Assembly: GCA_945876745.1 (NCBI GenBank)
Contig: CAMCPL010000001.1
Span: 372,001 to 436,000 of the forward strand
Direction of reading: 5' to 3'
DNA length: 64,000 bases
From: an uncultured Clostridia bacterium
Lineage (GTDB): Bacteria; Bacillota; Clostridia; Oscillospirales; Acutalibacteraceae
The notes under the pieces are model-generated. The model saw only the letters and a list, made by a program, of their open reading frames with translations. It ran no database searches and was not told the origin of the DNA. Both the position numbers and the translations under genes were made by a program. Position 1 is the stretch's first letter, and each line of letters opens with the position of its first letter. This document shows positions 1 through 64,000 of this stretch, in pieces.

Positions 1-3000
1 CCTGTCGCGAGTCTTAACTCAATTACAGCCGGCGACGGTATCGTTTCTCAGTGTAACAGGTCATATCGTGCAGTAAATGACGCAAAGGACATCATAATGG
101 CCCTTGCAAAAGCTATTTATTGGAACTCAAACGACAACACGGCAAGTGGACATACAAACAATAACATTATCGGCCAGTTCCTCAAGGGCAAGCTTGATCT
201 TGGCCCGATTTTGAGTGGTATTTTTGATGTATACGGCTTGATCGGTAATATGCTCGGTATGTGGTCCGGCTATCAGTCAAACCTTGTTTACAACCTTGTT
301 GCAAACATCATTTTGACAATGACAGGCTGGTACACAGACGCTGAAATTGCTGATTATCAAAGCTATCTTCAGGGCAAAGGCGGTTCAACATGGAACTTCG
401 ACCAGCAGCTCTTCGAGAAGCTTTGCGACGCATTCCTTAACAAGATTGCACTTAACATCACATATTCACATAAGAGAGTAGTCGACCCCGATACGGGCAA
501 GGTTACTTACGAGACGACAGACTCTTCGGAGGCTCGCTTTACCGAAATTAAGGCTTGGCTTGAAAGTCACAGCTTGGATATAACCGACGACAATGTTGCA
601 ACGGCATCTACAGCTCTCGGCTATGATCCTAACCTCAGATATGAGCCGACAACCGGTAAGATCTATCTCTTCAGATACGGTAACGAAAAGCTCACTCTTT
701 CAACCGATACAAAGGTTTATGACGCAGTTAAAGAAGCGTTGAGACTTGTTTGGAATTCCGCATTGGTACCGACCATCAGCATCTTGCGTGTTAACAACAA
801 TATGGATTGGTATGACGGTCACGGCGGAAACTTCGATAATCAGTTCTACTATTGGTTACAGTCCGAGGGCTTAATCAATGAAAGCGACTGGACAGCAGCA
901 TACACTATGGAAAATCTTGATGCATACTGCCAAGCAAAGTACGTTGAGTACGGCTACAGCTATGCCGAGGACTTCAAGGCTGCTATCAGAAAGACATTCG
1001 ATTACGACAGAAATATTGTTGACGAGCCTACATATACTTGGGCAGACGTTGCAGAAAACAACAATGTTGTTACTGCCGAGGGCAGAACAGAAAGCATACT
1101 TTTCGGAAAGCTTAGATACAGCCCGATTGCTGACAAGATCTTCGATATGCAGACAGGTCCTATCAACCTCTACTTTATGCAGACAGGCTTTGATAACCTT
1201 GAAGCATTTATGGATAAGTTCTTCACCACAAACAGCTACACCAACCTTATCGCTGCAGTAAACGATCTTTTGGTTGCCGCTGTTTATGACTTCTTCCCGA
1301 ATTCAGATAATATCGGTTTGGGCGACGGCAAGAACACTGTTACAACAGACATTTCCCGTCCTGTTCTTACAACAACCTCAACAACAAATAACCTTACAAT
1401 TGCACAGACTATTTCCGGCAACCTTATGAAGATGCTTGAGTATGTCGCAAATGTTACAGACGAAAACATTTTGAGTGCTTTCTATCATTCAAACGGTATT
1501 TCGGACAAAACACAAAGCAATAACCTCAATGAAGTAAATATTGAGGGCGCAGTTGTTCCTCTCATTGTTGCTTGCATTCAGCTCATCGCTGATACAAAGT
1601 CAATCCATCAGCTTGACTGGTCTTATGCAAAGGATGCAGAGGGTGTTGCATTCGTAGCACTCAGAGAGTATCTCTCATACTCGCTTCCTAAAAAGGATTA
1701 CGATCAGCTTGTTTCAACAGCTAACGGTTACTATGAGGCTGTTAAGGATGTTGACGGCGACGGTAAGTATAACCTCTATCTTGACGTTATTCTTCCGATG
1801 TGCCGTGACGCTGTAGGATATCTTCTTAACTCGGTTGTTCCTTGCCGTGACAAGAACGGTAACATCTGGAACGTATACGAGTCCAATCCTGCAACAGACA
1901 AGACAACAATCTTCGATATTCTCAACTCCGTAATTTGCTACTATGCTTCTATGGATGAGTTCGCAGAGCCATCATGGAACACAACAGCAAGCAAGACATA
2001 CGGTAAGGGCGTTGCTTCACTTCTCGGTGTTGTTTCAGAGTCAACAGGCAAATGCTCTGTTACTATCAACAACACAATTTGGGAAAATATCGACAATATC
2101 GCTAACAGCGTATGGCCGTTACTCGGTACTATCCAGTACGGCAAGAACGCAAAGGCAGGTCAGTTCAATTCTTACGAATTCCTTTATGAGGGTGTTATCC
2201 TTCCGCTTCTTGAAATCAGCGGCAACCGTACATCATTGACAGACGGTAAGACACAGATTAAGGGTATCACAAAGGTTCTTGAGCAGCTTCTCATTATGTT
2301 TACAACAGAGCCTGTTATGACAAAGGGTATTGACTGCCTTATATACGACGAGGTTGTTGCTTCGTTCGTAAACGGTGTATTCGGCAAGCGCCAGAGTTCA
2401 CAAACATATTATAAGATACTTCCGACATCATCGGATATGAATACTTCTACTCCGTTTGACTCAATGCTTAACGCTCCTGTATTTGCATACAGCAAGGGCT
2501 ACATTGATGCAACAACTCAAGGCTCGAAGGACAACGGTGTTCTCGGAAACCTTATAAGCAACATTTACGGTGCACTCGGCGGTAACGCAGAGGAAACATA
2601 TACTGAGATGGGCAAGGGCTCATGGCAGGGCTTGATGTTCATAGTAAAGGCAGTAAGCTACTTTGTTCCGGGCTTCCTTCCTCAGTTAAAGGATCACCAG
2701 TTCAACGCTGCTACGGTATCTGTAAACGAGCCGTCACGTGCTAACATTACAGCCGGCGCAAACATCGGTGAAACAACTATTACAATTTCAAACAACGCAA
2801 CAGGTCTTAACAGATTCTACAAGGATAAGAGCGGCAATATCGTTGCCGACGACAGATACTTTATCGTAGCAAAGAGCTTGCAATATAGCGCTTCTCCGAG
2901 CATGAATGTTACATTCGACAGCCCGAACGGTAAGGTTATCGCTCCTGAAGAGAGCATTAAGATCAGTGCATCTGCTAACGGTCCGTCATCAAGCACACTT

Positions 3001-5598
3001 ATTACATTTATCCTTACTTATGACGTATACCTTGGCACAGCTGCTAATCCGACAAAGCAGAAGCTTTACAGCGATCAGCAGGCTACCTGCTACCTCAACC
3101 TTTCTGTTGATAAGGACTGGGCAGGTAAGACATTGACAGGATATGACACCAACACTAAGGCAAAGTATCCTACAAAGACAACCGACTATACTGTTAAGCA
3201 GTACAAGAAGGGTAAGAATGTTAATGTATATAATAACCTTGTTATTAACAATGCAAATCCTGCACAGGTAGACGATTTCGGTATTACCGAAAATGCACTT
3301 ACAGGCTTATATGCAGTTGATGAAAACGGAAATGCTTATGCAACATTTGATTCCGAAACAGGTGATGTTATTGACATTAACAGATACGACTACAATGTTG
3401 ATGATACCGGTTGGAAAAGAGGTACAGCAGTTACCGTAAACGGCTTGACCGCTTATAAGGGCTACACATATGACGAGCTTCAAGCTCTTCTTGAGCCTTA
3501 TGTAAAGACTAAGGACAGCGAAGGTAATGTTACAGAGTATACAGTACCTATCAAGACCAGAACTCATATCGGTCTTATGAAGATTGAAGACCCGACAAAT
3601 GCTGTAATCAAGACTGCTGAAACAAATTCATCAGGTAAGTACACATCGGTAAGAGTAGATCCTGCATTGGTAATTAACACCTGTGTTACTGCTTCTACTC
3701 CTACAACAGGTATTTCGTTTGTTACATTGCCGACTACAACAGTTGCTTCGAATGTTAAGTGGCTCAAGTATGACGGTACAACATCCGTTAAGCCTGAAAA
3801 CTACACAATGAAGCTTTACGGATATGTTGGCAAAACAACATATCAGCTTGGTACGACCGCAGTTACAATCGCTAATACCGACGGTGCTGAGGGACTCCAG
3901 AGAAAATATAACAGCTATCTTCAGGAAATGGCTCCATATCAGCCTCTTGACTATACTGATTATAATGCTGAATACGCTTCATCAACAACAAACGATAACC
4001 TTCAAAAGGCATTCAAGGAGGTTGTAAAGCAGATTGCTGCTCCTATCACTCTTGAAAACGCATCGCAGCTTGTTTCTACAACTGTTCTTGATTCACAGAA
4101 GATTTCAACATTAAGCACAACCGGTGATGTTGCATTCAAGCCTGCTACTGCAAGCGCAGCAACAGACAAGATGTCCGAAAAATTCTTCGTAAAGAACGGT
4201 TACTACTACTATGACGAAGAGTTTAAGTTCCCTGTTTACTCTAACGAGTATCTCACAGACGCTGATGTAGTAAACAACAAGGACAAGGTTGGCACATCGG
4301 TAGTAAAGAATGGCGATTTGTATTATATCGCTAACACCGAGGCATATGAGGACGGTTGGGACGCAACAACCTATGCATATCCTTACTATGGCAAGACCAA
4401 TACTCTTGCTACAACAGAAACAGGCGCTCAGTTGTATGAGCAGGTACAGTTCCAGTATTATACAACAGAGGGCAAGAGAGTTAACTCCAATGACGCGTGG
4501 ACATATAAGTTCGCACTCACACACGAGATTATTAAACCAAACGACGGTACAAACGATTACCGTGGCTTCTATACAAAGTTAGAGGATAACCTCACATACA
4601 ATGTACAGCAAGCAAAGAAGAACGTTGATACCTCACTTATGACATTGATTACTGAAGATATCATTGCCGCTCGTGCAGGTATGGACAGTGTAAACTATGA
4701 TGTTGCAACCTACGAGAAGATGGTTCAGATTGCAAGAAACGGCGAAAAGCTTGTTTGGGTAGCTGACGTTGACGCTCAGGGCAACAACATTTACACAACC
4801 GACGCTTCTTCAGTAGAAATCAAGGAAGCAAACCGCTTGTTCAAGAAGTATGAAGACCTTGTTATCTCCCGTGGATACGAGGGAACAAAGCTTGAAAAGG
4901 AAATTGCTCACCTTACAGGTACAACCAAGAATAACATTTCCGCTACTTATAATGAATTAACAGGAGTTGCTACTGTTAGCTTCACAGGAAGCGCTACACC
5001 TGAATACGGTGCAGTTGTAGACGGTAAGCTTGAAAACGCAGGCGAAACTGTTTACTCCGATGCAACATGGAACAACTACATTGTTGCTCTTGCAAAGGCA
5101 GTTATCGCTGCACAGAACGAAAGCACTACTCTTGTTAACGACGCTTATGTAGCAAAGAAGAATGTTGTTATGGCTGAAAACGCACTCGACATTCCTGCTG
5201 CTGCAACATCTTACACAGTAAGCGGTGTTGTTACAGAGGCTATCGACAATGTTGGTACAGCAGGTACTTATGCACTTGAGAACGTATCAATCTTTGTTAA
5301 CGGCGAGAGAGTTGCAAGAACTGCTGCCGACGGTAGCTTCTCAATCGAAGTTCCGCTTGGCGTAACAGATGTTAAGTTTGTAGCTGACAAGGGCATTGAC
5401 AGAACAGTTAAATTCGACGGCGCAACCTCAGTTGAGGGTGCACAGGTTGGTGTAATCGCTCTTGATTTCAACAACGACGGTAAGATTAACGCTACCGACG
5501 CCGCTTTGGCATCAAAGAATGAGCGTTCAAAGCTTACAGGCGTAAACTTCAAGTCAATTATCAGAAACGGCGTTCAGTACAACGCAACAATCGACTAA
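1..5598 (+). CDS. Very large secreted/surface protein with C-terminal dockerin-like repeat (5' truncated)
   Basis: The reading frame is open from the first base, so the true start lies upstream; about 1,865 residues are visible. Most of the protein is rich in Asn, Thr, Ser, Tyr and Ala and matches no family I can name. A beta-rich Ig-like stretch lies around nucleotides 2750-3100. Near the C-terminus (about 5215-5450) a carboxypeptidase-regulatory-like domain (TAADGSFSIEVPLG) is followed by one calcium-loop motif (DFNNDGKINATDAAL), as in a type I dockerin. The second loop of a canonical dockerin is not evident, so this is a half or degenerate dockerin. The gene starts a run of three secreted-protein genes on one strand; the next one carries the same domain pair. 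I infer a cell-surface or matrix role; no catalytic motif is recognisable. Confidence 0.8.
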   Translation, partial: PVASLNSITAGDGIVSQCNRSYRAVNDAKDIIMALAKAIYWNSNDNTASGHTNNNIIGQFLKGKLDLGPILSGIFDVYGLIGNMLGMWSGYQSNLVYNLVANIILTMTGWYTDAEIADYQSYLQGKGGSTWNFDQQLFEKLCDAFLNKIALNITYSHKRVVDPDTGKVTYETTDSSEARFTEIKAWLESHSLDITDDNVATASTALGYDPNLRYEPTTGKIYLFRYGNEKLTLSTDTKVYDAVKEALRLVWNSALVPTISILRVNNNMDWYDGHGGNFDNQFYYWLQSEGLINESDWTAAYTMENLDAYCQAKYVEYGYSYAEDFKAAIRKTFDYDRNIVDEPTYTWADVAENNNVVTAEGRTESILFGKLRYSPIADKIFDMQTGPINLYFMQTGFDNLEAFMDKFFTTNSYTNLIAAVNDLLVAAVYDFFPNSDNIGLGDGKNTVTTDISRPVLTTTSTTNNLTIAQTISGNLMKMLEYVANVTDENILSAFYHSNGISDKTQSNNLNEVNIEGAVVPLIVACIQLIADTKSIHQLDWSYAKDAEGVAFVALREYLSYSLPKKDYDQLVSTANGYYEAVKDVDGDGKYNLYLDVILPMCRDAVGYLLNSVVPCRDKNGNIWNVYESNPATDKTTIFDILNSVICYYASMDEFAEPSWNTTASKTYGKGVASLLGVVSESTGKCSVTINNTIWENIDNIANSVWPLLGTIQYGKNAKAGQFNSYEFLYEGVILPLLEISGNRTSLTDGKTQIKGITKVLEQLLIMFTTEPVMTKGIDCLIYDEVVASFVNGVFGKRQSSQTYYKILPTSSDMNTSTPFDSMLNAPVFAYSKGYIDATTQGSKDNGVLGNLISNIYGALGGNAEETYTEMGKGSWQGLMFIVKAVSYFVPGFLPQLKDHQFNAATVSVNEPSRANITAGANIGETTITISNNATGLNRFYKDKSGNIVADDRYFIVAKSLQYSASPSMNVTFDSPNGKVIAPEESIKISASANGPSSSTLITFILTYDVYLGTAANPTKQKLYSDQQATCYLNLSVDKDWAGKTLTGYDTNTKAKYPTKTTDYTVKQYKKGKNVNVYNNLVINNANPAQVDDFGITENALTGLYAVDENGNAYATFDSETGDVIDINRYDYNVDDTGWKRGTAVTVNGLTAYKGYTYDELQALLEPYVKTKDSEGNVTEYTVPIKTRTHIGLMKIEDPTNAVIKTAETNSSGKYTSVRVDPALVINTCVTASTPTTGISFVTLPTTTVASNVKWLKYDGTTSVKPENYTMKLYGYVGKTTYQLGTTAVTIANTDGAEGLQRKYNSYLQEMAPYQPLDYTDYNAEYASSTTNDNLQKAFKEVVKQIAAPITLENASQLVSTTVLDSQKISTLSTTGDVAFKPATASAATDKMSEKFFVKNGYYYYDEEFKFPVYSNEYLTDADVVNNKDKVGTSVVKNGDLYYIANTEAYEDGWDATTYAYPYYGKTNTLATTETGAQLYEQVQFQYYTTEGKRVNSNDAWTYKFALTHEIIKPNDGTNDYRGFYTKLEDNLTYNVQQAKKNVDTSLMTLITEDIIAARAGMDSVNYDVATYEKMVQIARNGEKLVWVADVDAQGNNIYTTDASSVEIKEANRLFKKYEDLVISRGYEGTKLEKEIAHLTGTTKNNISATYNELTGVATVSFTGSATPEYGAVVDGKLENAGETVYSDATWNNYIVALAKAVIAAQNESTTLVNDAYVAKKNVVMAENALDIPAAATSYTVSGVVTEAIDNVGTAGTYALENVSIFVNGERVARTAADGSFSIEVPLGVTDVKFVADKGIDRTVKFDGATSVEGAQVGVIALDFNNDGKINATDAALASKNERSKLTGVNFKSIIRNGVQYNATID

Positions 5599-5611
5599 TT
5601 GACTATAAATA

Positions 5612-5648
5612 GTAATTAATGTATTAATTACATAATATACATTAATTA
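5612..5648. other. A/T-rich overlapping inverted repeats
   Basis: Just after the first gene, TAATTAATGTAT (5613-5624) is matched by its exact complement ATACATTAATTA (5637-5648), giving a 12-bp stem. The same left arm also forms part of a 20-bp palindrome at 5612-5631. No U-run follows, so it is not a standard terminator. It may be an mRNA-protecting or processing stem between the secreted-protein genes. Confidence 0.4.
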
Positions 5649-5694
5649 TGACATTCTGAATTTTCTGCTAAATTTTACGATTTAGTGTGTCCAT

Positions 5695-5728
5695 CGGCGG
5701 TGCGGTAATTCGCTTATCGCACCTGCCG
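5695..5728 (+). other. G/C-rich stem-loop upstream of secreted dockerin-protein gene
   Basis: CGGCGGTGCG pairs with CGCACCTGCCG across a 13-nt loop with one bulge. The stem ends 28 bases before the next start codon and has no U-run, so it is more likely a 5' leader structure than a terminator. I do not recognise it as a known riboswitch class. Confidence 0.4.
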
Positions 5729-5756
5729 AACAAAAAAGAACTTTGGGGGTTTCAAT

Positions 5757-6812
5757 ATGAAACACAAAATTAAAAGCTTCTTAACTACCCCATTCGTTTG
5801 TTTAATTTTAATAATCTCTATGTTTGCGCTTCCTGTAAGCGCCAATGCCGAGGCTGGTACCCTCGGCAGAGAAACACCTGAAATTTCCTGTATCTTTACA
5901 GATTCAACAGGAAAGAATGTTGACGGTAACAGACTCGTTAAGGGTAAGTATACTGTTGACATCGTATTGACAGGTATGAAAGCAGTTTCAGTAGTTGAGT
6001 TGACAGCAACCTATGATCAAAGTGTAATTTCGGCAATCAGCATAAAGAGCACATATGCCGATACACACGACGATATGAAAAAGGGCGGTCAAAAATACGA
6101 AGGCAATAAACTTTCTGTTTTTCAGCTTTCTGAAAATGATGATGCATCTTTGATCGATACTAACGGGACTGTAATGGTCTCACTTTCTGTTACAGTCGCT
6201 TCCTCTTGCGATTTTACAGATGTATTTACATTTTCTACCGATCCGGATGAATGTTTTATCGAGGCTTCATATTTAGACGGACTTGACGATTGTTATGTTC
6301 TTGATACAACAGTATCAACCTCATACAAGACTTATCCGATGACAGCCGACGCATCACCTTACTATCGTGTAACTGAATTCGATGTAAACGGTACGGTAAC
6401 AGTTGCCGCAGACCTTCAAGGTACTGCAAGCGTTGTTCCGGTTGCCGGTGTTACAGTTGCTATCGAGGAAACAGGAGTTTCCACAGTTACAGCTACGGAC
6501 GGTTCATTCGTATTCGCTGATCTTGCCGAGGGCGAGTACACCTTGAAAATCAGTGGTCCTACCACTATTGACAGAACAGTTAAGCTTGTAGTTGCGCTTG
6601 AGAAAGCCGACTACGACCAGATTACAGTTGACAGCATCGGTGTTTGTGTTGTAGACTACAATAAGGATACAAAGATAAATGCAACAGATGTTGCTCTATT
6701 CTCAAAGGAAAGGACAGACCTCAACGGAGACGGTACATTTGATGACCATGATGTTGCGGTATTCAAGACTTTCCTTAGAAAGACTGTAAGCTATACTCAA
6801 CTTACTTTATAA
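5757..6812 (+). CDS. Secreted cohesin-like protein with C-terminal dockerin
   Basis: 351 residues. A signal peptide is clear (KIKSFLTTPFVCLILIISMF core, cleavage near SANA). Residues about 40-195 look like a cohesin or related Ig-like beta-sandwich (hydrophobic strands, VELTATYDQSVISAISI). Residues about 215-285 form a carboxypeptidase-regulatory-like domain (TATDGSFVFADLAEGEYTL), and the C-terminus carries two calcium-binding loops (DYNKDTKINATD and DLNGDGTFDDHD), i.e. a complete dockerin-type pair. A G-rich ribosome site (TTTGGGGG) precedes the ATG. The domain order matches the end of the previous gene. It is probably a scaffold or adaptor in a surface protein complex; the cohesin call is by fold-like pattern only. 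Confidence 0.8.
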   Translation: MKHKIKSFLTTPFVCLILIISMFALPVSANAEAGTLGRETPEISCIFTDSTGKNVDGNRLVKGKYTVDIVLTGMKAVSVVELTATYDQSVISAISIKSTYADTHDDMKKGGQKYEGNKLSVFQLSENDDASLIDTNGTVMVSLSVTVASSCDFTDVFTFSTDPDECFIEASYLDGLDDCYVLDTTVSTSYKTYPMTADASPYYRVTEFDVNGTVTVAADLQGTASVVPVAGVTVAIEETGVSTVTATDGSFVFADLAEGEYTLKISGPTTIDRTVKLVVALEKADYDQITVDSIGVCVVDYNKDTKINATDVALFSKERTDLNGDGTFDDHDVAVFKTFLRKTVSYTQLTL

Positions 6813-6831
6813 AATTGGAGGAAACTATTAA

Positions 6832-9111
6832 ATGAAAAAGTCATTTAAAAAATCAATAGCGGTCCTCTTAGCAGTATTAATGGTTGTTTGTGCTTTTCCG
6901 TTGACAGCTTTTGCAGCTGAAAAGCCAAACGTAAATCTTCAATTCGGCGTATTGTCCGTAAGTAAAACCGACAAGCGAACATACTCAACAAACCGTGGCG
7001 CTTCCAATAATGCGTCAACGATTTCCGGATTGATGTCTGCTAAATTGGATTATAATAAGTCGGCAGGTACTATTACCGATACAGCCGACAGCTATACTTA
7101 TGCAGTAGGTGATTATTTCACTGCAACTGTGCTCCTTGAAAATGTATCACAGCTTGCTGCTACACAGGTTGCTATTAATTATTCAAGCAACATTATTCCT
7201 GCCGGTATTTGTAACGGCGATAGGAATTTGTATGGCGCAGGTGATGAAACAGGTACAGTTTCAACAACATACACAGCAGGCGAACCGATTCTTGCACAGA
7301 GCGGTGATGCTATTCATAACACAAATTCAACAGTAGAAGAATTTTCATATATTGATATGGATACAAATACAATCTATGCATCCTTCGCTGCACAGGACGG
7401 TAGTGATTATGTAAGCACTGCTTCAACTTCATTCGGAGCAAATACATTCTCAAATACTGCTGTTATTGCTACATTCGCATTCAAGATTACAGCAGAAGGC
7501 CCTATCAGCTTCTCACTTGCAAACACAACTGATGTTGACGATGCTTATTATCTCGGTACAATTGAAAACGGCGGTAATGTTTCTGAATACATCACCTACG
7601 CTCCTACCGAGAACGCAGGTTCAACAGGTCTTAACTTTATGGGCGGCAACGAATATGTTGCAACTACAAAGTACACAGTAACCTTTAAGAACGCAGAAGG
7701 CTCTGTTATTTCTTCAGCAGAATATGACGAGGGCGCAGCAGTAACAGTTCCTGAACTTCCTGCAACTACAAAGGACGATACAAACCATTATACATATAGC
7801 TGGGATGTTGAGCCTTCATTGACAGCTGTTGCTAATGCAACATATCAGGTTGTTAAGACAGGCGCAGCTCATACTTGGGACGCAGGCGTAGTTACTAAGG
7901 AGCCAACTGCAACAGTAGAAGGCGAAAAGACATACACATGTACTTTCGACGGTTGCGGCGCAACAAAGACAGAGGCTATCCCTGCAACAGGCGAAACTCA
8001 TACTCATAGATACACTTGGGTATACAACGGCGACGCTGTTTATAATACAAAGACAGATTACACCGACGGTACTATTACAGGTACTTGCGAATGCGGCGAC
8101 ACAAAGACCGAAACAGTTGACGGTACTGCATTATTGAGATGTAATAGTTACTCACTTATCCTTGATAACTCCTTGACAATCAACTTTAAGATTACCAAGG
8201 CAAATGTAGCAAACTTCAGCAATCTTGTAGTAAAGGCTGATACTCAGTTCGATGCTCAAAAGGTATATAACGCTCCTGTCAAGGAAGATTCTACAACCTA
8301 TCAGTATCCTGTTGGTATGCCTCCTCAGTATGTAAAGGATGACATTAATGTTGTTGTTTACAGTGCAATAGAGAAGGACGGTCAGACTGTTGAGGTTTGG
8401 GGACCGACCTACACAAGATCAGTATTGCTTTATGCAACAACAATACTGAACAATGCGGCTTATGCATCAGATTCTGCAACTGAAAAGAATAAGGCGTTCA
8501 GAACAATGCTTGTAGACATTCTTAACTACGGTTCAGCAGCTCAGGTTAAGGCTAACTATTGTGTAGATGAACTTGCTAATGCAGGCTTGACAGAAACTCA
8601 AAAGAGTTGGGCAAGCGCTGATATTCAGACATGGAACACAGTTAAGAATTATCACGCAGTAGTAATTGAGAATCCGACAGCAAGATTTAATGCCGGCGGT
8701 TTGAAGCTTGACGACGCTGTTGTTCCGAGAATGACATTTAGCTTGAAGGACGGTCAGGCTGACATTAATGACATTGTTATGGAAGTTAAGGTTGGCAGTG
8801 ATACATTTTCTTACAACATTGCCGATAATCCGGATAATTTCGTATACATTTCAACCGGTACAACATCTACATACGGTAAAGAAAATAAGTATTACTTCTA
8901 CTTTACTAACATCCTTGCTAACCAGATGTATGATACAATTGAGTTTACTATTAAGAAGAACGGTGTTGCAATTAGCGATACTGCAACTTATAGCGTAGAA
9001 TCATTTGTACAGCAAGCATATAGCCTTGGTTCAACCGCACAGGTTGATAAAGACCTTTATATGGCTATGATGAAGTACGGTAAGGCAGCTGTTACATACG
9101 GAAGGCTGTAA
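6832..9111 (+). CDS. Secreted multidomain surface protein (cohesin-like N-terminus, Cys-pair repeat, ruminococcal C-terminal module)
   Basis: 759 residues; strong ribosome site (TTGGAGGAAA) 19 bases after the preceding gene, so it is probably cotranscribed. The signal peptide ends at FPLTAFAA. Residues about 30-260 resemble a cohesin-like beta-sandwich. A short beta-grasp-like repeat follows (YTVTFKNAEGSVISSAEYDE), then a module with paired cysteines (TYTCTFDGCGATKTEAIPATG) common in gut Firmicutes surface proteins. The C-terminal 330 residues match a module I have seen in ruminococcal exported proteins, with the landmark VDILNYGSAAQVKANYC. No dockerin loop and no sortase motif are visible. 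I infer surface attachment or complex assembly; the function is unknown. Confidence 0.8.
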   Translation: MKKSFKKSIAVLLAVLMVVCAFPLTAFAAEKPNVNLQFGVLSVSKTDKRTYSTNRGASNNASTISGLMSAKLDYNKSAGTITDTADSYTYAVGDYFTATVLLENVSQLAATQVAINYSSNIIPAGICNGDRNLYGAGDETGTVSTTYTAGEPILAQSGDAIHNTNSTVEEFSYIDMDTNTIYASFAAQDGSDYVSTASTSFGANTFSNTAVIATFAFKITAEGPISFSLANTTDVDDAYYLGTIENGGNVSEYITYAPTENAGSTGLNFMGGNEYVATTKYTVTFKNAEGSVISSAEYDEGAAVTVPELPATTKDDTNHYTYSWDVEPSLTAVANATYQVVKTGAAHTWDAGVVTKEPTATVEGEKTYTCTFDGCGATKTEAIPATGETHTHRYTWVYNGDAVYNTKTDYTDGTITGTCECGDTKTETVDGTALLRCNSYSLILDNSLTINFKITKANVANFSNLVVKADTQFDAQKVYNAPVKEDSTTYQYPVGMPPQYVKDDINVVVYSAIEKDGQTVEVWGPTYTRSVLLYATTILNNAAYASDSATEKNKAFRTMLVDILNYGSAAQVKANYCVDELANAGLTETQKSWASADIQTWNTVKNYHAVVIENPTARFNAGGLKLDDAVVPRMTFSLKDGQADINDIVMEVKVGSDTFSYNIADNPDNFVYISTGTTSTYGKENKYYFYFTNILANQMYDTIEFTIKKNGVAISDTATYSVESFVQQAYSLGSTAQVDKDLYMAMMKYGKAAVTYGRL

Positions 9112-9120
9112 AAAAAGTAC

Positions 9121-9149
9121 TTTACAAATCATTTTATTTGATGTATAAT
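9121..9149 (+). promoter_or_regulatory. Promoter of the 30-residue peptide gene
   Basis: TTTACA and TATAAT separated by 17 bp, followed by a leader of about 42 nt with a strong ribosome site (ACGGAGGTGA). With the terminator ending at 9333 it defines a short single-gene transcript of roughly 180 nt. Confidence 0.7.
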
Positions 9150-9197
9150 AATTTTATATTATTAGCATAACAAACTACGTTAACGGAGGTGAAAATA

Positions 9198-9290
9198 ATG
9201 AAGTACACAAAGCCAGTATCAGAGCTTGAGAAGTTCGAGGCAGCAGAGGTTATCACAACATCTGTTATCGAGACTCCAGACCTTGAGTGA
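9198..9290 (+). CDS. 30-residue peptide, candidate modified-peptide precursor or small regulatory protein
   Basis: The peptide starts MKYTKPVSELEKFEAAEVIT and ends TSVIETPDLE. It has a strong ribosome site, its own promoter and its own terminator, so it is almost certainly expressed. Its plan (MKYxKP start, an acidic amphipathic middle, then the VITTS motif and a short acidic tail) resembles short peptides I recall from gut Clostridia, but I cannot assign a named family. There is no signal peptide and no cysteine. The next gene encodes an ATP-grasp enzyme with its own promoter. The Thr/Ser/Lys and Glu/Asp content would suit ATP-grasp macrocyclisation, but that link is inference from adjacency only. 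It could instead be an unmodified small protein. Confidence 0.7.
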   Translation: MKYTKPVSELEKFEAAEVITTSVIETPDLE

Positions 9291-9306
9291 TTTGACTTAA
9301 AAAGAG

Positions 9307-9333
9307 AGAGGCAGGGAAACCTGCCTCTTTTTT
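9307..9333 (+). terminator. Rho-independent terminator of the peptide gene
   Basis: AGAGGCAGG pairs with CCTGCCTCT around a GAAA tetraloop and runs into six T residues. It is a textbook strong terminator 16 bases after the peptide stop codon. Confidence 0.93.
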
Positions 9334-9334
9334 G

Positions 9335-9363
9335 TTGCATAAGTATTTTCATAATGGTATAAT
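9335..9363 (+). promoter_or_regulatory. Promoter of the ATP-grasp gene
   Basis: TTGCAT, 17 bp, TATAAT, with a TGG extended -10 element. It begins directly after the peptide terminator, so the ATP-grasp gene can be transcribed independently of the peptide gene. Confidence 0.7.
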
Positions 9364-9389
9364 ATAAAAAACGATGAAAGCGTGTTGTT

Positions 9390-10466
9390 ATGAATAATAT
9401 ATATATTTTTGCAAAAGGCAAACCCATTTTAGAAAAGTTTGTGGTTAAGGTAAAATATTTACAAATACTTTTCCATAAAAACAAGGAAGAAAGACTTTTC
9501 AAAAGCATAAATAATTGTGTACCAAAGGAAAAGCAGAAGGATAAAAAGTATATAAAAAATCTGACGTTGGATTTGATAAAATGCAAGTTTATTTACGGAT
9601 TTAATTATGAGGAATACTTCGCTTTTGAACTTGAAAACAAAACGAATAAGCAACGCTTAGAATATGTTGGTACATTAGAGAGATATGAATTATTGAAAGA
9701 ACTGTCAACCCCCGAATTTCAAAAAATATTTGACGATAAGTATCTATGCTACGAAACATTTAATCCTTACTACAAGAGAGAAGTAGTACATATTGATAAC
9801 AGAAACTATGAAGCGTTTTGCGACTTTGTCGAAAGACAAAGAATCTTTATTGTAAAACCTCTTGCATACTCGCTCGGACAAGGTATTTATATCGTTGATG
9901 TAGATGAAGAAAACAGAAGTATGAGCGAATTGTTTAATGATATTGTGTCTGACGGAGAATGTGTATTAGAAGAAATAATTACTCAAAATGCAAATATGGC
10001 TTTTTTGCATCCGTCGTCTGTTAACACGATTCGATTTGTAACGTATTTTGACGGTGAAAGAAATCATAATCTTTATGCTTTGCTTCGAATGGGAATAGGT
10101 GGCTCCTGTGTTGATAACGCGTTTACAGGCGGACTTATTGCAAGTGTAAATCTTGAGACGGGAATAGTAGAAACACCGGGATACAGAAATATCAAAAACA
10201 TAGCGCAACAGTATGATTGTCACCCTGAAACAAGGGCAAAAATAAAAGGCAGTCAAATTCCAAAATGGAACGAACTGCTTGAGGTTATCGAGGAACTTGT
10301 CAGAATTGTACCTGAACAAAAAATTGTTGGTTGGGATATGGCGCTTACCGATAACGGTTGGGTTATGGTAGAGGGAAACAGTCGACCGATATTCAAATCA
10401 ATTCAGTTATGTACGGGAAAAGGCTTTAGACAAACATTTGAAAAAATAAAAAATAATAGCTTTTGA
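9390..10466 (+). CDS. ATP-grasp enzyme, sugar-transfer-associated (ATPgrasp_ST) type
   Basis: 358 residues. The C-terminal two-thirds shows the ATP-grasp fold as in the sugar-transfer-associated ATP-grasp family: a nucleotide-binding lysine in FIVKPLAYSLGQGIYIV, the acidic EEII adenine-contact segment, HPSSVNTIRFVTYFDG, DNAFTGGL, and the magnesium-binding end GWDMALTDNGWVMVEGNSRP. The family is presumed to ligate a carboxylate to an amine or hydroxyl using ATP and is often found in polysaccharide loci; its substrates are mostly unknown. No glycosyltransferase genes lie here; instead a 30-residue peptide gene is immediately upstream. No signal peptide, so cytoplasmic. The ribosome site is weak. 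Function beyond ATP-dependent ligation is open. Confidence 0.85.
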   Translation: MNNIYIFAKGKPILEKFVVKVKYLQILFHKNKEERLFKSINNCVPKEKQKDKKYIKNLTLDLIKCKFIYGFNYEEYFAFELENKTNKQRLEYVGTLERYELLKELSTPEFQKIFDDKYLCYETFNPYYKREVVHIDNRNYEAFCDFVERQRIFIVKPLAYSLGQGIYIVDVDEENRSMSELFNDIVSDGECVLEEIITQNANMAFLHPSSVNTIRFVTYFDGERNHNLYALLRMGIGGSCVDNAFTGGLIASVNLETGIVETPGYRNIKNIAQQYDCHPETRAKIKGSQIPKWNELLEVIEELVRIVPEQKIVGWDMALTDNGWVMVEGNSRPIFKSIQLCTGKGFRQTFEKIKNNSF

Positions 10467-10467
10467 A

Positions 10468-10508
10468 AAAAGCACGCACAGAATATGCTTACTCTGTGCG
10501 TGCTGTAT
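10468..10508. terminator. Bidirectional terminator between convergent genes
   Basis: AGCACGCACAGA (10471-10482) pairs perfectly with TCTGTGCGTGCT (10493-10504) around a 10-nt loop, with A-rich sequence on the left and T-rich sequence on the right. It serves both the ATP-grasp gene and the oppositely oriented methyltransferase gene. Confidence 0.88.
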
Positions 10509-10509
10509 T

Positions 10510-11196
10510 TTATTTATTTGTCGGGTCGTATGTCCATGTTGAATATCTAAACGGATAGTAGGAATATGCGATAGGTCCTTTTTTGAACAGTATTTCCTGC
10601 TTATGCATTGTCCAGCCCGGCTTTCCTTTTATATGCTTTGCCATATAATTATCAACGTAGCAAATTACTCTGACAGGGTGGGTAATTTCCGATTCTAATT
10701 TATCAAGGAATTTCAGATACATTTCCTCAAGAAACGGTCTGCACAGCATAATTACTGTATATTCATCATAATTCAGCTTGAATGCGTCGCCGGAATAAAT
10801 CGTGATATTATCATACTTGTCCGCCCAGCTCTTTGCATAATCGGCAACAATCGGATTTAGTTCAATTCCGTAAAGCTGACCGGGGAAATGCTTTCTTTCA
10901 AGATGAGCGAGAATCCTGCCCTTGCCGCAGCCGACGTCAATCAGCTTATCTTCGGGTGAAAACTCCATATCGCCGAAAACCCTGTCGAGCGCCCAGTATC
11001 TTGCCGATTCGCTGCCTGTTGCCTGCAAAACCTCTCTGTCAACTGACGGCACATATTTGCCAAGTGACTTTCCGCAGGTTTTTTTGTCCAAAACAAAATC
11101 ATAAGCAGTCGCAATTCTGCCGCAGAAAACCCTGTATCTTTCGCCTATTTTGGTCGTCATATACCAAGATTTTTTATAGTCGGTTTGTTTTTTCAT
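10510..11196 (-). CDS. Class I SAM-dependent methyltransferase
   Basis: 228 residues. The SAM-binding motif I is DKLIDVGCGKGRILAHLE; the acidic residue of motif II is the E in LYGIELNP; a DAFKLN segment follows. The rest resembles the small methyltransferases whose targets are undefined, and I cannot name a substrate. The start is the ATG after a GGAGAAAG site. It lies 26 bases after the FGGY kinase stop on the same strand, so it is probably the last gene of the tetR-kinase-methyltransferase operon. Its role in that operon is unclear. Confidence 0.8.
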   Translation of the reverse strand: MKKQTDYKKSWYMTTKIGERYRVFCGRIATAYDFVLDKKTCGKSLGKYVPSVDREVLQATGSESARYWALDRVFGDMEFSPEDKLIDVGCGKGRILAHLERKHFPGQLYGIELNPIVADYAKSWADKYDNITIYSGDAFKLNYDEYTVIMLCRPFLEEMYLKFLDKLESEITHPVRVICYVDNYMAKHIKGKPGWTMHKQEILFKKGPIAYSYYPFRYSTWTYDPTNK

Positions 11197-11222
11197 ACCA
11201 TACTTTCTCCATTATGTATTAT

Positions 11223-12845
11223 TTAACCGTTAAGGATTGCGAAGTTTTCCTTGTTGCATTTGTAGAGGTTTTTGAATACCTTGAAGTTGCGGTCGTATAC
11301 TGCCTTGTTTGCAGGGTTTGGATGATATACTTTCTTTGCAGGAATGAGCTTTTTAACCTCTGTCATTGAGCGTATCATACCCGTGCCGACTGCAATACAA
11401 GCCGCCGCACCGACTGCGCCGATGTTTTGAGGCGAGTCAACAACCTCGACATCTCTTTGAAGAATATCGGCGAGAATCTGACAAGTGCTTGCACCGAGTG
11501 CACCGCCTCCGCAGAAGCGAACTGAATTTGTAGTCTTATACTTTGCGATCTTCTGCTCCTGCCTTTCGAGCATCCATCTCATATGGAAGCAAACGCCCTC
11601 AACAACAGCTCGGATAAGCTCCGTTTTTCCTGTTTCGAGCGATATGTTGAAGAACATACCTGCCGCATTCGGATCCTCAAACGGACATCTGTTGCCGTGA
11701 AGCCACGGAGTAAAGATAACGCCGTCTGAGCCGGGATTTGCTCTGTCGATTACTTCTTCAAGATAGTCGTAAAGATTGAAACTTATCTCTTCTAAATCGT
11801 CGTGCTTATGTCCGTATTTTTTGAGGAAAAGACCGATTTCGTCGAGTGCAAGGTGATCCTTAACCCAGCCGACGCATTTGTTCGAGGTTTCAAGCTCTGC
11901 AAAATAGTTGTAATTTTCGGGGTTTGCGCCGACAATAGCCGCCATCATTGCGCCTGCGTCAACAAGCTGCTCCGGAACAACCGTGCCTACCCAACCCGAC
12001 GTGCCTGAATAAATATGAGTGTCGCCGATTTCCGTTGCGCCTGCGCCTACGCCGATAAGCGAAGCGTCGCCGCCGCCGCCGTAAACTGCCGTGCCCGGTG
12101 CGAGTCCAAGCTCCTTTGCGGCTTTCTCGGTAACCTCGCCGACCTTTTCGGTGCTTGCCATAATCTTCGGCATATGCTCAATATTTACGCCGACCATATC
12201 GCATATAGGCTTGCACCAGCCCTCGTGACCCTTGCGTGTGTCATAAAGCAGAGTGCCGAAAGCCGAGTCGTTTGTCATAACAAACTCGCCGGAGCAACGC
12301 AGAATCATATATTCCTTAACGTCGAGCCACTTGTAAATCCTCTTGAAGTTTTCAGGCTCGTGTGCCTCAACCCACTTGTACTTCCAAATCGGGTCCTTAA
12401 CCGAAGACGAAACAGCTCCTGTATATTTCAGATATTTAAGCAGCTTTGTAACCTCTGCGCCTGCAATCTGGAAGCCGTGGGCAATACCCTTTTTGATTTC
12501 CTCTCTTGCACGCTGATCCATATATGTCATCGGACGGCGAATACAGTTGCCCTCTCTGTCAACGAGAACAAGTCCCTGCATTGCCGAGCAAAAGCTGATA
12601 CCCTCGATTTGCTCTTTCTTAACCTTCTTATTCTTCTTGAACACCTCTTTAGTGGTTTTGCACATAGCCGCCCACCATTCGTCGGCGTCCTGCTCGCTTC
12701 CGCCTTTAACTCCGGTTTCGTCGTCAACATAAAGACCGTAGCCCTCGGTAGCCGAGCTTAAAATCTTAATTTCCCTATCAATTTCGATAAGGCAGGTTTT
12801 AATGCCCGTAGTTCCGATGTCATAGGTGATTACATACTTGCTCAT
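11223..12845 (-). CDS. FGGY-family carbohydrate kinase (xylulokinase-like)
   Basis: 540 residues, the usual size for the family. The N-terminal phosphate-binding strand (YVITYDIGTTGIKTCLIEID) and the ATPase-domain motif in the C-terminal half (RFCGGGALGASTCQILADIL) mark the FGGY sugar kinases, which phosphorylate pentuloses, glycerol, erythritol and related polyols with ATP. The substrate cannot be read from sequence; xylulokinase-like is only the nearest common label. A GGAGGA site precedes the ATG. It follows the TetR regulator by 31 bases and shares its promoter, opposite an aminotransferase-aldolase pair, which suggests catabolism of a sugar or amino-polyol. Confidence 0.88.
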   Translation of the reverse strand: MSKYVITYDIGTTGIKTCLIEIDREIKILSSATEGYGLYVDDETGVKGGSEQDADEWWAAMCKTTKEVFKKNKKVKKEQIEGISFCSAMQGLVLVDREGNCIRRPMTYMDQRAREEIKKGIAHGFQIAGAEVTKLLKYLKYTGAVSSSVKDPIWKYKWVEAHEPENFKRIYKWLDVKEYMILRCSGEFVMTNDSAFGTLLYDTRKGHEGWCKPICDMVGVNIEHMPKIMASTEKVGEVTEKAAKELGLAPGTAVYGGGGDASLIGVGAGATEIGDTHIYSGTSGWVGTVVPEQLVDAGAMMAAIVGANPENYNYFAELETSNKCVGWVKDHLALDEIGLFLKKYGHKHDDLEEISFNLYDYLEEVIDRANPGSDGVIFTPWLHGNRCPFEDPNAAGMFFNISLETGKTELIRAVVEGVCFHMRWMLERQEQKIAKYKTTNSVRFCGGGALGASTCQILADILQRDVEVVDSPQNIGAVGAAACIAVGTGMIRSMTEVKKLIPAKKVYHPNPANKAVYDRNFKVFKNLYKCNKENFAILNG

Positions 12846-12876
12846 TTACATATCCTCCATAGTTTGTTGTGCTGTG

Positions 12877-13536
12877 TTATTTCTCAAAAGTGAACGCCGA
12901 TTCGATAAATTTCAAAAGCTGGCGTACAATCTGTTCCTCGCTCATTTCCTCAACGTCGACGCCTGTGTAAATCCTAAATCTGTTTCTGTAATAATCGCAG
13001 ACATAGGAAAATTGCAGGGAAGTCAGCAAATTGTCAAGGAAAAATGCAAAAAGCCGCGGATCCATATCCTGACGAACGTCGCCGTTTGCGAGCGCGTCGG
13101 TAATACATTTAACATATTTTTTGCTCGAAACACCCTCGATGGCCTGTGCCAAAATTTCAGCTCTGATGCTGTCGTGCTCCGAGGTGATTTCGTTATACAG
13201 CTTGATGTAGTTTGCGTTTTGACGACTTTGACGGCAGGTGGCTCTGATGAGCTTTTCCGCTTTTACAAGCAGCTTATCATCGCTTTTGAAGATTTCGTCA
13301 ATCGTGCTCGAAAGAATGAGCATACCCTGTTCGATACAGGTTACAAACAAATCCTCTTTTGTGCTGAAATACTTATACATAAGCCCGATGCTTATGCCTG
13401 CATTTTTCGCTATTAAATTTATATTCGCATTTTCATATCCCTTTGAGGCAAATTCTTCTATGCCTACTTCGAGAATTTTTTGCTTTCTTTCGTCGGACGC
13501 GCGTTCAAACGCTTCCTTGTATCTTTTTTCAATCAT
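12877..13536 (-). CDS. TetR/AcrR-family transcriptional repressor
   Basis: About 219 residues from the ATG at 13536. The N-terminal helix-turn-helix is typical of TetR: ILEVGIEEFASKGYENANIN, then AKNAGISIGLMYKYFSTKEDLF. The C-terminal ligand-binding part is divergent as usual. An upstream in-frame ATG at 13635 is rejected because it lies before the predicted transcription start (about 13629) and adds a non-homologous extension. The gene heads the operon tetR-kinase-methyltransferase and faces the aminotransferase. Palindromes with the GTGAGC half-site near both promoters are its likely operators, giving autoregulation and control of the divergent genes. The ligand is unknown. Confidence 0.9.
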   Translation of the reverse strand: MIEKRYKEAFERASDERKQKILEVGIEEFASKGYENANINLIAKNAGISIGLMYKYFSTKEDLFVTCIEQGMLILSSTIDEIFKSDDKLLVKAEKLIRATCRQSRQNANYIKLYNEITSEHDSIRAEILAQAIEGVSSKKYVKCITDALANGDVRQDMDPRLFAFFLDNLLTSLQFSYVCDYYRNRFRIYTGVDVEEMSEEQIVRQLLKFIESAFTFEK

Positions 13537-13612
13537 ACTAAAAAACCTAATTTTTGTAGCATTGCACAAATTCGGCGGTGCCAACTTGGTAAAATATCCC
13601 AAATCTTTGTCG

Positions 13613-13628
13613 GTGAGCATATATTCAC
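13613..13628. promoter_or_regulatory. Imperfect third operator at the tetR transcription start
   Basis: GTGAGCATATATTCAC has one perfect half-site (GTGAGC) and a right half differing from GCTCAC at two positions, with the same 4-bp spacer as the two perfect operators. It sits at the predicted start of the tetR transcript, fitting weak autorepression. Confidence 0.5.
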
Positions 13629-13635
13629 TACGCAC

Positions 13636-13664
13636 ATTTTAACATTAATCTAATCATTTTGCAA
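13636..13664 (-). promoter_or_regulatory. Promoter of the tetR-kinase-methyltransferase operon
   Basis: Read on the minus strand: TTGCAA, 17 bp, TAAAAT, preceded by a TG extended -10. Transcription would start near 13629, leaving a leader of about 90 nt before the TetR ATG. Confidence 0.6.
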
Positions 13665-13695
13665 CAAAAATAACCAAAAAAATTCCTCTAAAAAG

Positions 13696-13723
13696 TTGAC
13701 AAATCGGTAAAATGTGATATACT
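13696..13723 (+). promoter_or_regulatory. Promoter of the aminotransferase-aldolase genes
   Basis: Consensus TTGACA, 16 bp, TATACT with a TGA extended -10. Both perfect operator palindromes lie just downstream, so a bound repressor would block initiation or early elongation. Confidence 0.75.
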
Positions 13724-13738
13724 GAATATGGAAATACT

Positions 13739-13754
13739 GTGAGCAGACGCTCAC
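13739..13754. promoter_or_regulatory. Perfect TetR-type operator 1
   Basis: GTGAGC-AGAC-GCTCAC: 6-bp arms in perfect inverted repeat, 15 bp downstream of the -10 box. The same arms recur 26 bp further on. Assignment to the adjacent TetR protein is inference from position and symmetry. Confidence 0.75.
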
Positions 13755-13764
13755 TAACCGTAAA

Positions 13765-13780
13765 GTGAGCAATGGCTCAC
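13765..13780. promoter_or_regulatory. Perfect TetR-type operator 2
   Basis: GTGAGC-AATG-GCTCAC, identical arms to operator 1 and a different 4-bp core. The centre-to-centre distance is 26 bp, near 2.5 turns of DNA. It lies in the 5' leader of the aminotransferase transcript. Confidence 0.75.
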
Positions 13781-13815
13781 CGAAATTTCAGATAATATTT
13801 TTAAGGAGGAAAAAT

Positions 13816-15300
13816 ATGGATACAAGATTTGCTATTACAGAGTATCCTAATGCTGCCGCTTTAACAGCACAGCTTGATGCACTCATCAAAAAACCGATTT
13901 ACTCAATCAACAGAGAAGCTCTCAAAGAGTACGAAAAAGAATACTTTGAGAAAAAGTGCTCAAAGTCAAAGGAAATGATTACCGAGGCAAAGAATGTTAT
14001 CCCCGGCGGTGTACAGCACAATCTTGCATTCAACTATCCTTTCCCAATCGTTATGACTAAGGCAAAGGGCAACCGCCTTTACGACATCGACGGCAACGAA
14101 TATTTCGACTTCCTCCAGGCAGGCGGTCCGACAATTATCGGCTCAAACGACGATGTAGTTAAGGAAAAGGTTAAGGAGCTTTTGGACGACTGCGGTCCTT
14201 CAACAGGTCTTTTCCACCCTTACGAATATAAGCTCGCAAAGAAAATCAGCGAGTGTGTTCCGTCAGTAGAGATGTTCCGTATGCTCGGCTCAGGTACAGA
14301 GGCTTGTATGTGCGCTGTTCGTGTTGCTCGTCTTGCTACCGGTCACAAGAATATTATTAAAATGGGCGGTGCTTACCACGGCTGGTCGGATCAGCTTGCT
14401 TGGGGTATGCGTGTTCCCGGTACTCTTAATCTTCAGTCACACGGCGTTCCTATGTTCGTATTTAAGCACACACAGGAATTTTTCCCGAACGACTTGAAGG
14501 ATTTGGAGAAGAAGCTTATACTTAACAAATTCCGCGGCGGTACTGCTGCTGTATTTATCGAGCCTTGCGGACCTGAATCTGCAACTCGTCCCGTTGATAA
14601 GGACTTCCCGAAGGGTGTACAGGCACTCTGCCGCAAGTACGGTGCTCTTCTTGTTTGCGATGAGGTTGTAACAGGCTTCCGTATCGGTGTTTCCGGTGCA
14701 CAGGGATACTACGGTATCGACCCTGATATTACAATCTTCGGTAAGATTATCGCAGGCGGCTATCCGGGTGCAGGCGGTATCGGCGGTCACAGAGAGGTTA
14801 TGAAGTATCTCGGCGCAGGTCTTGACAAGGCTGAGGGCAAGAAGATTCATAAGGCTATGTGCGGCGGTACAATGGCTGCAACACCTATCTCTTGCTGCGC
14901 AGGCTACACAGTAATCTGCGAAATCGAAAAGAGAAACGCTTGTCAGGTTGCAGGTCAGATGGCTGACAGACTTGTTAAGGGTCTTAACGAATCAATCAAG
15001 AAGTACGACCTTCCGTTCGTATGCTACAATGTTGGTTCTATCTGTCAGCTTCATACAGTTGCTACAATGCATTTCAGAATTAATTGGAAGAAGCCTTGGA
15101 CAATTCCAAGCGTATTAAAGGAAACAAGTATTCGTCAGACAGAAATGCAATATATGGGCGCCGCTTATATGGCTGAAGGTCTTGTTACACTTGCAGGCTC
15201 TCGTTTGTACACTTCAAGTGCATACACCGAAGAGGATATCGACGAGTGCATCAGAAGATTTGACAAGGTGCTTTCAAAGTGCGAAAAAATTGATTACTAA
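13816..15300 (+). CDS. Class III PLP-dependent aminotransferase (glutamate-1-semialdehyde aminomutase-like)
   Basis: 494 residues from the ATG after a strong AAGGAGGA site; an upstream in-frame GTG falls inside operator 2 and is rejected. Class III features are clear: GSGTEACMCAVRVAR (cofactor phosphate binding), GAYHGWSD, the aspartate of LLVCDEVVTGFR, and the Schiff-base lysine in ITIFGKIIAGGYPG. It is larger than the roughly 430 residues of HemL, and no heme genes lie nearby, so tetrapyrrole synthesis is unlikely. It is the first gene under the operator-controlled promoter, followed by a class II aldolase and opposite an FGGY kinase. That suggests removal of an amino group from a sugar or polyol; the substrate is unknown. 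Confidence 0.88.
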   Translation: MDTRFAITEYPNAAALTAQLDALIKKPIYSINREALKEYEKEYFEKKCSKSKEMITEAKNVIPGGVQHNLAFNYPFPIVMTKAKGNRLYDIDGNEYFDFLQAGGPTIIGSNDDVVKEKVKELLDDCGPSTGLFHPYEYKLAKKISECVPSVEMFRMLGSGTEACMCAVRVARLATGHKNIIKMGGAYHGWSDQLAWGMRVPGTLNLQSHGVPMFVFKHTQEFFPNDLKDLEKKLILNKFRGGTAAVFIEPCGPESATRPVDKDFPKGVQALCRKYGALLVCDEVVTGFRIGVSGAQGYYGIDPDITIFGKIIAGGYPGAGGIGGHREVMKYLGAGLDKAEGKKIHKAMCGGTMAATPISCCAGYTVICEIEKRNACQVAGQMADRLVKGLNESIKKYDLPFVCYNVGSICQLHTVATMHFRINWKKPWTIPSVLKETSIRQTEMQYMGAAYMAEGLVTLAGSRLYTSSAYTEEDIDECIRRFDKVLSKCEKIDY

Positions 15301-15485
15301 TTTGGTGCCAAATATAGTCCAAACATAATAGGTTTATATTATCTAATTTCCGTTTATACTGCGTTAATTTTTAATCGAATACGCAAGTATGCGATTAAAA
15401 ATATGCCTTGTCTAAACAAAAATTAGATTAATATAAACTGCACAGCACCTAAAAAGGCTATTATATTTGGGCAAATTTGGCACAA
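15301..15485. repeat. 185-bp imperfect palindrome (MITE-like or long RNA hairpin)
   Basis: The two halves match as inverted repeats over almost the whole length. Outer arms: GGTGCCAAATATAG against GTGCCAAATTTG, then CCAAACATAATAG against CCAAATATAATAG. Middle arms: TTTATATTATCTAATTT against TTTATATTAATCTAATTT. Inner arms: TTTTTAATCG (15368-15377) and CGATTAAAAA (15392-15401) around a 14-nt loop. The right arm has about 17 extra bases (15436-15452). It begins at the aminotransferase stop codon and ends about 60 bp before the aldolase start. It could be a miniature inverted-repeat element or a transcribed hairpin reducing read-through; I see no open reading frame in it. Confidence 0.65.
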
Positions 15486-15548
15486 GACAACATAGGGCGG
15501 TGCTGATACACCGTCCGTTTGTCTATTTATTACTGAAAGGAAAAAATT

Positions 15549-16763
15549 ATGGCTTACGAAATTCAAGAGGCTAAAAGATTAGTCGTTCAGGCAGGTAAAA
15601 GACTTGTTGAGTCGGGCTTGATTGCTCGTACATGGGGCAACGTTTCGGCTCGTATCAGCGACACACAGTTTGTTATTACTCCGTCGGGCAGAGCATACGA
15701 GGACTTGACAGAGGATGAGATAGTTGTTGTAAATATCGAGGACTGCTCGCACGAGGGCGACATCAAGCCGTCGTCTGAAAAGGGCGTTCACGCTGCGGCT
15801 TACCGTCATCATCCTACCGTTGACTTCGTTATACATACTCACCAAAAGGCGGCTACAATCGTTTCTATCACAGGTATGGAAATCAGAAATGTCTACAAGG
15901 AATTTGCAGACGTTCTCGGTGAAAAAGTACCTTGCGCAGAATATGCAATGTCAACAACCGAGTCACTTCGCAAAAAGGTTGAAAAGTGTATTATGATGAA
16001 TCCGTCCTGCCGTGCAATCAATCTTATGCACCACGGCACACTTGTAATGGGCGACGATTACGACCACGCTTTCGCTATTGCAGAAAATCTCGAAAAATGC
16101 TGTGAAAAGGTTATTAAGGACAACTTCCTTCGTCACTCCTGGGCAAAGGAATATTCCGACGAGGCAAGAAGAAATTACTTCCTTAAAAAGCATAACGCAG
16201 GCGTAATGCCTGAGGAAATCTGTGACCTCGGCTCATCGGTAAGAAACGGTAATATCTTTACTCTTACAGTCGGCGGTAAGAGCGTAGATGTTGATGTTAC
16301 AACAGGCGTCGGTATTAACGGCATTGCACCGAAGGTTGAGAAGATTCACAGAGCAATTTATAATGCCGAGGATTGCACAATGATTAAGCATATCAGCGCA
16401 CCGGATGTTGTTGCTTATTCTACTCTCGGCGATACAATGATTCCGATGATTGACGACTTTGCACAGATTGCAGGTATTGATGTAAAATGCTGTCCTTGGA
16501 TTAACGGCGACACCGACGAGTGTGCAAAGGAAATCGGCAAGGCTATTGAAAACAGAAACGCTGTTCTTGTTCAGGGAATGGGTGCTATGATTACGGGAAA
16601 TAACGATGGCGACTTGCAGGCACTTGACATTATTATGGACAAGGGCTGTGCCGCTGCCGTTGACTGCGACATCTTCAACCGTCAGCACTATGTTCCGAAG
16701 TTTGAATGTTTCCTTATGCGTACCGTTTACCTTGCAAAATACAGTAAGCAAATTAATAAGTAA
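15549..16763 (+). CDS. Class II aldolase/adducin-family protein with a second, degenerate aldolase-like domain
   Basis: 404 residues, about twice the size of a fuculose-phosphate aldolase. Residues 1-200 carry the family signature: TWGNVSARI, TPSG, the SSEKGVH catalytic-Glu region, the zinc pair in VIHTHQKA and the third metal His in LMHHGTLVMGDD. Residues about 255-400 look like a diverged repeat of the same fold (KVEKIHRAIYNAEDCTMIKH, then NAVLVQGMGAMITGNNDGD) without the metal histidines. The enzyme should cleave a sugar or polyol phosphate, fitting the FGGY kinase across the divergent promoter. A good AAAGGA ribosome site is present. It is probably coexpressed with the aminotransferase, with the long palindrome between them. 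Confidence 0.88.
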   Translation: MAYEIQEAKRLVVQAGKRLVESGLIARTWGNVSARISDTQFVITPSGRAYEDLTEDEIVVVNIEDCSHEGDIKPSSEKGVHAAAYRHHPTVDFVIHTHQKAATIVSITGMEIRNVYKEFADVLGEKVPCAEYAMSTTESLRKKVEKCIMMNPSCRAINLMHHGTLVMGDDYDHAFAIAENLEKCCEKVIKDNFLRHSWAKEYSDEARRNYFLKKHNAGVMPEEICDLGSSVRNGNIFTLTVGGKSVDVDVTTGVGINGIAPKVEKIHRAIYNAEDCTMIKHISAPDVVAYSTLGDTMIPMIDDFAQIAGIDVKCCPWINGDTDECAKEIGKAIENRNAVLVQGMGAMITGNNDGDLQALDIIMDKGCAAAVDCDIFNRQHYVPKFECFLMRTVYLAKYSKQINK

Positions 16764-16770
16764 TTAATAT

Positions 16771-16807
16771 AAAAATTGCTCTCGGAATTTTCCGAGGGCA
16801 ATTTTTT
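16771..16807 (+). terminator. Terminator of the aldolase gene
   Basis: ATTGCTCTCGGA pairs with TCCGAGGGCAAT (one mismatch) and is followed by TTTTT. It is 8 bases after the aldolase stop codon. Confidence 0.9.
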
Positions 16808-16812
16808 AACTC

Positions 16813-16847
16813 AAAAGGCACTCGGCAACTTGCCGAGTGCCTTTTTG
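16813..16847. terminator. Bidirectional terminator at the galE 3' end
   Basis: AAAAGGCACTCGGCAA and its complement TTGCCGAGTGCCTTTT form a long hairpin with T-runs on both strands. It abuts the galE stop codon on the minus strand. Confidence 0.85.
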
Positions 16848-16848
16848 T

Positions 16849-17865
16849 TTAGTCGGGGTAACCGTTTGGATTTTGACTTTGCCATCTCCAAGAGTCCTCG
16901 CACATTTCCTCAAGTCCTCTTTCAGCCTTCCAGCCGAGCTCGTTAAGAGCCTTTGACGGGTCGGAATAGCAGGTTGCGATGTCGCCGCTTCTGCGTGGCT
17001 TGATTGAATACGGAATTTTAACTCCGCTTGCTTTTTCAAAAGCCTTAACGACGTCGAGAACGCTGTAGCCTGTTCCCGTGCCGAGATTGTAGATGAAAAG
17101 TCCTGTATCGTTTTGTACCTTTTCAACAGCCTTAACGTGACCTAATGCAAGGTCAACAACGTGAATGTAGTCTCTTACGCCTGTACCGTCGTGAGTGTCG
17201 TAGTCGTCACCGAATACGCCGAGCTCCTCACGTTTGCCGATAGCAACTTGAGTGATATAAGGCATAAGGTTGTTCGGAATACCGTTCGGGTCTTCGCCCA
17301 TTGTACCGCTTTTGTGAGCACCGATTGGGTTGAAGTAACGAAGAAGACAGATGCTCCATTCGTTGTCGCTTGCGTAAAGGTCCTGAAGCATACATTCGAT
17401 AATATACTTCGTTCTGCCGTATGGATTTGTTACACCGCCTACCTGCATATCCTCGGTGAGAGGAGAAATGTTGTTCATACCGTAAACGGTTGCCGATGAT
17501 GAAAATACAATTTTCTTGCAGCCGTTTTTACGCATTGCGTCAAGCAAAACGAGTGTGCCTGTAATGTTGTTGTCGAAATATTCAAGCGGCTTTTGACAGC
17601 TTTCGCCTACTGCCTTCAAGCCTGCAAAGTGAATAACGCTGTCGATTTTCTCTGCCTTGAAGATTTTGTCGAGTCCGTCAAAATCTCTGATGTCGCACTC
17701 ATAAAACGGAAAATCTTTGCCGACGAGTGCTTTAATTCTGTCGTAAGAGGATTTCTTGCAGTTGTAAAGGTTATCCAAAACAACAACATCAACTCCCGAA
17801 TTCATAAGCTCAACACAGGTGTGAGAACCGATGTATCCAAGTCCTCCTGTTACTAATACTGACAT
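16849..17865 (-). CDS. galE: UDP-glucose 4-epimerase
   Basis: 338 residues from the ATG at 17865, preceded by AAAGGAAG; this start gives the typical GalE N-terminus [18 protein letters not shown] with the NAD-binding glycine motif. The catalytic serine lies in FSSSATVYG and the Tyr-Lys pair in [11 protein letters not shown]. It interconverts UDP-glucose and UDP-galactose for the Leloir pathway and for cell-surface glycan precursors. It lies downstream of proS on the same strand with a 115-bp gap; no other galactose gene is adjacent. Confidence 0.96.
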
Positions 17866-17900
17866 AAAAACGCTTCCTTTCAATATGTTTTTTGTATTGT

Positions 17901-17931
17901 GTTGCGGGATGTCGAGGACGCCGTCCCCTAC
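17901..17931. repeat. Short dispersed hairpin repeat, copy 1
   Basis: The segment TTGCGGGATGTCGAGGACGC then CGTCCCCTAC recurs in altered form at 44601-44630. GGGATG pairs with CGTCCC here (one G-U), while the other copy has GGGTCG with CGACCC, so base pairing is kept although the sequence differs. This suggests a dispersed structured element between proS and galE. Confidence 0.5.
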
Positions 17932-17980
17932 ATATTAAATAATGAGAGAGTAAAAGTGAAATTAGCCCCGTTTATCGTTA

Positions 17981-19420
17981 TTAATAGGCCTTTCCCCAGT
18001 ATACCATATGCTTTGCGGGCTTTCCGCAGCATACGCATTTGTCGTCCAAATGCTCTTGTTCAAGCGGAATACAGCGTGAGCCTACTCCTGTTAATTCCTT
18101 AACCTTGTCTTCGCACGCTTCGTCGCCGCACCACATTGCTTTAACAAAGCCGTCGCCGTTTTCTTCAAGAGCCTTGTTGATTTCGTCAATGTTGTGAGCA
18201 ATGTAGGTTCTGCGTTCTCTGTTTTCGAGCGCCTTTTGGTAAATTCCCTGACGCACTTCTTCTAACTTTTGAAGTACAACCTCTTCAACCTTATCAAGAG
18301 GTACAACAGTCTTTTCACGGTTGTGGCGCGTAACGATAACGCAGTTGCCTGCTTCGATATCTCTCGGACCGAGCTCAATTCTTACAGGCACGCCTTTCAT
18401 CTCGTATTCTGCAAACTTCCAGCCCGGTGAATTGCTTGAGTCGTCAATCTTTGCTCTGCAAACCTTCTTTAATCTTTCGCAAAGCTCGTTTGCCGCCTCA
18501 AGAACGCCCTCCTTGTGCTGTGCAACAGGAATAACAATTGCCTGAATAGGTGCAACGGCAGGCGGAAGCACTAAACCGTTATCGTCGCCGTGCGTCATAA
18601 TGATAGCTCCGATAAGACGTGTTGTCATACCCCAAGATGTTTGATGAGGGTATTGAAGCTTGTTGTTTTTGTCGCTGAACTGAATTTCAAAAGCCTTTGC
18701 AAAGCCGTCGCCGAAATAGTGGCTTGTACCTGCCTGAAGCGCCTTGCCGTCGTGCATAAGTGCTTCGATACAGTATGTTCTTTCTGCGCCTGCAAACTTG
18801 TCGCTTTCTGTTTTTTGACCTTGAATTACAGGCATTGCAAGCTCTTCCTGACAGAACTTTGTGTACACGCCGAGCATCTTTTCGGTTTCTTCAATAGCCT
18901 CCTCGGCAGTTGCGTGGAGCGTGTGTCCCTCCTGCCATAAGAACTCTCTTGAACGCAGGAACGGTCTTGTTGTCTTTTCCCATCTTACAACGCTTACCCA
19001 TTGATTGTATAATTTCGGCAAATCTCTGTGAGAATGAACTATATTCTTGAAATGCTCGCAGAAAAGCGTTTCGCTCGTAGGTCTTACGCAAAGTCTTTCC
19101 TCAAGTTTCTCGCTTCCGCCGTAGGTAACCCACGCACATTCGGGAGCGAAGCCCTCAACGTGGTCAGCCTCCTTTTGGAGAAGTGACTCGGGAATAAACA
19201 TCGGCATACAAACATTTTCGTGTCCCGTTTCCTTGAACATACCGTCCAAAATACGCTGAATATTTTCCCAGATTGCGTAGCCGTAGGGACGAATTACCAT
19301 ACAGCCCTTAACGCTTGTGTATTCTACAAGCTCCGCCTTTTTGCAAACGTCGGTATACCACTTCGCAAAATCCTCGTCCATTGATGTAATATCATCAACC
19401 ATTTTTTGATTATTAGCCAT
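17981..19420 (-). CDS. proS: Prolyl-tRNA synthetase, short (eukaryote/archaeal-like) type
   Basis: 479 residues. It lacks the roughly 180-residue editing insertion of the long bacterial ProRS and matches the short type: [17 protein letters not shown] near the N-terminus, [14 protein letters not shown] (class II motif 2 region with the loop [12 protein letters not shown]), [14 protein letters not shown] (motif 3), an anticodon-binding domain from about residue 285, and a C-terminal zinc-site-like segment ([18 protein letters not shown]). It charges tRNA-Pro. Ribosome site AAGGAGGTC. It has its own promoter and no T-box leader that I can see. Confidence 0.96.
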
Positions 19421-19450
19421 AATGACCTCCTTGGTCTTTTTTGCAGTAAT

Positions 19451-19479
19451 ATTATATATTATAAAATTGAAATTGTAAA
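19451..19479 (-). promoter_or_regulatory. Promoter of proS (and probably galE)
   Basis: On the minus strand: TTTACA, 17 bp, TATAAT, about 30 bp upstream of the proS ATG. The leader is too short for a T-box. The rest of the 322-bp divergent gap to atpB is A/T-rich and shows nothing beyond the atp promoter. Confidence 0.65.
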
Positions 19480-19645
19480 CCCTTTTTAGTGCGACTTTTT
19501 TCGCTGACTAAAAAATATAACAACATTGACAAAATAATATCAATCAAGCCGATTTTTTTAACATTTCATAAATAATATCGAAAACCTTTGGTGATTGTAT
19601 ACTAAAAAATATTCGTTTTTTTGTTATAAATGTAACAATTTAATC

Positions 19646-19673
19646 TTGAAAAAACTACGCCTCGTGTTATAAT
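19646..19673 (+). promoter_or_regulatory. Promoter of the ATP synthase operon
   Basis: TTGAAA, 16 bp, TATAAT with a TGT extended -10. It drives a leader of about 60 nt before atpB. Confidence 0.7.
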
Positions 19674-19742
19674 GAAATTAACATATCCGAGCAAAAAGAG
19701 GATATGACTATTATAAAATATATAAGAAACGGAGGAATTGCG

Positions 19743-20552
19743 ATGACATTGGCTCCGCTTACGGCAGGGATTAATCTTCAAGAGGAATTGCAGGAGCAGT
19801 TGAATATTGAAGAAATATTCGGCTTTGACATCGGCTCGGTTCATATAGGCTTTGACGAAAGCACGGTTGTATCGTGGATAATAATGCTTGTGCTGACGGT
19901 TTTGGCGGTTATGCTGACGAGAAATCTAAAGGTTGACGGCAATATCTCGAAGCGTCAAATGCTGCTTGAAATGGCTTACGAAAAGGGCACTGCTTTTTTC
20001 AAAACAATGCTCGGTCCAAAGGTTGAAAAGTATACCGAGTGGCTTATGAGCCTTGCAATATTTATCGGCGTGTCGAATATGATAGGTCTTTTCGGAATGA
20101 AACCGCCTACAAAGAGTATGCAGGTTACGGCCGCAATGGCGCTGACGTCGATAGTTTTGGTTGAATATGTTGCGTTCAAGAACTACGGTGTGAAGAAGCG
20201 ACTGAAAAAATTCACAAAGCCGGTTGCCATAGTTACGCCGATTAACGTGCTTGAAGTGTTCACAAAGCCGCTTTCGCTTTGTATGCGACTGTTCGGCAAC
20301 ATCATAGCGGCGTTTACGATTATGGAGCTTGTAAAGGCTGTTCCGTTTTTGAAAATCGGCGTGCCGGCAGTTTTAAGCCTGTATTTCGACTTGTTTGACG
20401 GATTGCTTCAGGCGTATATTTTCTGCTTCTTAACGGCAATTTATCTTGAGGAATCGGTTGAAGAATTTGACGATAAGCCGAAAAAGAAGAAGCGCAAATC
20501 GAAAAAGAATAAAGAAATTGAGCAGACGCAGGCACCTGCCGAGGCTGCTTAA
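19743..20552 (+). CDS. atpB: ATP synthase F0 subunit a
   Basis: 269 residues from the ATG after GGAGGA at 19731-19736; an in-frame ATG 39 bases upstream has no ribosome site. Five or six membrane helices are visible. The proton-channel arginine lies in LCMRLFGNIIAAFTI, the most conserved part of the family. The C-terminal tail is unusually long and basic (KPKKKKRKSKKNKE). The subunit forms the ion half-channels beside the c-ring. It is first in the operon; no atpI or atpZ precedes it. Confidence 0.96.
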   Translation: MTLAPLTAGINLQEELQEQLNIEEIFGFDIGSVHIGFDESTVVSWIIMLVLTVLAVMLTRNLKVDGNISKRQMLLEMAYEKGTAFFKTMLGPKVEKYTEWLMSLAIFIGVSNMIGLFGMKPPTKSMQVTAAMALTSIVLVEYVAFKNYGVKKRLKKFTKPVAIVTPINVLEVFTKPLSLCMRLFGNIIAAFTIMELVKAVPFLKIGVPAVLSLYFDLFDGLLQAYIFCFLTAIYLEESVEEFDDKPKKKKRKSKKNKEIEQTQAPAEAA

Positions 20553-20587
20553 AAATATTAAGTATTGAATGGTAAGGAGATAAAATT

Positions 20588-20815
20588 ATGACAGGTTCAA
20601 TTATTGCAATAGGCGCAGGTATAGCATTGCTTTGCGGCTTCGGCGCAGGTATCGGTATCGGAATTGCAACAGGTAAGGCAGTAGAGGCACAGGCTCGTCA
20701 GCCTGAAATCGCAGGTAAAATCCAGACTACTCTTATTTTAGGCGCGGCACTTTCGGAGGCAACTGCTATTTACGGACTTATCGGTGCGCTGTTTATAATT
20801 CTTATGCTGAAATAG
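20588..20815 (+). CDS. atpE: ATP synthase F0 subunit c
   Basis: 75 residues, two hydrophobic helices joined by the polar loop ARQPE. The ion-binding carboxylate is Glu57 in [10 protein letters not shown]. The first helix is glycine-rich ([13 protein letters not shown]). The positions that hold Pro and Gln in helix 1 and Ser after the Glu in well-studied sodium-type rings (Ilyobacter) are Ala, Ile and Ala here, which favours proton coupling. That is inference from alignment by eye. A good AAGGAGATAA site precedes it. Confidence 0.96.
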
Positions 20816-20863
20816 CCGAGATAAACCGACAATTTATCAAAGTTATCGAAAGGAAAATAGCAA

Positions 20864-21355
20864 ATGTTAAAATTTGACTTTAATTTGCTTTGGACAGTAA
20901 TTAATTTAGTTATATTCTTTCTTTTAATGCGACTGTTCCTGTTTAAGCCAATAAAGAAAACGCTTGCCGCACGTGAGGAAATGCTCAAGAATAAATTTCA
21001 GCAGGCTGACGATACGGTGAACGAGGCTAATCAAAAGCTCGCCGAGTATGAGGAGCATATTGCGAACGTCGACGAGGAAGCAAAGCAAATCGTTATTGAC
21101 GCAAAGAATAAGGCAAAGAGCGAATACGACAAGATTATTCAAAAAGCAAACGACGATGTTTCCAAGATGAAGGAAACGGCAAAGAAGCAAATTGCCGCCG
21201 AGAACGAGCACGCTTTGCATAATTCAAAGGAAGAGATTGCAAGGCTTGCAATGGAGGTTGCTCAAAAGGTAATCGAGGATAAGGCGGGCGAGGAGCTTGA
21301 CAGCGAAATCTATAACAAATTTTTGAACGAAAGCAGTGAAAGCGATGATAAATAA
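20864..21355 (+). CDS. atpF: ATP synthase F0 subunit b
   Basis: 163 residues: one N-terminal membrane helix (LLWTVINLVIFFLLMRLFLF), then FKPIKKTLAAREEM and a long charged coiled coil, the standard b subunit of the peripheral stalk. Length is normal, so b is not fused to delta as in mycobacteria. Its 3' end overlaps the next gene, which carries the delta C-terminal domain on alpha. Confidence 0.95.
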   Translation: MLKFDFNLLWTVINLVIFFLLMRLFLFKPIKKTLAAREEMLKNKFQQADDTVNEANQKLAEYEEHIANVDEEAKQIVIDAKNKAKSEYDKIIQKANDDVSKMKETAKKQIAAENEHALHNSKEEIARLAMEVAQKVIEDKAGEELDSEIYNKFLNESSESDDK

Positions 21356-23138
21356 GGATGATTGCATTGAAGAGCTGCTTGAACCGCTCAACGACGATAC
21401 AGTAAGAGCAGTTGTTCATTGTACAACTCCGCCCAATGAGCGTCAGCTTGAGGGCATAAAGGATTTTGTGTGCGTTCAAACAGGCGCAAAAAATGCACAG
21501 GTAATTATAGTAGAGGACAAATCTCTTGTCGGCGGCTTTGTTATTCATACCGACGGCAAGGAATATGATTTCAGTCTGAAAAAGAAGCTTGACTCCATTG
21601 AGGAGCAGGTTTTGAAAACTGTGCGCGAAAGCCTCGGAAATCAAGAGCAGGTTTTGACCGCACTTCATAAAAATGTTGAAGAGTTTAAGCTCATTACCCA
21701 TGTCGAAGAGGTCGGCAGAGTAATAAGAGTCGGCGACAGTATTGCAACAGTTGTCGGAATAAACAACGCAATGTACGGCGAAATCGTTGTGTTTGAGGAC
21801 GGCACAAAGGGTATGGTGCAAAATATCAACCGTGATTCAATCGGCTGTATTTTGTTCGGTGACGACGACGATATTCAACAGGGCTCAAAGGTAAAAAGAA
21901 CAAAGAAAAAAGCAGGCGTTCCCGTTGGTGAGGACTTTATCGGCAGAGTTGTAAACGCTTTAGGCGAGCCTATTGACGGTTTGGGAGAAATCAAGGCGAG
22001 TGATTACCGCCTTTTGGAGCAACCGGCACCGTCGATTGTTGACAGAAAATCCGTAAAGGAGCCGATGGAAACGGGCATTTTGGCAATAGACAGTATGTTC
22101 CCGATAGGCAGGGGACAGCGTGAGCTTATTATCGGCGACCGTCAAACGGGTAAAACCGCTATTGCCGTTGATACGATTATTAACCAAAAGGGTAAGGATT
22201 GTATCTGTATATATAACGCAATCGGTCAAAAGGCTTCGACCGTTGCAAAGCTCGTAAATACATTAAAAAAGCACGGCGCAATGGAATATACGATAGTAGT
22301 TTTTGCAAGCTCGTCCGACAGCGCCTCGCTTCAATATATTTCGCCTTATTCGGCGACCGCAATTGCGGAATACTTTATGTATCAGGGCAAGGACTGCCTT
22401 ATCGTATATGACGATTTGAGCAAGCACGCCGTTGCATACAGAGAAATTTCACTCTTGCTTGAAAGACCGCCCGGACGAGAAGCATATCCCGGTGATGTTT
22501 TCTATCTCCATTCGAGACTTTTGGAGCGTTCAAGCAGATTGAGTGATGAACTCGGCGGCGGCTCGATTACCGCTTTGCCGATTATCGAAACTCAGGCAGG
22601 TGACGTTTCGGCATACATCCCGACAAATGTTATCTCGATTACCGACGGACAGATTTATCTTGAAAGTGATTTGTTCTTCAGCGGTCAGCGTCCTGCGGTA
22701 AATGTCGGACTTTCCGTATCCCGTGTCGGCGGTGCGGCGCAGACAAAGGCAATGAAAAAGGCGGCAGGCTCGCTTCGTGTTGACCTTGCACAGTTTAGAG
22801 AAATGGAAGTGTTTACGCAGTTTTCGTCCGATTTGGATGAGGAAACGAAGCGTGAGCTTCGCTACGGAAGCGGTCTTATGGAGCTTCTCAAGCAACCTAT
22901 GACAAAACCTCTTTCGATGCCGGAGCAGGTTATAACGCTTGTCGGCGCAATAGGTAAGAAATTTGTCGACGTGCCAAAGGAAAAAATCAAGAGCTATCAA
23001 ACTTCTGTGCTTGAATATTTCCATACTCATCATAATAATATCGTCGACCTTATCGCAACTCAAAAGGAGCTTGACGACGAGCTGAGATATGCAATTTTAG
23101 AGGTCTTCGACGAGTTTGAGGGTGTGAATAATGGCTAA
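21345..23138 (+). CDS. atpA: Fused ATP synthase F1 delta (C-terminal domain)-alpha subunit
   Basis: 597 residues from ATG 21345 (a GTG at 21336 is also possible), about 95 more than a normal alpha. Residues about 20-90 match the C-terminal domain of delta/OSCP: VRAVVHCTTPPNERQLEGIK, VIIVEDKSLVGGFVIHTDGK and the final SLKKKLDSIEEQ helix. The N-terminal six-helix domain of delta is missing. From about residue 118 the protein is ordinary alpha: EVGRVIRVGDSIATVVGI beta-barrel, Walker A GDRQTGKT (264-271), and DDLSKHAVAYREISLLLERP. No separate atpH exists in the operon, which is otherwise complete. The usual alpha N-terminal helix that binds delta is replaced by the fusion. The gene overlaps atpF by 11 bases and atpG by 8. 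Confidence 0.93.
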   Translation: MINKDDCIEELLEPLNDDTVRAVVHCTTPPNERQLEGIKDFVCVQTGAKNAQVIIVEDKSLVGGFVIHTDGKEYDFSLKKKLDSIEEQVLKTVRESLGNQEQVLTALHKNVEEFKLITHVEEVGRVIRVGDSIATVVGINNAMYGEIVVFEDGTKGMVQNINRDSIGCILFGDDDDIQQGSKVKRTKKKAGVPVGEDFIGRVVNALGEPIDGLGEIKASDYRLLEQPAPSIVDRKSVKEPMETGILAIDSMFPIGRGQRELIIGDRQTGKTAIAVDTIINQKGKDCICIYNAIGQKASTVAKLVNTLKKHGAMEYTIVVFASSSDSASLQYISPYSATAIAEYFMYQGKDCLIVYDDLSKHAVAYREISLLLERPPGREAYPGDVFYLHSRLLERSSRLSDELGGGSITALPIIETQAGDVSAYIPTNVISITDGQIYLESDLFFSGQRPAVNVGLSVSRVGGAAQTKAMKKAAGSLRVDLAQFREMEVFTQFSSDLDEETKRELRYGSGLMELLKQPMTKPLSMPEQVITLVGAIGKKFVDVPKEKIKSYQTSVLEYFHTHHNNIVDLIATQKELDDELRYAILEVFDEFEGVNNG

Positions 23139-24018
23139 TGCAAGAGAACTGCAAAGCCGTATGAAGTCGATTAAGGACACTATGAAAATCACAAATGCGA
23201 TGTATATGGTGTCCTCCTCGAAGCTTCAAAGGGCACGCAGAGAGCTGAAAAACACAGAGCCGTTTTTCTATATGATTCAGGACAGCCTTGCAAAGATTAA
23301 AGCGGCTGTTCCCGACGCAGGCTCGGCATATTTCGACAAACGCCCGAAAAAGCAGGGCGACGACAGAATTATCGGCTATCTCGTTGTTACTGCCGATAAG
23401 GGACTTGCCGGCGCATATAACCATAATATTATTAAACTTGCCGAAAAGAATGTAATTACCGACGGTGCGAATAATATGCTTTTTGTTATCGGTCAGCTCG
23501 GTCGTCATTATTTTGAAAAAAGGTCGATACCTATTGATATAAACTTCAATTATACCGCGCAGAATCCGACTGTAAACCGTGCAAGACATATAAGCGAAAA
23601 GCTCATTGAAATGTTCCTTGAGCGCAAGATTGACGAAGTGCGTGTAATCTACACAAGAGTTGTCAATTCAATGACTGTTGAAGCGGTGTGCAACAAGGTT
23701 TTGCCGCTTGCCGAGGACGATATTCAAATTCAGGATAACGAGCTTGTTGACGAGTATGACGACGCAGTATTTATGCCGGATGCCAAAACCGCGTTTGATA
23801 CGATAGTACCGAGCTATGTTGCCGGCTTTGTTTACGGAGCCTTGGTAGAAAGCTATTGCAGTGAGCATAATTCGAGAATGATTGCAATGCAACAGGCGAG
23901 CGAAAGCGCAAGCGATATGATTAAGGAGCTTTCCGTTCAGTATAACCGAGCAAGACAGGCGGCAATTACGCAGGAAATCAGCGAGGTTTGCGGAAGCGCA
24001 AAGCATTTGAATAAATAA
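23131..24018 (+). CDS. atpG: ATP synthase F1 subunit gamma
   Basis: 295 residues, normal length. N-terminal coiled-coil helix (ELQSRMKSIKDTMKITNAMY) and C-terminal helix (SESASDMIKELSVQYNRARQ followed by AAITQEISEV) are the conserved rotor-shaft segments, with a Rossmann-like middle (YLVVTADKGLAGAYN). It is the central stalk that couples c-ring rotation to catalysis. The ATG overlaps the alpha gene by 8 bases. Confidence 0.96.
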   Translation: MANARELQSRMKSIKDTMKITNAMYMVSSSKLQRARRELKNTEPFFYMIQDSLAKIKAAVPDAGSAYFDKRPKKQGDDRIIGYLVVTADKGLAGAYNHNIIKLAEKNVITDGANNMLFVIGQLGRHYFEKRSIPIDINFNYTAQNPTVNRARHISEKLIEMFLERKIDEVRVIYTRVVNSMTVEAVCNKVLPLAEDDIQIQDNELVDEYDDAVFMPDAKTAFDTIVPSYVAGFVYGALVESYCSEHNSRMIAMQQASESASDMIKELSVQYNRARQAAITQEISEVCGSAKHLNK

Positions 24019-24027
24019 AAAAGGTAG

Positions 24028-25422
<1,395 letters not shown>

Positions 25423-25433
25423 GTGGGGAAAGT

Positions 25434-25847
25434 ATGGGTACTTTTTATCTGAAAATCGCCGCTTCAAACAAAATATTTTTTGAGGGCGAATGTAAAAGTC
25501 TTACCGTTCCCGTTGCAAACGACGGACTTTGCGGATTTTTGGCAAACCACGAAAATACGGTTGCGCCGATTGATTTCGGCGAAATGAAAATAATCGACGA
25601 AAACGATAATGTTATCGAAGCGTTCGTAAGCTCCGGATTTTTGGAGTTCTTCGATAATACGGCAAACCTCGTTTGTATTTCGGCAGAGCTGCCGGAGGAA
25701 ATTGATAAACGCAGAGCCGAGGAGGCAAAGCTTCGTGCCGAGGAAGAATTGCGACAGGAGCGCTCCATTCGCGAATATTATCAGTCAAAGGCAAACCTCT
25801 CAAGAGCAATGGAACGAATCAAGATTAAAAACAGACACGAAATATAG
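25434..25847 (+). CDS. atpC: ATP synthase F1 subunit epsilon
   Basis: 137 residues. N-terminal beta-sandwich (FYLKIAASNKIFFEGECKSL, GLCGFLANHE) followed by two C-terminal helices rich in Glu and Arg (EEIDKRRAEEAKLRAEEELR), the regulatory hairpin that can inhibit ATP hydrolysis. Last gene of the operon, closed by a terminator immediately after the stop. Confidence 0.95.
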   Translation: MGTFYLKIAASNKIFFEGECKSLTVPVANDGLCGFLANHENTVAPIDFGEMKIIDENDNVIEAFVSSGFLEFFDNTANLVCISAELPEEIDKRRAEEAKLRAEEELRQERSIREYYQSKANLSRAMERIKIKNRHEI

Positions 25848-25879
25848 AAAAAGGCACACCGCAATCGGCGTGCCTTTTT
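25848..25879 (+). terminator. Terminator of the ATP synthase operon
   Basis: AAAAAGGCAC and GTGCCTTTTT pair perfectly around a loop that itself contains CCG/CGG complementarity. The hairpin starts at the atpC stop codon. Confidence 0.93.
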
Positions 25880-25932
25880 GAGTGAAGAATGAAAAGCGAA
25901 GATTGAAGAGAAGAGGTTTGGTTAATTGTAGT

Positions 25933-26041
25933 TGAATCTCTCCACCGCAAGCGGTCCCCCTCTCTTTGACAAGAGAGGCTTTTATATTAACATCAAGGCT
26001 CCTTTGTTAAAGGGAGCTGTCACGAAGTGACTGAGGGGATA
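25933..26041. repeat. Multi-hairpin dispersed intergenic repeat
   Basis: Within a 360-bp gap lie four short hairpins in series: CCGC-aa-GCGG, CCTCTCTT-tgac-AAGAGAGG (on the G/C-rich arms), GCTCCTTT-gtt-AAAGGGAGC and GTCAC-gaa-GTGAC, ending CTGAGGGGAT. The last two match a motif I recognise as widely scattered between genes of gut Clostridia, of unknown function. The sequence on its left (25880-25925) is a low-complexity GAAGA-type stretch that recurs near 44556-44590. I see no gene in the gap. Confidence 0.6.
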
Positions 26042-26149
26042 AAAGAAAGTATAATCAAAAACCGATTCTCTGATCTTTTCTCACTTATCTTTTTCTGCGA
26101 ACGAAGTGAGCTTTGTTTTTTATGAATTGTTAATATGTATTATTTTTTA

Positions 26150-26178
26150 TAGACATTTTTTATGCGTTGTGATAGTAT
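26150..26178 (+). promoter_or_regulatory. Promoter of the lipoprotein-carboxypeptidase pair
   Basis: TAGACA, 17 bp, TAGTAT, followed by a short leader with GAGGTGG before the lipoprotein ATG. Moderate match to consensus. Confidence 0.45.
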
Positions 26179-26207
26179 AAAAATATAGACGAATATGAGG
26201 TGGTTTT

Positions 26208-26768
26208 ATGAAAAAGACAAAGCGTATTGCAGTTGCATTAATTGCTTTAATTATCATTGTCGGCGGTATTGTCGGATTTTCCGCTTGTTCAAAGTCGGAT
26301 AAAAAGCCGATTGAAGAAAGCTCTGCTATGCAAACGACTGATTCGGATATTCAAACAACCGTTGATGACGTAACGGATATTCAAGCACAGTCGCTTGACG
26401 TCAGCACCGACACCTCTTATTACAACGTCAGCGAGGAGGTTGGCGGATTTTTCGGCGTTATTATTGATATTAATTTGCCCAAGGGCGTCGACGGATATGA
26501 ATTAATGAGCGTTTGGAACGTTAACACAAAAACCTTGATTACCCAACCCTTGACGGTGAATGATACAAGGCTTTATTACGGCACACAGGCAGGTCCTCGC
26601 GAAATATTAATCAGAGCTTATGACGATAATAACGGCGAGCGTGTTTACGGAGAATGGTATACGGCGGTTGATGCAACAACGCCGGCTGAAAAAGATATAG
26701 ACGTTAAGACCTGGGATGAATTAACGCAGGGCAGAGTATTGCTTGAGCCGTCTTATTGGGATAATTAA
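26208..26768 (+). CDS. Hypothetical lipoprotein
   Basis: 186 residues. A type II signal peptide is clear: basic MKKTKR, hydrophobic helix, and the lipobox GFSAC with the lipidated Cys28. A Ser/Thr/Asp/Gln-rich linker (about 30-70) leads to a small beta-rich domain (about 75-150) that may be Ig- or Fn3-like (REILIRAYDDNNGERVYGEW). No catalytic motif. It lies 19 bp upstream of the five-CUB carboxypeptidase and is probably cotranscribed, so the two may act together outside the membrane. Confidence 0.8.
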   Translation: MKKTKRIAVALIALIIIVGGIVGFSACSKSDKKPIEESSAMQTTDSDIQTTVDDVTDIQAQSLDVSTDTSYYNVSEEVGGFFGVIIDINLPKGVDGYELMSVWNVNTKTLITQPLTVNDTRLYYGTQAGPREILIRAYDDNNGERVYGEWYTAVDATTPAEKDIDVKTWDELTQGRVLLEPSYWDN

Positions 26769-26787
26769 CGGAGGAAGCCTTAGGGAA

Positions 26788-29700
26788 ATGAAAAGATTTT
26801 TTTGTTCAATACTATCGGTTGCTATTGTTTTGGCATCATTTTCACATATTGCAAACGTACAGGCGGCGGTTGAACGCATAATGCCTGACGTCGAATATAC
26901 TGTGAGCGTTGCTTCAAAACTATATCCCGAATCCGCTCATAATTACTCGAATTACGCAAAGGAAAACTATACCTTTGAATATCCCGGCGCCGTTTCGTTG
27001 ACAGTCAAATTCAGTGAAAAATGTCAAACCGAGCAGGACTACGATTTTGTTTATCTATATGACGGCTCAAATAGGGTTATCGGCGAATATTCGGGAAGCG
27101 AGCTTGCGGGTAAAACGGTGAAAATCGACGGCAGCGTCTTTAGAATAAGGCTTTGGACCGACCGTTCAAAAACATTTTACGGCTTTTCGATTGATGAAAT
27201 AGTTGCTCAAGTCGGTGCAAATTCATATTCAAACGGCGGCATGCGTGAGGAAATCAAAGACTCTGCCTTGTATCCCGATACCGTTCATAATTATACAAAT
27301 AATACCGACGAAACATATAAGTACATAAATGCGTGTGCTTCCTCGCTTTCGCTTAATTTTTCAAAAAGCACCAAAACCGAGCAAGGCTTTGATTTTATAT
27401 ATGTTTACGATTATTACGGCAACGAGCTTGGCAGATATTCGGGAAGCGAGCTTGCAGGGAAAACCGTGAACATCGACGCTCCCGGTTGCGCAATCAGACT
27501 TGTGACCGATCATTCGCAGACCTTTTTTGGATATGCGCTTAATTCAATCATTTCACATATTGATGACAACGACGGCAATAACGGTGCGTACCCGAAAAGC
27601 CCTCACCCATATGTAACAAATGCTAATGAGGAATATATCTACAAAAGCCCGACACCTGCAAATTCGCTGAATGTCACTTTTTCGGAAAAAACAATGACCG
27701 AAGAAGACTATGATTTTATTTCGATTTATGACGGAAAGGGTGCTCTTGTCGGCAAATACTCGGGAAACGAGCTTGCGGGAAGAACGCTGAACATCAAAGG
27801 CGACAGCTTTTCAATAAGGCTTACCTCCGATTTGTCCAACTCGCTTTACGGCTTTGAAATAACGGATATTGAAGCTGTTGTCGATTTTTCCTACGAGAGT
27901 GAGCACAGCTACGGCAATAATGTTCACTCCGAATATGTGTATACAAGTCCCGAAAAATCAGCCGTAGGTCTTAATATAAAGTTTTCATCAATGTGCAAAA
28001 CGGAAAAGGATTACGACATTGTACGTATTTTCAACGCAGACGGCGTGATTGTCGGTGAGTATTCGGGTGACGAGCTTGCAAACAAAACGGTTTATGTCGA
28101 TACTCCGTCATTCAAACTGACCTTTGATACCGACCGCTCAAAAACTTTTTACGGTTACAAGATTGTTGACATTTCAAGCGTTGACTCAAAGGAAAATACG
28201 GCTCAAAAAATGGCTTATCCGCAGTCAAATCATCCTTACGAAAACAAGGCAGAGCAGGAATATGTCTACGCCTGTCCATATGAAAACGCAACCTCGTTAA
28301 AGGTGAAATTCAGCGAAGAAACGCTTACCGAAAAGAATTATGATTTTATTTCGATTTATGACGAAAGCGGTGAGCTTGTCGGCAAATATTCGGGAGATGA
28401 GCTTGCGGGAAGAACGCTGAACATCAAAGGCTCAAAATTCAAAATTCGCTTTGATACCGACCGCTCAAAATCGTTTTACGGCTTTTCGATTGACAGTATA
28501 ACGGCAGTATTTGATAACGGCTTTTCGGAAGAATCGGAAACCGAGCATAATTATATTTTGACAAGAGAAATAAGCGCAACCGTATTCAGAAACGGCACTA
28601 AGGCTTATTTATGTGACAAATGCGCAGATACTTATTGCGAAAATGAAAACGCATATACGAGCATTGAGGATTACAGCGTTTGGCTCGAAAAATCAAGCTT
28701 TGTTTATGATAAAAGAGAGCATTATCCGACAGTCAGCGTGAAGTCAAAAAGCGGTGAAGAGCTTGCCTTGGGCGAGGACTTTGAGGTTGAATATCCTAAA
28801 GCTTCAACCGATATCGGACTGTATTATGTAACGGTTGTGCTGAAAGGCGAGTATCCGTCAAGCAAGGTTTTGTATTACAGCATTACTCCCGAAAACGCAA
28901 GCAATCTTAAATTATCACCGCTGCTCGACGGTTTGACGGTAGAGTGGGAAAGCTCCCGAAGCGCTGACGGATATGAAATTCAGTATTCGCAAAGCAGCAG
29001 CTTTTCGTCTGCAAAAACTATTAATATCACAGATAGAAACGCCACCTATCAAAAGATATATTCGCTTGCGCGCGACAGAGATTATTATGTCAGAATACGC
29101 TCGTATTCAAAATCAAAAAGCGGCGTTAGGATATACAGTGATTACTCATCAGCAAAGACTGTTACGACCGGCTTCTGTCTTGAACTGAACGAAAAAGCGG
29201 CAAAGCTTGCTTATGAAGATCCGAATGTAAGGCGGGAAATTTTCGGCTATTCGTATCAGGGCAGACCGCTTGAAGCGTATATCATAACACCGAGCAACGG
29301 TAAGTATACAAAAACATACTACCTTAATTTTGCTATGCACGGCTTTGAGGGTGAGTCGTACCGTGACGGAAAATACCTCACCGCACAGGCAAACAGAATC
29401 GTCGAATATTATGCAAATAATATCGACTCTTTTAGCGGTACAAGGCTTATAGTAATTCCGTGTCTTAATCCCGACGGCGTTATCGCAGGCGAAAATGAGC
29501 TTTACTACGGCTTTAACGCCTTTGGCAGATGTACGGCGGACGCAGTTGATATCAACAGAGATTTCGGAAGCTTCAAAAGTCGTGAGGCTCGTGCTTTGCG
29601 AGATTTGATGAAAAAATACAAACCTTATGCGCTGTGCGATTTCCACGGTTGGCTTGATACATCTCTCGGTAATCCCACGCTTGTTAATATTTTTTCGGAC

Positions 29701-29874
29701 ACCTTAAAGTTGAGTAAAAAGCAATATAATGCGTTCGGATCCAGCAAGGGCTACCTTATCGGTTATGTTGCGCGTACTTATGACGCTTATGCCGTTTTGG
29801 TTGAGTATAAAAACTCGAACATAAATCATTATCTCACTCTTGACGCAATAAATAAAATGCTTAATAGGTTATAA
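26788..29874 (+). CDS. Secreted M14-family zinc carboxypeptidase with five CUB-like repeats and an Fn3 domain
   Basis: 1,028 residues from ATG 26788, with a signal peptide ending near NVQA. Five repeats of about 105 residues occupy residues 25-570, each with the landmarks EQDYDFVYLYDG, EYSGSELAGKT and DRSKTFYGFSID, a bacterial CUB-like pattern. Then come a short linker with a Cys pair, an Ig-like segment and an Fn3 domain (about 695-790). The C-terminal 230 residues are an M14 peptidase with all key residues: zinc ligands His851 and Glu854 (MHGFEGES), substrate-binding Asn923-Arg924 (DINRDF), third ligand His953 (CDFHGW) and catalytic Glu1006 (VLVEYKN). Substrate may be peptidoglycan peptides or dietary protein; this is not determinable. 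No anchor signal is seen. Confidence 0.9.
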   Translation: MKRFFCSILSVAIVLASFSHIANVQAAVERIMPDVEYTVSVASKLYPESAHNYSNYAKENYTFEYPGAVSLTVKFSEKCQTEQDYDFVYLYDGSNRVIGEYSGSELAGKTVKIDGSVFRIRLWTDRSKTFYGFSIDEIVAQVGANSYSNGGMREEIKDSALYPDTVHNYTNNTDETYKYINACASSLSLNFSKSTKTEQGFDFIYVYDYYGNELGRYSGSELAGKTVNIDAPGCAIRLVTDHSQTFFGYALNSIISHIDDNDGNNGAYPKSPHPYVTNANEEYIYKSPTPANSLNVTFSEKTMTEEDYDFISIYDGKGALVGKYSGNELAGRTLNIKGDSFSIRLTSDLSNSLYGFEITDIEAVVDFSYESEHSYGNNVHSEYVYTSPEKSAVGLNIKFSSMCKTEKDYDIVRIFNADGVIVGEYSGDELANKTVYVDTPSFKLTFDTDRSKTFYGYKIVDISSVDSKENTAQKMAYPQSNHPYENKAEQEYVYACPYENATSLKVKFSEETLTEKNYDFISIYDESGELVGKYSGDELAGRTLNIKGSKFKIRFDTDRSKSFYGFSIDSITAVFDNGFSEESETEHNYILTREISATVFRNGTKAYLCDKCADTYCENENAYTSIEDYSVWLEKSSFVYDKREHYPTVSVKSKSGEELALGEDFEVEYPKASTDIGLYYVTVVLKGEYPSSKVLYYSITPENASNLKLSPLLDGLTVEWESSRSADGYEIQYSQSSSFSSAKTINITDRNATYQKIYSLARDRDYYVRIRSYSKSKSGVRIYSDYSSAKTVTTGFCLELNEKAAKLAYEDPNVRREIFGYSYQGRPLEAYIITPSNGKYTKTYYLNFAMHGFEGESYRDGKYLTAQANRIVEYYANNIDSFSGTRLIVIPCLNPDGVIAGENELYYGFNAFGRCTADAVDINRDFGSFKSREARALRDLMKKYKPYALCDFHGWLDTSLGNPTLVNIFSDTLKLSKKQYNAFGSSKGYLIGYVARTYDAYAVLVEYKNSNINHYLTLDAINKMLNRL

Positions 29875-29877
29875 AGT

Positions 29878-29920
29878 AAAAGCAACCCAAAGCAATCATA
29901 TGGCTTGGGTTGCTTTATTT
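29878..29920 (+). terminator. Terminator of the carboxypeptidase gene
   Basis: AGCAACCCAAAGC pairs with GCTTGGGTTGCT (one bulge) and is followed by TTATTT. It follows the stop codon closely. Confidence 0.88.
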
Positions 29921-29931
29921 ACAAAATAATG

Positions 29932-29960
29932 TTGAAATAAATATTGATTGATAGTATAAT
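29932..29960 (+). promoter_or_regulatory. Promoter upstream of the TSCPD gene
   Basis: TTGAAA, 17 bp, TATAAT. It can drive the TSCPD protein, glycosidase and lepB genes, which follow with short gaps. Confidence 0.7.
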
Positions 29961-29999
29961 CAGTATGTATAAGTAAAATTTTGATATGGAGTAATAAAT

Positions 30000-30257
30000 A
30001 TGAAAAAACTGTACAACACAAGAGGCACCTGTTCAAGACAGATTCTTGTTGATGTAAACGACAGCGACAAAACGATTAATAATGTTGAGTTTTACGGCGG
30101 ATGTAACGGCAATCTCAAGGGCATTGCTTCGCTTGTTAAGGGCAAAAATATCGACGAGGTAATTTCTTCTCTTAAAGGAATTGACTGTAATTTCAAAGGA
30201 ACGTCCTGCCCCGACCAGCTTGCAAGAGCGCTTGAGGAAATCAAAAATGAAATGTAA
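30000..30257 (+). CDS. TSCPD-domain protein (TIGR03905-like)
   Basis: 85 residues. The hallmark motif TSCPDQLARAL near the C-terminus and conserved cysteines (GTCS, GGCNGN, DCNFKG) identify the small free-standing TSCPD family. The domain resembles a C-terminal zinc-binding region of ribonucleotide reductases, but the free form has no established function. Cytoplasmic. It starts a likely operon with the glycosidase and signal peptidase genes. Confidence 0.88.
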   Translation: MKKLYNTRGTCSRQILVDVNDSDKTINNVEFYGGCNGNLKGIASLVKGKNIDEVISSLKGIDCNFKGTSCPDQLARALEEIKNEM

Positions 30258-30294
30258 GGATATAAATCCATATAAATTATAAAGGATAAATGTT

Positions 30295-32223
30295 ATGTTT
30301 AGATTAGAAAGCAACCGACTTAAACGAGAATTCAAAATTACAGACGGCAAGCTTTACGCTTCGCAGATTGTCAACAAATATTCCGGTATGAGCTTTGTAC
30401 CCGACGGTAACGGAAGTGAATTTGTTGTTCATTTCGCAGACGGCGAGGCGTTTAGCTCAAAAAGTCTTACCGTTGCAAACGCAGGCTTTGACGGCGACAG
30501 GCTTGTATTTTCGTTTGAGGAATATGCAGGGCTTCAAATTTCGCTTGAATACTGGGTTCATAAGGACAAAAACACCGTTTGCAAGCAGATTATAATTAAC
30601 CAAAGCGACGACAGAGTGGTTGATTGTATTCAGCTTGAAAGCGTTGGTATTATTAATTCAAAAACCAATTTCGGCGTTGAGAGTGTTGAGGGAAGTGAAA
30701 TTCCTCCGTTTCAAGCGGCGCTCGGTCAGCCTGTTTATGTTGACAGTCTTTTCTTCGGCTGTGAATTTCCTGCAACCGAAAACAGAATTATTCACGCAAG
30801 AGCGTGCGTAAGATATTATATCGGTCACAGCCTGGGCAAAAATTTTGCCTGTCCGGTAACCGTTATGGGCGGTGGCAGAGACAATACTCTTGTCGGAATG
30901 AAAAAGGCGTTTTTTGAATATATCGAAAGCATCAGCGTACCAACCGATTTGCGTTTTCAGTACAATAGCTGGTACGACCATATGCGTGATATCGACGAGG
31001 AAAAAATACTTTATTCCTTTAAGGCTGTTCACGATAAGTTAGAGGAATACGGCGCACCGAAACTTGAAAGCTATGTTGTTGACGACGGCTGGGTTGATAT
31101 GAAGGCTCCGTTTTGGGACTACAACAAGAAGTTCAAGGACGGAATGGGCAGAGTTGTCAGCGAGTGTGAGCGTTTAGGCTCCGGCTTCGGAATGTGGCTC
31201 GGTCCGAGAGGCGGCTACAACGGCGAATACCATTATGCAAAGCACCTTCAAAAGCACGGCAACGGCTATGTCAATAAGCAGGGCAGGGAAATTTGTGTTG
31301 CTTCGAGCGATTATATTAATAAATTGCAGGCGTTCTTTATTGAACAGACAAAGACCTATAATCTGAATTACTGGAAGCTGGATGGCTTTGCAACAAAACC
31401 GTGCCAAAACAAGAAGCACGACCATATGACGGGCGGTAAGGAGGATATGTACTTCGTTACCGACCTGTGGCAAAAGTGGATTGCGCTTTATGAAAATCTG
31501 CGTAAGGTTAAGCCGGATTTATGGATTAATATGACCTGCTACGTCAACGTTTCGCCTTGGTGGCTTCAATGGGTAAATTCTCTCTGGCTTCAAAACAGTA
31601 CGGATATAGGCTTTGCCGATAATCAAGAAAAGCAGGCGCAGGTTGATGCAGAAATGACCTTCCGTGACGGCAGATATTACGACTGCGTATGCCGCCGTGC
31701 GCTTCAAATTCCGCTTAAGTATCTTTATAACCACGAGCCGATTTACGGCAACACAGCAAAGGTTAAGTACACCGATGAGGAATTTGAAAAATATATTTAT
31801 TGGTGTATGGTAAGAGGTCAGGCGCTTAACGAGCTTCATCTTTCTCCCGATATGATGAGCGCGCAAAAATGGCTTTCTCTTTCAAATGCAATGAATTGTC
31901 AAAAGGACAATTATTATATTCTTCAAAATGCTTCGTTCATCGGCGGCGACCCGCTTGATAACAACATTTACGGTTACATAAGCTGGGCTGAAAACGGCGA
32001 CGGTATTATTGCACTTCGTAATCCGAATAACGAGGAAACGTCGCTTACGCTGACTCTCAATAAACTTATGGGCACGCCTGAATGTCTGAAAGATGCAAAG
32101 CGGTATAATATTTACTGCAAGACACTTCGCGAAACGGACGAAACATACGACTACAACTCAAAGATGGATTTAACGATGCGTCCTTATGAGGTTATGATAT
32201 TTAAGATTGGAAGGAATAAATAA
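30295..32223 (+). CDS. Glycoside hydrolase of the GH36/GH27-like clan (alpha-galactosidase-like)
   Basis: 642 residues without a signal peptide, so intracellular. An N-terminal beta-sandwich (about 1-230) precedes a TIM barrel with the clan GH-D landmarks FQYNSWYDHM, SYVVDDGW, GMWLGPRGG, and the probable nucleophile Asp363 in NYWKLDGF. The probable acid/base is Asp437 in QNSTDIGF. The C-terminal beta domain has ISWAENGDGIIALRNPN. Alpha-galactosidase is the usual activity, but this branch is divergent, so the substrate is uncertain. It overlaps lepB by one base. Confidence 0.78.
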   Translation: MFRLESNRLKREFKITDGKLYASQIVNKYSGMSFVPDGNGSEFVVHFADGEAFSSKSLTVANAGFDGDRLVFSFEEYAGLQISLEYWVHKDKNTVCKQIIINQSDDRVVDCIQLESVGIINSKTNFGVESVEGSEIPPFQAALGQPVYVDSLFFGCEFPATENRIIHARACVRYYIGHSLGKNFACPVTVMGGGRDNTLVGMKKAFFEYIESISVPTDLRFQYNSWYDHMRDIDEEKILYSFKAVHDKLEEYGAPKLESYVVDDGWVDMKAPFWDYNKKFKDGMGRVVSECERLGSGFGMWLGPRGGYNGEYHYAKHLQKHGNGYVNKQGREICVASSDYINKLQAFFIEQTKTYNLNYWKLDGFATKPCQNKKHDHMTGGKEDMYFVTDLWQKWIALYENLRKVKPDLWINMTCYVNVSPWWLQWVNSLWLQNSTDIGFADNQEKQAQVDAEMTFRDGRYYDCVCRRALQIPLKYLYNHEPIYGNTAKVKYTDEEFEKYIYWCMVRGQALNELHLSPDMMSAQKWLSLSNAMNCQKDNYYILQNASFIGGDPLDNNIYGYISWAENGDGIIALRNPNNEETSLTLTLNKLMGTPECLKDAKRYNIYCKTLRETDETYDYNSKMDLTMRPYEVMIFKIGRNK

Positions 32224-32810
32224 TGAACAAAGAGGTAAAACAGGCTGATAACGAGCAGGAAGAAAAGAAAAGCTCGCCGTTAAGAGAGATTCTTGATTTT
32301 CTTGCGCCGATAATAATTGCGCTTGTTATAGCAATGATACTCAAATATGTTGTATTTGCAAATGCGATTATTCCGACAGGCTCAATGCTTAATACTATTC
32401 ACGAAAACGATAGGGTTATTGCAAGCCGACTTTCGTATAAATTCAACGAGCCCGAAAGATACGACATAGCAATTTTCAAGTATCCCGATAACGAGGAGCA
32501 ACTTTTTGTTAAGCGTATTATCGGACTTCCCGGTGAAACGGTAAGTATTCAGGACGGTACTGTATATATTACCGGTGAAGACGGAAAAACAACTCAGCTT
32601 GAGGATAGCTTTGTTTCGCCTGAGAATAAGGATCATTACAACGGAACATTCGTTGTTCCGGAGGATTGCTATTTTGTTATGGGCGATAACCGTGACAACT
32701 CGGTTGATTCGAGATATTGGATAACGACGAATTATGTTTCAAAGGATAAGCTCGTGGGCAAGGTATTGTTTAGGTACTATCCGTTCGACAACTTCGGAAA
32801 ATTAGAATAA
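32223..32810 (+). CDS. lepB: Signal peptidase I
   Basis: 195 residues with one N-terminal membrane helix (LAPIIIALVIAMILKYVVF). The S26 catalytic pair is Ser54 (IPTGSMLNT) and Lys97 (LFVKRIIGLPGE); the conserved box GDNRDNSVDSRYW is present. It removes signal peptides from exported proteins on the outer face of the membrane. The start codon overlaps the glycosidase stop (TAATG), so translation is coupled. Confidence 0.95.
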   Translation: MNKEVKQADNEQEEKKSSPLREILDFLAPIIIALVIAMILKYVVFANAIIPTGSMLNTIHENDRVIASRLSYKFNEPERYDIAIFKYPDNEEQLFVKRIIGLPGETVSIQDGTVYITGEDGKTTQLEDSFVSPENKDHYNGTFVVPEDCYFVMGDNRDNSVDSRYWITTNYVSKDKLVGKVLFRYYPFDNFGKLE

Positions 32811-32821
32811 CATTAGACAAC

Positions 32822-32855
32822 AAAAGTACGGACAGGTTTTTGTCTGTGCTTTTTT
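32822..32855 (+). terminator. Terminator after lepB
   Basis: AAAAGTACGGACA pairs with TGTCTGTGCTTTT (two G-U pairs) around a short loop, followed by further T residues. Confidence 0.88.
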
Positions 32856-32913
32856 GTATAATATATACATATAATAAGTTAAAATTTTGTTAGGTATTAT
32901 TTTATTGTATTTG

Positions 32914-32942
32914 TTGAAATGGCTTTTTTTGTATGATAAAAT
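32914..32942 (+). promoter_or_regulatory. Promoter of the iolGDE operon
   Basis: TTGAAA, 17 bp, TAAAAT with a TGA extended -10. No obvious operator palindrome overlaps it. Confidence 0.6.
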
Positions 32943-32996
32943 AAAGTGATATTGTATGGTGAAAGCCATAAGTTTAATAACAAGAAGGAGATTTTT

Positions 32997-34010
32997 ATGG
33001 AAAAGCTAAAGGTTGGAATTATCGGAGCAGGCAGAATCGGACAGGTTCACGCTAAGTCTATTACATATCATATTCCGCAGGCTGAAATCGTTGCTATTTC
33101 GGATATTTATTTTGAGGGTGCAAAGAATGTTGCCGCACAGCTCGGTATTCCGAATGCTGTTGAGGATTATCACGAAATTCTCAACAATCCCGAAATTGAC
33201 GCAGTTTTAATCTGTTCTTCAACCGATACTCACGCTGATATCGCAGTTGAGGCTGCCGAGGCAGGCAAGCACATTTTCTGCGAAAAGCCCGTTGATTTGA
33301 CGGTTGCGAAGATCAAGAAAGTTATTGCCGCAGTAGAAAAGGCAGGCGTTAAACTTCAAATCGGTTTTAACAGAAGATATGACCACAACTTTGCCGAGAT
33401 TAAGCGCCTTGCAAATGAGGGTAAGCTCGGTAAACTTCAAACAATTAAGATTACCTCCCGTGACCCTGAGCCTCCTTGTATTGATTATGTAAAGGTATCT
33501 GGCGGTATCTTCCTTGATATGACAGTTCATGATTTTGATATGGCTCGTTTTATCGGCGGCGAGGTTGAAGAGGTTTATGCAAACGCAACCGTTATGGTTG
33601 ACCCTGCAATCGGCGAGGCAGGCGACGTTGATACTGCGCTTGTTGCCCTTAAATTCAAGAGCGGTGCAATCGGCGTTATCGACAACTGCCGTAAGGCTTG
33701 CTACGGCTATGACCAGAGACTTGAGGTATTCGGCTCGGGCGGTCAGGCTTCTGCCGCTAACGATACTCCTACAAATGTTGCTTATATCAACGAAAACGGC
33801 AATGTTACCAATAAGCCTCTATACTTCTTCCTTGAGAGATATATGCAGTCGTTTACCGACGAAATGACAGAATTCATTAACGCTGTTCAAAACGACGTTC
33901 CTACAAAGACGACCGTAAACGACGGCTTGGAGGCACTTCGTCTCGGCTTGGCTGCAAAACTTTCCGTTGCAGAACACAGACCTGTAAAGCTCAGCGAAAT
34001 CGAGTGCTGA
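32997..34010 (+). CDS. iolG: Inositol 2-dehydrogenase
   Basis: 337 residues from the ATG after AAGAAGGAGA. The Gfo/Idh/MocA family is shown by the NAD-binding GIIGAGRIGQVHAKSI, the lysine in HIFCEKPVDLTV and the catalytic segment GGIFLDMTVHDFDMARFI. It oxidises myo-inositol to scyllo-inosose with NAD. The following genes iolD and iolE supply the next steps, which supports the inositol assignment over other sugar dehydrogenases. Confidence 0.9.
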   Translation: MEKLKVGIIGAGRIGQVHAKSITYHIPQAEIVAISDIYFEGAKNVAAQLGIPNAVEDYHEILNNPEIDAVLICSSTDTHADIAVEAAEAGKHIFCEKPVDLTVAKIKKVIAAVEKAGVKLQIGFNRRYDHNFAEIKRLANEGKLGKLQTIKITSRDPEPPCIDYVKVSGGIFLDMTVHDFDMARFIGGEVEEVYANATVMVDPAIGEAGDVDTALVALKFKSGAIGVIDNCRKACYGYDQRLEVFGSGGQASAANDTPTNVAYINENGNVTNKPLYFFLERYMQSFTDEMTEFINAVQNDVPTKTTVNDGLEALRLGLAAKLSVAEHRPVKLSEIEC

Positions 34011-34040
34011 TAGCATAATAATATTGTTGGAGAGATAAAT

Positions 34041-35894
34041 ATGAAACGAGAAAGACTTACAATGGCTCAGGCTCTCGTTAAGTTTTTGGATAATCAGTAC
34101 ATCGAATGTGACGGAGTAGAAACGAAGTTCGTAAGTGGAATTTTCGGAATCTTCGGTCACGGATGTGTTGTAGGCGTCGGTCAGGCTTTGGAGCAGGGCG
34201 GACATAATCTGAAATTCTATCAGGGCAAAAATGAGCAGAATATGGCGCTTGCCGCAGTTGCTTATGCAAAGCAGATGGACAGAAAGGCTATCATTCCCTG
34301 CGTTTCTTCTATCGGACCGGGCGCAACAAATATGGTTACGGCTTGCGGCTGTGCAACGGCGAACAGAATACCGCTTCTTGTTCTTCCGGGCGACACCTTT
34401 GCGTGCCGTCAGCCCGACCCTGTTTTGCAGCAGGCTGAATTTTTCGACGGATACGGCAGAACGGTAAATGACGCATTCAAGGGCGTTTGCCATTATTTTG
34501 ACAGAATTGTACGCCCCGAACAGCTTATGACGGCTTGCCTTAATGCAATGAGAGTGCTTACCGACCCTGCCGATACAGGTGCAGTTTGTCTTGCAATGCC
34601 GCAGGATGTTGAGGGCGAGGCTTATGACTATCCGGAGCATTTCCTTGCAAAGAGAGTTTGGCATATGGATCGCCGTCCTATCTCTGCTTCCCAGCTTGAA
34701 CGTGCAACCGAAATGATAAAGAAGGCTAAAAAGCCGATTATCGTTTGCGGCGGCGGCGTTAGATATTCGGGCGCAGAAAAGGAGCTTTTGGAGCTTGCCG
34801 AAAAGTGTAATATCCCGATTGCCGAAACACAGGCAGGTAAGGGACTTGTTTCGTGGAATCATCCGCTTAATGTCGGCGGTATCGGTGTTACCGGCGGTAA
34901 GGCGGCTAATGTAATCGGCAGAGACGCCGACCTCGTTATCGGCGTTGGAACAAGATTTACTGACTTTACAACTTCATCAAAGTGGCTGTTTAAGGAAGAC
35001 AGAAAGGTTCTCGGAATAAATATCTGTCCGTTTGATGCGTACAAGATGGACGCAGAGGCTATTGTTGCCGACGCAAGAGAAACTGTAAAGGCTTTGATAG
35101 GCGCACTCGATGGCTACAAAACAGAATATACTGATGAAATTAAAAACGCAAAGGCAGATTGGGATGCTATCGTTGATGATTACTACACGAAGGAGCTTGA
35201 CGGTGGGCTTAACCAAACTCTTGCACTCGGTATAATCAACGAATTTATGGGTGAGGACGATATTGCAGTCGGCTCGGCAGGCTCGCTTCCCGGCGATATG
35301 CAACGACTTTTCAGACCAAAAAACCGCGGAACATACCATATGGAATACGGCTATTCAAATATGGGCTATGAGGTAAACGGTGCGCTCGGTGCAAAGCTTG
35401 CAAACCCCGATGTTGAGGTCTACACCTTCTGCGGCGACGGCTCGTTCCTTATGGGACATAGCGAGCTTTATACCGCACTTCAGGAGGGCTTAAAGATAAA
35501 CATCTGTCTGTTTGATAACCTCGGCTGGGGATGTATCGAAAACTTACAGAATAATCAGGGTACCGATACATTCGGAACCGTGTTCAGAGCGAGAAATCCG
35601 AAAACAGGTATGCTTGACGGTGCGGATATGACGGTTGATTTTGCAAAGATAGCCGAGGGCTACGGCGCAAAGGCATATTCAATTCATAATTCCGACGAGC
35701 TTCGTGCGGCACTTGAGGATGCAAAGAAGCAGGATAAATCCGTATTGTTCGATATCAAGGTATTGCCGAAAACTATGACTCCGGGCTTCGAATCGTGGTG
35801 GAGAGTCGGCGTTGCCGAGGTATCAAAGAGCGAAACCGTTGCAAAGGCTTACGAGGATATGCAATCTCACATTAAGGAAACATTTGATTACTAA
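34041..35894 (+). CDS. iolD: 3D-(3,5/4)-trihydroxycyclohexane-1,2-dione hydrolase (thiamine diphosphate enzyme)
   Basis: 617 residues. It has the three-domain layout of the acetohydroxyacid synthase-like family: an N-terminal pyrimidine domain (GKNEQNMALAAVAYAKQMD, the E being the cofactor glutamate), a middle domain, and a C-terminal diphosphate-binding motif GDGSFLMGHSEL with the terminal NLGWGCIENLQ. The family opens the ring of the diketone made by IolE, giving 5-deoxy-glucuronate. It is flanked by iolG and iolE in one operon with gaps of about 30 bp. Confidence 0.92.
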   Translation: MKRERLTMAQALVKFLDNQYIECDGVETKFVSGIFGIFGHGCVVGVGQALEQGGHNLKFYQGKNEQNMALAAVAYAKQMDRKAIIPCVSSIGPGATNMVTACGCATANRIPLLVLPGDTFACRQPDPVLQQAEFFDGYGRTVNDAFKGVCHYFDRIVRPEQLMTACLNAMRVLTDPADTGAVCLAMPQDVEGEAYDYPEHFLAKRVWHMDRRPISASQLERATEMIKKAKKPIIVCGGGVRYSGAEKELLELAEKCNIPIAETQAGKGLVSWNHPLNVGGIGVTGGKAANVIGRDADLVIGVGTRFTDFTTSSKWLFKEDRKVLGINICPFDAYKMDAEAIVADARETVKALIGALDGYKTEYTDEIKNAKADWDAIVDDYYTKELDGGLNQTLALGIINEFMGEDDIAVGSAGSLPGDMQRLFRPKNRGTYHMEYGYSNMGYEVNGALGAKLANPDVEVYTFCGDGSFLMGHSELYTALQEGLKINICLFDNLGWGCIENLQNNQGTDTFGTVFRARNPKTGMLDGADMTVDFAKIAEGYGAKAYSIHNSDELRAALEDAKKQDKSVLFDIKVLPKTMTPGFESWWRVGVAEVSKSETVAKAYEDMQSHIKETFDY

Positions 35895-35917
35895 TATAAT
35901 AAAGAAAGGCAGAAACT

Positions 35918-36817
35918 ATGCTTAATAAAGATAAAGTAAAATTGGCTATTGCACCTATCGGCTGGACAAATGACGATATGCCTGATTTAGGTGCGGAGAA
36001 TACGTTTGAACAGTGCATAAGTGAAATGGCACTTGCAGGCTTTAAGGGAAGTGAAATAGGAAACAAATATCCTGCTGACCCAGATGTTTTGAAGCCTTAT
36101 CTCGATATCAGAGGCTTGCAGATTTGCAACGCTTGGTTCAGCTCGTATCTTACCTCGAAGCCTTATGAGGAAACTATTGAAGCGTTTAAGGCTCATTGTG
36201 ATAAATTACATAAGCTTGGCGCAAAGGTTATCGGCGCTTCCGAGCAGGGCAACTCCATTCAGGGCGATTTGACAAAATCAATTCTTGAAGAGAAGCCGTA
36301 TTATACCGACGAAGAGTGGGAAATTGTTGCAAAGGGCTTTAATGAAATGGGCGCTTACGCAAAAAGCAAGGGTATGTACTTTACAGTTCATCATCATATG
36401 GGAACAGGCGTACAGACAGTAGAGGAAATTGACAAGCTGATGGAAATTACAGACCCCGAGCTTGTTTATCTCCTTTTCGACAGCGGTCATCTCACCTTTG
36501 CGGGTATCGACCCCGTTCCTATTTTGAAGAAGTATATCAACCGTATCAAGCACGTTCACTTAAAGGATGTAAGACTTGATGTTTACAATAATCAGGTTGT
36601 GCCGAATAAGATGTCATTCCTTGACGCTGTAAGAGCAGGTGTGTTCACGGTACCAGGTGACGGTGATGTTGACTTCAAGCCGATTTTCGATATTCTTGCA
36701 GAAAATGATTACGAGGGCTGGGTTGTAGTTGAAGCAGAGCAAGACCCTGCAAAGGCTAATCCGTTTGAGTACGCAGTTAAGGCAAGAAAGTATATCGCAG
36801 AAAACACAGGACTTTAA
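35918..36817 (+). CDS. iolE: Myo-inosose-2 dehydratase
   Basis: 299 residues, a xylose-isomerase-like TIM barrel. The N-terminus ([20 protein letters not shown]) and [17 protein letters not shown] are characteristic of IolE. Metal-ligand positions are seen in [25 protein letters not shown] and HVHLKDVR. It dehydrates scyllo-inosose to the diketone used by IolD. Last iol gene here; iolB, iolC, iolJ and an inositol transporter are not in the window. Confidence 0.94.
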
Positions 36818-36837
36818 TCAAAATTTGAGGAATATTT

Positions 36838-37215
36838 ATGGAACAGAATAATCAGCAATTTGATAATCAGTATTATCAGCCAAATCAACCACAACAACCA
36901 CAACCGCAGTATCAACCTCCGCAGCCGCAGTATCAGCCGCCTGTGTATCAACAGCCGGTTTATGACCCGACAAGAGAGGTAATGAGCGTCGGCTCGTACG
37001 TTTTGATGTTCATTCTATTATCAATTCCGGTTGTAAACGTTATCTGCTGGATTGTGTGGCTTGTAAGCCCCGATACAAATAAGAATAAGAAAAACTATGT
37101 TATTGCTAATATTATAATTTACGCAATCAGCGTAGGAGTTTTAATTCTCGCAGGTATCGTTATGGCGGCTTTGGGTATTAGCCTTGCCGAAATCGGCGGT
37201 GCTGCATTGTACTAA
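36838..37215 (+). CDS. Small membrane protein with Gln/Pro/Tyr-rich N-terminus
   Basis: 125 residues. Residues 1-45 are a low-complexity repeat of Gln, Pro and Tyr (PQPQYQPPQPQYQPP). Two hydrophobic helices follow (VLMFILLSIPVVNVICWIVW and NIIIYAISVGVLILAGIVMA) separated by a Lys/Asn-rich loop. The type is common in Firmicutes and has no known function. It follows iolE by 20 bp with a GAGG ribosome site, but a link to inositol use is not implied by the sequence. Confidence 0.75.
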   Translation: MEQNNQQFDNQYYQPNQPQQPQPQYQPPQPQYQPPVYQQPVYDPTREVMSVGSYVLMFILLSIPVVNVICWIVWLVSPDTNKNKKNYVIANIIIYAISVGVLILAGIVMAALGISLAEIGGAALY

Positions 37216-37231
37216 AAATCAAAATAATAAC

Positions 37232-37275
37232 AAAAACTGCAAGCACATCCACCCTTCGGACTGCTTGCAGTTTTT
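37232..37275 (+). terminator. Terminator of the iol operon
   Basis: AAAAACTGCAAGCA (37232-37245) and TGCTTGCAGTTTTT (37262-37275) are perfect 14-bp complements around a 16-nt loop. Confidence 0.93.
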
Positions 37276-37302
37276 AATTTTTGTATTGCTCAAAATTATT
37301 TC

Positions 37303-37331
37303 TTGACAAATGGGATTTTATGTGTTATATT
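37303..37331 (+). promoter_or_regulatory. Promoter of the infC-rpmI-rplT operon
   Basis: Consensus TTGACA, 17 bp, TATATT with TGT extended -10. The transcription start would be near 37338, giving a leader of about 125 nt. Confidence 0.8.
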
Positions 37332-37337
37332 ATTTGC

Positions 37338-37463
37338 ACAACGAAGCAGAGCGTTTGTTCTCCCCTTAAGCGAGTGAGTAAAAAGGGCAATATTTCTTTT
37401 GATTTATTGGAGCACGGGCGTTTTGCGTTTGTGCTTATTTATTTTTATAAAGAGGTGTTTTTT
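37338..37463 (+). promoter_or_regulatory. Structured 5' leader of infC (putative L20-type autoregulatory leader)
   Basis: The leader contains a 10-bp stem AGCACGGGCG with CGTTTGTGCT (37411-37420 and 37426-37435, three G-U pairs) followed by a U-rich tract, and an upstream CCCCTT/AAGGG complement. In Firmicutes this operon is controlled by L20 binding its leader. The position and a terminator-like hairpin fit, but I cannot confirm the L20 consensus by eye. Confidence 0.5.
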
Positions 37464-37979
37464 ATCAGCAAAGATGCTCCACAGCTCAACGGTGAGATTA
37501 GAGACAAGGAATTACGTGTAATTTCCGACACAGGCGAGCAGCTCGGTATTATGAGTGCAAAGGAGGCTCAGGCGCTTGCAGATGCAAGAGGCGTTGACCT
37601 TGTAAAGATTGCTCCTATGGCGAAGCCGCCCGTTTGCAAGATTATGGATTATTCCAAGTATCGCTACGAGCAGACAAAGCGCGAAAAGGAAAATCGCAAG
37701 AAGCAAAAGACTGTCGAAACAAAGGAAATCAGACTTTCTCTTAATATCGACATCGGCGATTTCAACACAAAGGTAAATCAAGCAAGAAAGTTTCTTGCAA
37801 AGGGTGACAAGATTAAGGTTTCTATCCGTCTTCGCGGAAGAGAAATGGCTCACCCCGAGCTTGGCGAAACAAATATGCAGAGGTTTGCCGACGAGCTTTC
37901 AGAGGAAGCAACTATTGATAAAAAGCCGAAATTAGAGGGACGTCAAATTTTGATGTTTATGTCCCCGAAGACAAAGTAA
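37464..37979 (+). CDS. infC: Translation initiation factor IF-3, ATC start codon
   Basis: 171 residues starting at ATC 37464, six bases after AGAGGTG. No ATG, GTG or TTG lies at a usable place: the next upstream in-frame starts give a non-homologous extension through the leader, and the IF-3 N-terminus (SKDAPQLNGEIRDKELRVIS) begins right here. Rare ATT/ATC starts are a known feature of infC, letting IF-3 repress its own translation. The N- and C-domains are both complete (SAKEAQALADARGVDLVKIA; KGDKIKVSIRLRGREMAHPE). Confidence 0.9.
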   Translation: MSKDAPQLNGEIRDKELRVISDTGEQLGIMSAKEAQALADARGVDLVKIAPMAKPPVCKIMDYSKYRYEQTKREKENRKKQKTVETKEIRLSLNIDIGDFNTKVNQARKFLAKGDKIKVSIRLRGREMAHPELGETNMQRFADELSEEATIDKKPKLEGRQILMFMSPKTK

Positions 37980-38003
37980 TTCAATTTTACGGAGGAATAA
38001 ATT

Positions 38004-38201
38004 ATGCCAAAAATTAAGACACATAGCGGCGCAAAAAAGCGTTTCAAGACCACAAAGAGCGGTAAGGTTAAGAGAGCACACGCTTACACTTCTCACATCC
38101 TTACAAAGAAATCAACAAAGCGTAAGAGAAATCTTCGCAAGACTGCAGTTGCCGATGTTACAAACCAGAAGCAATGCAAGAGACTTGTTCCTTATAAATA
38201 A
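38004..38201 (+). CDS. rpmI: 50S ribosomal protein L35
   Basis: 65 residues, highly basic; N-terminus [20 protein letters not shown] and [20 protein letters not shown] are diagnostic. Strong GGAGGA site. Middle gene of the infC operon. Confidence 0.97.
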
Positions 38202-38235
38202 GAAGAATTCATAACACTTACGGAGGTATTTAACA

Positions 38236-38589
38236 ATGGCAAGAATTAAAGGCGCTATGGCGACTCGCAAAAGAAGAAAAAAGGTATTAAAGGCAGCTAA
38301 AGGATATTACGGCTCAAAGCACGCTTTGTTCAGAACAGCTAAACAGGCTGTAATGAAGAGCGGTCAGTATGCATATATCGGCAGAAAGCAGAAGAAGAGA
38401 GACTTCAGAAGAATTTGGATTACTCGTATTTCCGCAGCAGCAAAGATGAACGGTATGAACTATTCAACATTTATGAACGGTCTCAAGAAAGCCGGCATCG
38501 AGCTTAACAGAAAGATGCTTTCCGAGATTGCAATCGCAGATCCGGCAGGCTTCACAGCACTTGTTGAGGCTGCAAAGAAGGCATTATAA
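38236..38589 (+). CDS. rplT: 50S ribosomal protein L20
   Basis: 117 residues, standard length. [20 protein letters not shown] and the C-terminal half ([20 protein letters not shown]) are typical. L20 assembles early on 23S rRNA and in Firmicutes represses its own operon by binding the leader. Confidence 0.97.
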
Positions 38590-38610
38590 TAATTCAATAT
38601 TTTGCACACT

Positions 38611-38637
38611 AAAGTCTCCTGTTTTCAGGAGACTTTT
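38611..38637 (+). terminator. Terminator of the infC operon
   Basis: AAAGTCTCCTG and CAGGAGACTTT form an 11-bp stem with a TTTT loop and end in T residues, 21 bases after rplT. Confidence 0.9.
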
Positions 38638-38676
38638 AATGTTGCGTTGGAGTAGGAAATATATTATAATAACGTT

Positions 38677-39420
38677 ATGGAATACAGATATGAAAGATTG
38701 TCGGACAACATAAAAATTGCTGTGAGTTCGGAGCATACTTTCGGAACAGACGCGGTGCTCCTGTCGTATTTCGCAAAGCCGAAATACAAGGACAAGGCGC
38801 TTGATATGGGAACGGGTTGCGGAATAATTCCGCTTTTGTGGCTTCGTGACGAAAAGCAAAACGGCATACATTGTCTTGACATACAGGAAAACGCTTTTGA
38901 ACAGGTAAAGGCATCAATCGAAATAAACTCCTTGGGCGACAGACTTACACCGCACCTTTGCGATTTGAGGGAAATTGAAAAGGAATTTCCTGCCGAGTGC
39001 TTTACGTTGGTTACAATGAATCCGCCGTACAAGCCGGTCAATACAGGCATAGAAAGCCTCGGTGAAAGCGCAAAAATTGCACGTCACGAGGTTTGCTGTA
39101 ATATCGAAAATGCTGTAAAAGCGGCGAGCTATTTGCTTACATACACGGGAAGATTTTGTATGTGCCACCGTCCCGAAAGACTTGCAGACGTTATATCGTC
39201 AATGCGGCAGTACAAAATTGAGCCGAAGCGTTTGAGATTTGTGTCGGACAGACAGGGAGAAAAGCCGTTCTTGTTTTTGATTGAGGGACGAAAGGGCTCA
39301 AAGCCGTTTTTGTCGGTTGAGCCGGAGCTTGTTATAAAAAACAGCGAGAGCAAATTTACACCTGAAATGATAGAAATTTACGGCTCATATGCCGATGGAT
39401 ACGAGGATAAGATTAGATAA
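38677..39420 (+). CDS. tRNA1(Val) A37 N6-methyltransferase-like protein (TrmN6/YfiC family)
   Basis: 247 residues. SAM-binding motif I is ALDMGTGCGIIPLLWL, and the N6-adenine methyltransferase catalytic motif is NPPYKP. The N-terminal LSDNIKIAVSSEHTFGTDAV (DAVLL) is the family pattern. In E. coli this enzyme methylates A37 of tRNA-Val; the Firmicutes version probably acts on a tRNA as well. It overlaps rsmI by one base, so both are coupled. Confidence 0.88.
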   Translation: MEYRYERLSDNIKIAVSSEHTFGTDAVLLSYFAKPKYKDKALDMGTGCGIIPLLWLRDEKQNGIHCLDIQENAFEQVKASIEINSLGDRLTPHLCDLREIEKEFPAECFTLVTMNPPYKPVNTGIESLGESAKIARHEVCCNIENAVKAASYLLTYTGRFCMCHRPERLADVISSMRQYKIEPKRLRFVSDRQGEKPFLFLIEGRKGSKPFLSVEPELVIKNSESKFTPEMIEIYGSYADGYEDKIR

Positions 39421-40238
39421 TGAGTGGAAAATTATTTGTAGTCGGAACGCCTATCGGAAATTTGGGCGACCTTTCGCCGAGGGCTGTCGAGGTGCTTGAA
39501 AATGTTGACTTTATCGCCGCAGAGGATACAAGGGTAACTCTTAAGCTGCTCAATCATTTCGGTATAAAAAAGGAAATGATAAGCTATTTTGAGCATAACA
39601 AAAGCAGTCACGGCGAGATAATCATATCCCGACTTTTGAACGGCGAAAGCTGTGCGATATGCACCGACGCAGGTATGCCGGCAATATCCGACCCCGGTGA
39701 GGATTTAGTCAGAGAATGTCACGAAAAGGGTATTGACGTTGAGAGCGTGCCGGGTCCTACAGCGTTTGCAACTGCGCTTGCAATATCGGGTATGAACACA
39801 CGCCGATTTACCTTTGAGGGCTTTTTGTCGGCGAACAAAAAGGAACGCAGAGCACTGCTTGACGAATTAAAAACAGAAAAACGAACAATGGTTTTTTATG
39901 AAGCACCGCATAAGCTCAAAGCAACACTCGCAGATATGCAGGAGTCTTTCGGCGACAGGGAGATTGCGCTTGTTCGTGAGATAACAAAAATTCACGAGCA
40001 GGTTATTCGTACAACACTTTTCAAGGCTTGTGAAATGTACGAAAACGAAAATCCAAAGGGCGAATTTGTAATAATCGTATCGGGAGCCGCTGAGCAGGAA
40101 AAGGAAATAACCTTTGAGCAGGCAGTAAAAATTGCACGTGAAATGGTGGAGGACGGAATGAGCGTGAATAACGCAAGCAAGGAAGCGGCAAAAATGACAC
40201 CGTTCAAAAAGAACGATATTTATAAGGCGTTATTATGA
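39420..40238 (+). CDS. rsmI: 16S rRNA C1402 2'-O-methyltransferase
   Basis: 272 residues. N-terminal SGKLFVVGTPIGNLGDLSPR, AAEDTRVTLKLLNHFGI and DAGMPAISDPGEDLVREC are diagnostic of RsmI; VPGPTAFATALAISGM and FEGFL follow. It methylates the ribose of C1402 in the decoding centre using SAM. Starts at a TAATG overlap and overlaps the next gene by 4 bases. Confidence 0.96.
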   Translation: MSGKLFVVGTPIGNLGDLSPRAVEVLENVDFIAAEDTRVTLKLLNHFGIKKEMISYFEHNKSSHGEIIISRLLNGESCAICTDAGMPAISDPGEDLVRECHEKGIDVESVPGPTAFATALAISGMNTRRFTFEGFLSANKKERRALLDELKTEKRTMVFYEAPHKLKATLADMQESFGDREIALVREITKIHEQVIRTTLFKACEMYENENPKGEFVIIVSGAAEQEKEITFEQAVKIAREMVEDGMSVNNASKEAAKMTPFKKNDIYKALL

Positions 40239-41107
40239 TCTGTAATCAATGTCCGAGAAGGTGTAATGTTGAGCGTTCAAAAGCAGTTGGACGTTGCGGC
40301 GTAGGTGAAAATTTTAAGCTGGCAAGGGCTTCGCTTCATTTTTGGGAGGAACCGTGTATAAGCGGTGAAAACGGAAGCGGTACGGTGTTTTTCAGCGGTT
40401 GTAATCTTGGTTGCGTTTTTTGTCAGAATTATGAGATAAGCCACAGGAAAATCGGCAGAGAAGTCAGCGCCGACGAGCTTATAAAAATTTTTGAGTCGCT
40501 TATAGAAAAGGGAGCAAATAATATCAATCTTGTAAACCCTACTCATTATGCGTTACAGCTTGCCGACGTGCTTTCAAAATGGAAATCTCCCGTACCGATT
40601 GTCTATAATTCGTCGGGGTACGAAAGCGTTGAAACGCTCAAAATGCTTGACGGTCTTGTTGATATTTATTTGCCCGATTTCAAATACATATCAAGCGAAA
40701 AAGCAAGAAAATACAGCTTTGCCGAGGATTATCCCGATGTCGCAATGCTTGCATTACAGGAAATGAAACGGCAGGTCGGTGCAGATGTGTTTGACGAAAG
40801 CGGACTTATGAAAAAGGGTATGATTATTCGACATCTTGTTTTGCCGTCTAATACAAATGCGAGCATAAAGGCGCTTGATTATCTTGCCGAAAATTATGCA
40901 GATACCTATATTTCCGTTATGGCTCAGTATACGCCCTGCGGCAATTTGACGGGATATGACGAAATAAACCGAAAGCTGACAAAAAGAGAATACAACAAGA
41001 TTGTCGATTATATTCTGTCGCTCGGACTTGATAAAATTTTTATTCAGGATTTGTCGTCGTCGGGTGACCGGTTTATACCCGAATTTAGTGAAAATTTCAA
41101 ATATTGA
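40235..41107 (+). CDS. Radical SAM protein, PflA/PflX-like (COG1313 type)
   Basis: 290 residues. The radical SAM cluster motif CxxxCxxC is in SGCNLGCVFCQNYEIS. An N-terminal Cys set (CNQCPRRCNVERSKAVGRCG) may hold another metal or iron-sulfur site. The family resembles pyruvate formate-lyase activating enzymes but lacks a nearby glycyl-radical enzyme, and its substrate is unknown. ATGA overlap with rsmI indicates coexpression with RNA methyltransferase genes. Confidence 0.88.
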   Translation: MICNQCPRRCNVERSKAVGRCGVGENFKLARASLHFWEEPCISGENGSGTVFFSGCNLGCVFCQNYEISHRKIGREVSADELIKIFESLIEKGANNINLVNPTHYALQLADVLSKWKSPVPIVYNSSGYESVETLKMLDGLVDIYLPDFKYISSEKARKYSFAEDYPDVAMLALQEMKRQVGADVFDESGLMKKGMIIRHLVLPSNTNASIKALDYLAENYADTYISVMAQYTPCGNLTGYDEINRKLTKREYNKIVDYILSLGLDKIFIQDLSSSGDRFIPEFSENFKY

Positions 41108-41132
41108 TTTTAGTACGGTAATGTGCTATTAT
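41104..41132 (+). promoter_or_regulatory. Promoter of mscL
   Basis: TTGATT, 17 bp, TATTAT with a TGC extended -10; it overlaps the radical SAM gene stop codon. The ribosome site AAAAAGGAG follows about 35 bp later. Confidence 0.6.
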
Positions 41133-41169
41133 ATTAGTAGATAGTTAAGTGTGAAAAAGGAGAAGTAAA

Positions 41170-41607
41170 ATGAAAAAGTTTTTAGAAGAATTTAGAGCAT
41201 TTATTGCAAAGGGAAATGTTCTTGATTTGGCTGTCGGCGTTATCATCGGCGGTGCGTTCGGTTCGGTTGTCAGCGGTCTTACCGACAACATCATTCAGCC
41301 GCTTCTTAATTGTATCGGCGGCGCAAATGTTCAGGGTAAAATTCAGCTTTTCGGTACTGAAAATTATCTTGATTACGGCGCATTTATTTCGGCTATTATT
41401 AATTTTTTGATTATGGCGTTCGTTGTATTCCTGATTGTTAAATCAGTGAATAAGCTCAGCGAAACCGCTTCAAAGCTCGGAAAGAAAAAGGAAAAAGAGG
41501 AAACACCGGCAGAGCCTACAACAAAGGTTTGTCCTTATTGCAAGAGCGAAATTGCTATTGATGCAACAAAGTGCCCTCATTGTACAAGCGACTTATCTGC
41601 CGAATAA
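41170..41607 (+). CDS. mscL: Large-conductance mechanosensitive channel with C-terminal zinc ribbon
   Basis: 145 residues. The channel part is standard: FRAFIAKGNVLDLAVGVIIG forms the pore helix, and IISAIINFL-type residues form TM2. After the cytoplasmic helix (SKLGKKKEKEE) the protein continues into a short CxxC-x10-CxxC zinc ribbon (VCPYCKSEI and KCPHCTSD). The channel opens under membrane tension to release solutes in hypo-osmotic shock. The ribbon is an addition to the core family; its role is unknown. Confidence 0.94.
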   Translation: MKKFLEEFRAFIAKGNVLDLAVGVIIGGAFGSVVSGLTDNIIQPLLNCIGGANVQGKIQLFGTENYLDYGAFISAIINFLIMAFVVFLIVKSVNKLSETASKLGKKKEKEETPAEPTTKVCPYCKSEIAIDATKCPHCTSDLSAE

Positions 41608-41634
41608 ATAAATACATAATTACATAATTATAAA

Positions 41635-41660
41635 GGGCACCCTAATGGGTGTCCGATTTT
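41635..41660 (+). terminator. Probable terminator after mscL
   Basis: GGGCACCC pairs with GGGTGTCC (one G-U) around a TAAT loop, then GATTTT. The U-run is short, so it may be leaky. Confidence 0.65.
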
Positions 41661-41680
41661 ATAAAAAAGGGGTTTTAGAA

Positions 41681-42604
41681 ATGATTAAAAAGGAATACAC
41701 ATACAAAAGTGCTTCGGGTATTTGCGACATTAAGGCTTGGCAATGGGCGCCCGAGGGTGAGGTTAAGGCTGTTATTCAAATGCACCACGGAATGGCGGAG
41801 CATTGCACAAGATACGAAAGCTGGATAAATGATTTTGTCGGCAGGGGATATGCAATCTTTATGAACGATATGCTCGGTCACGGCGAATCAAATGAGGACA
41901 AAGAACTGCTCGGATATTTCGGTGATAACGACGGATACAAAAATATTCTTGCTGACGCAAAGACGCTTACCGATATTGCAAAATCCGAATATCCCGACAA
42001 GAAGTTTATGATAGCCGGTCATTCTATGGGCTCGCTTGCTATGAGATGCTATATTAACGAATACGGCTGTGATTTCGACGGCGCAATTTTTATTGGCACC
42101 GCAGGACCGACACCGCTTGCAAAGGCAGGTATTCCGATTATGAAGCTTGTAGGTGCGATCAAGGGCAAAAAGCATCACAGTCAGTTTTTGAACAATATTT
42201 CACTCGGTGCGTATGACAAGCCGTTTGAGCACAGAACACATTATGACTGGGGTATGCGTGATACCGAAGAGGTTGACAAATATGTTGCAGACGACCTTTG
42301 CGGCTTTTTGTTCACCGTTGCAGGCTATATGGATTTGTCGAAGCTTGTTGTAAAATGCAATGAGGACGAGTGGTACAGGAATGTTTCTGTCGATGTCCCA
42401 ATATTGTTGACATCGGGCGATATGGACCCTGTCGGAAATTACGGTAAGGGCGTTCGTCAGGTTTATCAAAAACTGCTCGAAACCGGCCATAATAAGGTTA
42501 CCTTAAAGCTGTATCACGAAGCTCGCCACGAAATCCTTAACGAGCTTAATAAGGCTGAGGTTTACGACGATATTAACAAATGGATTGAGGAAAATGTATT
42601 ATAA
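41681..42604 (+). CDS. Alpha/beta hydrolase, lysophospholipase/monoacylglycerol lipase type
   Basis: 307 residues from ATG 41681; an earlier ATG runs through the terminator and is rejected. Catalytic triad: Ser in IAGHSMGSLAM, Asp in LTSGDMDPVG, His in YHEARHEILNE. The HHGMAEHCTRYE and GHGESN segments are typical of the serine aminopeptidase/monoacylglycerol lipase (Hydrolase_4) family, which hydrolyses lipid esters. No signal peptide. The stop overlaps the tatD start (TAATG). Confidence 0.9.
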   Translation: MIKKEYTYKSASGICDIKAWQWAPEGEVKAVIQMHHGMAEHCTRYESWINDFVGRGYAIFMNDMLGHGESNEDKELLGYFGDNDGYKNILADAKTLTDIAKSEYPDKKFMIAGHSMGSLAMRCYINEYGCDFDGAIFIGTAGPTPLAKAGIPIMKLVGAIKGKKHHSQFLNNISLGAYDKPFEHRTHYDWGMRDTEEVDKYVADDLCGFLFTVAGYMDLSKLVVKCNEDEWYRNVSVDVPILLTSGDMDPVGNYGKGVRQVYQKLLETGHNKVTLKLYHEARHEILNELNKAEVYDDINKWIEENVL

Positions 42605-43374
42605 TGGCGTATAATATTTTTGATACACATTCTCATTACGACGACGATAAATTCGATAAGGACAGGGCAAGCCTGCTTAATTCCTTGCCCGACAAGGGCG
42701 TATGCCGTGTTGTAAGCTGCGGCTGTGATATAAACAGCAGTAAATTCAACAGGCTTTTGAGTGAAAAATATGACTATTTCTATTTCGCCGCAGGCTTTCA
42801 TCCCGAAAATTTGGAGGGCTTTTCGCTTGACGATTTAGACATTATAGAGGAAATCGCAAAGCATAAAAAGTGCCTTGCTATCGGCGAAATCGGTCTTGAC
42901 TATCATTGGATGTCAAGCAGTAAGCAGGTACAAAAGGAGTTTTTTGAAGCACAAATTGAGCTTGCAAAAAAGCTCGATATGCCTGTAATAGTTCACGACA
43001 GAGAAGCTCACGGCGACACTCTCGATATATTAAAGGCGACAAAGCCAAAGGGAGTTTTGCATTGCTTTTCAGGCTCAAGGGAAATGGCGAGGGAAATAAT
43101 AAAGCTCGGAATGTATATCGGTCTTAACGGAGTTGTCACCTTTAAGAACGCACGAAAAAGCCTTGAGGTAGTAAAGGATATTCCGCTCGACAGGCTCGTA
43201 CTTGAAACGGATTGCCCGTATCTTGCGCCTGAGCCTCACCGAGGAAAGCGCAACGATTCGTCATATATTCCGTTTATTGCCGAAAAAATCGGCGAGGTTC
43301 TCTCAATCCCTGCGCAGGAAGTTCTTGATAAAACCTATCAAAACGCCTGCCATTTGTACAAATTAGCGAAATAA
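42604..43374 (+). CDS. TatD-family metal-dependent hydrolase (DNase)
   Basis: 256 residues, a TIM-barrel amidohydrolase-like fold. Metal ligands appear in IFDTHSHYDDDKF, AIGEIGLDYHW, VIVHDREA, HCFSGS and LVLETDCPYLAPE, all family hallmarks. TatD-type enzymes have 3'-5' exonuclease activity on DNA. Translationally coupled to the upstream hydrolase. Confidence 0.93.
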   Translation: MAYNIFDTHSHYDDDKFDKDRASLLNSLPDKGVCRVVSCGCDINSSKFNRLLSEKYDYFYFAAGFHPENLEGFSLDDLDIIEEIAKHKKCLAIGEIGLDYHWMSSSKQVQKEFFEAQIELAKKLDMPVIVHDREAHGDTLDILKATKPKGVLHCFSGSREMAREIIKLGMYIGLNGVVTFKNARKSLEVVKDIPLDRLVLETDCPYLAPEPHRGKRNDSSYIPFIAEKIGEVLSIPAQEVLDKTYQNACHLYKLAK

Positions 43375-43378
43375 ATGC

Positions 43379-43407
43379 TTGACATATTTACTGTTTACTG
43401 TTATAAT
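43379..43407 (+). promoter_or_regulatory. Promoter of the rpsF-ssb-rpsR operon
   Basis: Consensus TTGACA, 17 bp, TATAAT with TGT extended -10: one of the strongest promoters in the window. Transcription starts near 43414. Confidence 0.88.
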
Positions 43408-43413
43408 AACGAG

Positions 43414-43495
43414 GCTTGCAAAATATCTTGTTGCAGGCGAAATATCCTTGTGCGAGGAGAAATCGCACCAAAAGTCCAAAAGGAGGTGCTGAAGA
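43414..43495 (+). promoter_or_regulatory. Structured leader of rpsF (putative S6:S18 autoregulatory leader)
   Basis: Two hairpins are visible: GCTTGCA with TGCAGGC (one G-U) and GTGCGA with TCGCAC (43450-43468), followed by a strong AAAGGAGGTG site. S6:S18 complexes are known to bind leaders of this operon in many bacteria. The defining bulge is not verified by eye. Confidence 0.45.
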
Positions 43496-43786
43496 ATGGC
43501 ATTAAAAGACTACGAAATCGTAATGGTTTACTCTCTTTCAAAGGGTGAAGAGGCTGTTGCTGCTTTGCAAAAGAAGTTTACAGACCTTATCGCTAAGAAT
43601 GGCACTCTCGGCGAAGTAGAAGAATGGGGCAAGAAGAAGCTTGCATATCCTATCAACTATGAAACCGACGGTTACTATGTTCTTATCAATTTCTCATCAG
43701 AAGAGAAGTTCCCGGCTGAGCTTGACCGTGTAATCAACATTACCGACGGCGTGCTTCGTTCACTTATCGTTGCAAAAGGCGAATAA
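43496..43786 (+). CDS. rpsF: 30S ribosomal protein S6
   Basis: 96 residues. LKDYEIVMVYS at the start, EEWGKKKLAYPINYETDGYY and INITDGVLRSLIVAKGE are diagnostic. Ribosome site AAGGAGGTG. First gene of the S6-SSB-S18 operon. Confidence 0.97.
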   Translation: MALKDYEIVMVYSLSKGEEAVAALQKKFTDLIAKNGTLGEVEEWGKKKLAYPINYETDGYYVLINFSSEEKFPAELDRVINITDGVLRSLIVAKGE

Positions 43787-43804
43787 TTAAGGAGGCTCAC
43801 ATCT

Positions 43805-44239
43805 ATGTTGAATATGGTTGCATTGATGGGAAGACTTACCTTCGAGCCGGAGCTTCGTAAAACTCCGAGCGATGTTTCCGTTATCCGCTTTCAAATTGCG
43901 TGCGACAGAACGTATCAGCGTGCAGGTGCCGAAAGACAGACGGATTTCATCGACTGCGTTGCATGGAGACAGACTGCTGAATTTATTTCACGCTATTTTC
44001 ATAAGGGCTCTATGATTGCAGTTGAAGGTACTATCCAAACAAGTAGCTACACCGATAAGAACGGAAATCAAAGAAAGCAGGTAGAGGTACTTGCAAATAA
44101 CGTTTCATTCTGCGGTTCAAAGAATGAAGCAGGCTCTGTATCCAACAATGGTTACAATCAGGCTGCTCCGAGCTATGCAAGCGCAGACAACAGCGACTTT
44201 GAAGAAATCGTTGATGATGACGACGATTTGCCGTTCTAA
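43805..44239 (+). CDS. ssb: Single-stranded DNA-binding protein
   Basis: 144 residues. OB fold: MLNMVALMGRLTFEPELRKT, RQTDFIDCVAWRQTAEFISR, GSMIAVEGTIQTSSYTDKNG. The disordered linker ends in the acidic, hydrophobic tip DDDDLPF that recruits DNA repair and replication proteins. Between rpsF and rpsR as usual in Firmicutes. Confidence 0.97.
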   Translation: MLNMVALMGRLTFEPELRKTPSDVSVIRFQIACDRTYQRAGAERQTDFIDCVAWRQTAEFISRYFHKGSMIAVEGTIQTSSYTDKNGNQRKQVEVLANNVSFCGSKNEAGSVSNNGYNQAAPSYASADNSDFEEIVDDDDDLPF

Positions 44240-44278
44240 TTACAAAAATTACCCTAATTTATAAGGAGGAAAACCAAA

Positions 44279-44515
44279 ATGGCATATAATGCAAAGGGCC
44301 CAAGAAAGAGCCGCAGAAAGGTTTGTCAATTTTGTGTAGAAAAAGCTGAAAGCATTGACTATAAAGATACAACAAAGCTCAAGAAGTTTGTTTCCGAGCG
44401 TTCAAAGATTTTGCCTCGCCGTGTAACCGGCACTTGCGCAAAGCACCAGAGAATGCTTACAACAGCTATCAAGAGAGCTCGTCATCTTGCTCTTTTACCT
44501 TACACATCAGACTGA
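44279..44515 (+). CDS. rpsR: 30S ribosomal protein S18
   Basis: 78 residues. [16 protein letters not shown] near the start and [20 protein letters not shown] are typical; three Cys (CQFC, GTC) suggest the zinc-type S18. Ribosome site AAGGAGGA. Confidence 0.97.
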
Positions 44516-44525
44516 TAAAAAATTT

Positions 44526-44555
44526 GCTCTCGGTATTTAGCCGAGAGCCTTTTTT
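44526..44555 (+). terminator. Terminator of the rpsF operon
   Basis: GCTCTCGG and CCGAGAGC pair perfectly around a 7-nt loop, then CTTTTTT. The stem is nearly identical to that after the aldolase gene at 16771. Confidence 0.93.
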
Positions 44556-44600
44556 GAGTGAAGAGTGAAGAATGATGAGAAGAGGTTTTTTGATTATAGT

Positions 44601-44631
44601 TTGCGGGTCGTCGAGACGCCGACCCCTACGA
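44601..44631. repeat. Short dispersed hairpin repeat, copy 2
   Basis: TTGCGGGTCGTCGAGACGCC followed by GACCCCTACG matches the element at 17901-17931 with changes on both sides of the stem that keep pairing (GGGTCG with CGACCC). A low-complexity GAAGA-type stretch precedes it. Confidence 0.5.
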
Positions 44632-44634
44632 TTG

Positions 44635-44670
44635 ACCAACAAGGGGGGACGGTTCCTCTTGTTGGTTTTT
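44635..44670 (+). terminator. Terminator-like hairpin upstream of blaI-type gene
   Basis: ACCAACAAG pairs with CTTGTTGGT around a G-rich loop (GGGGGACGGTTCCT) and ends in TTTTT. The loop carries a GGGACGGTTCC motif I recognise from Clostridia intergenic repeats. It may insulate the sensor pair from the ribosomal operon. Confidence 0.6.
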
Positions 44671-44721
44671 AATATGTGGTTTTTGGTGTGTTGATTTGGC
44701 GAAAAATATGGTTGAACGGTA

Positions 44722-44776
44722 TTGACAAAGTTGGTCTATTGTTGTAGACTATATGTAGGGTCTATTGTTATAGACC
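44722..44776 (+). promoter_or_regulatory. Promoter with twin operators for the BlaI/BlaR1-like pair
   Basis: TTGACA (44722-44727), 17 bp, TAGACT. Operator 1, GTCTA-TTGTTG-TAGAC (44734-44749), overlaps the spacer and -10 box; operator 2, GGTCTATTGTTATAGACC (44759-44776), lies at the transcription start. Centres are 26 bp apart. BlaI/MecI repressors bind such dyads as dimers, so autorepression is expected. Confidence 0.8.
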
Positions 44777-44794
44777 GATTTTGAGAGGTGCGTT

Positions 44795-45151
44795 ATGGAA
44801 TTGAGATTATGCGAAAGTGATTTCAGATTTATGTGCGTTGTGTGGGAAAACGAGCCCGTTTCGTCCCACGATTTAGTTTTGAAATGTAATGAGCAGCTGG
44901 GCTGGAAAAAGTCAACAACCTATACTGTGCTGAAAAAAATGAGCGAAAAGGGCTTTGCGAAAAACGAAGGCTCCGTTATAACCTCTCTTGTTGCGAAAAA
45001 TGATGTGCAAAAATATGAAAGCAACAGAGTGGTAAATACTTCGTTTGACGGCTCATTGCCGAGCTTTTTGGCTTCGTTTTTCGGCGGTAAAAAAATCAGC
45101 GAGGACGAAGCGCAGGAACTGAAAAGGCTGATTGATAACTATAGGGAGTAG
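44795..45151 (+). CDS. BlaI/MecI/CopY-family repressor
   Basis: 118 residues. Winged helix typical of the family (ELRLCESDFRFMCVVWENEP, KKSTTYTVLKKMSEKGFAKN). The C-terminal dimerisation helices (LPSFLASFFGGKKISEDEAQ) contain the region cleaved by the partner protease in BlaR systems. It sits behind twin dyad operators and is followed 3 bases later by an M56 sensor-protease gene. It should repress this operon and unknown target genes until the sensor is activated. Confidence 0.92.
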   Translation: MELRLCESDFRFMCVVWENEPVSSHDLVLKCNEQLGWKKSTTYTVLKKMSEKGFAKNEGSVITSLVAKNDVQKYESNRVVNTSFDGSLPSFLASFFGGKKISEDEAQELKRLIDNYRE

Positions 45152-45154
45152 GGT

Positions 45155-46852
45155 ATGGGCGTTTATTTTGATATTCTTTTGAATATGAGTATAACAGGCT
45201 CGGTCGTTATTCTCGTTGTAATTTTAATGAGATTTCTTTTGGCAAGAGCGCCTAAAAAATACTCATATCTTCTGTGGTCGATAGTCGGATTTAGGCTTTT
45301 GTGTCCGTTCAGTTTTAATTCGATAATCAGTATTTTCAACATCAATCCATTTCAAAAGCCGAGTGATATAGTTACTAAAAGCGGTAGGATGAACTATCTT
45401 GATGCGCCGATTTATTTCAATAATGCTAATACGGGCACGGCAACAATCGGCGGAGCAGACGCACCGGAGAATATAACCGTTGCGCCGACCTTGACAAAAG
45501 GCTTTACGCTTGATGATTTTCTTATTTGCGCATGGCTTGTCGGTATGTGCGTTCTTTTTGCTTTCGGTATAGCAGGGTATATAAAAACAAGAAATCAGGT
45601 GCGCTTTGCAACAAAGCTGCAGGATAATATTTTCCAAAGCGAGAATATTTCAACGCCGTTCATTCTCGGAATTATCAAGCCGAAAATATATATTCCTTAT
45701 AATACCGACGAGGATTATTTGGAATATGTCATTTCACACGAAAAGCACCATTTGAAGCGTGGGGATAATTTCGCAAAACTTGTTGCATATTTGCTTTTGT
45801 GCGTTTATTGGTTCAATCCTCTTTGCTGGGTTGCGTTTTATTTGATGAATAAGGATATGGAAATGAGCTGTGATGAGTATGTCCTTGCTCATTATGAAAA
45901 CATAAAAAAGAAGTATTCGACAGCGCTTTTGTCATTTTCAACAGACAAAAAAATCACCTCTCCGAGTATGCTGTGCTTCGGCGAAGGCTCAATAAAAGGC
46001 AGAATAAAGAATGTACTCAAATTCAAAAAGCCGACTGTTGCAGTCAGTGTGGTTGCGATAATTTTATGTGCAACTATTGCGGCGGTTTGCGTTGCAAATC
46101 CAAAGGATAATGAGGGCGAATTGTTACAGGAAAATGAAAATATCGGAATTATAATAAATAATGAGCAGATAAATAACAAGGAAATATATTCTGTCGGTGA
46201 GCCGATGTATCTTGATTTGAAATCAAGCATTAATCCAAGCGCCGTTAAGTCGTTGGAAATTTTGGATAATAAGGTTAATGTTTTAAGCAATAACAACCCC
46301 ACTTTTTACGGCGTAATAACACATACCGAAGCTATTACAGGTGAGGAGTTTTTCAAGCATTGGAATGATTACGGTTTGGTTGATGTCAATCCTTTTGACG
46401 CAAGCAGATATAGTAATGTTGAAATAAATTATGTCTGTGAGGATACAAACAGCTTTGACGCAAAATATTCATTATACTATTTTGATGATGAATTAATGCT
46501 ATTGGGATTTGTATACCAAGATGAAAATAATAATGATATTGTAAACTGCATAAGCGAAATAAAAAACGGTGGGAATAAACAAAAAATCATCAGTAATTCT
46601 CAAGCAATAAAAATTGCCTACGAAAAGCAAGTGTCTTTATATCCCGATATGAATATCAGCTTTAACGGCGCAGAATTAAAAAATGAAAGCAAACAATACT
46701 TTGCTTTCAATACAGTTTATAATCCAAACGAAAGCGGACATTCATATTACGGCGTTTCGTATTTTGATAATGATACCATATGCGATTTTTATTATTATTG
46801 TATTGACGCCGTTACAGGAGAGCTGATATATAATTCAATGATGGGAGATTAA
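45155..46852 (+). CDS. BlaR1/MecR1-type M56 membrane metalloprotease sensor with novel extracellular domain
   Basis: 565 residues. Several N-terminal membrane helices (about 5-35, 36-60, 120-145) surround a zinc-protease motif HEKHH near residue 194 with CDEYVLAH downstream as the third-ligand region, as in M56 proteases. A further membrane helix (VAVSVVAIILCATIAAVCVA, about 298-317) leads to a roughly 245-residue outer domain. That domain has no penicillin-binding SxxK/SxN/KTG pattern, and its end (YYYCIDAVTGELIYN) looks PepSY-like. It probably senses a signal other than beta-lactam and then cleaves the BlaI-type repressor. Confidence 0.88.
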   Translation: MGVYFDILLNMSITGSVVILVVILMRFLLARAPKKYSYLLWSIVGFRLLCPFSFNSIISIFNINPFQKPSDIVTKSGRMNYLDAPIYFNNANTGTATIGGADAPENITVAPTLTKGFTLDDFLICAWLVGMCVLFAFGIAGYIKTRNQVRFATKLQDNIFQSENISTPFILGIIKPKIYIPYNTDEDYLEYVISHEKHHLKRGDNFAKLVAYLLLCVYWFNPLCWVAFYLMNKDMEMSCDEYVLAHYENIKKKYSTALLSFSTDKKITSPSMLCFGEGSIKGRIKNVLKFKKPTVAVSVVAIILCATIAAVCVANPKDNEGELLQENENIGIIINNEQINNKEIYSVGEPMYLDLKSSINPSAVKSLEILDNKVNVLSNNNPTFYGVITHTEAITGEEFFKHWNDYGLVDVNPFDASRYSNVEINYVCEDTNSFDAKYSLYYFDDELMLLGFVYQDENNNDIVNCISEIKNGGNKQKIISNSQAIKIAYEKQVSLYPDMNISFNGAELKNESKQYFAFNTVYNPNESGHSYYGVSYFDNDTICDFYYYCIDAVTGELIYNSMMGD

Positions 46853-46854
46853 GA

Positions 46855-46887
46855 AACGGGATTCGAAAATCGAATCCCGTTTTTTTG
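46855..46887. terminator. Bidirectional terminator between convergent genes
   Basis: AACGGGATTCGA and TCGAATCCCGTT form a perfect 12-bp stem with an AAA loop and a T7 tract on the plus strand. Confidence 0.93.
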
Positions 46888-46898
46888 TTATTTAGTTA

Positions 46899-48140
46899 TT
46901 ATTGCTTTGCGCCGTTAATCCACATTTCGAGAGTCTTGACTGTTGCGGCATAGCAATTTGCAAGTCCCTCGGCGTTCATATTGTCGTATGTATCGCGGCG
47001 TGTATGGTAGTAATCCTCAAGATTATGGTTAAGTCCTGTAATACCTGCGGCACGGAAGCCTGCCTGTGCAAAAGCAGCCGAGTCGGTTGCACCGCCGAGA
47101 GGAGGTACCCAACCCTTTTTGCAAGGTACGTCAACAGCCTGTGCGGCTTCAAGGAACAAATCGGAATAATCCTTGTCAGCCTTTACGGTACCGTTAAGGT
47201 CACGGTAGTTTACCATAAGGAATTTCGGGTCGTGAATTGTATCGTATGAAATAATCATAGTCGGGCAATCCTGAAATTCGCCTGCGTGAGCCTCGCACCA
47301 AGCCTTTGAGCCGCGAAGACCTGCTTCCTCGGAGCCTGTCATAATACAACCGATTTCCGTATCCTCAAGGTCGATGCCCTCGTCCTTGAGCATCTTCATA
47401 ACGGCGATACCCATATAACAGCCGGAAAGGTTGTCGTTTGCGCCGTCAACAACTCTGCGATAGTTTACCATCCAATAAAGACCAACAAGCGGAATGAGGA
47501 AAATCAAGCCGATTAATGCAGCCTTCATAATAGGCTCTGTTACGGCAACTGTTCCGAAAACGCCGTATTTTACGCACTTAATAACCGAAAGAACAATATA
47601 ATATACTGCACCCAAGCCGCAGGCGATAGCGTGACCCTCAAAGCCGACGCCGCCGAACTTGTAGTTCATAGGCCATTCCCATGCTGCGTCCGGATGACCG
47701 TTAAAGAGAATTCTTCTTTTCGGAGTACCGTTTGTGCACTTCTTAATTGCGGTTACATTGTGTCCTGTCTTTTCGGGGAAAAACTTATCAACAAGCTTTT
47801 TATAAAAGCCGAATTCTGCAAGTACGATTATCAAGCCTAAAACGATAAGAATAATGCTTACGATAGGTGCAACGAAGAAAAGTGCAATACCTGCCAAAAC
47901 AAATGTGATTGTGAAATAAATCCAACCGTAGAATGCTCCGGGATTTTCCTTGAAGCTTTCAACCTCGGCGGTCTCACAGCCGCAGTCCTTTTTGAGTACA
48001 TCTGCCATATACTCGCAAGCCTGCTTCTCACCCTTTGAGCCGGGGTCTCTCTTTTCAAAGGTCTTGATGATATGAGTGATTTCGTCAATCATATACTGTG
48101 CGGCTTCATCTTTTTTGCTAATGATTTTTGATAAATCCAT
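46899..48140 (-). CDS. Membrane-embedded M28-family zinc peptidase
   Basis: 413 residues. An M28 aminopeptidase core is interrupted by membrane helices: two near residues 75-120 and two or three near 170-230. Metal and catalytic residues are seen in ILFNGHPDAAWEWP, VVDGANDNLSGCYM and CIMTGSEEAGLRGSKAW, with further candidates at SYDTIHDP and a C-terminal His (TGLNHNLEDYYHTRRDTYDN). It should release amino acids or cleave short peptides at the membrane. Ribosome site TTTGGAGGAGC. Own promoter. Confidence 0.85.
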   Translation of the reverse strand: MDLSKIISKKDEAAQYMIDEITHIIKTFEKRDPGSKGEKQACEYMADVLKKDCGCETAEVESFKENPGAFYGWIYFTITFVLAGIALFFVAPIVSIILIVLGLIIVLAEFGFYKKLVDKFFPEKTGHNVTAIKKCTNGTPKRRILFNGHPDAAWEWPMNYKFGGVGFEGHAIACGLGAVYYIVLSVIKCVKYGVFGTVAVTEPIMKAALIGLIFLIPLVGLYWMVNYRRVVDGANDNLSGCYMGIAVMKMLKDEGIDLEDTEIGCIMTGSEEAGLRGSKAWCEAHAGEFQDCPTMIISYDTIHDPKFLMVNYRDLNGTVKADKDYSDLFLEAAQAVDVPCKKGWVPPLGGATDSAAFAQAGFRAAGITGLNHNLEDYYHTRRDTYDNMNAEGLANCYAATVKTLEMWINGAKQ

Positions 48141-48175
48141 AAAAGCTCCTCCAAACTTTAGTTAATATTAAATTT

Positions 48176-48204
48176 ATATTAATACATTTTTTAGGCATTT
48201 TCAA
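48176..48204 (-). promoter_or_regulatory. Promoter of the M28 peptidase gene
   Basis: On the minus strand: TTGAAA, 17 bp, TAATAT, about 36 bp before the ATG. Confidence 0.55.
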
Positions 48205-48240
48205 CCTTTTACGCCTATTTTTGCCACGCAGGAGAAAAAA

Positions 48241-48852
48241 TTATTTATTTATAAGCACAATCCAGTAATAAATCGGCAAAATTAAAAACAGTATCCAAGC
48301 GTATTTCCATATGCCGAAAGCAAAGCCGAGTATTAAAAATAATGTAACGACGATTTCCGGTATCGGAAGCAACAGCATAAATACCTTTTTGTTACCGCCC
48401 TTGCAGGCAAGTGCAAATTGATAGTAAATCGGCAAAGCAAGGAACATTATCCACAAAGGATGCCACAGCTTTGTCACAAAGCACAAAACGACATACAGTA
48501 CAGTGACAACAAGAAAGAACGGGAATTTTGCAAGATTTCTTGCAAGCTCGGGATATATTCCGAAATCGTTAGCTTTTGAAATAAGAGATTTCAGCTTTCC
48601 TTTTATATCCTTTTTAGTATTGTTTTAGGTTTTAATTACAACTCTGTCGCCGTCGGTATTGAGCATTTCGTCAACCGTAATGCCGTATAGCCTTGCAAGG
48701 TCGAGCAAATTGTCAACACTCGGCGAGCTTTCAGCTCGTTCCCATTTTGAAACTGCCTGTCTGCTGATACCCAATTTTTCAGCCAATACATCCTGACTGT
48801 AGCCGTTTGCCTTTCTTAATTGCTGTAATCTGTTTGCTGTCATTAAATCCAT
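48241..48852 (-). pseudogene. XRE-family regulator with C-terminal membrane domain, split by one in-frame TAA
   Basis: From ATG 48852 (ribosome site GGAAAGGAAA) a helix-turn-helix of 75 residues is read (LQQLRKANGYSQDVLAEKLG, ISRQAVSKWERAESSPSVDN) to a TAA at 48625-48627. The same frame then stays open for another 127 codons to the stop at 48241. This part has no good start of its own but reads as a membrane domain: NNTKKDIKGKLKSLISKAND, then FPFFLVVTVLYVVLCFV, LWHPLWIMFLALPIYY and a repeat LWIMFL/AWILFLILPIYY. HTH plus such a membrane tail is a common single-protein architecture in Clostridia. So either a nonsense mutation, readthrough, or a sequence error separates the two. The HTH alone may still be functional. 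Confidence 0.82.
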
Positions 48853-48876
48853 ATCTATTTCCTTTCCGTAATGGGC

Positions 48877-49794
48877 TCATACCCACTCTTTAATAATTTG
48901 AGGATTTCTGAAAATTGTGTTTAACTTATTAATAAAAGGGGCGATATCTCCCATATCAAGCGCACGGTGGTCAAACGCTATGGTAAGCGGTAGCCTTCGT
49001 CCCGACGTAATGCTGTCGTCATCATTTACAACGGCTACCCTTTGAATGGCGCCAATGCCTATTGCACATACCTGGGGAGGTATTATTTCAAGCATAGTAC
49101 AGTCTCCGTCCCAATCTCGGCATATTGAACCTAAATTTGAAACAGTAATTGTGCCTTGCTCAATATCATGTTTTGTAAGCCTTTTTTCTTCCGGAATTGA
49201 ATAATAATCCCTTTTAGCCTTTCCCTTGAGCGTCTTAACCTTATGCTTTCCCGTCTTTGAACCGACAAGCCTGTTGAGTGCTTGAATGATTTTGCCTTGC
49301 TTCAAGCCCTTTAAGGTATTATCTAATGATACCTCAAACATAACCTCGTTCATATCTGAGGCGTTTGCACGTCTTGATGCCTCAAATATAGCGTCTCTCA
49401 TTTGACTCATTGATTTTTTATGCATATCGTGCATATTGATAGTCATCATTTCGCCGGTGTTGAGTATCATTGGCATAGATATGTTAATTTCCTCTATTGT
49501 TTTAATATTACCTCTAACCAATCTCCTGTTAAATTCTATATGCGAATTCATAACCGGACAAGCCTTTAATCCCTCAACAATAATTCGCAGCATAACGGTG
49601 TTAATGCTTATTTTTGTTTCTTTTGAAGAATTTGCGTTTATTTCTTCAAGAACCTTTAGAAGACCCGTCACCTCCGGATTGTATGTCACAACTGCGTGAG
49701 GAATTGTCTCCCAGCTTTCGCTCGTCATATTTGATACTATCTTGCGTGCTATTCCAAAATGCTCTTGATTTTTAACTGTTATTGTTTGTTTCAT
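48877..49794 (-). CDS. Stand-alone 2-oxoacid dehydrogenase E2-type acyltransferase catalytic domain
   Basis: 305 residues with only the catalytic chloramphenicol-acetyltransferase-like fold; no lipoyl or E1/E3-binding domain. The catalytic His-Asp motif is in TIAFDHRALDMGDIAPFINK, and the conserved GTITVSNLGS-type strand and PPQVCAIGIGAIQ are present. No E1 or E3 gene is nearby, so a classical dehydrogenase complex is unlikely. It could acylate another substrate. It is followed 24 bases later by the split XRE gene, suggesting cotranscription. Confidence 0.82.
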   Translation of the reverse strand: MKQTITVKNQEHFGIARKIVSNMTSESWETIPHAVVTYNPEVTGLLKVLEEINANSSKETKISINTVMLRIIVEGLKACPVMNSHIEFNRRLVRGNIKTIEEINISMPMILNTGEMMTINMHDMHKKSMSQMRDAIFEASRRANASDMNEVMFEVSLDNTLKGLKQGKIIQALNRLVGSKTGKHKVKTLKGKAKRDYYSIPEEKRLTKHDIEQGTITVSNLGSICRDWDGDCTMLEIIPPQVCAIGIGAIQRVAVVNDDDSITSGRRLPLTIAFDHRALDMGDIAPFINKLNTIFRNPQIIKEWV

Positions 49795-49810
49795 CTTTTA
49801 TGTCCCTTTC

Positions 49811-49839
49811 AGTATAATATAATTTGTCATAATTTTCAA
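49811..49839 (-). promoter_or_regulatory. Promoter of the acyltransferase-XRE genes
   Basis: On the minus strand: TTGAAA, 17 bp, TATACT, just ahead of GAAAGGGA and the ATG. Confidence 0.65.
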
Positions 49840-49851
49840 GCCTTTGGCTTT

Positions 49852-49979
49852 GCAATAAAGAGTAATGCTATGTGTGGTTTGCTCTTTATTGCCTGCAAAT
49901 ACAAATTACACCAAGGAGTACAAAAATGCTACAAACTATTGTTTACATTCGGTTTTTTTCGCCGCAACCATCGGTTGCG
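49852..49979. other. Divergent intergenic region with two dyads
   Basis: The 365-bp gap between the acyltransferase and metF holds two inverted repeats besides the two promoters: GCAATAAAGAG with CTCTTTATTGC (49852-49862 and 49882-49892, 11-bp stem) and CGCAACC-atc-GGTTGCG (49963-49979). Neither is followed by a T-run on either strand. I find no SAM (S-box) or cobalamin riboswitch upstream of metF. Confidence 0.5.
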
Positions 49980-50086
49980 AAGCAAAAATTATGCTGAAAA
50001 AATATTATTTGTCGGCTTATATTGTATACTTTATCATTATTTTAGTCAACTGTTTAACCAAGCATTTTAATTCCTATTGACAAAGT

Positions 50087-50115
50087 GGGTATTGGAATAT
50101 ATAATATTTATTTGA
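50087..50115 (+). promoter_or_regulatory. Promoter of the methionine operon
   Basis: TTGACA, 17 bp, TATAAT. The leader to metF is under 45 nt, too short for a riboswitch. Confidence 0.8.
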
Positions 50116-50159
50116 AAATAACATAAAGCATTATAGAAATTTTATGTAGGAGTAAGAAT

Positions 50160-51029
50160 ATGAAAATCAGCGAGATTTTGAATAATAATAAAGTAACCGT
50201 TTCCTTCGAGGTTTTTCCTCCGAAGCAATGGGACAAGATTGAAAGCACAAAGCAAACTGTAATTGAAATGTGCAAATCTGCCCCGTCGTTTATGTCGGTA
50301 ACATACGGTGCGGCAGGTACAACCTCAGGCTTTACAACCGAAATTGCAACTCAAATTAAGCAATGCAATATCGAACCGCTTTCACATCTCACCTGCCTTA
50401 CCTCTACAAGGGACAAAATTCATCAGGTTGTATCGGAGCTGACGGAAAACGGAGTAGAGAATATTTTGGCGCTTCGAGGCGATATTCCGCAGGGCTTTGA
50501 ATTTCCCGACGAGCAGTATTTTACAAACGCATATCAGCTTGTAAACGAGATAAAAAGCATTAATCCCAATATCTGCGTCGGCGGCGCATGCTATCCCGAA
50601 ATTCACCCCGAAAGCAAAAACAGAGTTGAGGATATCGAATACCTGAAGCAAAAGGTTGACTGCGGCGTTGAGTTTTTGACCTCGCAGATGTTCTTCGATA
50701 ATGACAAATTTTTGAACTTCGTTGAGATGTGCAGAATTAAAGGAATTAACGTTCCGATTATCGCAGGCATTATGCCGATAACAAACGCAAACCAAATTAA
50801 GCGTTCCATCGAGCTATCAAATTGCAGCGTTCCCGATAAGTTTTTCAGAATTATGGATCGCTTCGGCGACGACCCCGACAAGATGAAGCAGGCAGGCATA
50901 ATTTATGCAACCGAGCAGATAATAGATTTGATGGCAAACGGAATAAACAACATTCACATTTATACTATGAACAAGCCCGACGTTGCCTGTGCAATAATGA
51001 ACGGACTTTCGCAGATTATCAATGAGTAA
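50160..51029 (+). CDS. metF: 5,10-methylenetetrahydrofolate reductase
   Basis: 289 residues, a TIM barrel. VSFEVFPPKQWDKIEST contains the catalytic glutamate, and MSVTYGAAGTTSGFT, HLTCLTSTRDKI and LALRGDIPQGFEF are family hallmarks; CGVEFLTSQMFFDN binds FAD. It reduces methylene-THF to methyl-THF, the methyl donor for MetH encoded downstream. It overlaps the next gene by 8 bases. Confidence 0.96.
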   Translation: MKISEILNNNKVTVSFEVFPPKQWDKIESTKQTVIEMCKSAPSFMSVTYGAAGTTSGFTTEIATQIKQCNIEPLSHLTCLTSTRDKIHQVVSELTENGVENILALRGDIPQGFEFPDEQYFTNAYQLVNEIKSINPNICVGGACYPEIHPESKNRVEDIEYLKQKVDCGVEFLTSQMFFDNDKFLNFVEMCRIKGINVPIIAGIMPITNANQIKRSIELSNCSVPDKFFRIMDRFGDDPDKMKQAGIIYATEQIIDLMANGINNIHIYTMNKPDVACAIMNGLSQIINE

Positions 51030-51576
51030 GCAGGATATTCTTCGCTATATGCGAACATCGTCTAAAACCGACAACGAGCAAATATTGGCACTTGTCGACA
51101 GGGCGATTGATATAATCGAACAAAAAGCACAGCCGAAAAGCCTATACCGTATTTTCGACTGCACGGTTACACAAAATTCGACCGTAGTTAACGGCGTTGA
51201 GTTTGAAAGCGAGCGTCTTGCACAAAATCTAAAGGACTGCAAGCGTCTCGTTATGTTCGGCGCAACGCTCGGAGCACAGGTTGACCGAGAAATAAGAATT
51301 GCGTCGGCAACGGACGTTGCACTTGCTATGGCGTTGCAGGCTGCCGGGGCTGACAAAATCGAGCAGGTTTGCGACGAGCTTGAGGAAACGATAAAAAAAG
51401 AACACGGCGTAACGCTTCGACAGAGGTATTCGCCGGGTTATTTTGACTTGGATATCACACAGCAAAAAAAGTTCTTTTCGCTTTTAGAGCTTGAAAAACG
51501 AATCGGCTTAACGCTGACGGATGCTTGCTTAATGGCTCCGTCAAAAAGCGTTACGGCATTTATAGGAATAGATTGA
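51022..51576 (+). CDS. Separate methionine synthase reactivation-domain protein
   Basis: 184 residues. It resembles the C-terminal SAM-binding activation domain of MetH: RLVMFGATLGAQVDREIRIA, QAAGADKIEQVCDELEE and the RYSPGYFDLDITQQKKFFSL motif (RxSPGYxD-type). In E. coli this is part of MetH and reactivates oxidised cobalamin; here it is a free protein between metF and a MetH lacking this domain. Split forms occur in other anaerobes. Confidence 0.92.
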   Translation: MSKQDILRYMRTSSKTDNEQILALVDRAIDIIEQKAQPKSLYRIFDCTVTQNSTVVNGVEFESERLAQNLKDCKRLVMFGATLGAQVDREIRIASATDVALAMALQAAGADKIEQVCDELEETIKKEHGVTLRQRYSPGYFDLDITQQKKFFSLLELEKRIGLTLTDACLMAPSKSVTAFIGID

Positions 51577-51585
51577 GGACAGGAA

Positions 51586-53889
51586 ATGATTACTTATTTT
51601 GACGGCGGAATGGGAAGTATGCTTAATTTGAAAGCAGGCGAGCTTCCCGAACTGCTCAATATCAGCGACCCCGAAAGAGTGTATGTTATTCACGATGCAT
51701 ATGCAAAGGCAGGGGCGGACATAATATCCGCAAATACCTTCGGCGCAAACAGATTAAAATACGACAATGTTGACGAGTTAGTCAAGACGGGCGTAAAAAA
51801 CGCAAAAAGAACAGGCAAGAGAGTTGCGCTTGATATAGGACCTACCGGCAAATTATTAAAGCCGATGGGCGACCTTGATTTTGAGGAATGTGTCGACATT
51901 TTTGCCGAGGTTGTTAAGGCAGGAAATGAAGCGGGTGCAGATTTGGTTATCTGCGAAACCTTCGGCGACCTTTACGAATTAAAGGCGGCTATGCTTGCAG
52001 TAAGAGAAAACTGCGATTTGCCGCTTATTGTTTCGATGATTTTCGACGAAAAAGGACGACTGCTCACAGGCGCCGATGTTCAAACTGCGTGTACGGTGGT
52101 TGAGGGCTTGGGCGCCGACGCAATAGGCTTCAACTGCGGCTTAGGTCCGAAGCAGATGATACCGCTTGTTGAGGAGCTTCATAAATATTGCTCAACGCCG
52201 ATTATCGTTATGCCCAACGCAGGTCTTCCCGAAAGCATAAACGGAAAAACGGTATACAACGTTGAGCCTGATGAATTTGCAGAATATATGCGAGAAATTG
52301 CTCAAATCGGCGTATCATATTTAGGCGGTTGCTGCGGTACAACACCGGAGCATATCAAGGCTATGATTGAAGCGACAAAGGATATTGATGCGAAAATTCC
52401 CGAATTTAAGCACGACACGCTTGTTTCGTCGTATTCTCAAACGGTTGACATTTCAAGCGGCGTTGTTATCGGTGAAAGAATAAATCCGACAGGCAAAAAG
52501 CTGCTTAAGGAAGCCTTGAGGAATAACGACATTGACTATATTATCCGTGAGGGCATAAACCAAAAGGATGCAGGAGCGCATATTCTTGACGTAAATATGG
52601 GCTTGCCGGAAATTGATGAAGCCGAAATGCTGTGCAAATCTGTTTTCGAGCTTCAAAGTGTGCTTCCTACGCCGTTACAGCTTGACAGCAGTAATACCGA
52701 GGCTATGGAAAAAGCGCTTCGTATTTACAACGGAAAGGCTATGATTAATTCCGTCAACGGCAAGGAAAAATCTATGAGCGAGATTTTCCCTCTTGCTAAA
52801 AAATACGGCGGTGTTGTAGTTTGTCTTTGTCTTGACGAAGGCGGAATACCGACGAGTGCCGAGGGCAGAATTGCCATTGCCGAAAAAATAGTCAATCGTG
52901 CAAAAGAATACGGAATAGACAAAAAGAACCTCGTTATCGACGCACTTACTATGACGATTTCAACTGACAAAAGCAATGCCGTTGAAACTCTGAAAGCCGT
53001 TGATTATATTCGCAATACAATGGGAATAAATACGGTTTTGGGCGTATCAAATATTAGCTTTGGTTTGCCCAACAGGGAGGCTATCAACACGGCGTTTTAC
53101 ACGCTTGCAATGAACAGCGGACTGTCGGCAGGTATTATCAATCCTAATTCAAAGCCGATGATGAATGCGTTTTACAGCTACAAGGCTCTTGCCGGACTTG
53201 ACGAAAACTGTCAGGAGTATATCAACAGTGCCGTCAGCGTTGAGGTAGTTGACAGGCAAGCCGAGCTTGATTTGAAAACGGCTATCATAAAGGGAATGAA
53301 GGATGAGAGCGCAAAATGCGCAAAGCAGTTTCTTAAAACGCTTGACTCACTCGATATAATAAACGAGTATATTATTCCTGCGCTTGATGTTGTAGGCGAC
53401 GGCTTTGAGAATAACAAAATCTTTTTGCCCCAGCTTTTGATGAGCGCAGACAGCGCAAAGGCGGCGTTTGACGAAATTAAGGCTCATATTGTTTTGCAGG
53501 GCGTGCCGCAGGTCAAGGGCGAAAAAATAATTATCGCAACCGTTGAGGGCGATATTCACGATATCGGCAAAAATATCGTTAAGGTACTGCTTCAAAACTA
53601 CGGCTTTGACGTTATTGATTTGGGCAAGGACGTAAAGTGCGAAAGGGTGCTTGAAGAAGCAATAAAGCAAAATGTAAAATTGGTTGGACTTTCGGCGCTG
53701 ATGACAACGACTGTTCCGAATATGGAAAAAACGATTACGCTTCTTCACGAAAATACCGATGCAAAGGTCTTTGTAGGCGGTGCGGTGCTCACCCGTGATT
53801 ATGCAAAAATGATAAACGCAGATTACTATGCAAAGGACGCAATGGAGAGCGTTCGTATTGCACAGGAATTTTTTGACAGCAAGGATTAA
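51586..53889 (+). CDS. metH: Cobalamin-dependent methionine synthase without activation domain
   Basis: 767 residues in three modules. Residues 1-275: homocysteine-binding barrel with the zinc cysteines (GFNCGLG and YLGGCCGTTPEH). About 285-550: pterin-binding barrel (VIGERINPTGKKLLKEAL, GAHILDVNMGLPEIDE). About 565-767: cobalamin cap and Rossmann domain with the cobalt-ligand motif VEGDIHDIGKNIVKVLL. The activation domain is missing and is supplied by the preceding gene. It transfers the methyl group of methyl-THF to homocysteine. Confidence 0.96.
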   Translation: MITYFDGGMGSMLNLKAGELPELLNISDPERVYVIHDAYAKAGADIISANTFGANRLKYDNVDELVKTGVKNAKRTGKRVALDIGPTGKLLKPMGDLDFEECVDIFAEVVKAGNEAGADLVICETFGDLYELKAAMLAVRENCDLPLIVSMIFDEKGRLLTGADVQTACTVVEGLGADAIGFNCGLGPKQMIPLVEELHKYCSTPIIVMPNAGLPESINGKTVYNVEPDEFAEYMREIAQIGVSYLGGCCGTTPEHIKAMIEATKDIDAKIPEFKHDTLVSSYSQTVDISSGVVIGERINPTGKKLLKEALRNNDIDYIIREGINQKDAGAHILDVNMGLPEIDEAEMLCKSVFELQSVLPTPLQLDSSNTEAMEKALRIYNGKAMINSVNGKEKSMSEIFPLAKKYGGVVVCLCLDEGGIPTSAEGRIAIAEKIVNRAKEYGIDKKNLVIDALTMTISTDKSNAVETLKAVDYIRNTMGINTVLGVSNISFGLPNREAINTAFYTLAMNSGLSAGIINPNSKPMMNAFYSYKALAGLDENCQEYINSAVSVEVVDRQAELDLKTAIIKGMKDESAKCAKQFLKTLDSLDIINEYIIPALDVVGDGFENNKIFLPQLLMSADSAKAAFDEIKAHIVLQGVPQVKGEKIIIATVEGDIHDIGKNIVKVLLQNYGFDVIDLGKDVKCERVLEEAIKQNVKLVGLSALMTTTVPNMEKTITLLHENTDAKVFVGGAVLTRDYAKMINADYYAKDAMESVRIAQEFFDSKD

Positions 53890-53894
53890 AAGCT

Positions 53895-54290
53895 ATGATG
53901 ATTTCGACAAAGGGGCGTTATGCCCTAAGCATTATGCTGGATTTAGCCGCCCACGACGACGGCTCGTACATATCGCTCAAGGATATTTCCGACAGACAGG
54001 AAATAAGTATGAAGTATCTTGAGGCGATTATTGCCAAGCTTTCAAAGGGCGGCTTGGTTGACAGCGCAAGAGGCAAAAGCGGCGGCTACCGTCTTAATCG
54101 TAAGGTTGATGAATACTCCGTCGGTGAAATTCTTATATTGACCGAAAAAACGCTTGCACCTGTTGCCTGCGTCGAATGTGAGCATTTGTGTGAAAAGCAC
54201 GGCTCGTGCCTTACAAGACCTATGTGGAACGAGCTTAATGAAGTCATTATGAATTTCCTTAATTCTAAAACGCTTGCCGACCTGCTGTAA
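53895..54290 (+). CDS. Rrf2-family transcriptional regulator with cysteine cluster
   Basis: 131 residues. Winged helix MISTKGRYALSIMLDLAAHD, SLKDISDRQEISMKYLEAII, GKSGGYRLNR are typical of Rrf2. Four Cys in ACVECEHLCEKHGSCLT could bind an iron-sulfur cluster as in IscR/NsrR. It starts 5 bases after metH and is presumably translated from the same mRNA, unlike typical iscR genes that head suf/isc operons. Two ATGs in a row make the exact start uncertain by one codon. Confidence 0.92.
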   Translation: MMISTKGRYALSIMLDLAAHDDGSYISLKDISDRQEISMKYLEAIIAKLSKGGLVDSARGKSGGYRLNRKVDEYSVGEILILTEKTLAPVACVECEHLCEKHGSCLTRPMWNELNEVIMNFLNSKTLADLL

Positions 54291-54310
54291 TTTATATATA
54301 ATGAAAATAA

Positions 54311-54342
54311 TAAAAACGCCGCTTCGAAAGAAACGGCGTTTA
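54311..54342. terminator. Terminator between Rrf2 gene and the small membrane-protein gene
   Basis: AAACGCCG and CGGCGTTT pair around a 12-nt loop. The T-run is longer on the minus strand (GGCGTTTTTATT), so it chiefly ends the minus-strand small gene. Confidence 0.75.
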
Positions 54343-54362
54343 CCTATTTTTCTATTTTTTCG

Positions 54363-54497
54363 TCAGCGCAAAACGGCGAAGCCGAGGTCGATTACGCCGG
54401 CAAGCAGTCTTGAAGTTTTGTTCATTCCCAATGTTTCCGTTACCCACAAAATCATAAGCGCAACAAAAATTGCAATAATAAGTGCTTCCTTGCTCAT
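54363..54497 (-). CDS. 44-residue single-pass membrane protein
   Basis: The protein starts MSKEALIIAIFVALMILWVT and continues ETLGMNKTSRLLAGVIDLGF to AVLR. An ideal ribosome site (TAGGAGGTAA) lies 5 bases before the ATG, a TTGATT-17-TATAAT promoter lies upstream, and a hairpin terminator downstream, so expression is very likely. One strong hydrophobic helix (residues 5-20) and a second amphipathic stretch suggest membrane insertion. I recognise no family; size alone would make gene finders miss it. Confidence 0.72.
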   Translation of the reverse strand: MSKEALIIAIFVALMILWVTETLGMNKTSRLLAGVIDLGFAVLR

Positions 54498-54524
54498 AAT
54501 TTACCTCCTAATCATTCTAAACAT

Positions 54525-54553
54525 ATTATAACCAATGACCGTCAATAAATCAA
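54525..54553 (-). promoter_or_regulatory. Promoter of the 44-residue membrane-protein gene
   Basis: On the minus strand: TTGATT, 17 bp, TATAAT, with its -10 box about 28 bp before the ATG. It is divergent from the oadG promoter. Confidence 0.65.
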
Positions 54554-54612
54554 TACCAAATTTTTTGCACAAATTAATCTTGCAAAATGTGTAAAAATAA
54601 TATAAATAATTG

Positions 54613-54641
54613 TTGAAAAAAGAAACGGTTTGCTTTATAAT
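54613..54641 (+). promoter_or_regulatory. Promoter of oadG-oadB
   Basis: TTGAAA, 17 bp, TATAAT, followed by a GGAGGA site. Confidence 0.75.
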
Positions 54642-54678
54642 AGCATTACTCTGAATTATAATGGAGGAATATTGGTAT

Positions 54679-55110
54679 ATGGAGATTTATTCATTGGCAA
54701 CATCTGTTGTGCCCGATACCGGAGGAGAATTTACGGCGACTGTAATTATTGCCGGTTTGGGTATAGTTTTGGCAACTCTTGCACTTCTTATTGTTGTTTT
54801 CAAGCTGTTCGGCAATATTATGGAAAAGTCACAGCAAAGCAAAAAGAAAAAGCAGGCTCAAAAGCAGCTCAAACAAATGGAACAGGAGGCTCAGGCGGCT
54901 TCAAGCGTAAGCGCAAGCGCACCGATAGTTGAAAAGAGTGCAGTGCAGGAGGGAATCAGCGGCGAGATTATTGCGGCAATCAGCGCGGCTGTTTATGCTA
55001 TTGAGGGACCTAATGCGGTCGTTCGAAGCGTAACGAGAAAGAAAAGTCCTGTCATCTCACGCAATCCGTGGGCTCAGGCGGCAATTAACGACAATACAAG
55101 ACCGTTTTGA
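54679..55110 (+). CDS. Sodium-pump decarboxylase gamma-like subunit
   Basis: 143 residues from ATG 54679; the ATG at 54661 lies on the ribosome site itself. One N-terminal membrane helix (ATVIIAGLGIVLATLALLIVVF), then a charged coiled linker (KKKKQAQKQLKQMEQEAQ) and a short conserved C-terminal segment (EIIAAISAAVYAIEG, NPWAQAAI) as in OadG proteins. The gamma subunit anchors the decarboxylase complex to the membrane. The beta subunit follows; no alpha or biotin-carrier gene is adjacent. Confidence 0.85.
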   Translation: MEIYSLATSVVPDTGGEFTATVIIAGLGIVLATLALLIVVFKLFGNIMEKSQQSKKKKQAQKQLKQMEQEAQAASSVSASAPIVEKSAVQEGISGEIIAAISAAVYAIEGPNAVVRSVTRKKSPVISRNPWAQAAINDNTRPF

Positions 55111-55171
55111 CGGTTGCTCGGTTTTTGCGATTTGTCGCAGAATATAACCTGAAAGGTACGGTGAAAAAATA

Positions 55172-56389
55172 ATGGAAGTTTTAACCGGTGTATGGGAAGT
55201 TATAAAAAGTATTGCGCAAAACAGCGGTTATGCCTATTTCTTTACGGCAGACGGCGGAATACTTAATTTGATTATGATCGGCCTATCGTTCTTTTTCCTT
55301 TATCTCGGAATAAAAAGAGGATATGAGCCGCTTCTTATGATACCGATTGCGTTCGGTATGCTGCTTGCAAATTTGCCGGGTGCAAATTTGGCGGTACAGT
55401 ATCACGATTTGCAGGGCTTTATCGACCTGCTTGCGGGAAGAATGGTGGACGACGCAGGGAAGACGCTGACTCCGGGTCTTATGGACTTTTTGTACTTTGG
55501 AGTTAAGGCGGGAATTTATCCTCCGCTTATTTTCCTCGGTATCGGCTCAATGACGGATTTCAGCTCGCTTATTGCAAATCCGACCTCGTTTATCTTAGGT
55601 GCGGCGGCACAGCTCGGAATTTTCGTTGCATATGTTATTGCTATCGTGCTCGGCTTTAATCCGCAGCAGGCAGGCTCTATTGCCATTATCGGCGGTGCAG
55701 ACGGTCCTACGGCAATATTCGTAACGTCGAAGTTAGCCCCTGAAATGCTCGGTACTATCGCTGTTGCGGCGTATAGCTATATGGCGCTCGTTCCTGTTAT
55801 TCAGCCCCCGATTATGAGAGCACTGACAACAAAAAAAGAGCGAAGCGTAGTAATGGGAAATCTTCGTACTGTATCGAAGACTGAAAAGATTTTGTTCCCG
55901 ATTATGGTAACTGTTATCGTGTCGCTTTTGCTTCCCGACGCAGGCGTTTTGGTAGGTATGCTTATGCTCGGCAATCTGCTTAAAGAAAGCGGACAAACGG
56001 AAAGAATTGCAAAGGCGGCTCAAAATGAGCTTATGAATATCGTTACGATTTTGCTCGGACTTTCCGTCGGTGCAACAACCTCGGCACAGTCGTTCTTAAA
56101 TTGGAACACAATAAAAATTGTGGTTCTCGGACTTTTGGCATTTGGTTTTGGTACGGCAGGCGGAATACTGTTCGGTAAGCTTTTGTATGTTCTTACAAAG
56201 GGCAAGATTAATCCGCTTATCGGCTCGGCGGGTGTGTCGGCAGTACCTATGGCGGCAAGAGTATCTCAAAAGGTCGGACAGAAGGAAAATCCGTCGAACT
56301 TCCTTTTAATGCACGCTATGGGACCGAATGTATCGGGCGTTATCGGCTCGGCAGTTGCGGCAGGTATTCTTCTTACTCTGCTTGGATAA
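55172..56389 (+). CDS. Sodium-translocating decarboxylase beta subunit
   Basis: 405 residues with about nine membrane helices. The sodium-site aspartate lies in SIAIIGGADGPTAIFVTSKL, and GSAGVSAVPMAARVSQKVG plus the C-terminal MHAMGPNVSGVIGSAVAAG are diagnostic of the OadB/MmdB/GcdB family. The subunit decarboxylates carboxybiotin and exports sodium ions. The substrate (oxaloacetate, methylmalonyl-CoA or glutaconyl-CoA) depends on a carboxyltransferase encoded elsewhere. Confidence 0.94.
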   Translation: MEVLTGVWEVIKSIAQNSGYAYFFTADGGILNLIMIGLSFFFLYLGIKRGYEPLLMIPIAFGMLLANLPGANLAVQYHDLQGFIDLLAGRMVDDAGKTLTPGLMDFLYFGVKAGIYPPLIFLGIGSMTDFSSLIANPTSFILGAAAQLGIFVAYVIAIVLGFNPQQAGSIAIIGGADGPTAIFVTSKLAPEMLGTIAVAAYSYMALVPVIQPPIMRALTTKKERSVVMGNLRTVSKTEKILFPIMVTVIVSLLLPDAGVLVGMLMLGNLLKESGQTERIAKAAQNELMNIVTILLGLSVGATTSAQSFLNWNTIKIVVLGLLAFGFGTAGGILFGKLLYVLTKGKINPLIGSAGVSAVPMAARVSQKVGQKENPSNFLLMHAMGPNVSGVIGSAVAAGILLTLLG

Positions 56390-56413
56390 GGTAAAATATC
56401 ATTCGATAATTAT

Positions 56414-56448
56414 AAATGCACTTGGGAGTATACCCGAGTGCATTTCTT
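56414..56448 (+). terminator. Terminator after the decarboxylase beta gene
   Basis: AAATGCACTTGGG and CCCGAGTGCATTT pair (one G-U) around a 6-nt loop, followed by CTT. Confidence 0.85.
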
Positions 56449-56473
56449 GACTTAATTATTGTGAGGGAAATGT

Positions 56474-58753
56474 ATGAATAAGGACGCAGTAAAGCCTAAC
56501 AGGGAGCAACAGCAGGTTATTGACGCAGTTGACGGACCTGTGCTCGTTGTTGCAGGAGCAGGAACGGGAAAAACGGCGACGGTTGTAAAAAGAATAGAGC
56601 ATATTATCAGCGACGGCTATGCAATGCCGTGGCAGGTGCTTGCAATTACCTTTACGAACAAGGCGGCAGGCGAGCTTAAGGAAAGACTTGAAAATGCAAT
56701 AGGCGTTGAGGCGAATGATATTTGGGCGCAAACCTTTCATAGTATGTGCGCGCGTATGCTTCGCCGTTATGCCGACAGGCTCGGTTATTCACAGCACTTT
56801 ACGATTTACGACACCGACGACCAAAAGCGAGTTATGAAAAGGGTACAAAAGAATCTCGGAATCGAGGACAAGTATCTAAATCATAAGTCGATTTTGAGTG
56901 AGATTAGCAGGGCAAAGGATTCGCTTATTGATTACAGAGCTTATAAGGCTGAAAATTCGGGCGATTTCAGAAAGTCGAAAATTGCCGAGTGCTACCGTGA
57001 GTATCAGGCGGAGCTTTTGAGAAGCGACGCAATGGATTTTGATGATATGATTTTTAACACCGTCAGACTTCTTAAAGAGAATGACGATGTTTTGGAAAAG
57101 TATCAGCATCAGTTTAAGTACATAATTGTTGACGAGTATCAGGACACATCTTATGCGCAGTATGTACTGACATATCTTCTTGCAGGAGAGTATCACAATA
57201 TCTGCGTTGTCGGTGATGACGACCAGAGTATTTACCGTTTTAGAGGTGCAACTATTGAGAATATTATGCGCTTTAAGGAACGCTATGAGGACGAGGGCTT
57301 GAGGGTAATTCAGCTTGAGCTTGCCGAAAACTACCGTTCAAAGCAGAATATTCTTGACGCCGCAAATTCGGTTATATCCAATAATCAGTCACGCCTTGCC
57401 GACAAAAGACTTCGTTCATATTCGGGTGAAAACGGCGACAGGGTTGTCGTTTATACCGCGTCAAACGAGATGGACGAGGCGCAGTTTATCGTTGACGAAA
57501 TAAACGAAAATGTTAAAAACGGCAGAGCGTACAAGGATCACGCCGTGCTTTACAGAATGAATGCACAGAGCCGTAACATAGAAATTATGCTTGCAAAGTC
57601 GGGCGTTTCGTATAAAATTATCGGCGGTAACCGTTTCTTCGACCGCAAGGAAATAAAGGATATTGTATCTTATTTTGCAGTTATCAACAATCCGTCCGAC
57701 AGCGTAAGGCTTCAAAGAATTATTAATACGCCGAAGCGCGGAATAGGCGACACTATGTTTGCGAATATTCTTGAAATCGCAGGCGCAAATAAGATGTCGG
57801 CATTTGAGGTTTGCGAGCAGGCGGACGAATTTGCAAAAACTCAAAGAAGCGCAGGTAAGCTAAAGGCGTTTTGCGAAATGATAAACGGCTTTCGTGTGTG
57901 TCTTGACGAGGGAATGAGCGTAAACGATTTGCTTCAGGAAATACTTGAAAAAACCGCTTATTTTGAGTATCTTGAAGAGGATGACCCGCTTAAGGCGCAG
58001 GACAGGAAGGCGAATGTTCAGGAGCTTTCCTCAATGTTTGTAAAATACGAGGAGGAGGACGAGGACTTCACCTTACAAAAATTTCTTGAAGACGTTGCAC
58101 TTGTGTCCGATATCGACAGCTACAACGAGGACGACGATTGCGTAGTTCTTATGACGCTTCACTCGGCAAAGGGACTTGAATTTCCCGTTGTGTTTATCCC
58201 CGGTATGGAGGAGGGAATTTTCCCCGGCTCGCAAAGCCTTTACAGCGAGGAGGATATGGAGGAGGAACGCCGCCTTGCCTATGTCGGAATTACGAGGGCA
58301 AAGGAAAAGCTTTATCTTATCAACGCCCGTCAGCGTATGCTTTACGGTACGACTAACAGAAATATGCAAAGCCGCTTCGTAGGTGAAATTCCGAGCTATG
58401 TCATAGAGGACAAAACAGTCAGCGTAAGCAGGGGATATACCTCGTCGAGCGAATATTTGAGCCATTTCGGAACTCCGGCGAAGCCTGCAAAATACAGTCG
58501 CTCAACGCCTATTCCGCAGGGAGAAGCGAGAAAAACTTCAAGCGCTTCACATTCCTTCGGTCAGGTCAATTCTCAAAAAAATACGCAGGGTGCTTCCTAT
58601 AATATCGGCGACACCGTTCGTCATTCGGCGTTCGGAACAGGTCTTATCATTTCCGCACAGCCAATGGGCAACGATACGCTTTTGGAAATTGCCTTTGATA
58701 AGGTCGGAACAAAAAAGCTTATGGCAAATTTTGCAAAATTAGAAAAATTATAA
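56474..58753 (+). CDS. pcrA: ATP-dependent DNA helicase PcrA/UvrD type
   Basis: 759 residues. Superfamily 1 motifs in order: Walker A VVAGAGTGKTATV, Ia AITFTNKAAGELKERL, II IVDEYQDTS, III GDDDQSIYRFRGA, IV LAENYRS, V TLHSAKGLEFPVVF, VI RLAYVGITRAKEKLYL. The C-terminal Tudor-like tail (NIGDTVRHSAFGTGLIIS) is the RNA-polymerase-binding part. It unwinds DNA 3' to 5' in repair and at replication-transcription conflicts. Confidence 0.96.
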   Translation: MNKDAVKPNREQQQVIDAVDGPVLVVAGAGTGKTATVVKRIEHIISDGYAMPWQVLAITFTNKAAGELKERLENAIGVEANDIWAQTFHSMCARMLRRYADRLGYSQHFTIYDTDDQKRVMKRVQKNLGIEDKYLNHKSILSEISRAKDSLIDYRAYKAENSGDFRKSKIAECYREYQAELLRSDAMDFDDMIFNTVRLLKENDDVLEKYQHQFKYIIVDEYQDTSYAQYVLTYLLAGEYHNICVVGDDDQSIYRFRGATIENIMRFKERYEDEGLRVIQLELAENYRSKQNILDAANSVISNNQSRLADKRLRSYSGENGDRVVVYTASNEMDEAQFIVDEINENVKNGRAYKDHAVLYRMNAQSRNIEIMLAKSGVSYKIIGGNRFFDRKEIKDIVSYFAVINNPSDSVRLQRIINTPKRGIGDTMFANILEIAGANKMSAFEVCEQADEFAKTQRSAGKLKAFCEMINGFRVCLDEGMSVNDLLQEILEKTAYFEYLEEDDPLKAQDRKANVQELSSMFVKYEEEDEDFTLQKFLEDVALVSDIDSYNEDDDCVVLMTLHSAKGLEFPVVFIPGMEEGIFPGSQSLYSEEDMEEERRLAYVGITRAKEKLYLINARQRMLYGTTNRNMQSRFVGEIPSYVIEDKTVSVSRGYTSSSEYLSHFGTPAKPAKYSRSTPIPQGEARKTSSASHSFGQVNSQKNTQGASYNIGDTVRHSAFGTGLIISAQPMGNDTLLEIAFDKVGTKKLMANFAKLEKL

Positions 58754-58763
58754 ATAAGATTAA

Positions 58764-58799
58764 AGCGTGTAGAATTTTCGTTTTCTACACGCTCTTTTT
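58764..58799. terminator. Terminator between pcrA and the SIS gene
   Basis: GCGTGTAGAA and TTCTACACGC form a 10-bp stem, with CTCTTTTT on the plus strand. It overlaps the 3' end of the convergent gene. Confidence 0.9.
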
Positions 58800-59841
58800 A
58801 TGCGGATAAATCGTTTTTTGTATCGTTTTGGGCATCCAAAACGGCAGTCTGATAAACGGACGAGGCAAGCGTTACGGGATTAAAAAGCGCAATGCTGTCC
58901 GAAACCGTGACAATGCCGTCGTCTATACAAAGCTCGCCTGAAATGCTTTCTGTTGTAAAAATCAGCGTATCAATACCGCTTTGGCGAAGAAGCGAGAGAC
59001 GGTGGTTGATTATTTCCAAATCTGCGTTGTTGCTGATGATTGCAATTAAGAGAATGTCGCCGAGTGCGTTGAGCGAGCTGTCTGCCTGACAAAGCTCAAG
59101 TGAAAATGCACGCTTTGAGCAGATTTTTCGCAGAGCCGACGCAACCTCGTTGGCAACTCCCTCGTCGGCGCCGTAGCCGCATACAACAATGCCCGAATAA
59201 CGGTTAATGACTTCAATTGCTCCGGACAGCTCGTGCTTGCTTCTGTTTGATAAAACCGTGCTCCCCGATAGCATTTGAGCAATTTTTGATGTAACGCTGA
59301 CTGTTAAACGGGGGAGGTTTTTTGTTCTGTATCCGATATAGATACCGAATAGTGCAAGTATAAGATATTCCTTACAGAAACGGCAAATGCTGTCACAGCA
59401 ATCTGCAATAATTTTATTTTTGCAAAGCTGTGCAAGCTCGCTTTCGGCGTTTTGAGTAACGGCAACGGCAAGTGCGTCCTGTTGTTTTACACGTAAAGCA
59501 ACGGTGTTTGCTATCGGGCTTTCACCGTTTTGTGAAAGAATTATCACCATAACGGATGAATTAAGCACAACTCTTGTACTGCATAGCTCGGACAAATTCA
59601 GCGCAAAGCAGTTTATTCCTGTCAACAGCTCAAGGTTGAATGCCGCCGATTTTGATGTATTATATTCGTCTGCCTGTCCTGCGATAATTATTGTTTTTAT
59701 TTTTTTGAGCCGTCTTTTTTTCAGGTGAAGAGTGCCGAAGTAAGGCATATCGTTTTTTAAGAAGGCATCAAGCGTTTGCTTCAAGACTTCGGGTATTCGG
59801 TCAATTTCGTCTTTGTACTGCTGTGTGATGTATTCGTCCAT
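58798..59841 (-). CDS. SIS-domain protein (GlmS isomerase-like), coupled to spoIIE
   Basis: 347 residues. Two SIS-like lobes are visible, about 45-190 and 205-335. The first has the phosphosugar-binding type motif ILSQNGESPIANTVALRVKQ and AVAVTQNAESELAQLC; the second is weaker (GIVVCGYGADEGVANEVASA). The layout resembles the isomerase half of glucosamine-6-phosphate synthase or FrlB-type deglycases, but no glutaminase domain is present. The ATG overlaps the spoIIE stop (TAATG), so translation is coupled, a pairing I do not recognise. It could be a degenerate sensor or an enzyme. Confidence 0.72.
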   Translation of the reverse strand: MDEYITQQYKDEIDRIPEVLKQTLDAFLKNDMPYFGTLHLKKRRLKKIKTIIIAGQADEYNTSKSAAFNLELLTGINCFALNLSELCSTRVVLNSSVMVIILSQNGESPIANTVALRVKQQDALAVAVTQNAESELAQLCKNKIIADCCDSICRFCKEYLILALFGIYIGYRTKNLPRLTVSVTSKIAQMLSGSTVLSNRSKHELSGAIEVINRYSGIVVCGYGADEGVANEVASALRKICSKRAFSLELCQADSSLNALGDILLIAIISNNADLEIINHRLSLLRQSGIDTLIFTTESISGELCIDDGIVTVSDSIALFNPVTLASSVYQTAVLDAQNDTKNDLSA

Positions 59842-61967
59842 TAGTTTTTCTCCAATCTTGCATAAATTACGCTCATATCGTCGCGCTTTTTGTTTTTCGT
59901 TTCTTCAAGTGCGCGGCTTAAAATATAATCGGCACATTCCTGCGGCTGATACGGTAACGAGACAAAAATTTCGTTCAGCCATTCGTCGCCCAAATCCGTT
60001 ATGCCGTCGCTCATTAAAATTATGCTGTCCGACGGACTGAGTATTGCCGTACGTTTTGCAAATTCAATTCCACGCAGAATACCTGCCGGCATTGATGATA
60101 GCTCGCATTTTGTCGCAACCGAGTTTTTGATAATATATCCCGAAGGCGCTCCTGCTTTGAATATTTCGCATTTGCCGGTAAACAAATCTATGCTTGCTAT
60201 GTCAAGAGTTGCGAGGCTTTCTTCGTTTGATTTGAGCAGTAGGGCGGAGTTTACGATTTTTAGTGCGCTGTCAAAGCCGAAGCCGGCGTTGATAAGCCTT
60301 GATATCAATCCTGCGCCCATAGCGCCGTCAAGCGCCGCAGAGCTGCCCTTTCCCATTCCGTCGCTGATGATAAGCACGCTGTGACCCTTGCCGTCGTTGA
60401 TTATTTTTACCGTGTCGCCGCACAGCTCACCCTCTGCACTGTACTGTGCAAAGCCGACGCTTATGATGTAATTCGGCTTTTGAGTAAAGGAGAGCATACA
60501 TTCCTTTGAAAACTTCGTTATCCTGCCGACGTCAAAATACCTGTCGCAGATTTTTCCGATTTCGTATTGCAAATGCTTGTCCGATAGTCTTGAAGACGGC
60601 GACGAGGTAAGAATTTCGACTCTCATTCTGCCGTACTTGTCTGTGATTGCCGATACGCTTTTAGCATATATTCCGTATTCTGAGAGAAGCTGACGTATTT
60701 TGTCCTGTGCCTGCGAATCAAACGCCTCTGCCTGTGCAAATTCCGTTGCAAGGTCATTTAGCATTTCGGCTATGCTCAAAAATTGATCGGTTGCAACCAT
60801 TCTCACTTGATTTGTGCGTTGGGATATAACCTCCTTGCTGATGTACTGCTCCTTTGAAAGCGTTTGCTTTAGGCGTTGCGAGCGCTTTTGCGCTACCTCA
60901 TCGAAGCGTTCGCTTACCTGTTCAACGCTGTCGGATATCGTTTTCATAGCGTTTGAAGCGAAACGAAGCTTGAGCACAAGGTTTTGCCGTAACGCACCGT
61001 CGACTCCCGATTTATTATAGAGGAAAAAGCGCTGCTCGATTTTGTCGCATATTTTACTCGGCATAAGCAGGAATATTGCAACCGATAAAGCGCTATTTAG
61101 GAATATTGTAAGCCCGTATTCACCGCCGAGCGTTATTGCAAAAAACGAGCAAACGGCGAGGTACGACAGCCCTACTCCCAGTATCGACATTTCTGCGAAC
61201 AATGCACTCACCGTTGCCGCCAAGCCCATTGCGCCGCACAACGCCGCACCGTTTTCACTCGGTATTCCGAGCACGAAGCCGAATGACAGCGCACATATAA
61301 CGCCCCATTTTTCGTTTGCGTATCTGACGGCGAACAAAACTATCACTCCTGCCGCAGTAAGAAACGGCATAATTGAGCCTACTTTCAGCTGACCGAAGCC
61401 TAAAAACAAGGTCGATACGGAGATTGTTATACACGCTATGTCGCTTGTCGGAAGCGCTTTGAAGCGAAGCTGTGTAAAATTTGCGTTTATGCTTTTGAAG
61501 TAAAAATATGTTACGCCGAGGGTCAGTATTGACTCTGCAAGAGTAATCAGATATTGCGTTATATTCGCTTCGAGCTTTATGTTCATAAAGGCTCCGCTTA
61601 TTAAGCAGGTGGAAAATGTGCTGATAAGCGGTATTGCGATTATGTGCGAAAGTGAGAGCGTTTGTACTAAAAACGCAATAGCACCGACTATTATCACGGC
61701 ACAAAAATATCTTGCCGAGCTTTCGTTGAAGCCGAGTGCCAAATAGCCCAGACAAGCACCAATTGTTGAAAATATACAGCCCTGCTTTTTTGATACCGCA
61801 ACAAAGGACAACGCAAGCGGCTTTAGCTCGCTTGTAATTCCTGCGAGGCTCAATATAAATCCGCCTACGAGATAAAGAGCATAAACGGCTGTATTTTTTA
61901 TCGGCTGCTTTAATGATTGTGCGTCAAAGTGCCTTTTTAGTTTTGCTTTTACATTACTTTTTTTCAT
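59841..61967 (-). CDS. spoIIE: Stage II sporulation protein E-like PP2C phosphatase
   Basis: 708 residues. About ten membrane helices occupy residues 20-310, a coiled middle region (SVEQVSERFDEVAQKRSQRL) follows, and the C-terminal PP2C-type domain starts near 480. Metal-site motifs: VLIISDGMGKGSSAALDGAM (about residue 534) and IILMSDGITDLGDEW (about 654). In Bacillus SpoIIE dephosphorylates SpoIIAA to activate sigma-F in the forespore. Its presence points to a sporulating ancestry. No strong ribosome site precedes the ATG. Confidence 0.9.
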   Translation of the reverse strand: MKKSNVKAKLKRHFDAQSLKQPIKNTAVYALYLVGGFILSLAGITSELKPLALSFVAVSKKQGCIFSTIGACLGYLALGFNESSARYFCAVIIVGAIAFLVQTLSLSHIIAIPLISTFSTCLISGAFMNIKLEANITQYLITLAESILTLGVTYFYFKSINANFTQLRFKALPTSDIACITISVSTLFLGFGQLKVGSIMPFLTAAGVIVLFAVRYANEKWGVICALSFGFVLGIPSENGAALCGAMGLAATVSALFAEMSILGVGLSYLAVCSFFAITLGGEYGLTIFLNSALSVAIFLLMPSKICDKIEQRFFLYNKSGVDGALRQNLVLKLRFASNAMKTISDSVEQVSERFDEVAQKRSQRLKQTLSKEQYISKEVISQRTNQVRMVATDQFLSIAEMLNDLATEFAQAEAFDSQAQDKIRQLLSEYGIYAKSVSAITDKYGRMRVEILTSSPSSRLSDKHLQYEIGKICDRYFDVGRITKFSKECMLSFTQKPNYIISVGFAQYSAEGELCGDTVKIINDGKGHSVLIISDGMGKGSSAALDGAMGAGLISRLINAGFGFDSALKIVNSALLLKSNEESLATLDIASIDLFTGKCEIFKAGAPSGYIIKNSVATKCELSSMPAGILRGIEFAKRTAILSPSDSIILMSDGITDLGDEWLNEIFVSLPYQPQECADYILSRALEETKNKKRDDMSVIYARLEKN

Positions 61968-62071
61968 TATAAATACCCGAAAATTATTACTTATTCAATT
62001 TCTCTTTATTGCCTATTATATTTCAGGTATTATGAAAAATATGTCACATTTTGATTGAACAAAAAATACTG

Positions 62072-62100
62072 TTGAAATTATATCGGCGTTGTGATAAAAT
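62072..62100 (+). promoter_or_regulatory. Promoter of the ABC-F gene
   Basis: TTGAAA, 17 bp, TAAAAT with a TGA extended -10. The leader is short (about 33 nt) and lacks the regulatory upstream ORF seen with antibiotic-resistance ABC-F genes. Confidence 0.65.
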
Positions 62101-62139
62101 ACATTGAATTACATTAACGACTATGATTGAGGTGTCAGT

Positions 62140-63747
62140 ATGATATCAGCAAACAATATCTCCGTTCAGTTTGGAGGACGCTCACTTTTTGAGCGAGTAA
62201 ATGTTGCGTTTACACCGGGCAACTGCTACGGTATTATCGGTGCAAACGGCGCAGGAAAGTCAACATTCTTAAAGGTATTAAGCGGCGACTTGGAACCGTC
62301 AAAGGGCGAAATCCATATTACTCCGGGTGAGAGACTTTCTGTTTTGAAGCAGGATCACTTTGCATATGACGAATACGAGGTTGTTCGTACCGTTCTTATG
62401 GGCAACCCACGTCTTATTGAGATTATGGAGGAAAAGGACGCTCTTTATTCAAAGGAGGACTTTTCCGAGGAGGACGGCATAAAGGCAGGCGAGCTTGAAG
62501 CGGAATTTGCCGATATGGACGGCTGGAACGCAGAAAGTGACGCTGAATTTATGCTCAATAAATTAGGCGTACCTGACGAATATCACTATATGAAAATGGC
62601 TGAGCTTCCGTCCGACTTAAAGGTTAAGGTGCTTTTGGCACAGGCTCTGTACGGCAATCCCGATATTCTTCTTCTTGACGAGCCTACTAACCACCTTGAC
62701 TTAACGGCTATAAGCTGGCTTGAAAACTTTCTTCTTGATTTTGAAAATACGGTTATCGTTGTATCACACGACCGTCATTTCCTCAATAAGGTTTGTACTC
62801 ATATATGTGATGTTGACTACGGCAAGATTACTCTTTATACCGGTAACTACGATTTCTGGTATGAATATACCCAGATGCGTCAGCGTCAGGCGAGAGACCA
62901 AAACAAGAAGAACGAGCAGAAGATTAAGGAACTTCAGGATTTCATCAACCGTTTCTCTGCAAACGCCGCAAAATCGAAGCAGGCAACCTCACGTAAAAAA
63001 CAGCTTGACGCTCTTGAAATGATTGAAATGCCTGTTTCCTCACGCCGTTTTCCGTATGTTGACTTTAAGCCCGACAGAGAATGCGGAAACGATCTTCTTC
63101 GTGTTGACCACCTTACAAAGACTATCGGCGACAGAAAGGTGCTTGACGATATCAGCTTTGTTATTCACCCGAGAGAAAAGGTTGCTTTTGTAGGAAGTGA
63201 TGTTGTTGCAAAGACAACTTTGTTTAAGATTATTATGGGCGAGCTTGAGCCCGACGAGGGAAGCTATAAGTGGGGCGTTACAACGTCTCAAAGCTATTTC
63301 CCGTCGGATAACAGCAAGTATTTTGACGGCGTAAATCTCAGTCTTGTTGACTGGCTTCGTCAGTACAGCAAGGAACAGCTTGAAGCCGATATTCGTTCGT
63401 GGCTCGGCAGGATGTTGTTCTCCGGCGACGAAGCGCTCAAAATGGCGAATGTTCTTTCGGGCGGCGAGCGTGTAAGATGTATGCTTTGCAAAATGATGCT
63501 CAGCGGTGCGAATGTTCTCATTTTTGATGAGCCGACTAACCACCTTGATTTGGAATCAATTGCGGCACTTAATAACGGACTTATCCGCTATCCCGAAACA
63601 GTTTTGTTCACTTCTCACGACCATCAGTTTGTTGAAACCGTTGCCGACAGAATTATTGAAATTTCGGGCGACAAATTCATCGACCGTAAGGGAAGCTACG
63701 ACGAATTCCTTTCAACCTTCGACGAGGAACAGCTTAAAAGATATTAA
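62140..63747 (+). CDS. ABC-F family ATPase (YbiT/YkpA-like)
   Basis: 535 residues with two ATPase domains and no membrane part. Domain 1: Walker A GANGAGKST, Walker B LLLDEPTNHLDLTAI, switch VVSHDRHF. The linker (about 245-310) is rich in Lys and Gln. Domain 2: signature VLSGGERVR, Walker B LIFDEPTNHLDLESI, but its Walker A reads GSDVVAKT with Ala in place of the usual Gly. The pattern KWGVTTSQSYFP and QFVETVADRIIEI fits the YbiT/YkpA branch, which acts on ribosomes. An antibiotic-resistance role is not indicated. Confidence 0.9.
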   Translation: MISANNISVQFGGRSLFERVNVAFTPGNCYGIIGANGAGKSTFLKVLSGDLEPSKGEIHITPGERLSVLKQDHFAYDEYEVVRTVLMGNPRLIEIMEEKDALYSKEDFSEEDGIKAGELEAEFADMDGWNAESDAEFMLNKLGVPDEYHYMKMAELPSDLKVKVLLAQALYGNPDILLLDEPTNHLDLTAISWLENFLLDFENTVIVVSHDRHFLNKVCTHICDVDYGKITLYTGNYDFWYEYTQMRQRQARDQNKKNEQKIKELQDFINRFSANAAKSKQATSRKKQLDALEMIEMPVSSRRFPYVDFKPDRECGNDLLRVDHLTKTIGDRKVLDDISFVIHPREKVAFVGSDVVAKTTLFKIIMGELEPDEGSYKWGVTTSQSYFPSDNSKYFDGVNLSLVDWLRQYSKEQLEADIRSWLGRMLFSGDEALKMANVLSGGERVRCMLCKMMLSGANVLIFDEPTNHLDLESIAALNNGLIRYPETVLFTSHDHQFVETVADRIIEISGDKFIDRKGSYDEFLSTFDEEQLKRY

Positions 63748-63752
63748 TTAAT

Positions 63753-63787
63753 AAAGACACAGGCAAAAAACGAAGCCTGTGTCTTTA
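63753..63787 (+). terminator. Hairpin terminator after the ABC-F gene
   Basis: AAAGACACAGGC pairs with GCCTGTGTCTTT around a 10-nt A-rich loop. The T-run is only CTTT, so termination may be partial. Confidence 0.75.
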
Positions 63788-63799
63788 ATGGTGTTATTT

Positions 63800-64000
63800 A
63801 TGGATTTATTTTTGTTTGTGATTATTGCCCTGATTGTACTTTTATTTCTTGCAATAAGGCTTTTTAGGAAAAAACGTGAACAGCGTGAAATAAAGTCGGC
63901 AGGGAACAAGGGTGAAGCGTATTTTAATAATATGCTCAAAAGTATTCTGCGTAATGACGATGTGTTAATCAGAAATGTCTGCTTGCAGGTTAACGGCAAG
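63800..64000 (+). CDS. Membrane-anchored NERD (nuclease-related) domain protein, 3' truncated
   Basis: 67 residues are visible before the window ends. An N-terminal membrane helix (LFLFVIIALIVLLFLAIRLF) is followed by RKKREQREIKSAGNKGEAYF, where the GxxGE motif and NVCLQVNGK match the start of the NERD domain. An in-frame ATG at 63788 is an alternative start. Function is unknown; nuclease activity is presumed from the fold only. Confidence 0.7.
   Translation, partial: MDLFLFVIIALIVLLFLAIRLFRKKREQREIKSAGNKGEAYFNNMLKSILRNDDVLIRNVCLQVNGK

Follow-up and report, generated by a model that had tools for sequence, protein, structure and literature searches.

The coupling ratio of an F-type ATP synthase is usually taken to be the size of its c ring divided by three, because there is one a subunit on one stalk. 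Ueno et al. (2025) engineered a delta-deltaN-alpha fusion in the enzyme of Bacillus PS3 (PMC12229609; PDB 9JC1), on the rationale that the delta N-terminal domain (NTD), by its position on the three-fold axis, restricts the enzyme to one stalk. The engineered enzyme bore as many as three stalks and three a subunits and reached an H+/ATP of 5.8, with a mean of about two stalks by SDS-PAGE and fewer on cryo-EM grids (PMC12229609). The same paper also states that every ATP synthase so far has a single a subunit, names natural NTD-less fusions (Acidaminococcus fermentans, UniProt G4Q3K6 and A0A1I2C5T3), and, in the Discussion, calls a multi-stalk structure of the natural fusions "highly likely". 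Two other departures from a free delta subunit are relevant, namely the b-delta fusion of mycobacteria and Gordonia (PMC5709465) and the N-ATPases, which have no separate delta (PMC5706428) and an operon in the order beta-epsilon-...-a-c-b-alpha-gamma (PMC5709465).

Apart from the sentences on natural fusions in PMC12229609, a search of the PMC literature turned up no publication that deals with delta-alpha fusions in clostridia, the Lachnospiraceae included. No description of stand-alone delta C-terminal domains (CTDs) or of b'-delta-alpha triple fusions was met in PMC literature on related subjects. The locus analysed here was originally put forward as a delta-alpha fusion of which no described example was known, a statement superseded by Ueno et al., who both built such a fusion and named natural ones (PMC12229609).

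The F-type operon and its fused alpha gene

The window, by which is meant the whole stretch of 64,000 nucleotides that was analysed, contains an F-type operon at positions 19704-25847, in which open reading frames and Pfam profile matches give the gene order a-c-b-alpha-gamma-beta-epsilon (Table 1). Rfam and tRNA scans of the window returned no matches. The C-terminal tail of the b subunit (...DSEIYNKFLNESSESDDK) resembles the b tail of a sister lineage, and the start of atpA, whether GTG 21336 or ATG 21345, overlaps the end of atpF in another frame. Sodium-type c rings have a glutamine in the ion-binding region; that region of the window c subunit (...LSEATAIYG) is without it, which suggests a proton-type ring. 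The alpha gene lies within the operon and scores 761 bits against the TIGR00962 cut-off of 484, as expected of a true AtpA.

Ahead of the alpha core, residues 21-91 of the GTG form match positions 101-171 of the 172 positions of the OSCP profile PF00213, with E 8.6e-9 when the whole protein is searched and E 8.6e-10 with the first 120 residues. No delta NTD is present in the window alpha, the PF00213 match beginning only at position 101. As alignment of the full-length model was confined mostly to the core of alpha, the delta domain was folded separately, and its predicted fold matches those of delta CTDs, with 7jg8 chain d, of the mycobacterial/Gordonia b-delta type, among the rows. The original prediction of a delta CTD fused to alpha, with the NTD lost, is borne out by the profile and fold matches and by a gap relative to NTD-bearing relatives. 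The helix motif of the alpha N-terminus is retained in CTD-only fusions; in PS3 the delta CTD is touched by one alpha N-terminus (PMC12229609), a contact that may be the reason for this retention. In both architecture and history, the window alpha gene is almost certainly a natural delta-deltaN-alpha fusion.

Profile searches of the draft genome to which the window belongs (1.93 Mb, 18 contigs, 98.6% complete) gave a single match each for OSCP, for atpA (over cut-off) and for the a subunit. No plain alpha was found beside the fused atpA in this draft, and neither a separate atpH, originally noted as missing from the operon, nor a second delta was found in it; the fused gene accounts for all the alpha and delta sequence that was detected there. 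Rnf C is present, and nothing over cut-off was seen for the V-type A subunit.

Chain I of PDB 9JC1, a delta plus alpha chain of 580 aa, is collinear with residues 20-584 of the window alpha (E 8.1e-185); the alignment is broken by a gap of a single residue at the linker and by minor gaps close to the C-terminus. Like the window enzyme, the engineered PS3 FoF1 has the delta NTD removed, the CTD joined to the alpha N-terminus and no separate delta, but the PS3 construct is artificial, its linker short and its epsilon truncated, whereas the window has a natural junction and an epsilon that keeps its C-terminal helix domain (PF00401). Furthermore, stalk number was measured for the PS3 construct, whereas for the window enzyme it is predicted from the genes. 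Acidaminococcus fermentans is a negativicute, in contrast to the clostridial lineage of the window, which has its own history of fusion and later NTD loss. The likeness of the A. fermentans protein, G4Q3K6 and A0A1I2C5T3 to the window, as natural delta-alpha fusions without the NTD, is one of description only (PMC12229609), and since Ueno et al. named them, the window can be assigned to a kind already proposed in nature.

Other known types fit the locus less well. N-ATPase identity was rejected, with the window alpha at 612 bits against the TIGR03324 cut-off of 750.5, and is also contradicted by the operon order and by a b subunit of only 163 aa, that of N-ATPases being longer; the C-terminal part of the N-ATPase b model TIGR03321 gives a weak match to the window delta CTD (E 0.048). 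The b-delta fusion of mycobacteria and Gordonia, present once per enzyme, resembles the window in that delta is covalently joined to another stator subunit, but that subunit is b, whereas in the window the delta CTD is joined to alpha; this type was rejected for the window because b ends at 21355 in another frame and the delta CTD is encoded in that of alpha. V-type ATPases with three E/G stalks have other subunits and another membrane sector, and serve as a working analogy only.

Table 1. Features of the window operon and locations of triple-fusion genes in relatives
Feature	Location	Strand	Remarks
atpB, a subunit	19704..20552	+	PF00119 E 2.3e-40; alternative start ATG 19740 possible
atpE, c subunit, 75 aa	20588..20815	+	PF00137 E 3.4e-17
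atpF, b subunit, 163 aa	20864..21355	+	PF00430 E 2.6e-23
atpA, delta-CTD-alpha fusion	21345..23138	+	597 aa from ATG 21345; 600 aa from GTG 21336
N-terminal stretch of atpA, remnant of the deleted delta NTD (start and part of last NTD helix)	21345..21395	+	alignment with NTD-bearing relatives
Delta/OSCP CTD in atpA, residues 18-88 of the ATG form, core LVGGFVI	21396..21608	+	PF00213 positions 101-171; fold match
Possible internal start: GAGGAG, then in-frame TTG 21612 (Leu93 of the GTG form)	21600..21614	+	dG -7.8, rank 1/31
Linker and the N-terminal helix that alpha retains (H100-113 of the full model)	21609..21704	+	
Ordinary alpha core: beta-barrel, nucleotide-binding and C-terminal domains	21705..23138	+	TIGR00962 761 bits
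atpG, gamma	23131..24018	+	PF00231 E 6.8e-89
atpD, beta	24031..25422	+	PF00006 E 3e-76
atpC, epsilon	25434..25847	+	PF02823 and PF00401
Own-family triple fusions	L037:1905-4112, L038:901-3111, L040:1081-3294		
Order triple-fusion loci	L192-L201		fusions overall 735-759 aa, with separate short b gene

Distribution of delta-alpha fusions

The class was surveyed by TIGR00962 search in 196 genomes requested at >=90% completeness, with frame lengths counted by hand. An alpha was found in 120 genomes, and in 29 of these (the window's own included; 12 families) the alpha frame measures >=584 aa; the other 91 of the 120 are without a long frame, making the fusion a minority form at class rank. At each of the 28 other long-frame loci, a second HMM built partly from fused proteins matches a delta domain preceding alpha (23 CTD-only, 5 full), the weakest match having E 3e-4 (L167). 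Six control loci with shorter frames (539-560 aa) all proved unfused. The delta-alpha fusion is present in 12 families of the class, a distribution reported here as new; together with many records titled Lachnospiraceae, it leaves no place for the lineage-specific enzyme that had been considered possible. Nine of the 29 genomes with a fused alpha (G355, G222, G388, G372, G275, G320, G241, G208 and G249) also hold an alpha of standard length, so that in some genomes the fused enzyme is an additional ATP synthase, perhaps a specialised one; in the window genome only one was found.

Within the window's own family, 17 of 200 genomes carry a fusion (5 full, 10 CTD-only and 3 triple, one genome having two kinds), with L046 and L048 giving no match to the first HMM (Pfam OSCP 27.1 bits for L046 and 18.7, below the cut-off, for L048) and the weak OSCP matches of L049-L051 turning out to have no alpha operon. 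Nine own-family genomes have a separate CTD-only delta of 72-102 aa. Stand-alone deltas of this kind (72-108 aa), in which the NTD was lost without fusion, lie between b and alpha at L052-L060, L176 and L177, and one of them, L054, is the sister row of the fused L041 in a tree. Full-delta fusions are found in the named strains Pseudobutyrivibrio ruminis DSM 9787 (L116), Agathobacter ruminis JK623 and Parablautia sp. Marseille-Q6255.

Several loci are unusual in other ways. L035:1936-4284 encodes two copies of the delta NTD, then one CTD and alpha (782 aa), in an operon with two c genes. L181:1766-5301 is a second F-type operon in G066, besides a standard one, in which b ends early and alpha follows directly after b; no delta was found in this locus. 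L071 (JAMPEQ010000001.1), titled Bacteroides sp., carries a clostridial fused operon and is probably a misnamed MAG.

Some relatives carry a fusion of three subunits, with a single frame predicted to encode a membrane helix and a b-like coiled region, then the delta CTD, then alpha. This triple fusion of b', delta CTD and alpha, new here, was found in 3 own-family genomes and in 10 of 295 genomes of the order, from three other families, one of the ten being cut by a contig end. Pfam OSCP and alpha domains occur together in all three own-family proteins, with ATP-synt_B over cut-off in one and below it in two. In ten triple loci (nine of the ten order loci and G175) the genes run a, c, short b (138-141 aa), fusion (736-759 aa), gamma, beta, N-terminal hydropathy is 2.2-2.7, and a start codon at the junction to alpha is absent in four. 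Three such alphas would provide three membrane b' anchors per F1, with the stalk anchors hard-wired.

Fusion first, loss of the NTD later

Among the best 80 of at least 591 confirmed matches, which as the most similar loci are biased toward the kin of the window, HMM matches and extension length assign 45 as full-delta fusions, 17 as CTD-only, 17 as having a separate delta and 1 as cut off, with 9 of the 17 CTD-only loci (L108, L110, L113, L117, L118, L120, L129, L141 and L144) lacking a delta match to the first HMM and assigned by alignment with the window N-terminus. A careful tree was built from 63 alpha cores out of 109, the 46 omitted being near copies, long branches and other clades, and in it the window pairs with a full-delta fusion, L068, with support of 100/99. 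The two share the b/alpha overlap and the start, and the 101 residues ahead of the alpha core in the window compare with 179 in L068, the difference being the NTD, which has been lost in frame. An alignment of ten genus genomes shows the same gap in G709 (98% identity) and G673 (87%); G690 has an NTD gap too, but placed differently.

Sixty genomes of the genus, most of them typed by frame length alone, ten aligned and all counted by hand, gave 55 with a match and 5 without, comprising 44 frames of 659-684 aa, 7 of 584-613 aa and 4 fragments. No alpha of plain length occurs among the 51 non-fragment frames. The delta-alpha fusion is the norm in the window's genus, which is a new observation here. 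The history read from these alignments is one in which a whole delta was first fused to alpha and the NTD was then deleted in frame within the window's species group.

The distinction between CTD-only and other loci requires 15 changes on the 63-row tree, at least 9 of them forced by well-supported branches. Because regaining a domain once lost is difficult, this pattern, also new here, points to many independent deletions of the NTD after fusion, a number that gene transfer could lower. The ratio of NTD to CTD identity is 0.61-0.76 in fused against 0.73-0.96 in separate deltas over four bins of alpha identity from 0.60 to 0.85, and is not lower in fused deltas (0.90 against 0.87) in the bin 0.90-0.97; with pairs that are not independent, one separate pair making up the lowest bin and a difference that comes mostly from a more conserved CTD, these values hint weakly at relaxation of the NTD in fused deltas.

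Stalk number of the fused enzyme

In the proposed mechanism, each of the three alphas would carry a stalk-docking domain, to which a b2 dimer would bind in the way usual for the delta CTD, and the covalent link to alpha would replace the grip of the delta NTD on the alpha N-termini. With the NTD absent from the three-fold axis, the restriction to one stalk would be lifted, and the window enzyme, like engineered PS3, could bind as many as three b2 stalks and one a subunit per stalk. The raised H+/ATP would allow an anaerobe such as this one, whose genome has Rnf C, to synthesize ATP at low proton-motive force, or to pump more protons per ATP. Three CTDs per F1 and a stalk attached without the NTD were expected in the original prediction, and the CTD fusion, the NTD loss and the failure to find atpH support that expectation.

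By analogy with the PS3 construct, we consider a multi-stalk function of the window enzyme probable. The near end-to-end alignment with the engineered chain argues for it, as do the triple fusions of relatives, which encode a membrane-anchored b' on each alpha, and repeated NTD loss after fusion is to be expected if a covalent tether makes the NTD dispensable. However, the NTD is kept in the fusion by 45 of the best 80 of at least 591 loci and, by frame length, in 44 of 60 genus genomes; as three NTDs could hardly share one axis, the fused alpha is evidently compatible with another arrangement as well. The loss of the NTD without fusion in nine own-family genomes likewise means that the tether alone does not explain NTD loss.

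These observations bear on an alternative that is less likely, though still a serious contender, in which all three alphas bear a CTD but each enzyme holds one b2/a stalk, either because a and b are limiting or because the membrane sector admits only one; two CTDs would then be idle, and the fusion would be only a sturdier hold on one stalk. The excess of full-delta over CTD-only fusions in close relatives (45 against 17 in the best 80 of at least 591, and 44 against 7 of 60 by length) favors such an enzyme, as do the single a subunit of all ATP synthases so far, according to PMC12229609, the one a and one b gene of the operon and the one a match in the genome. With one a gene found, three a subunits per enzyme would need a higher output of it, and the predicted ribosome site for a is stronger in fused (B -9.66, C -9.33) than in separate operons (A -7.68), with p 0.01 for A against C, uncorrected over ten tests; the b site is weaker in fused operons, and the two taken together give no consistent sign of extra a and b synthesis. 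Against a single stalk, the PS3 enzyme bearing this type of fusion acquired additional stalks (PMC12229609), and the triple-fusion relatives would bear three b' anchors per F1.

A second alternative, which we regard as improbable, is that ordinary alpha is produced as well, by an internal start or by proteolysis at the linker, and that a one-delta enzyme is restored by combining a fused alpha with two plain ones. TTG 21612 has the best Shine-Dalgarno sequence among the 31 in-frame NTG codons of the window gene, but its counterpart in the sister lineage is weak (dG -2.7). In L036, a full-delta fusion, the original ATG of alpha persists and has a ribosome site of fair strength (dG -5.9, rank 4/27), and in 8 of 108 fused genes, among which some genomes appear twice (e.g. 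L032/L071 and L033/L072), the 27-codon zone of the ordinary alpha start has a site of dG -6 or better. In contrast, 52 of the 108 have no in-frame ATG, GTG or TTG in this zone, start codons are rarer there than elsewhere in the fused genes (0.033 against 0.052 per codon), and ribosome sites at dG <= -6 are no more frequent than background (11.3% against 14.1%). The fused genes show no sign of a conserved internal start, a further new observation, and internal translation is not supported as a general source of plain alpha, given the 52 genes without a start codon, the lack of enrichment and sites that are no stronger. Moreover, one CTD lacking the NTD would not re-establish the contact that a classical delta makes with three alphas.

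An assembly or frameshift error that joined atpH to atpA or removed the NTD has a negligible probability and was rejected, since the same form occurs in the independent genomes G709 and G673 and 62 of the best 80 of at least 591 loci are fused.

Implications

That the delta NTD sets stalk number was shown by Ueno et al. in an engineered enzyme (PMC12229609). The window and its relatives look like a natural experiment along the same lines, in which fusion was followed by repeated loss of exactly the domain that limits stalk number. The question of natural multi-stalk enzymes, which bears on the energetics of fermenting anaerobes, is directly testable because some of the fusion-bearing relatives are named strains. 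Reasoning from the PS3 enzyme, it is nearly as likely as not that natural F-type ATP synthases with several stalks are at work in many anaerobic clostridia, with an H+/ATP two to three times the c-ring value and operation at low proton-motive force; the triple fusions of related families would then hard-wire three stalks in a V-ATPase-like manner. If so, nearly every alpha seen in the genus would be a stalk carrier, and the window's species group would have shed the part that enforces a single stalk.
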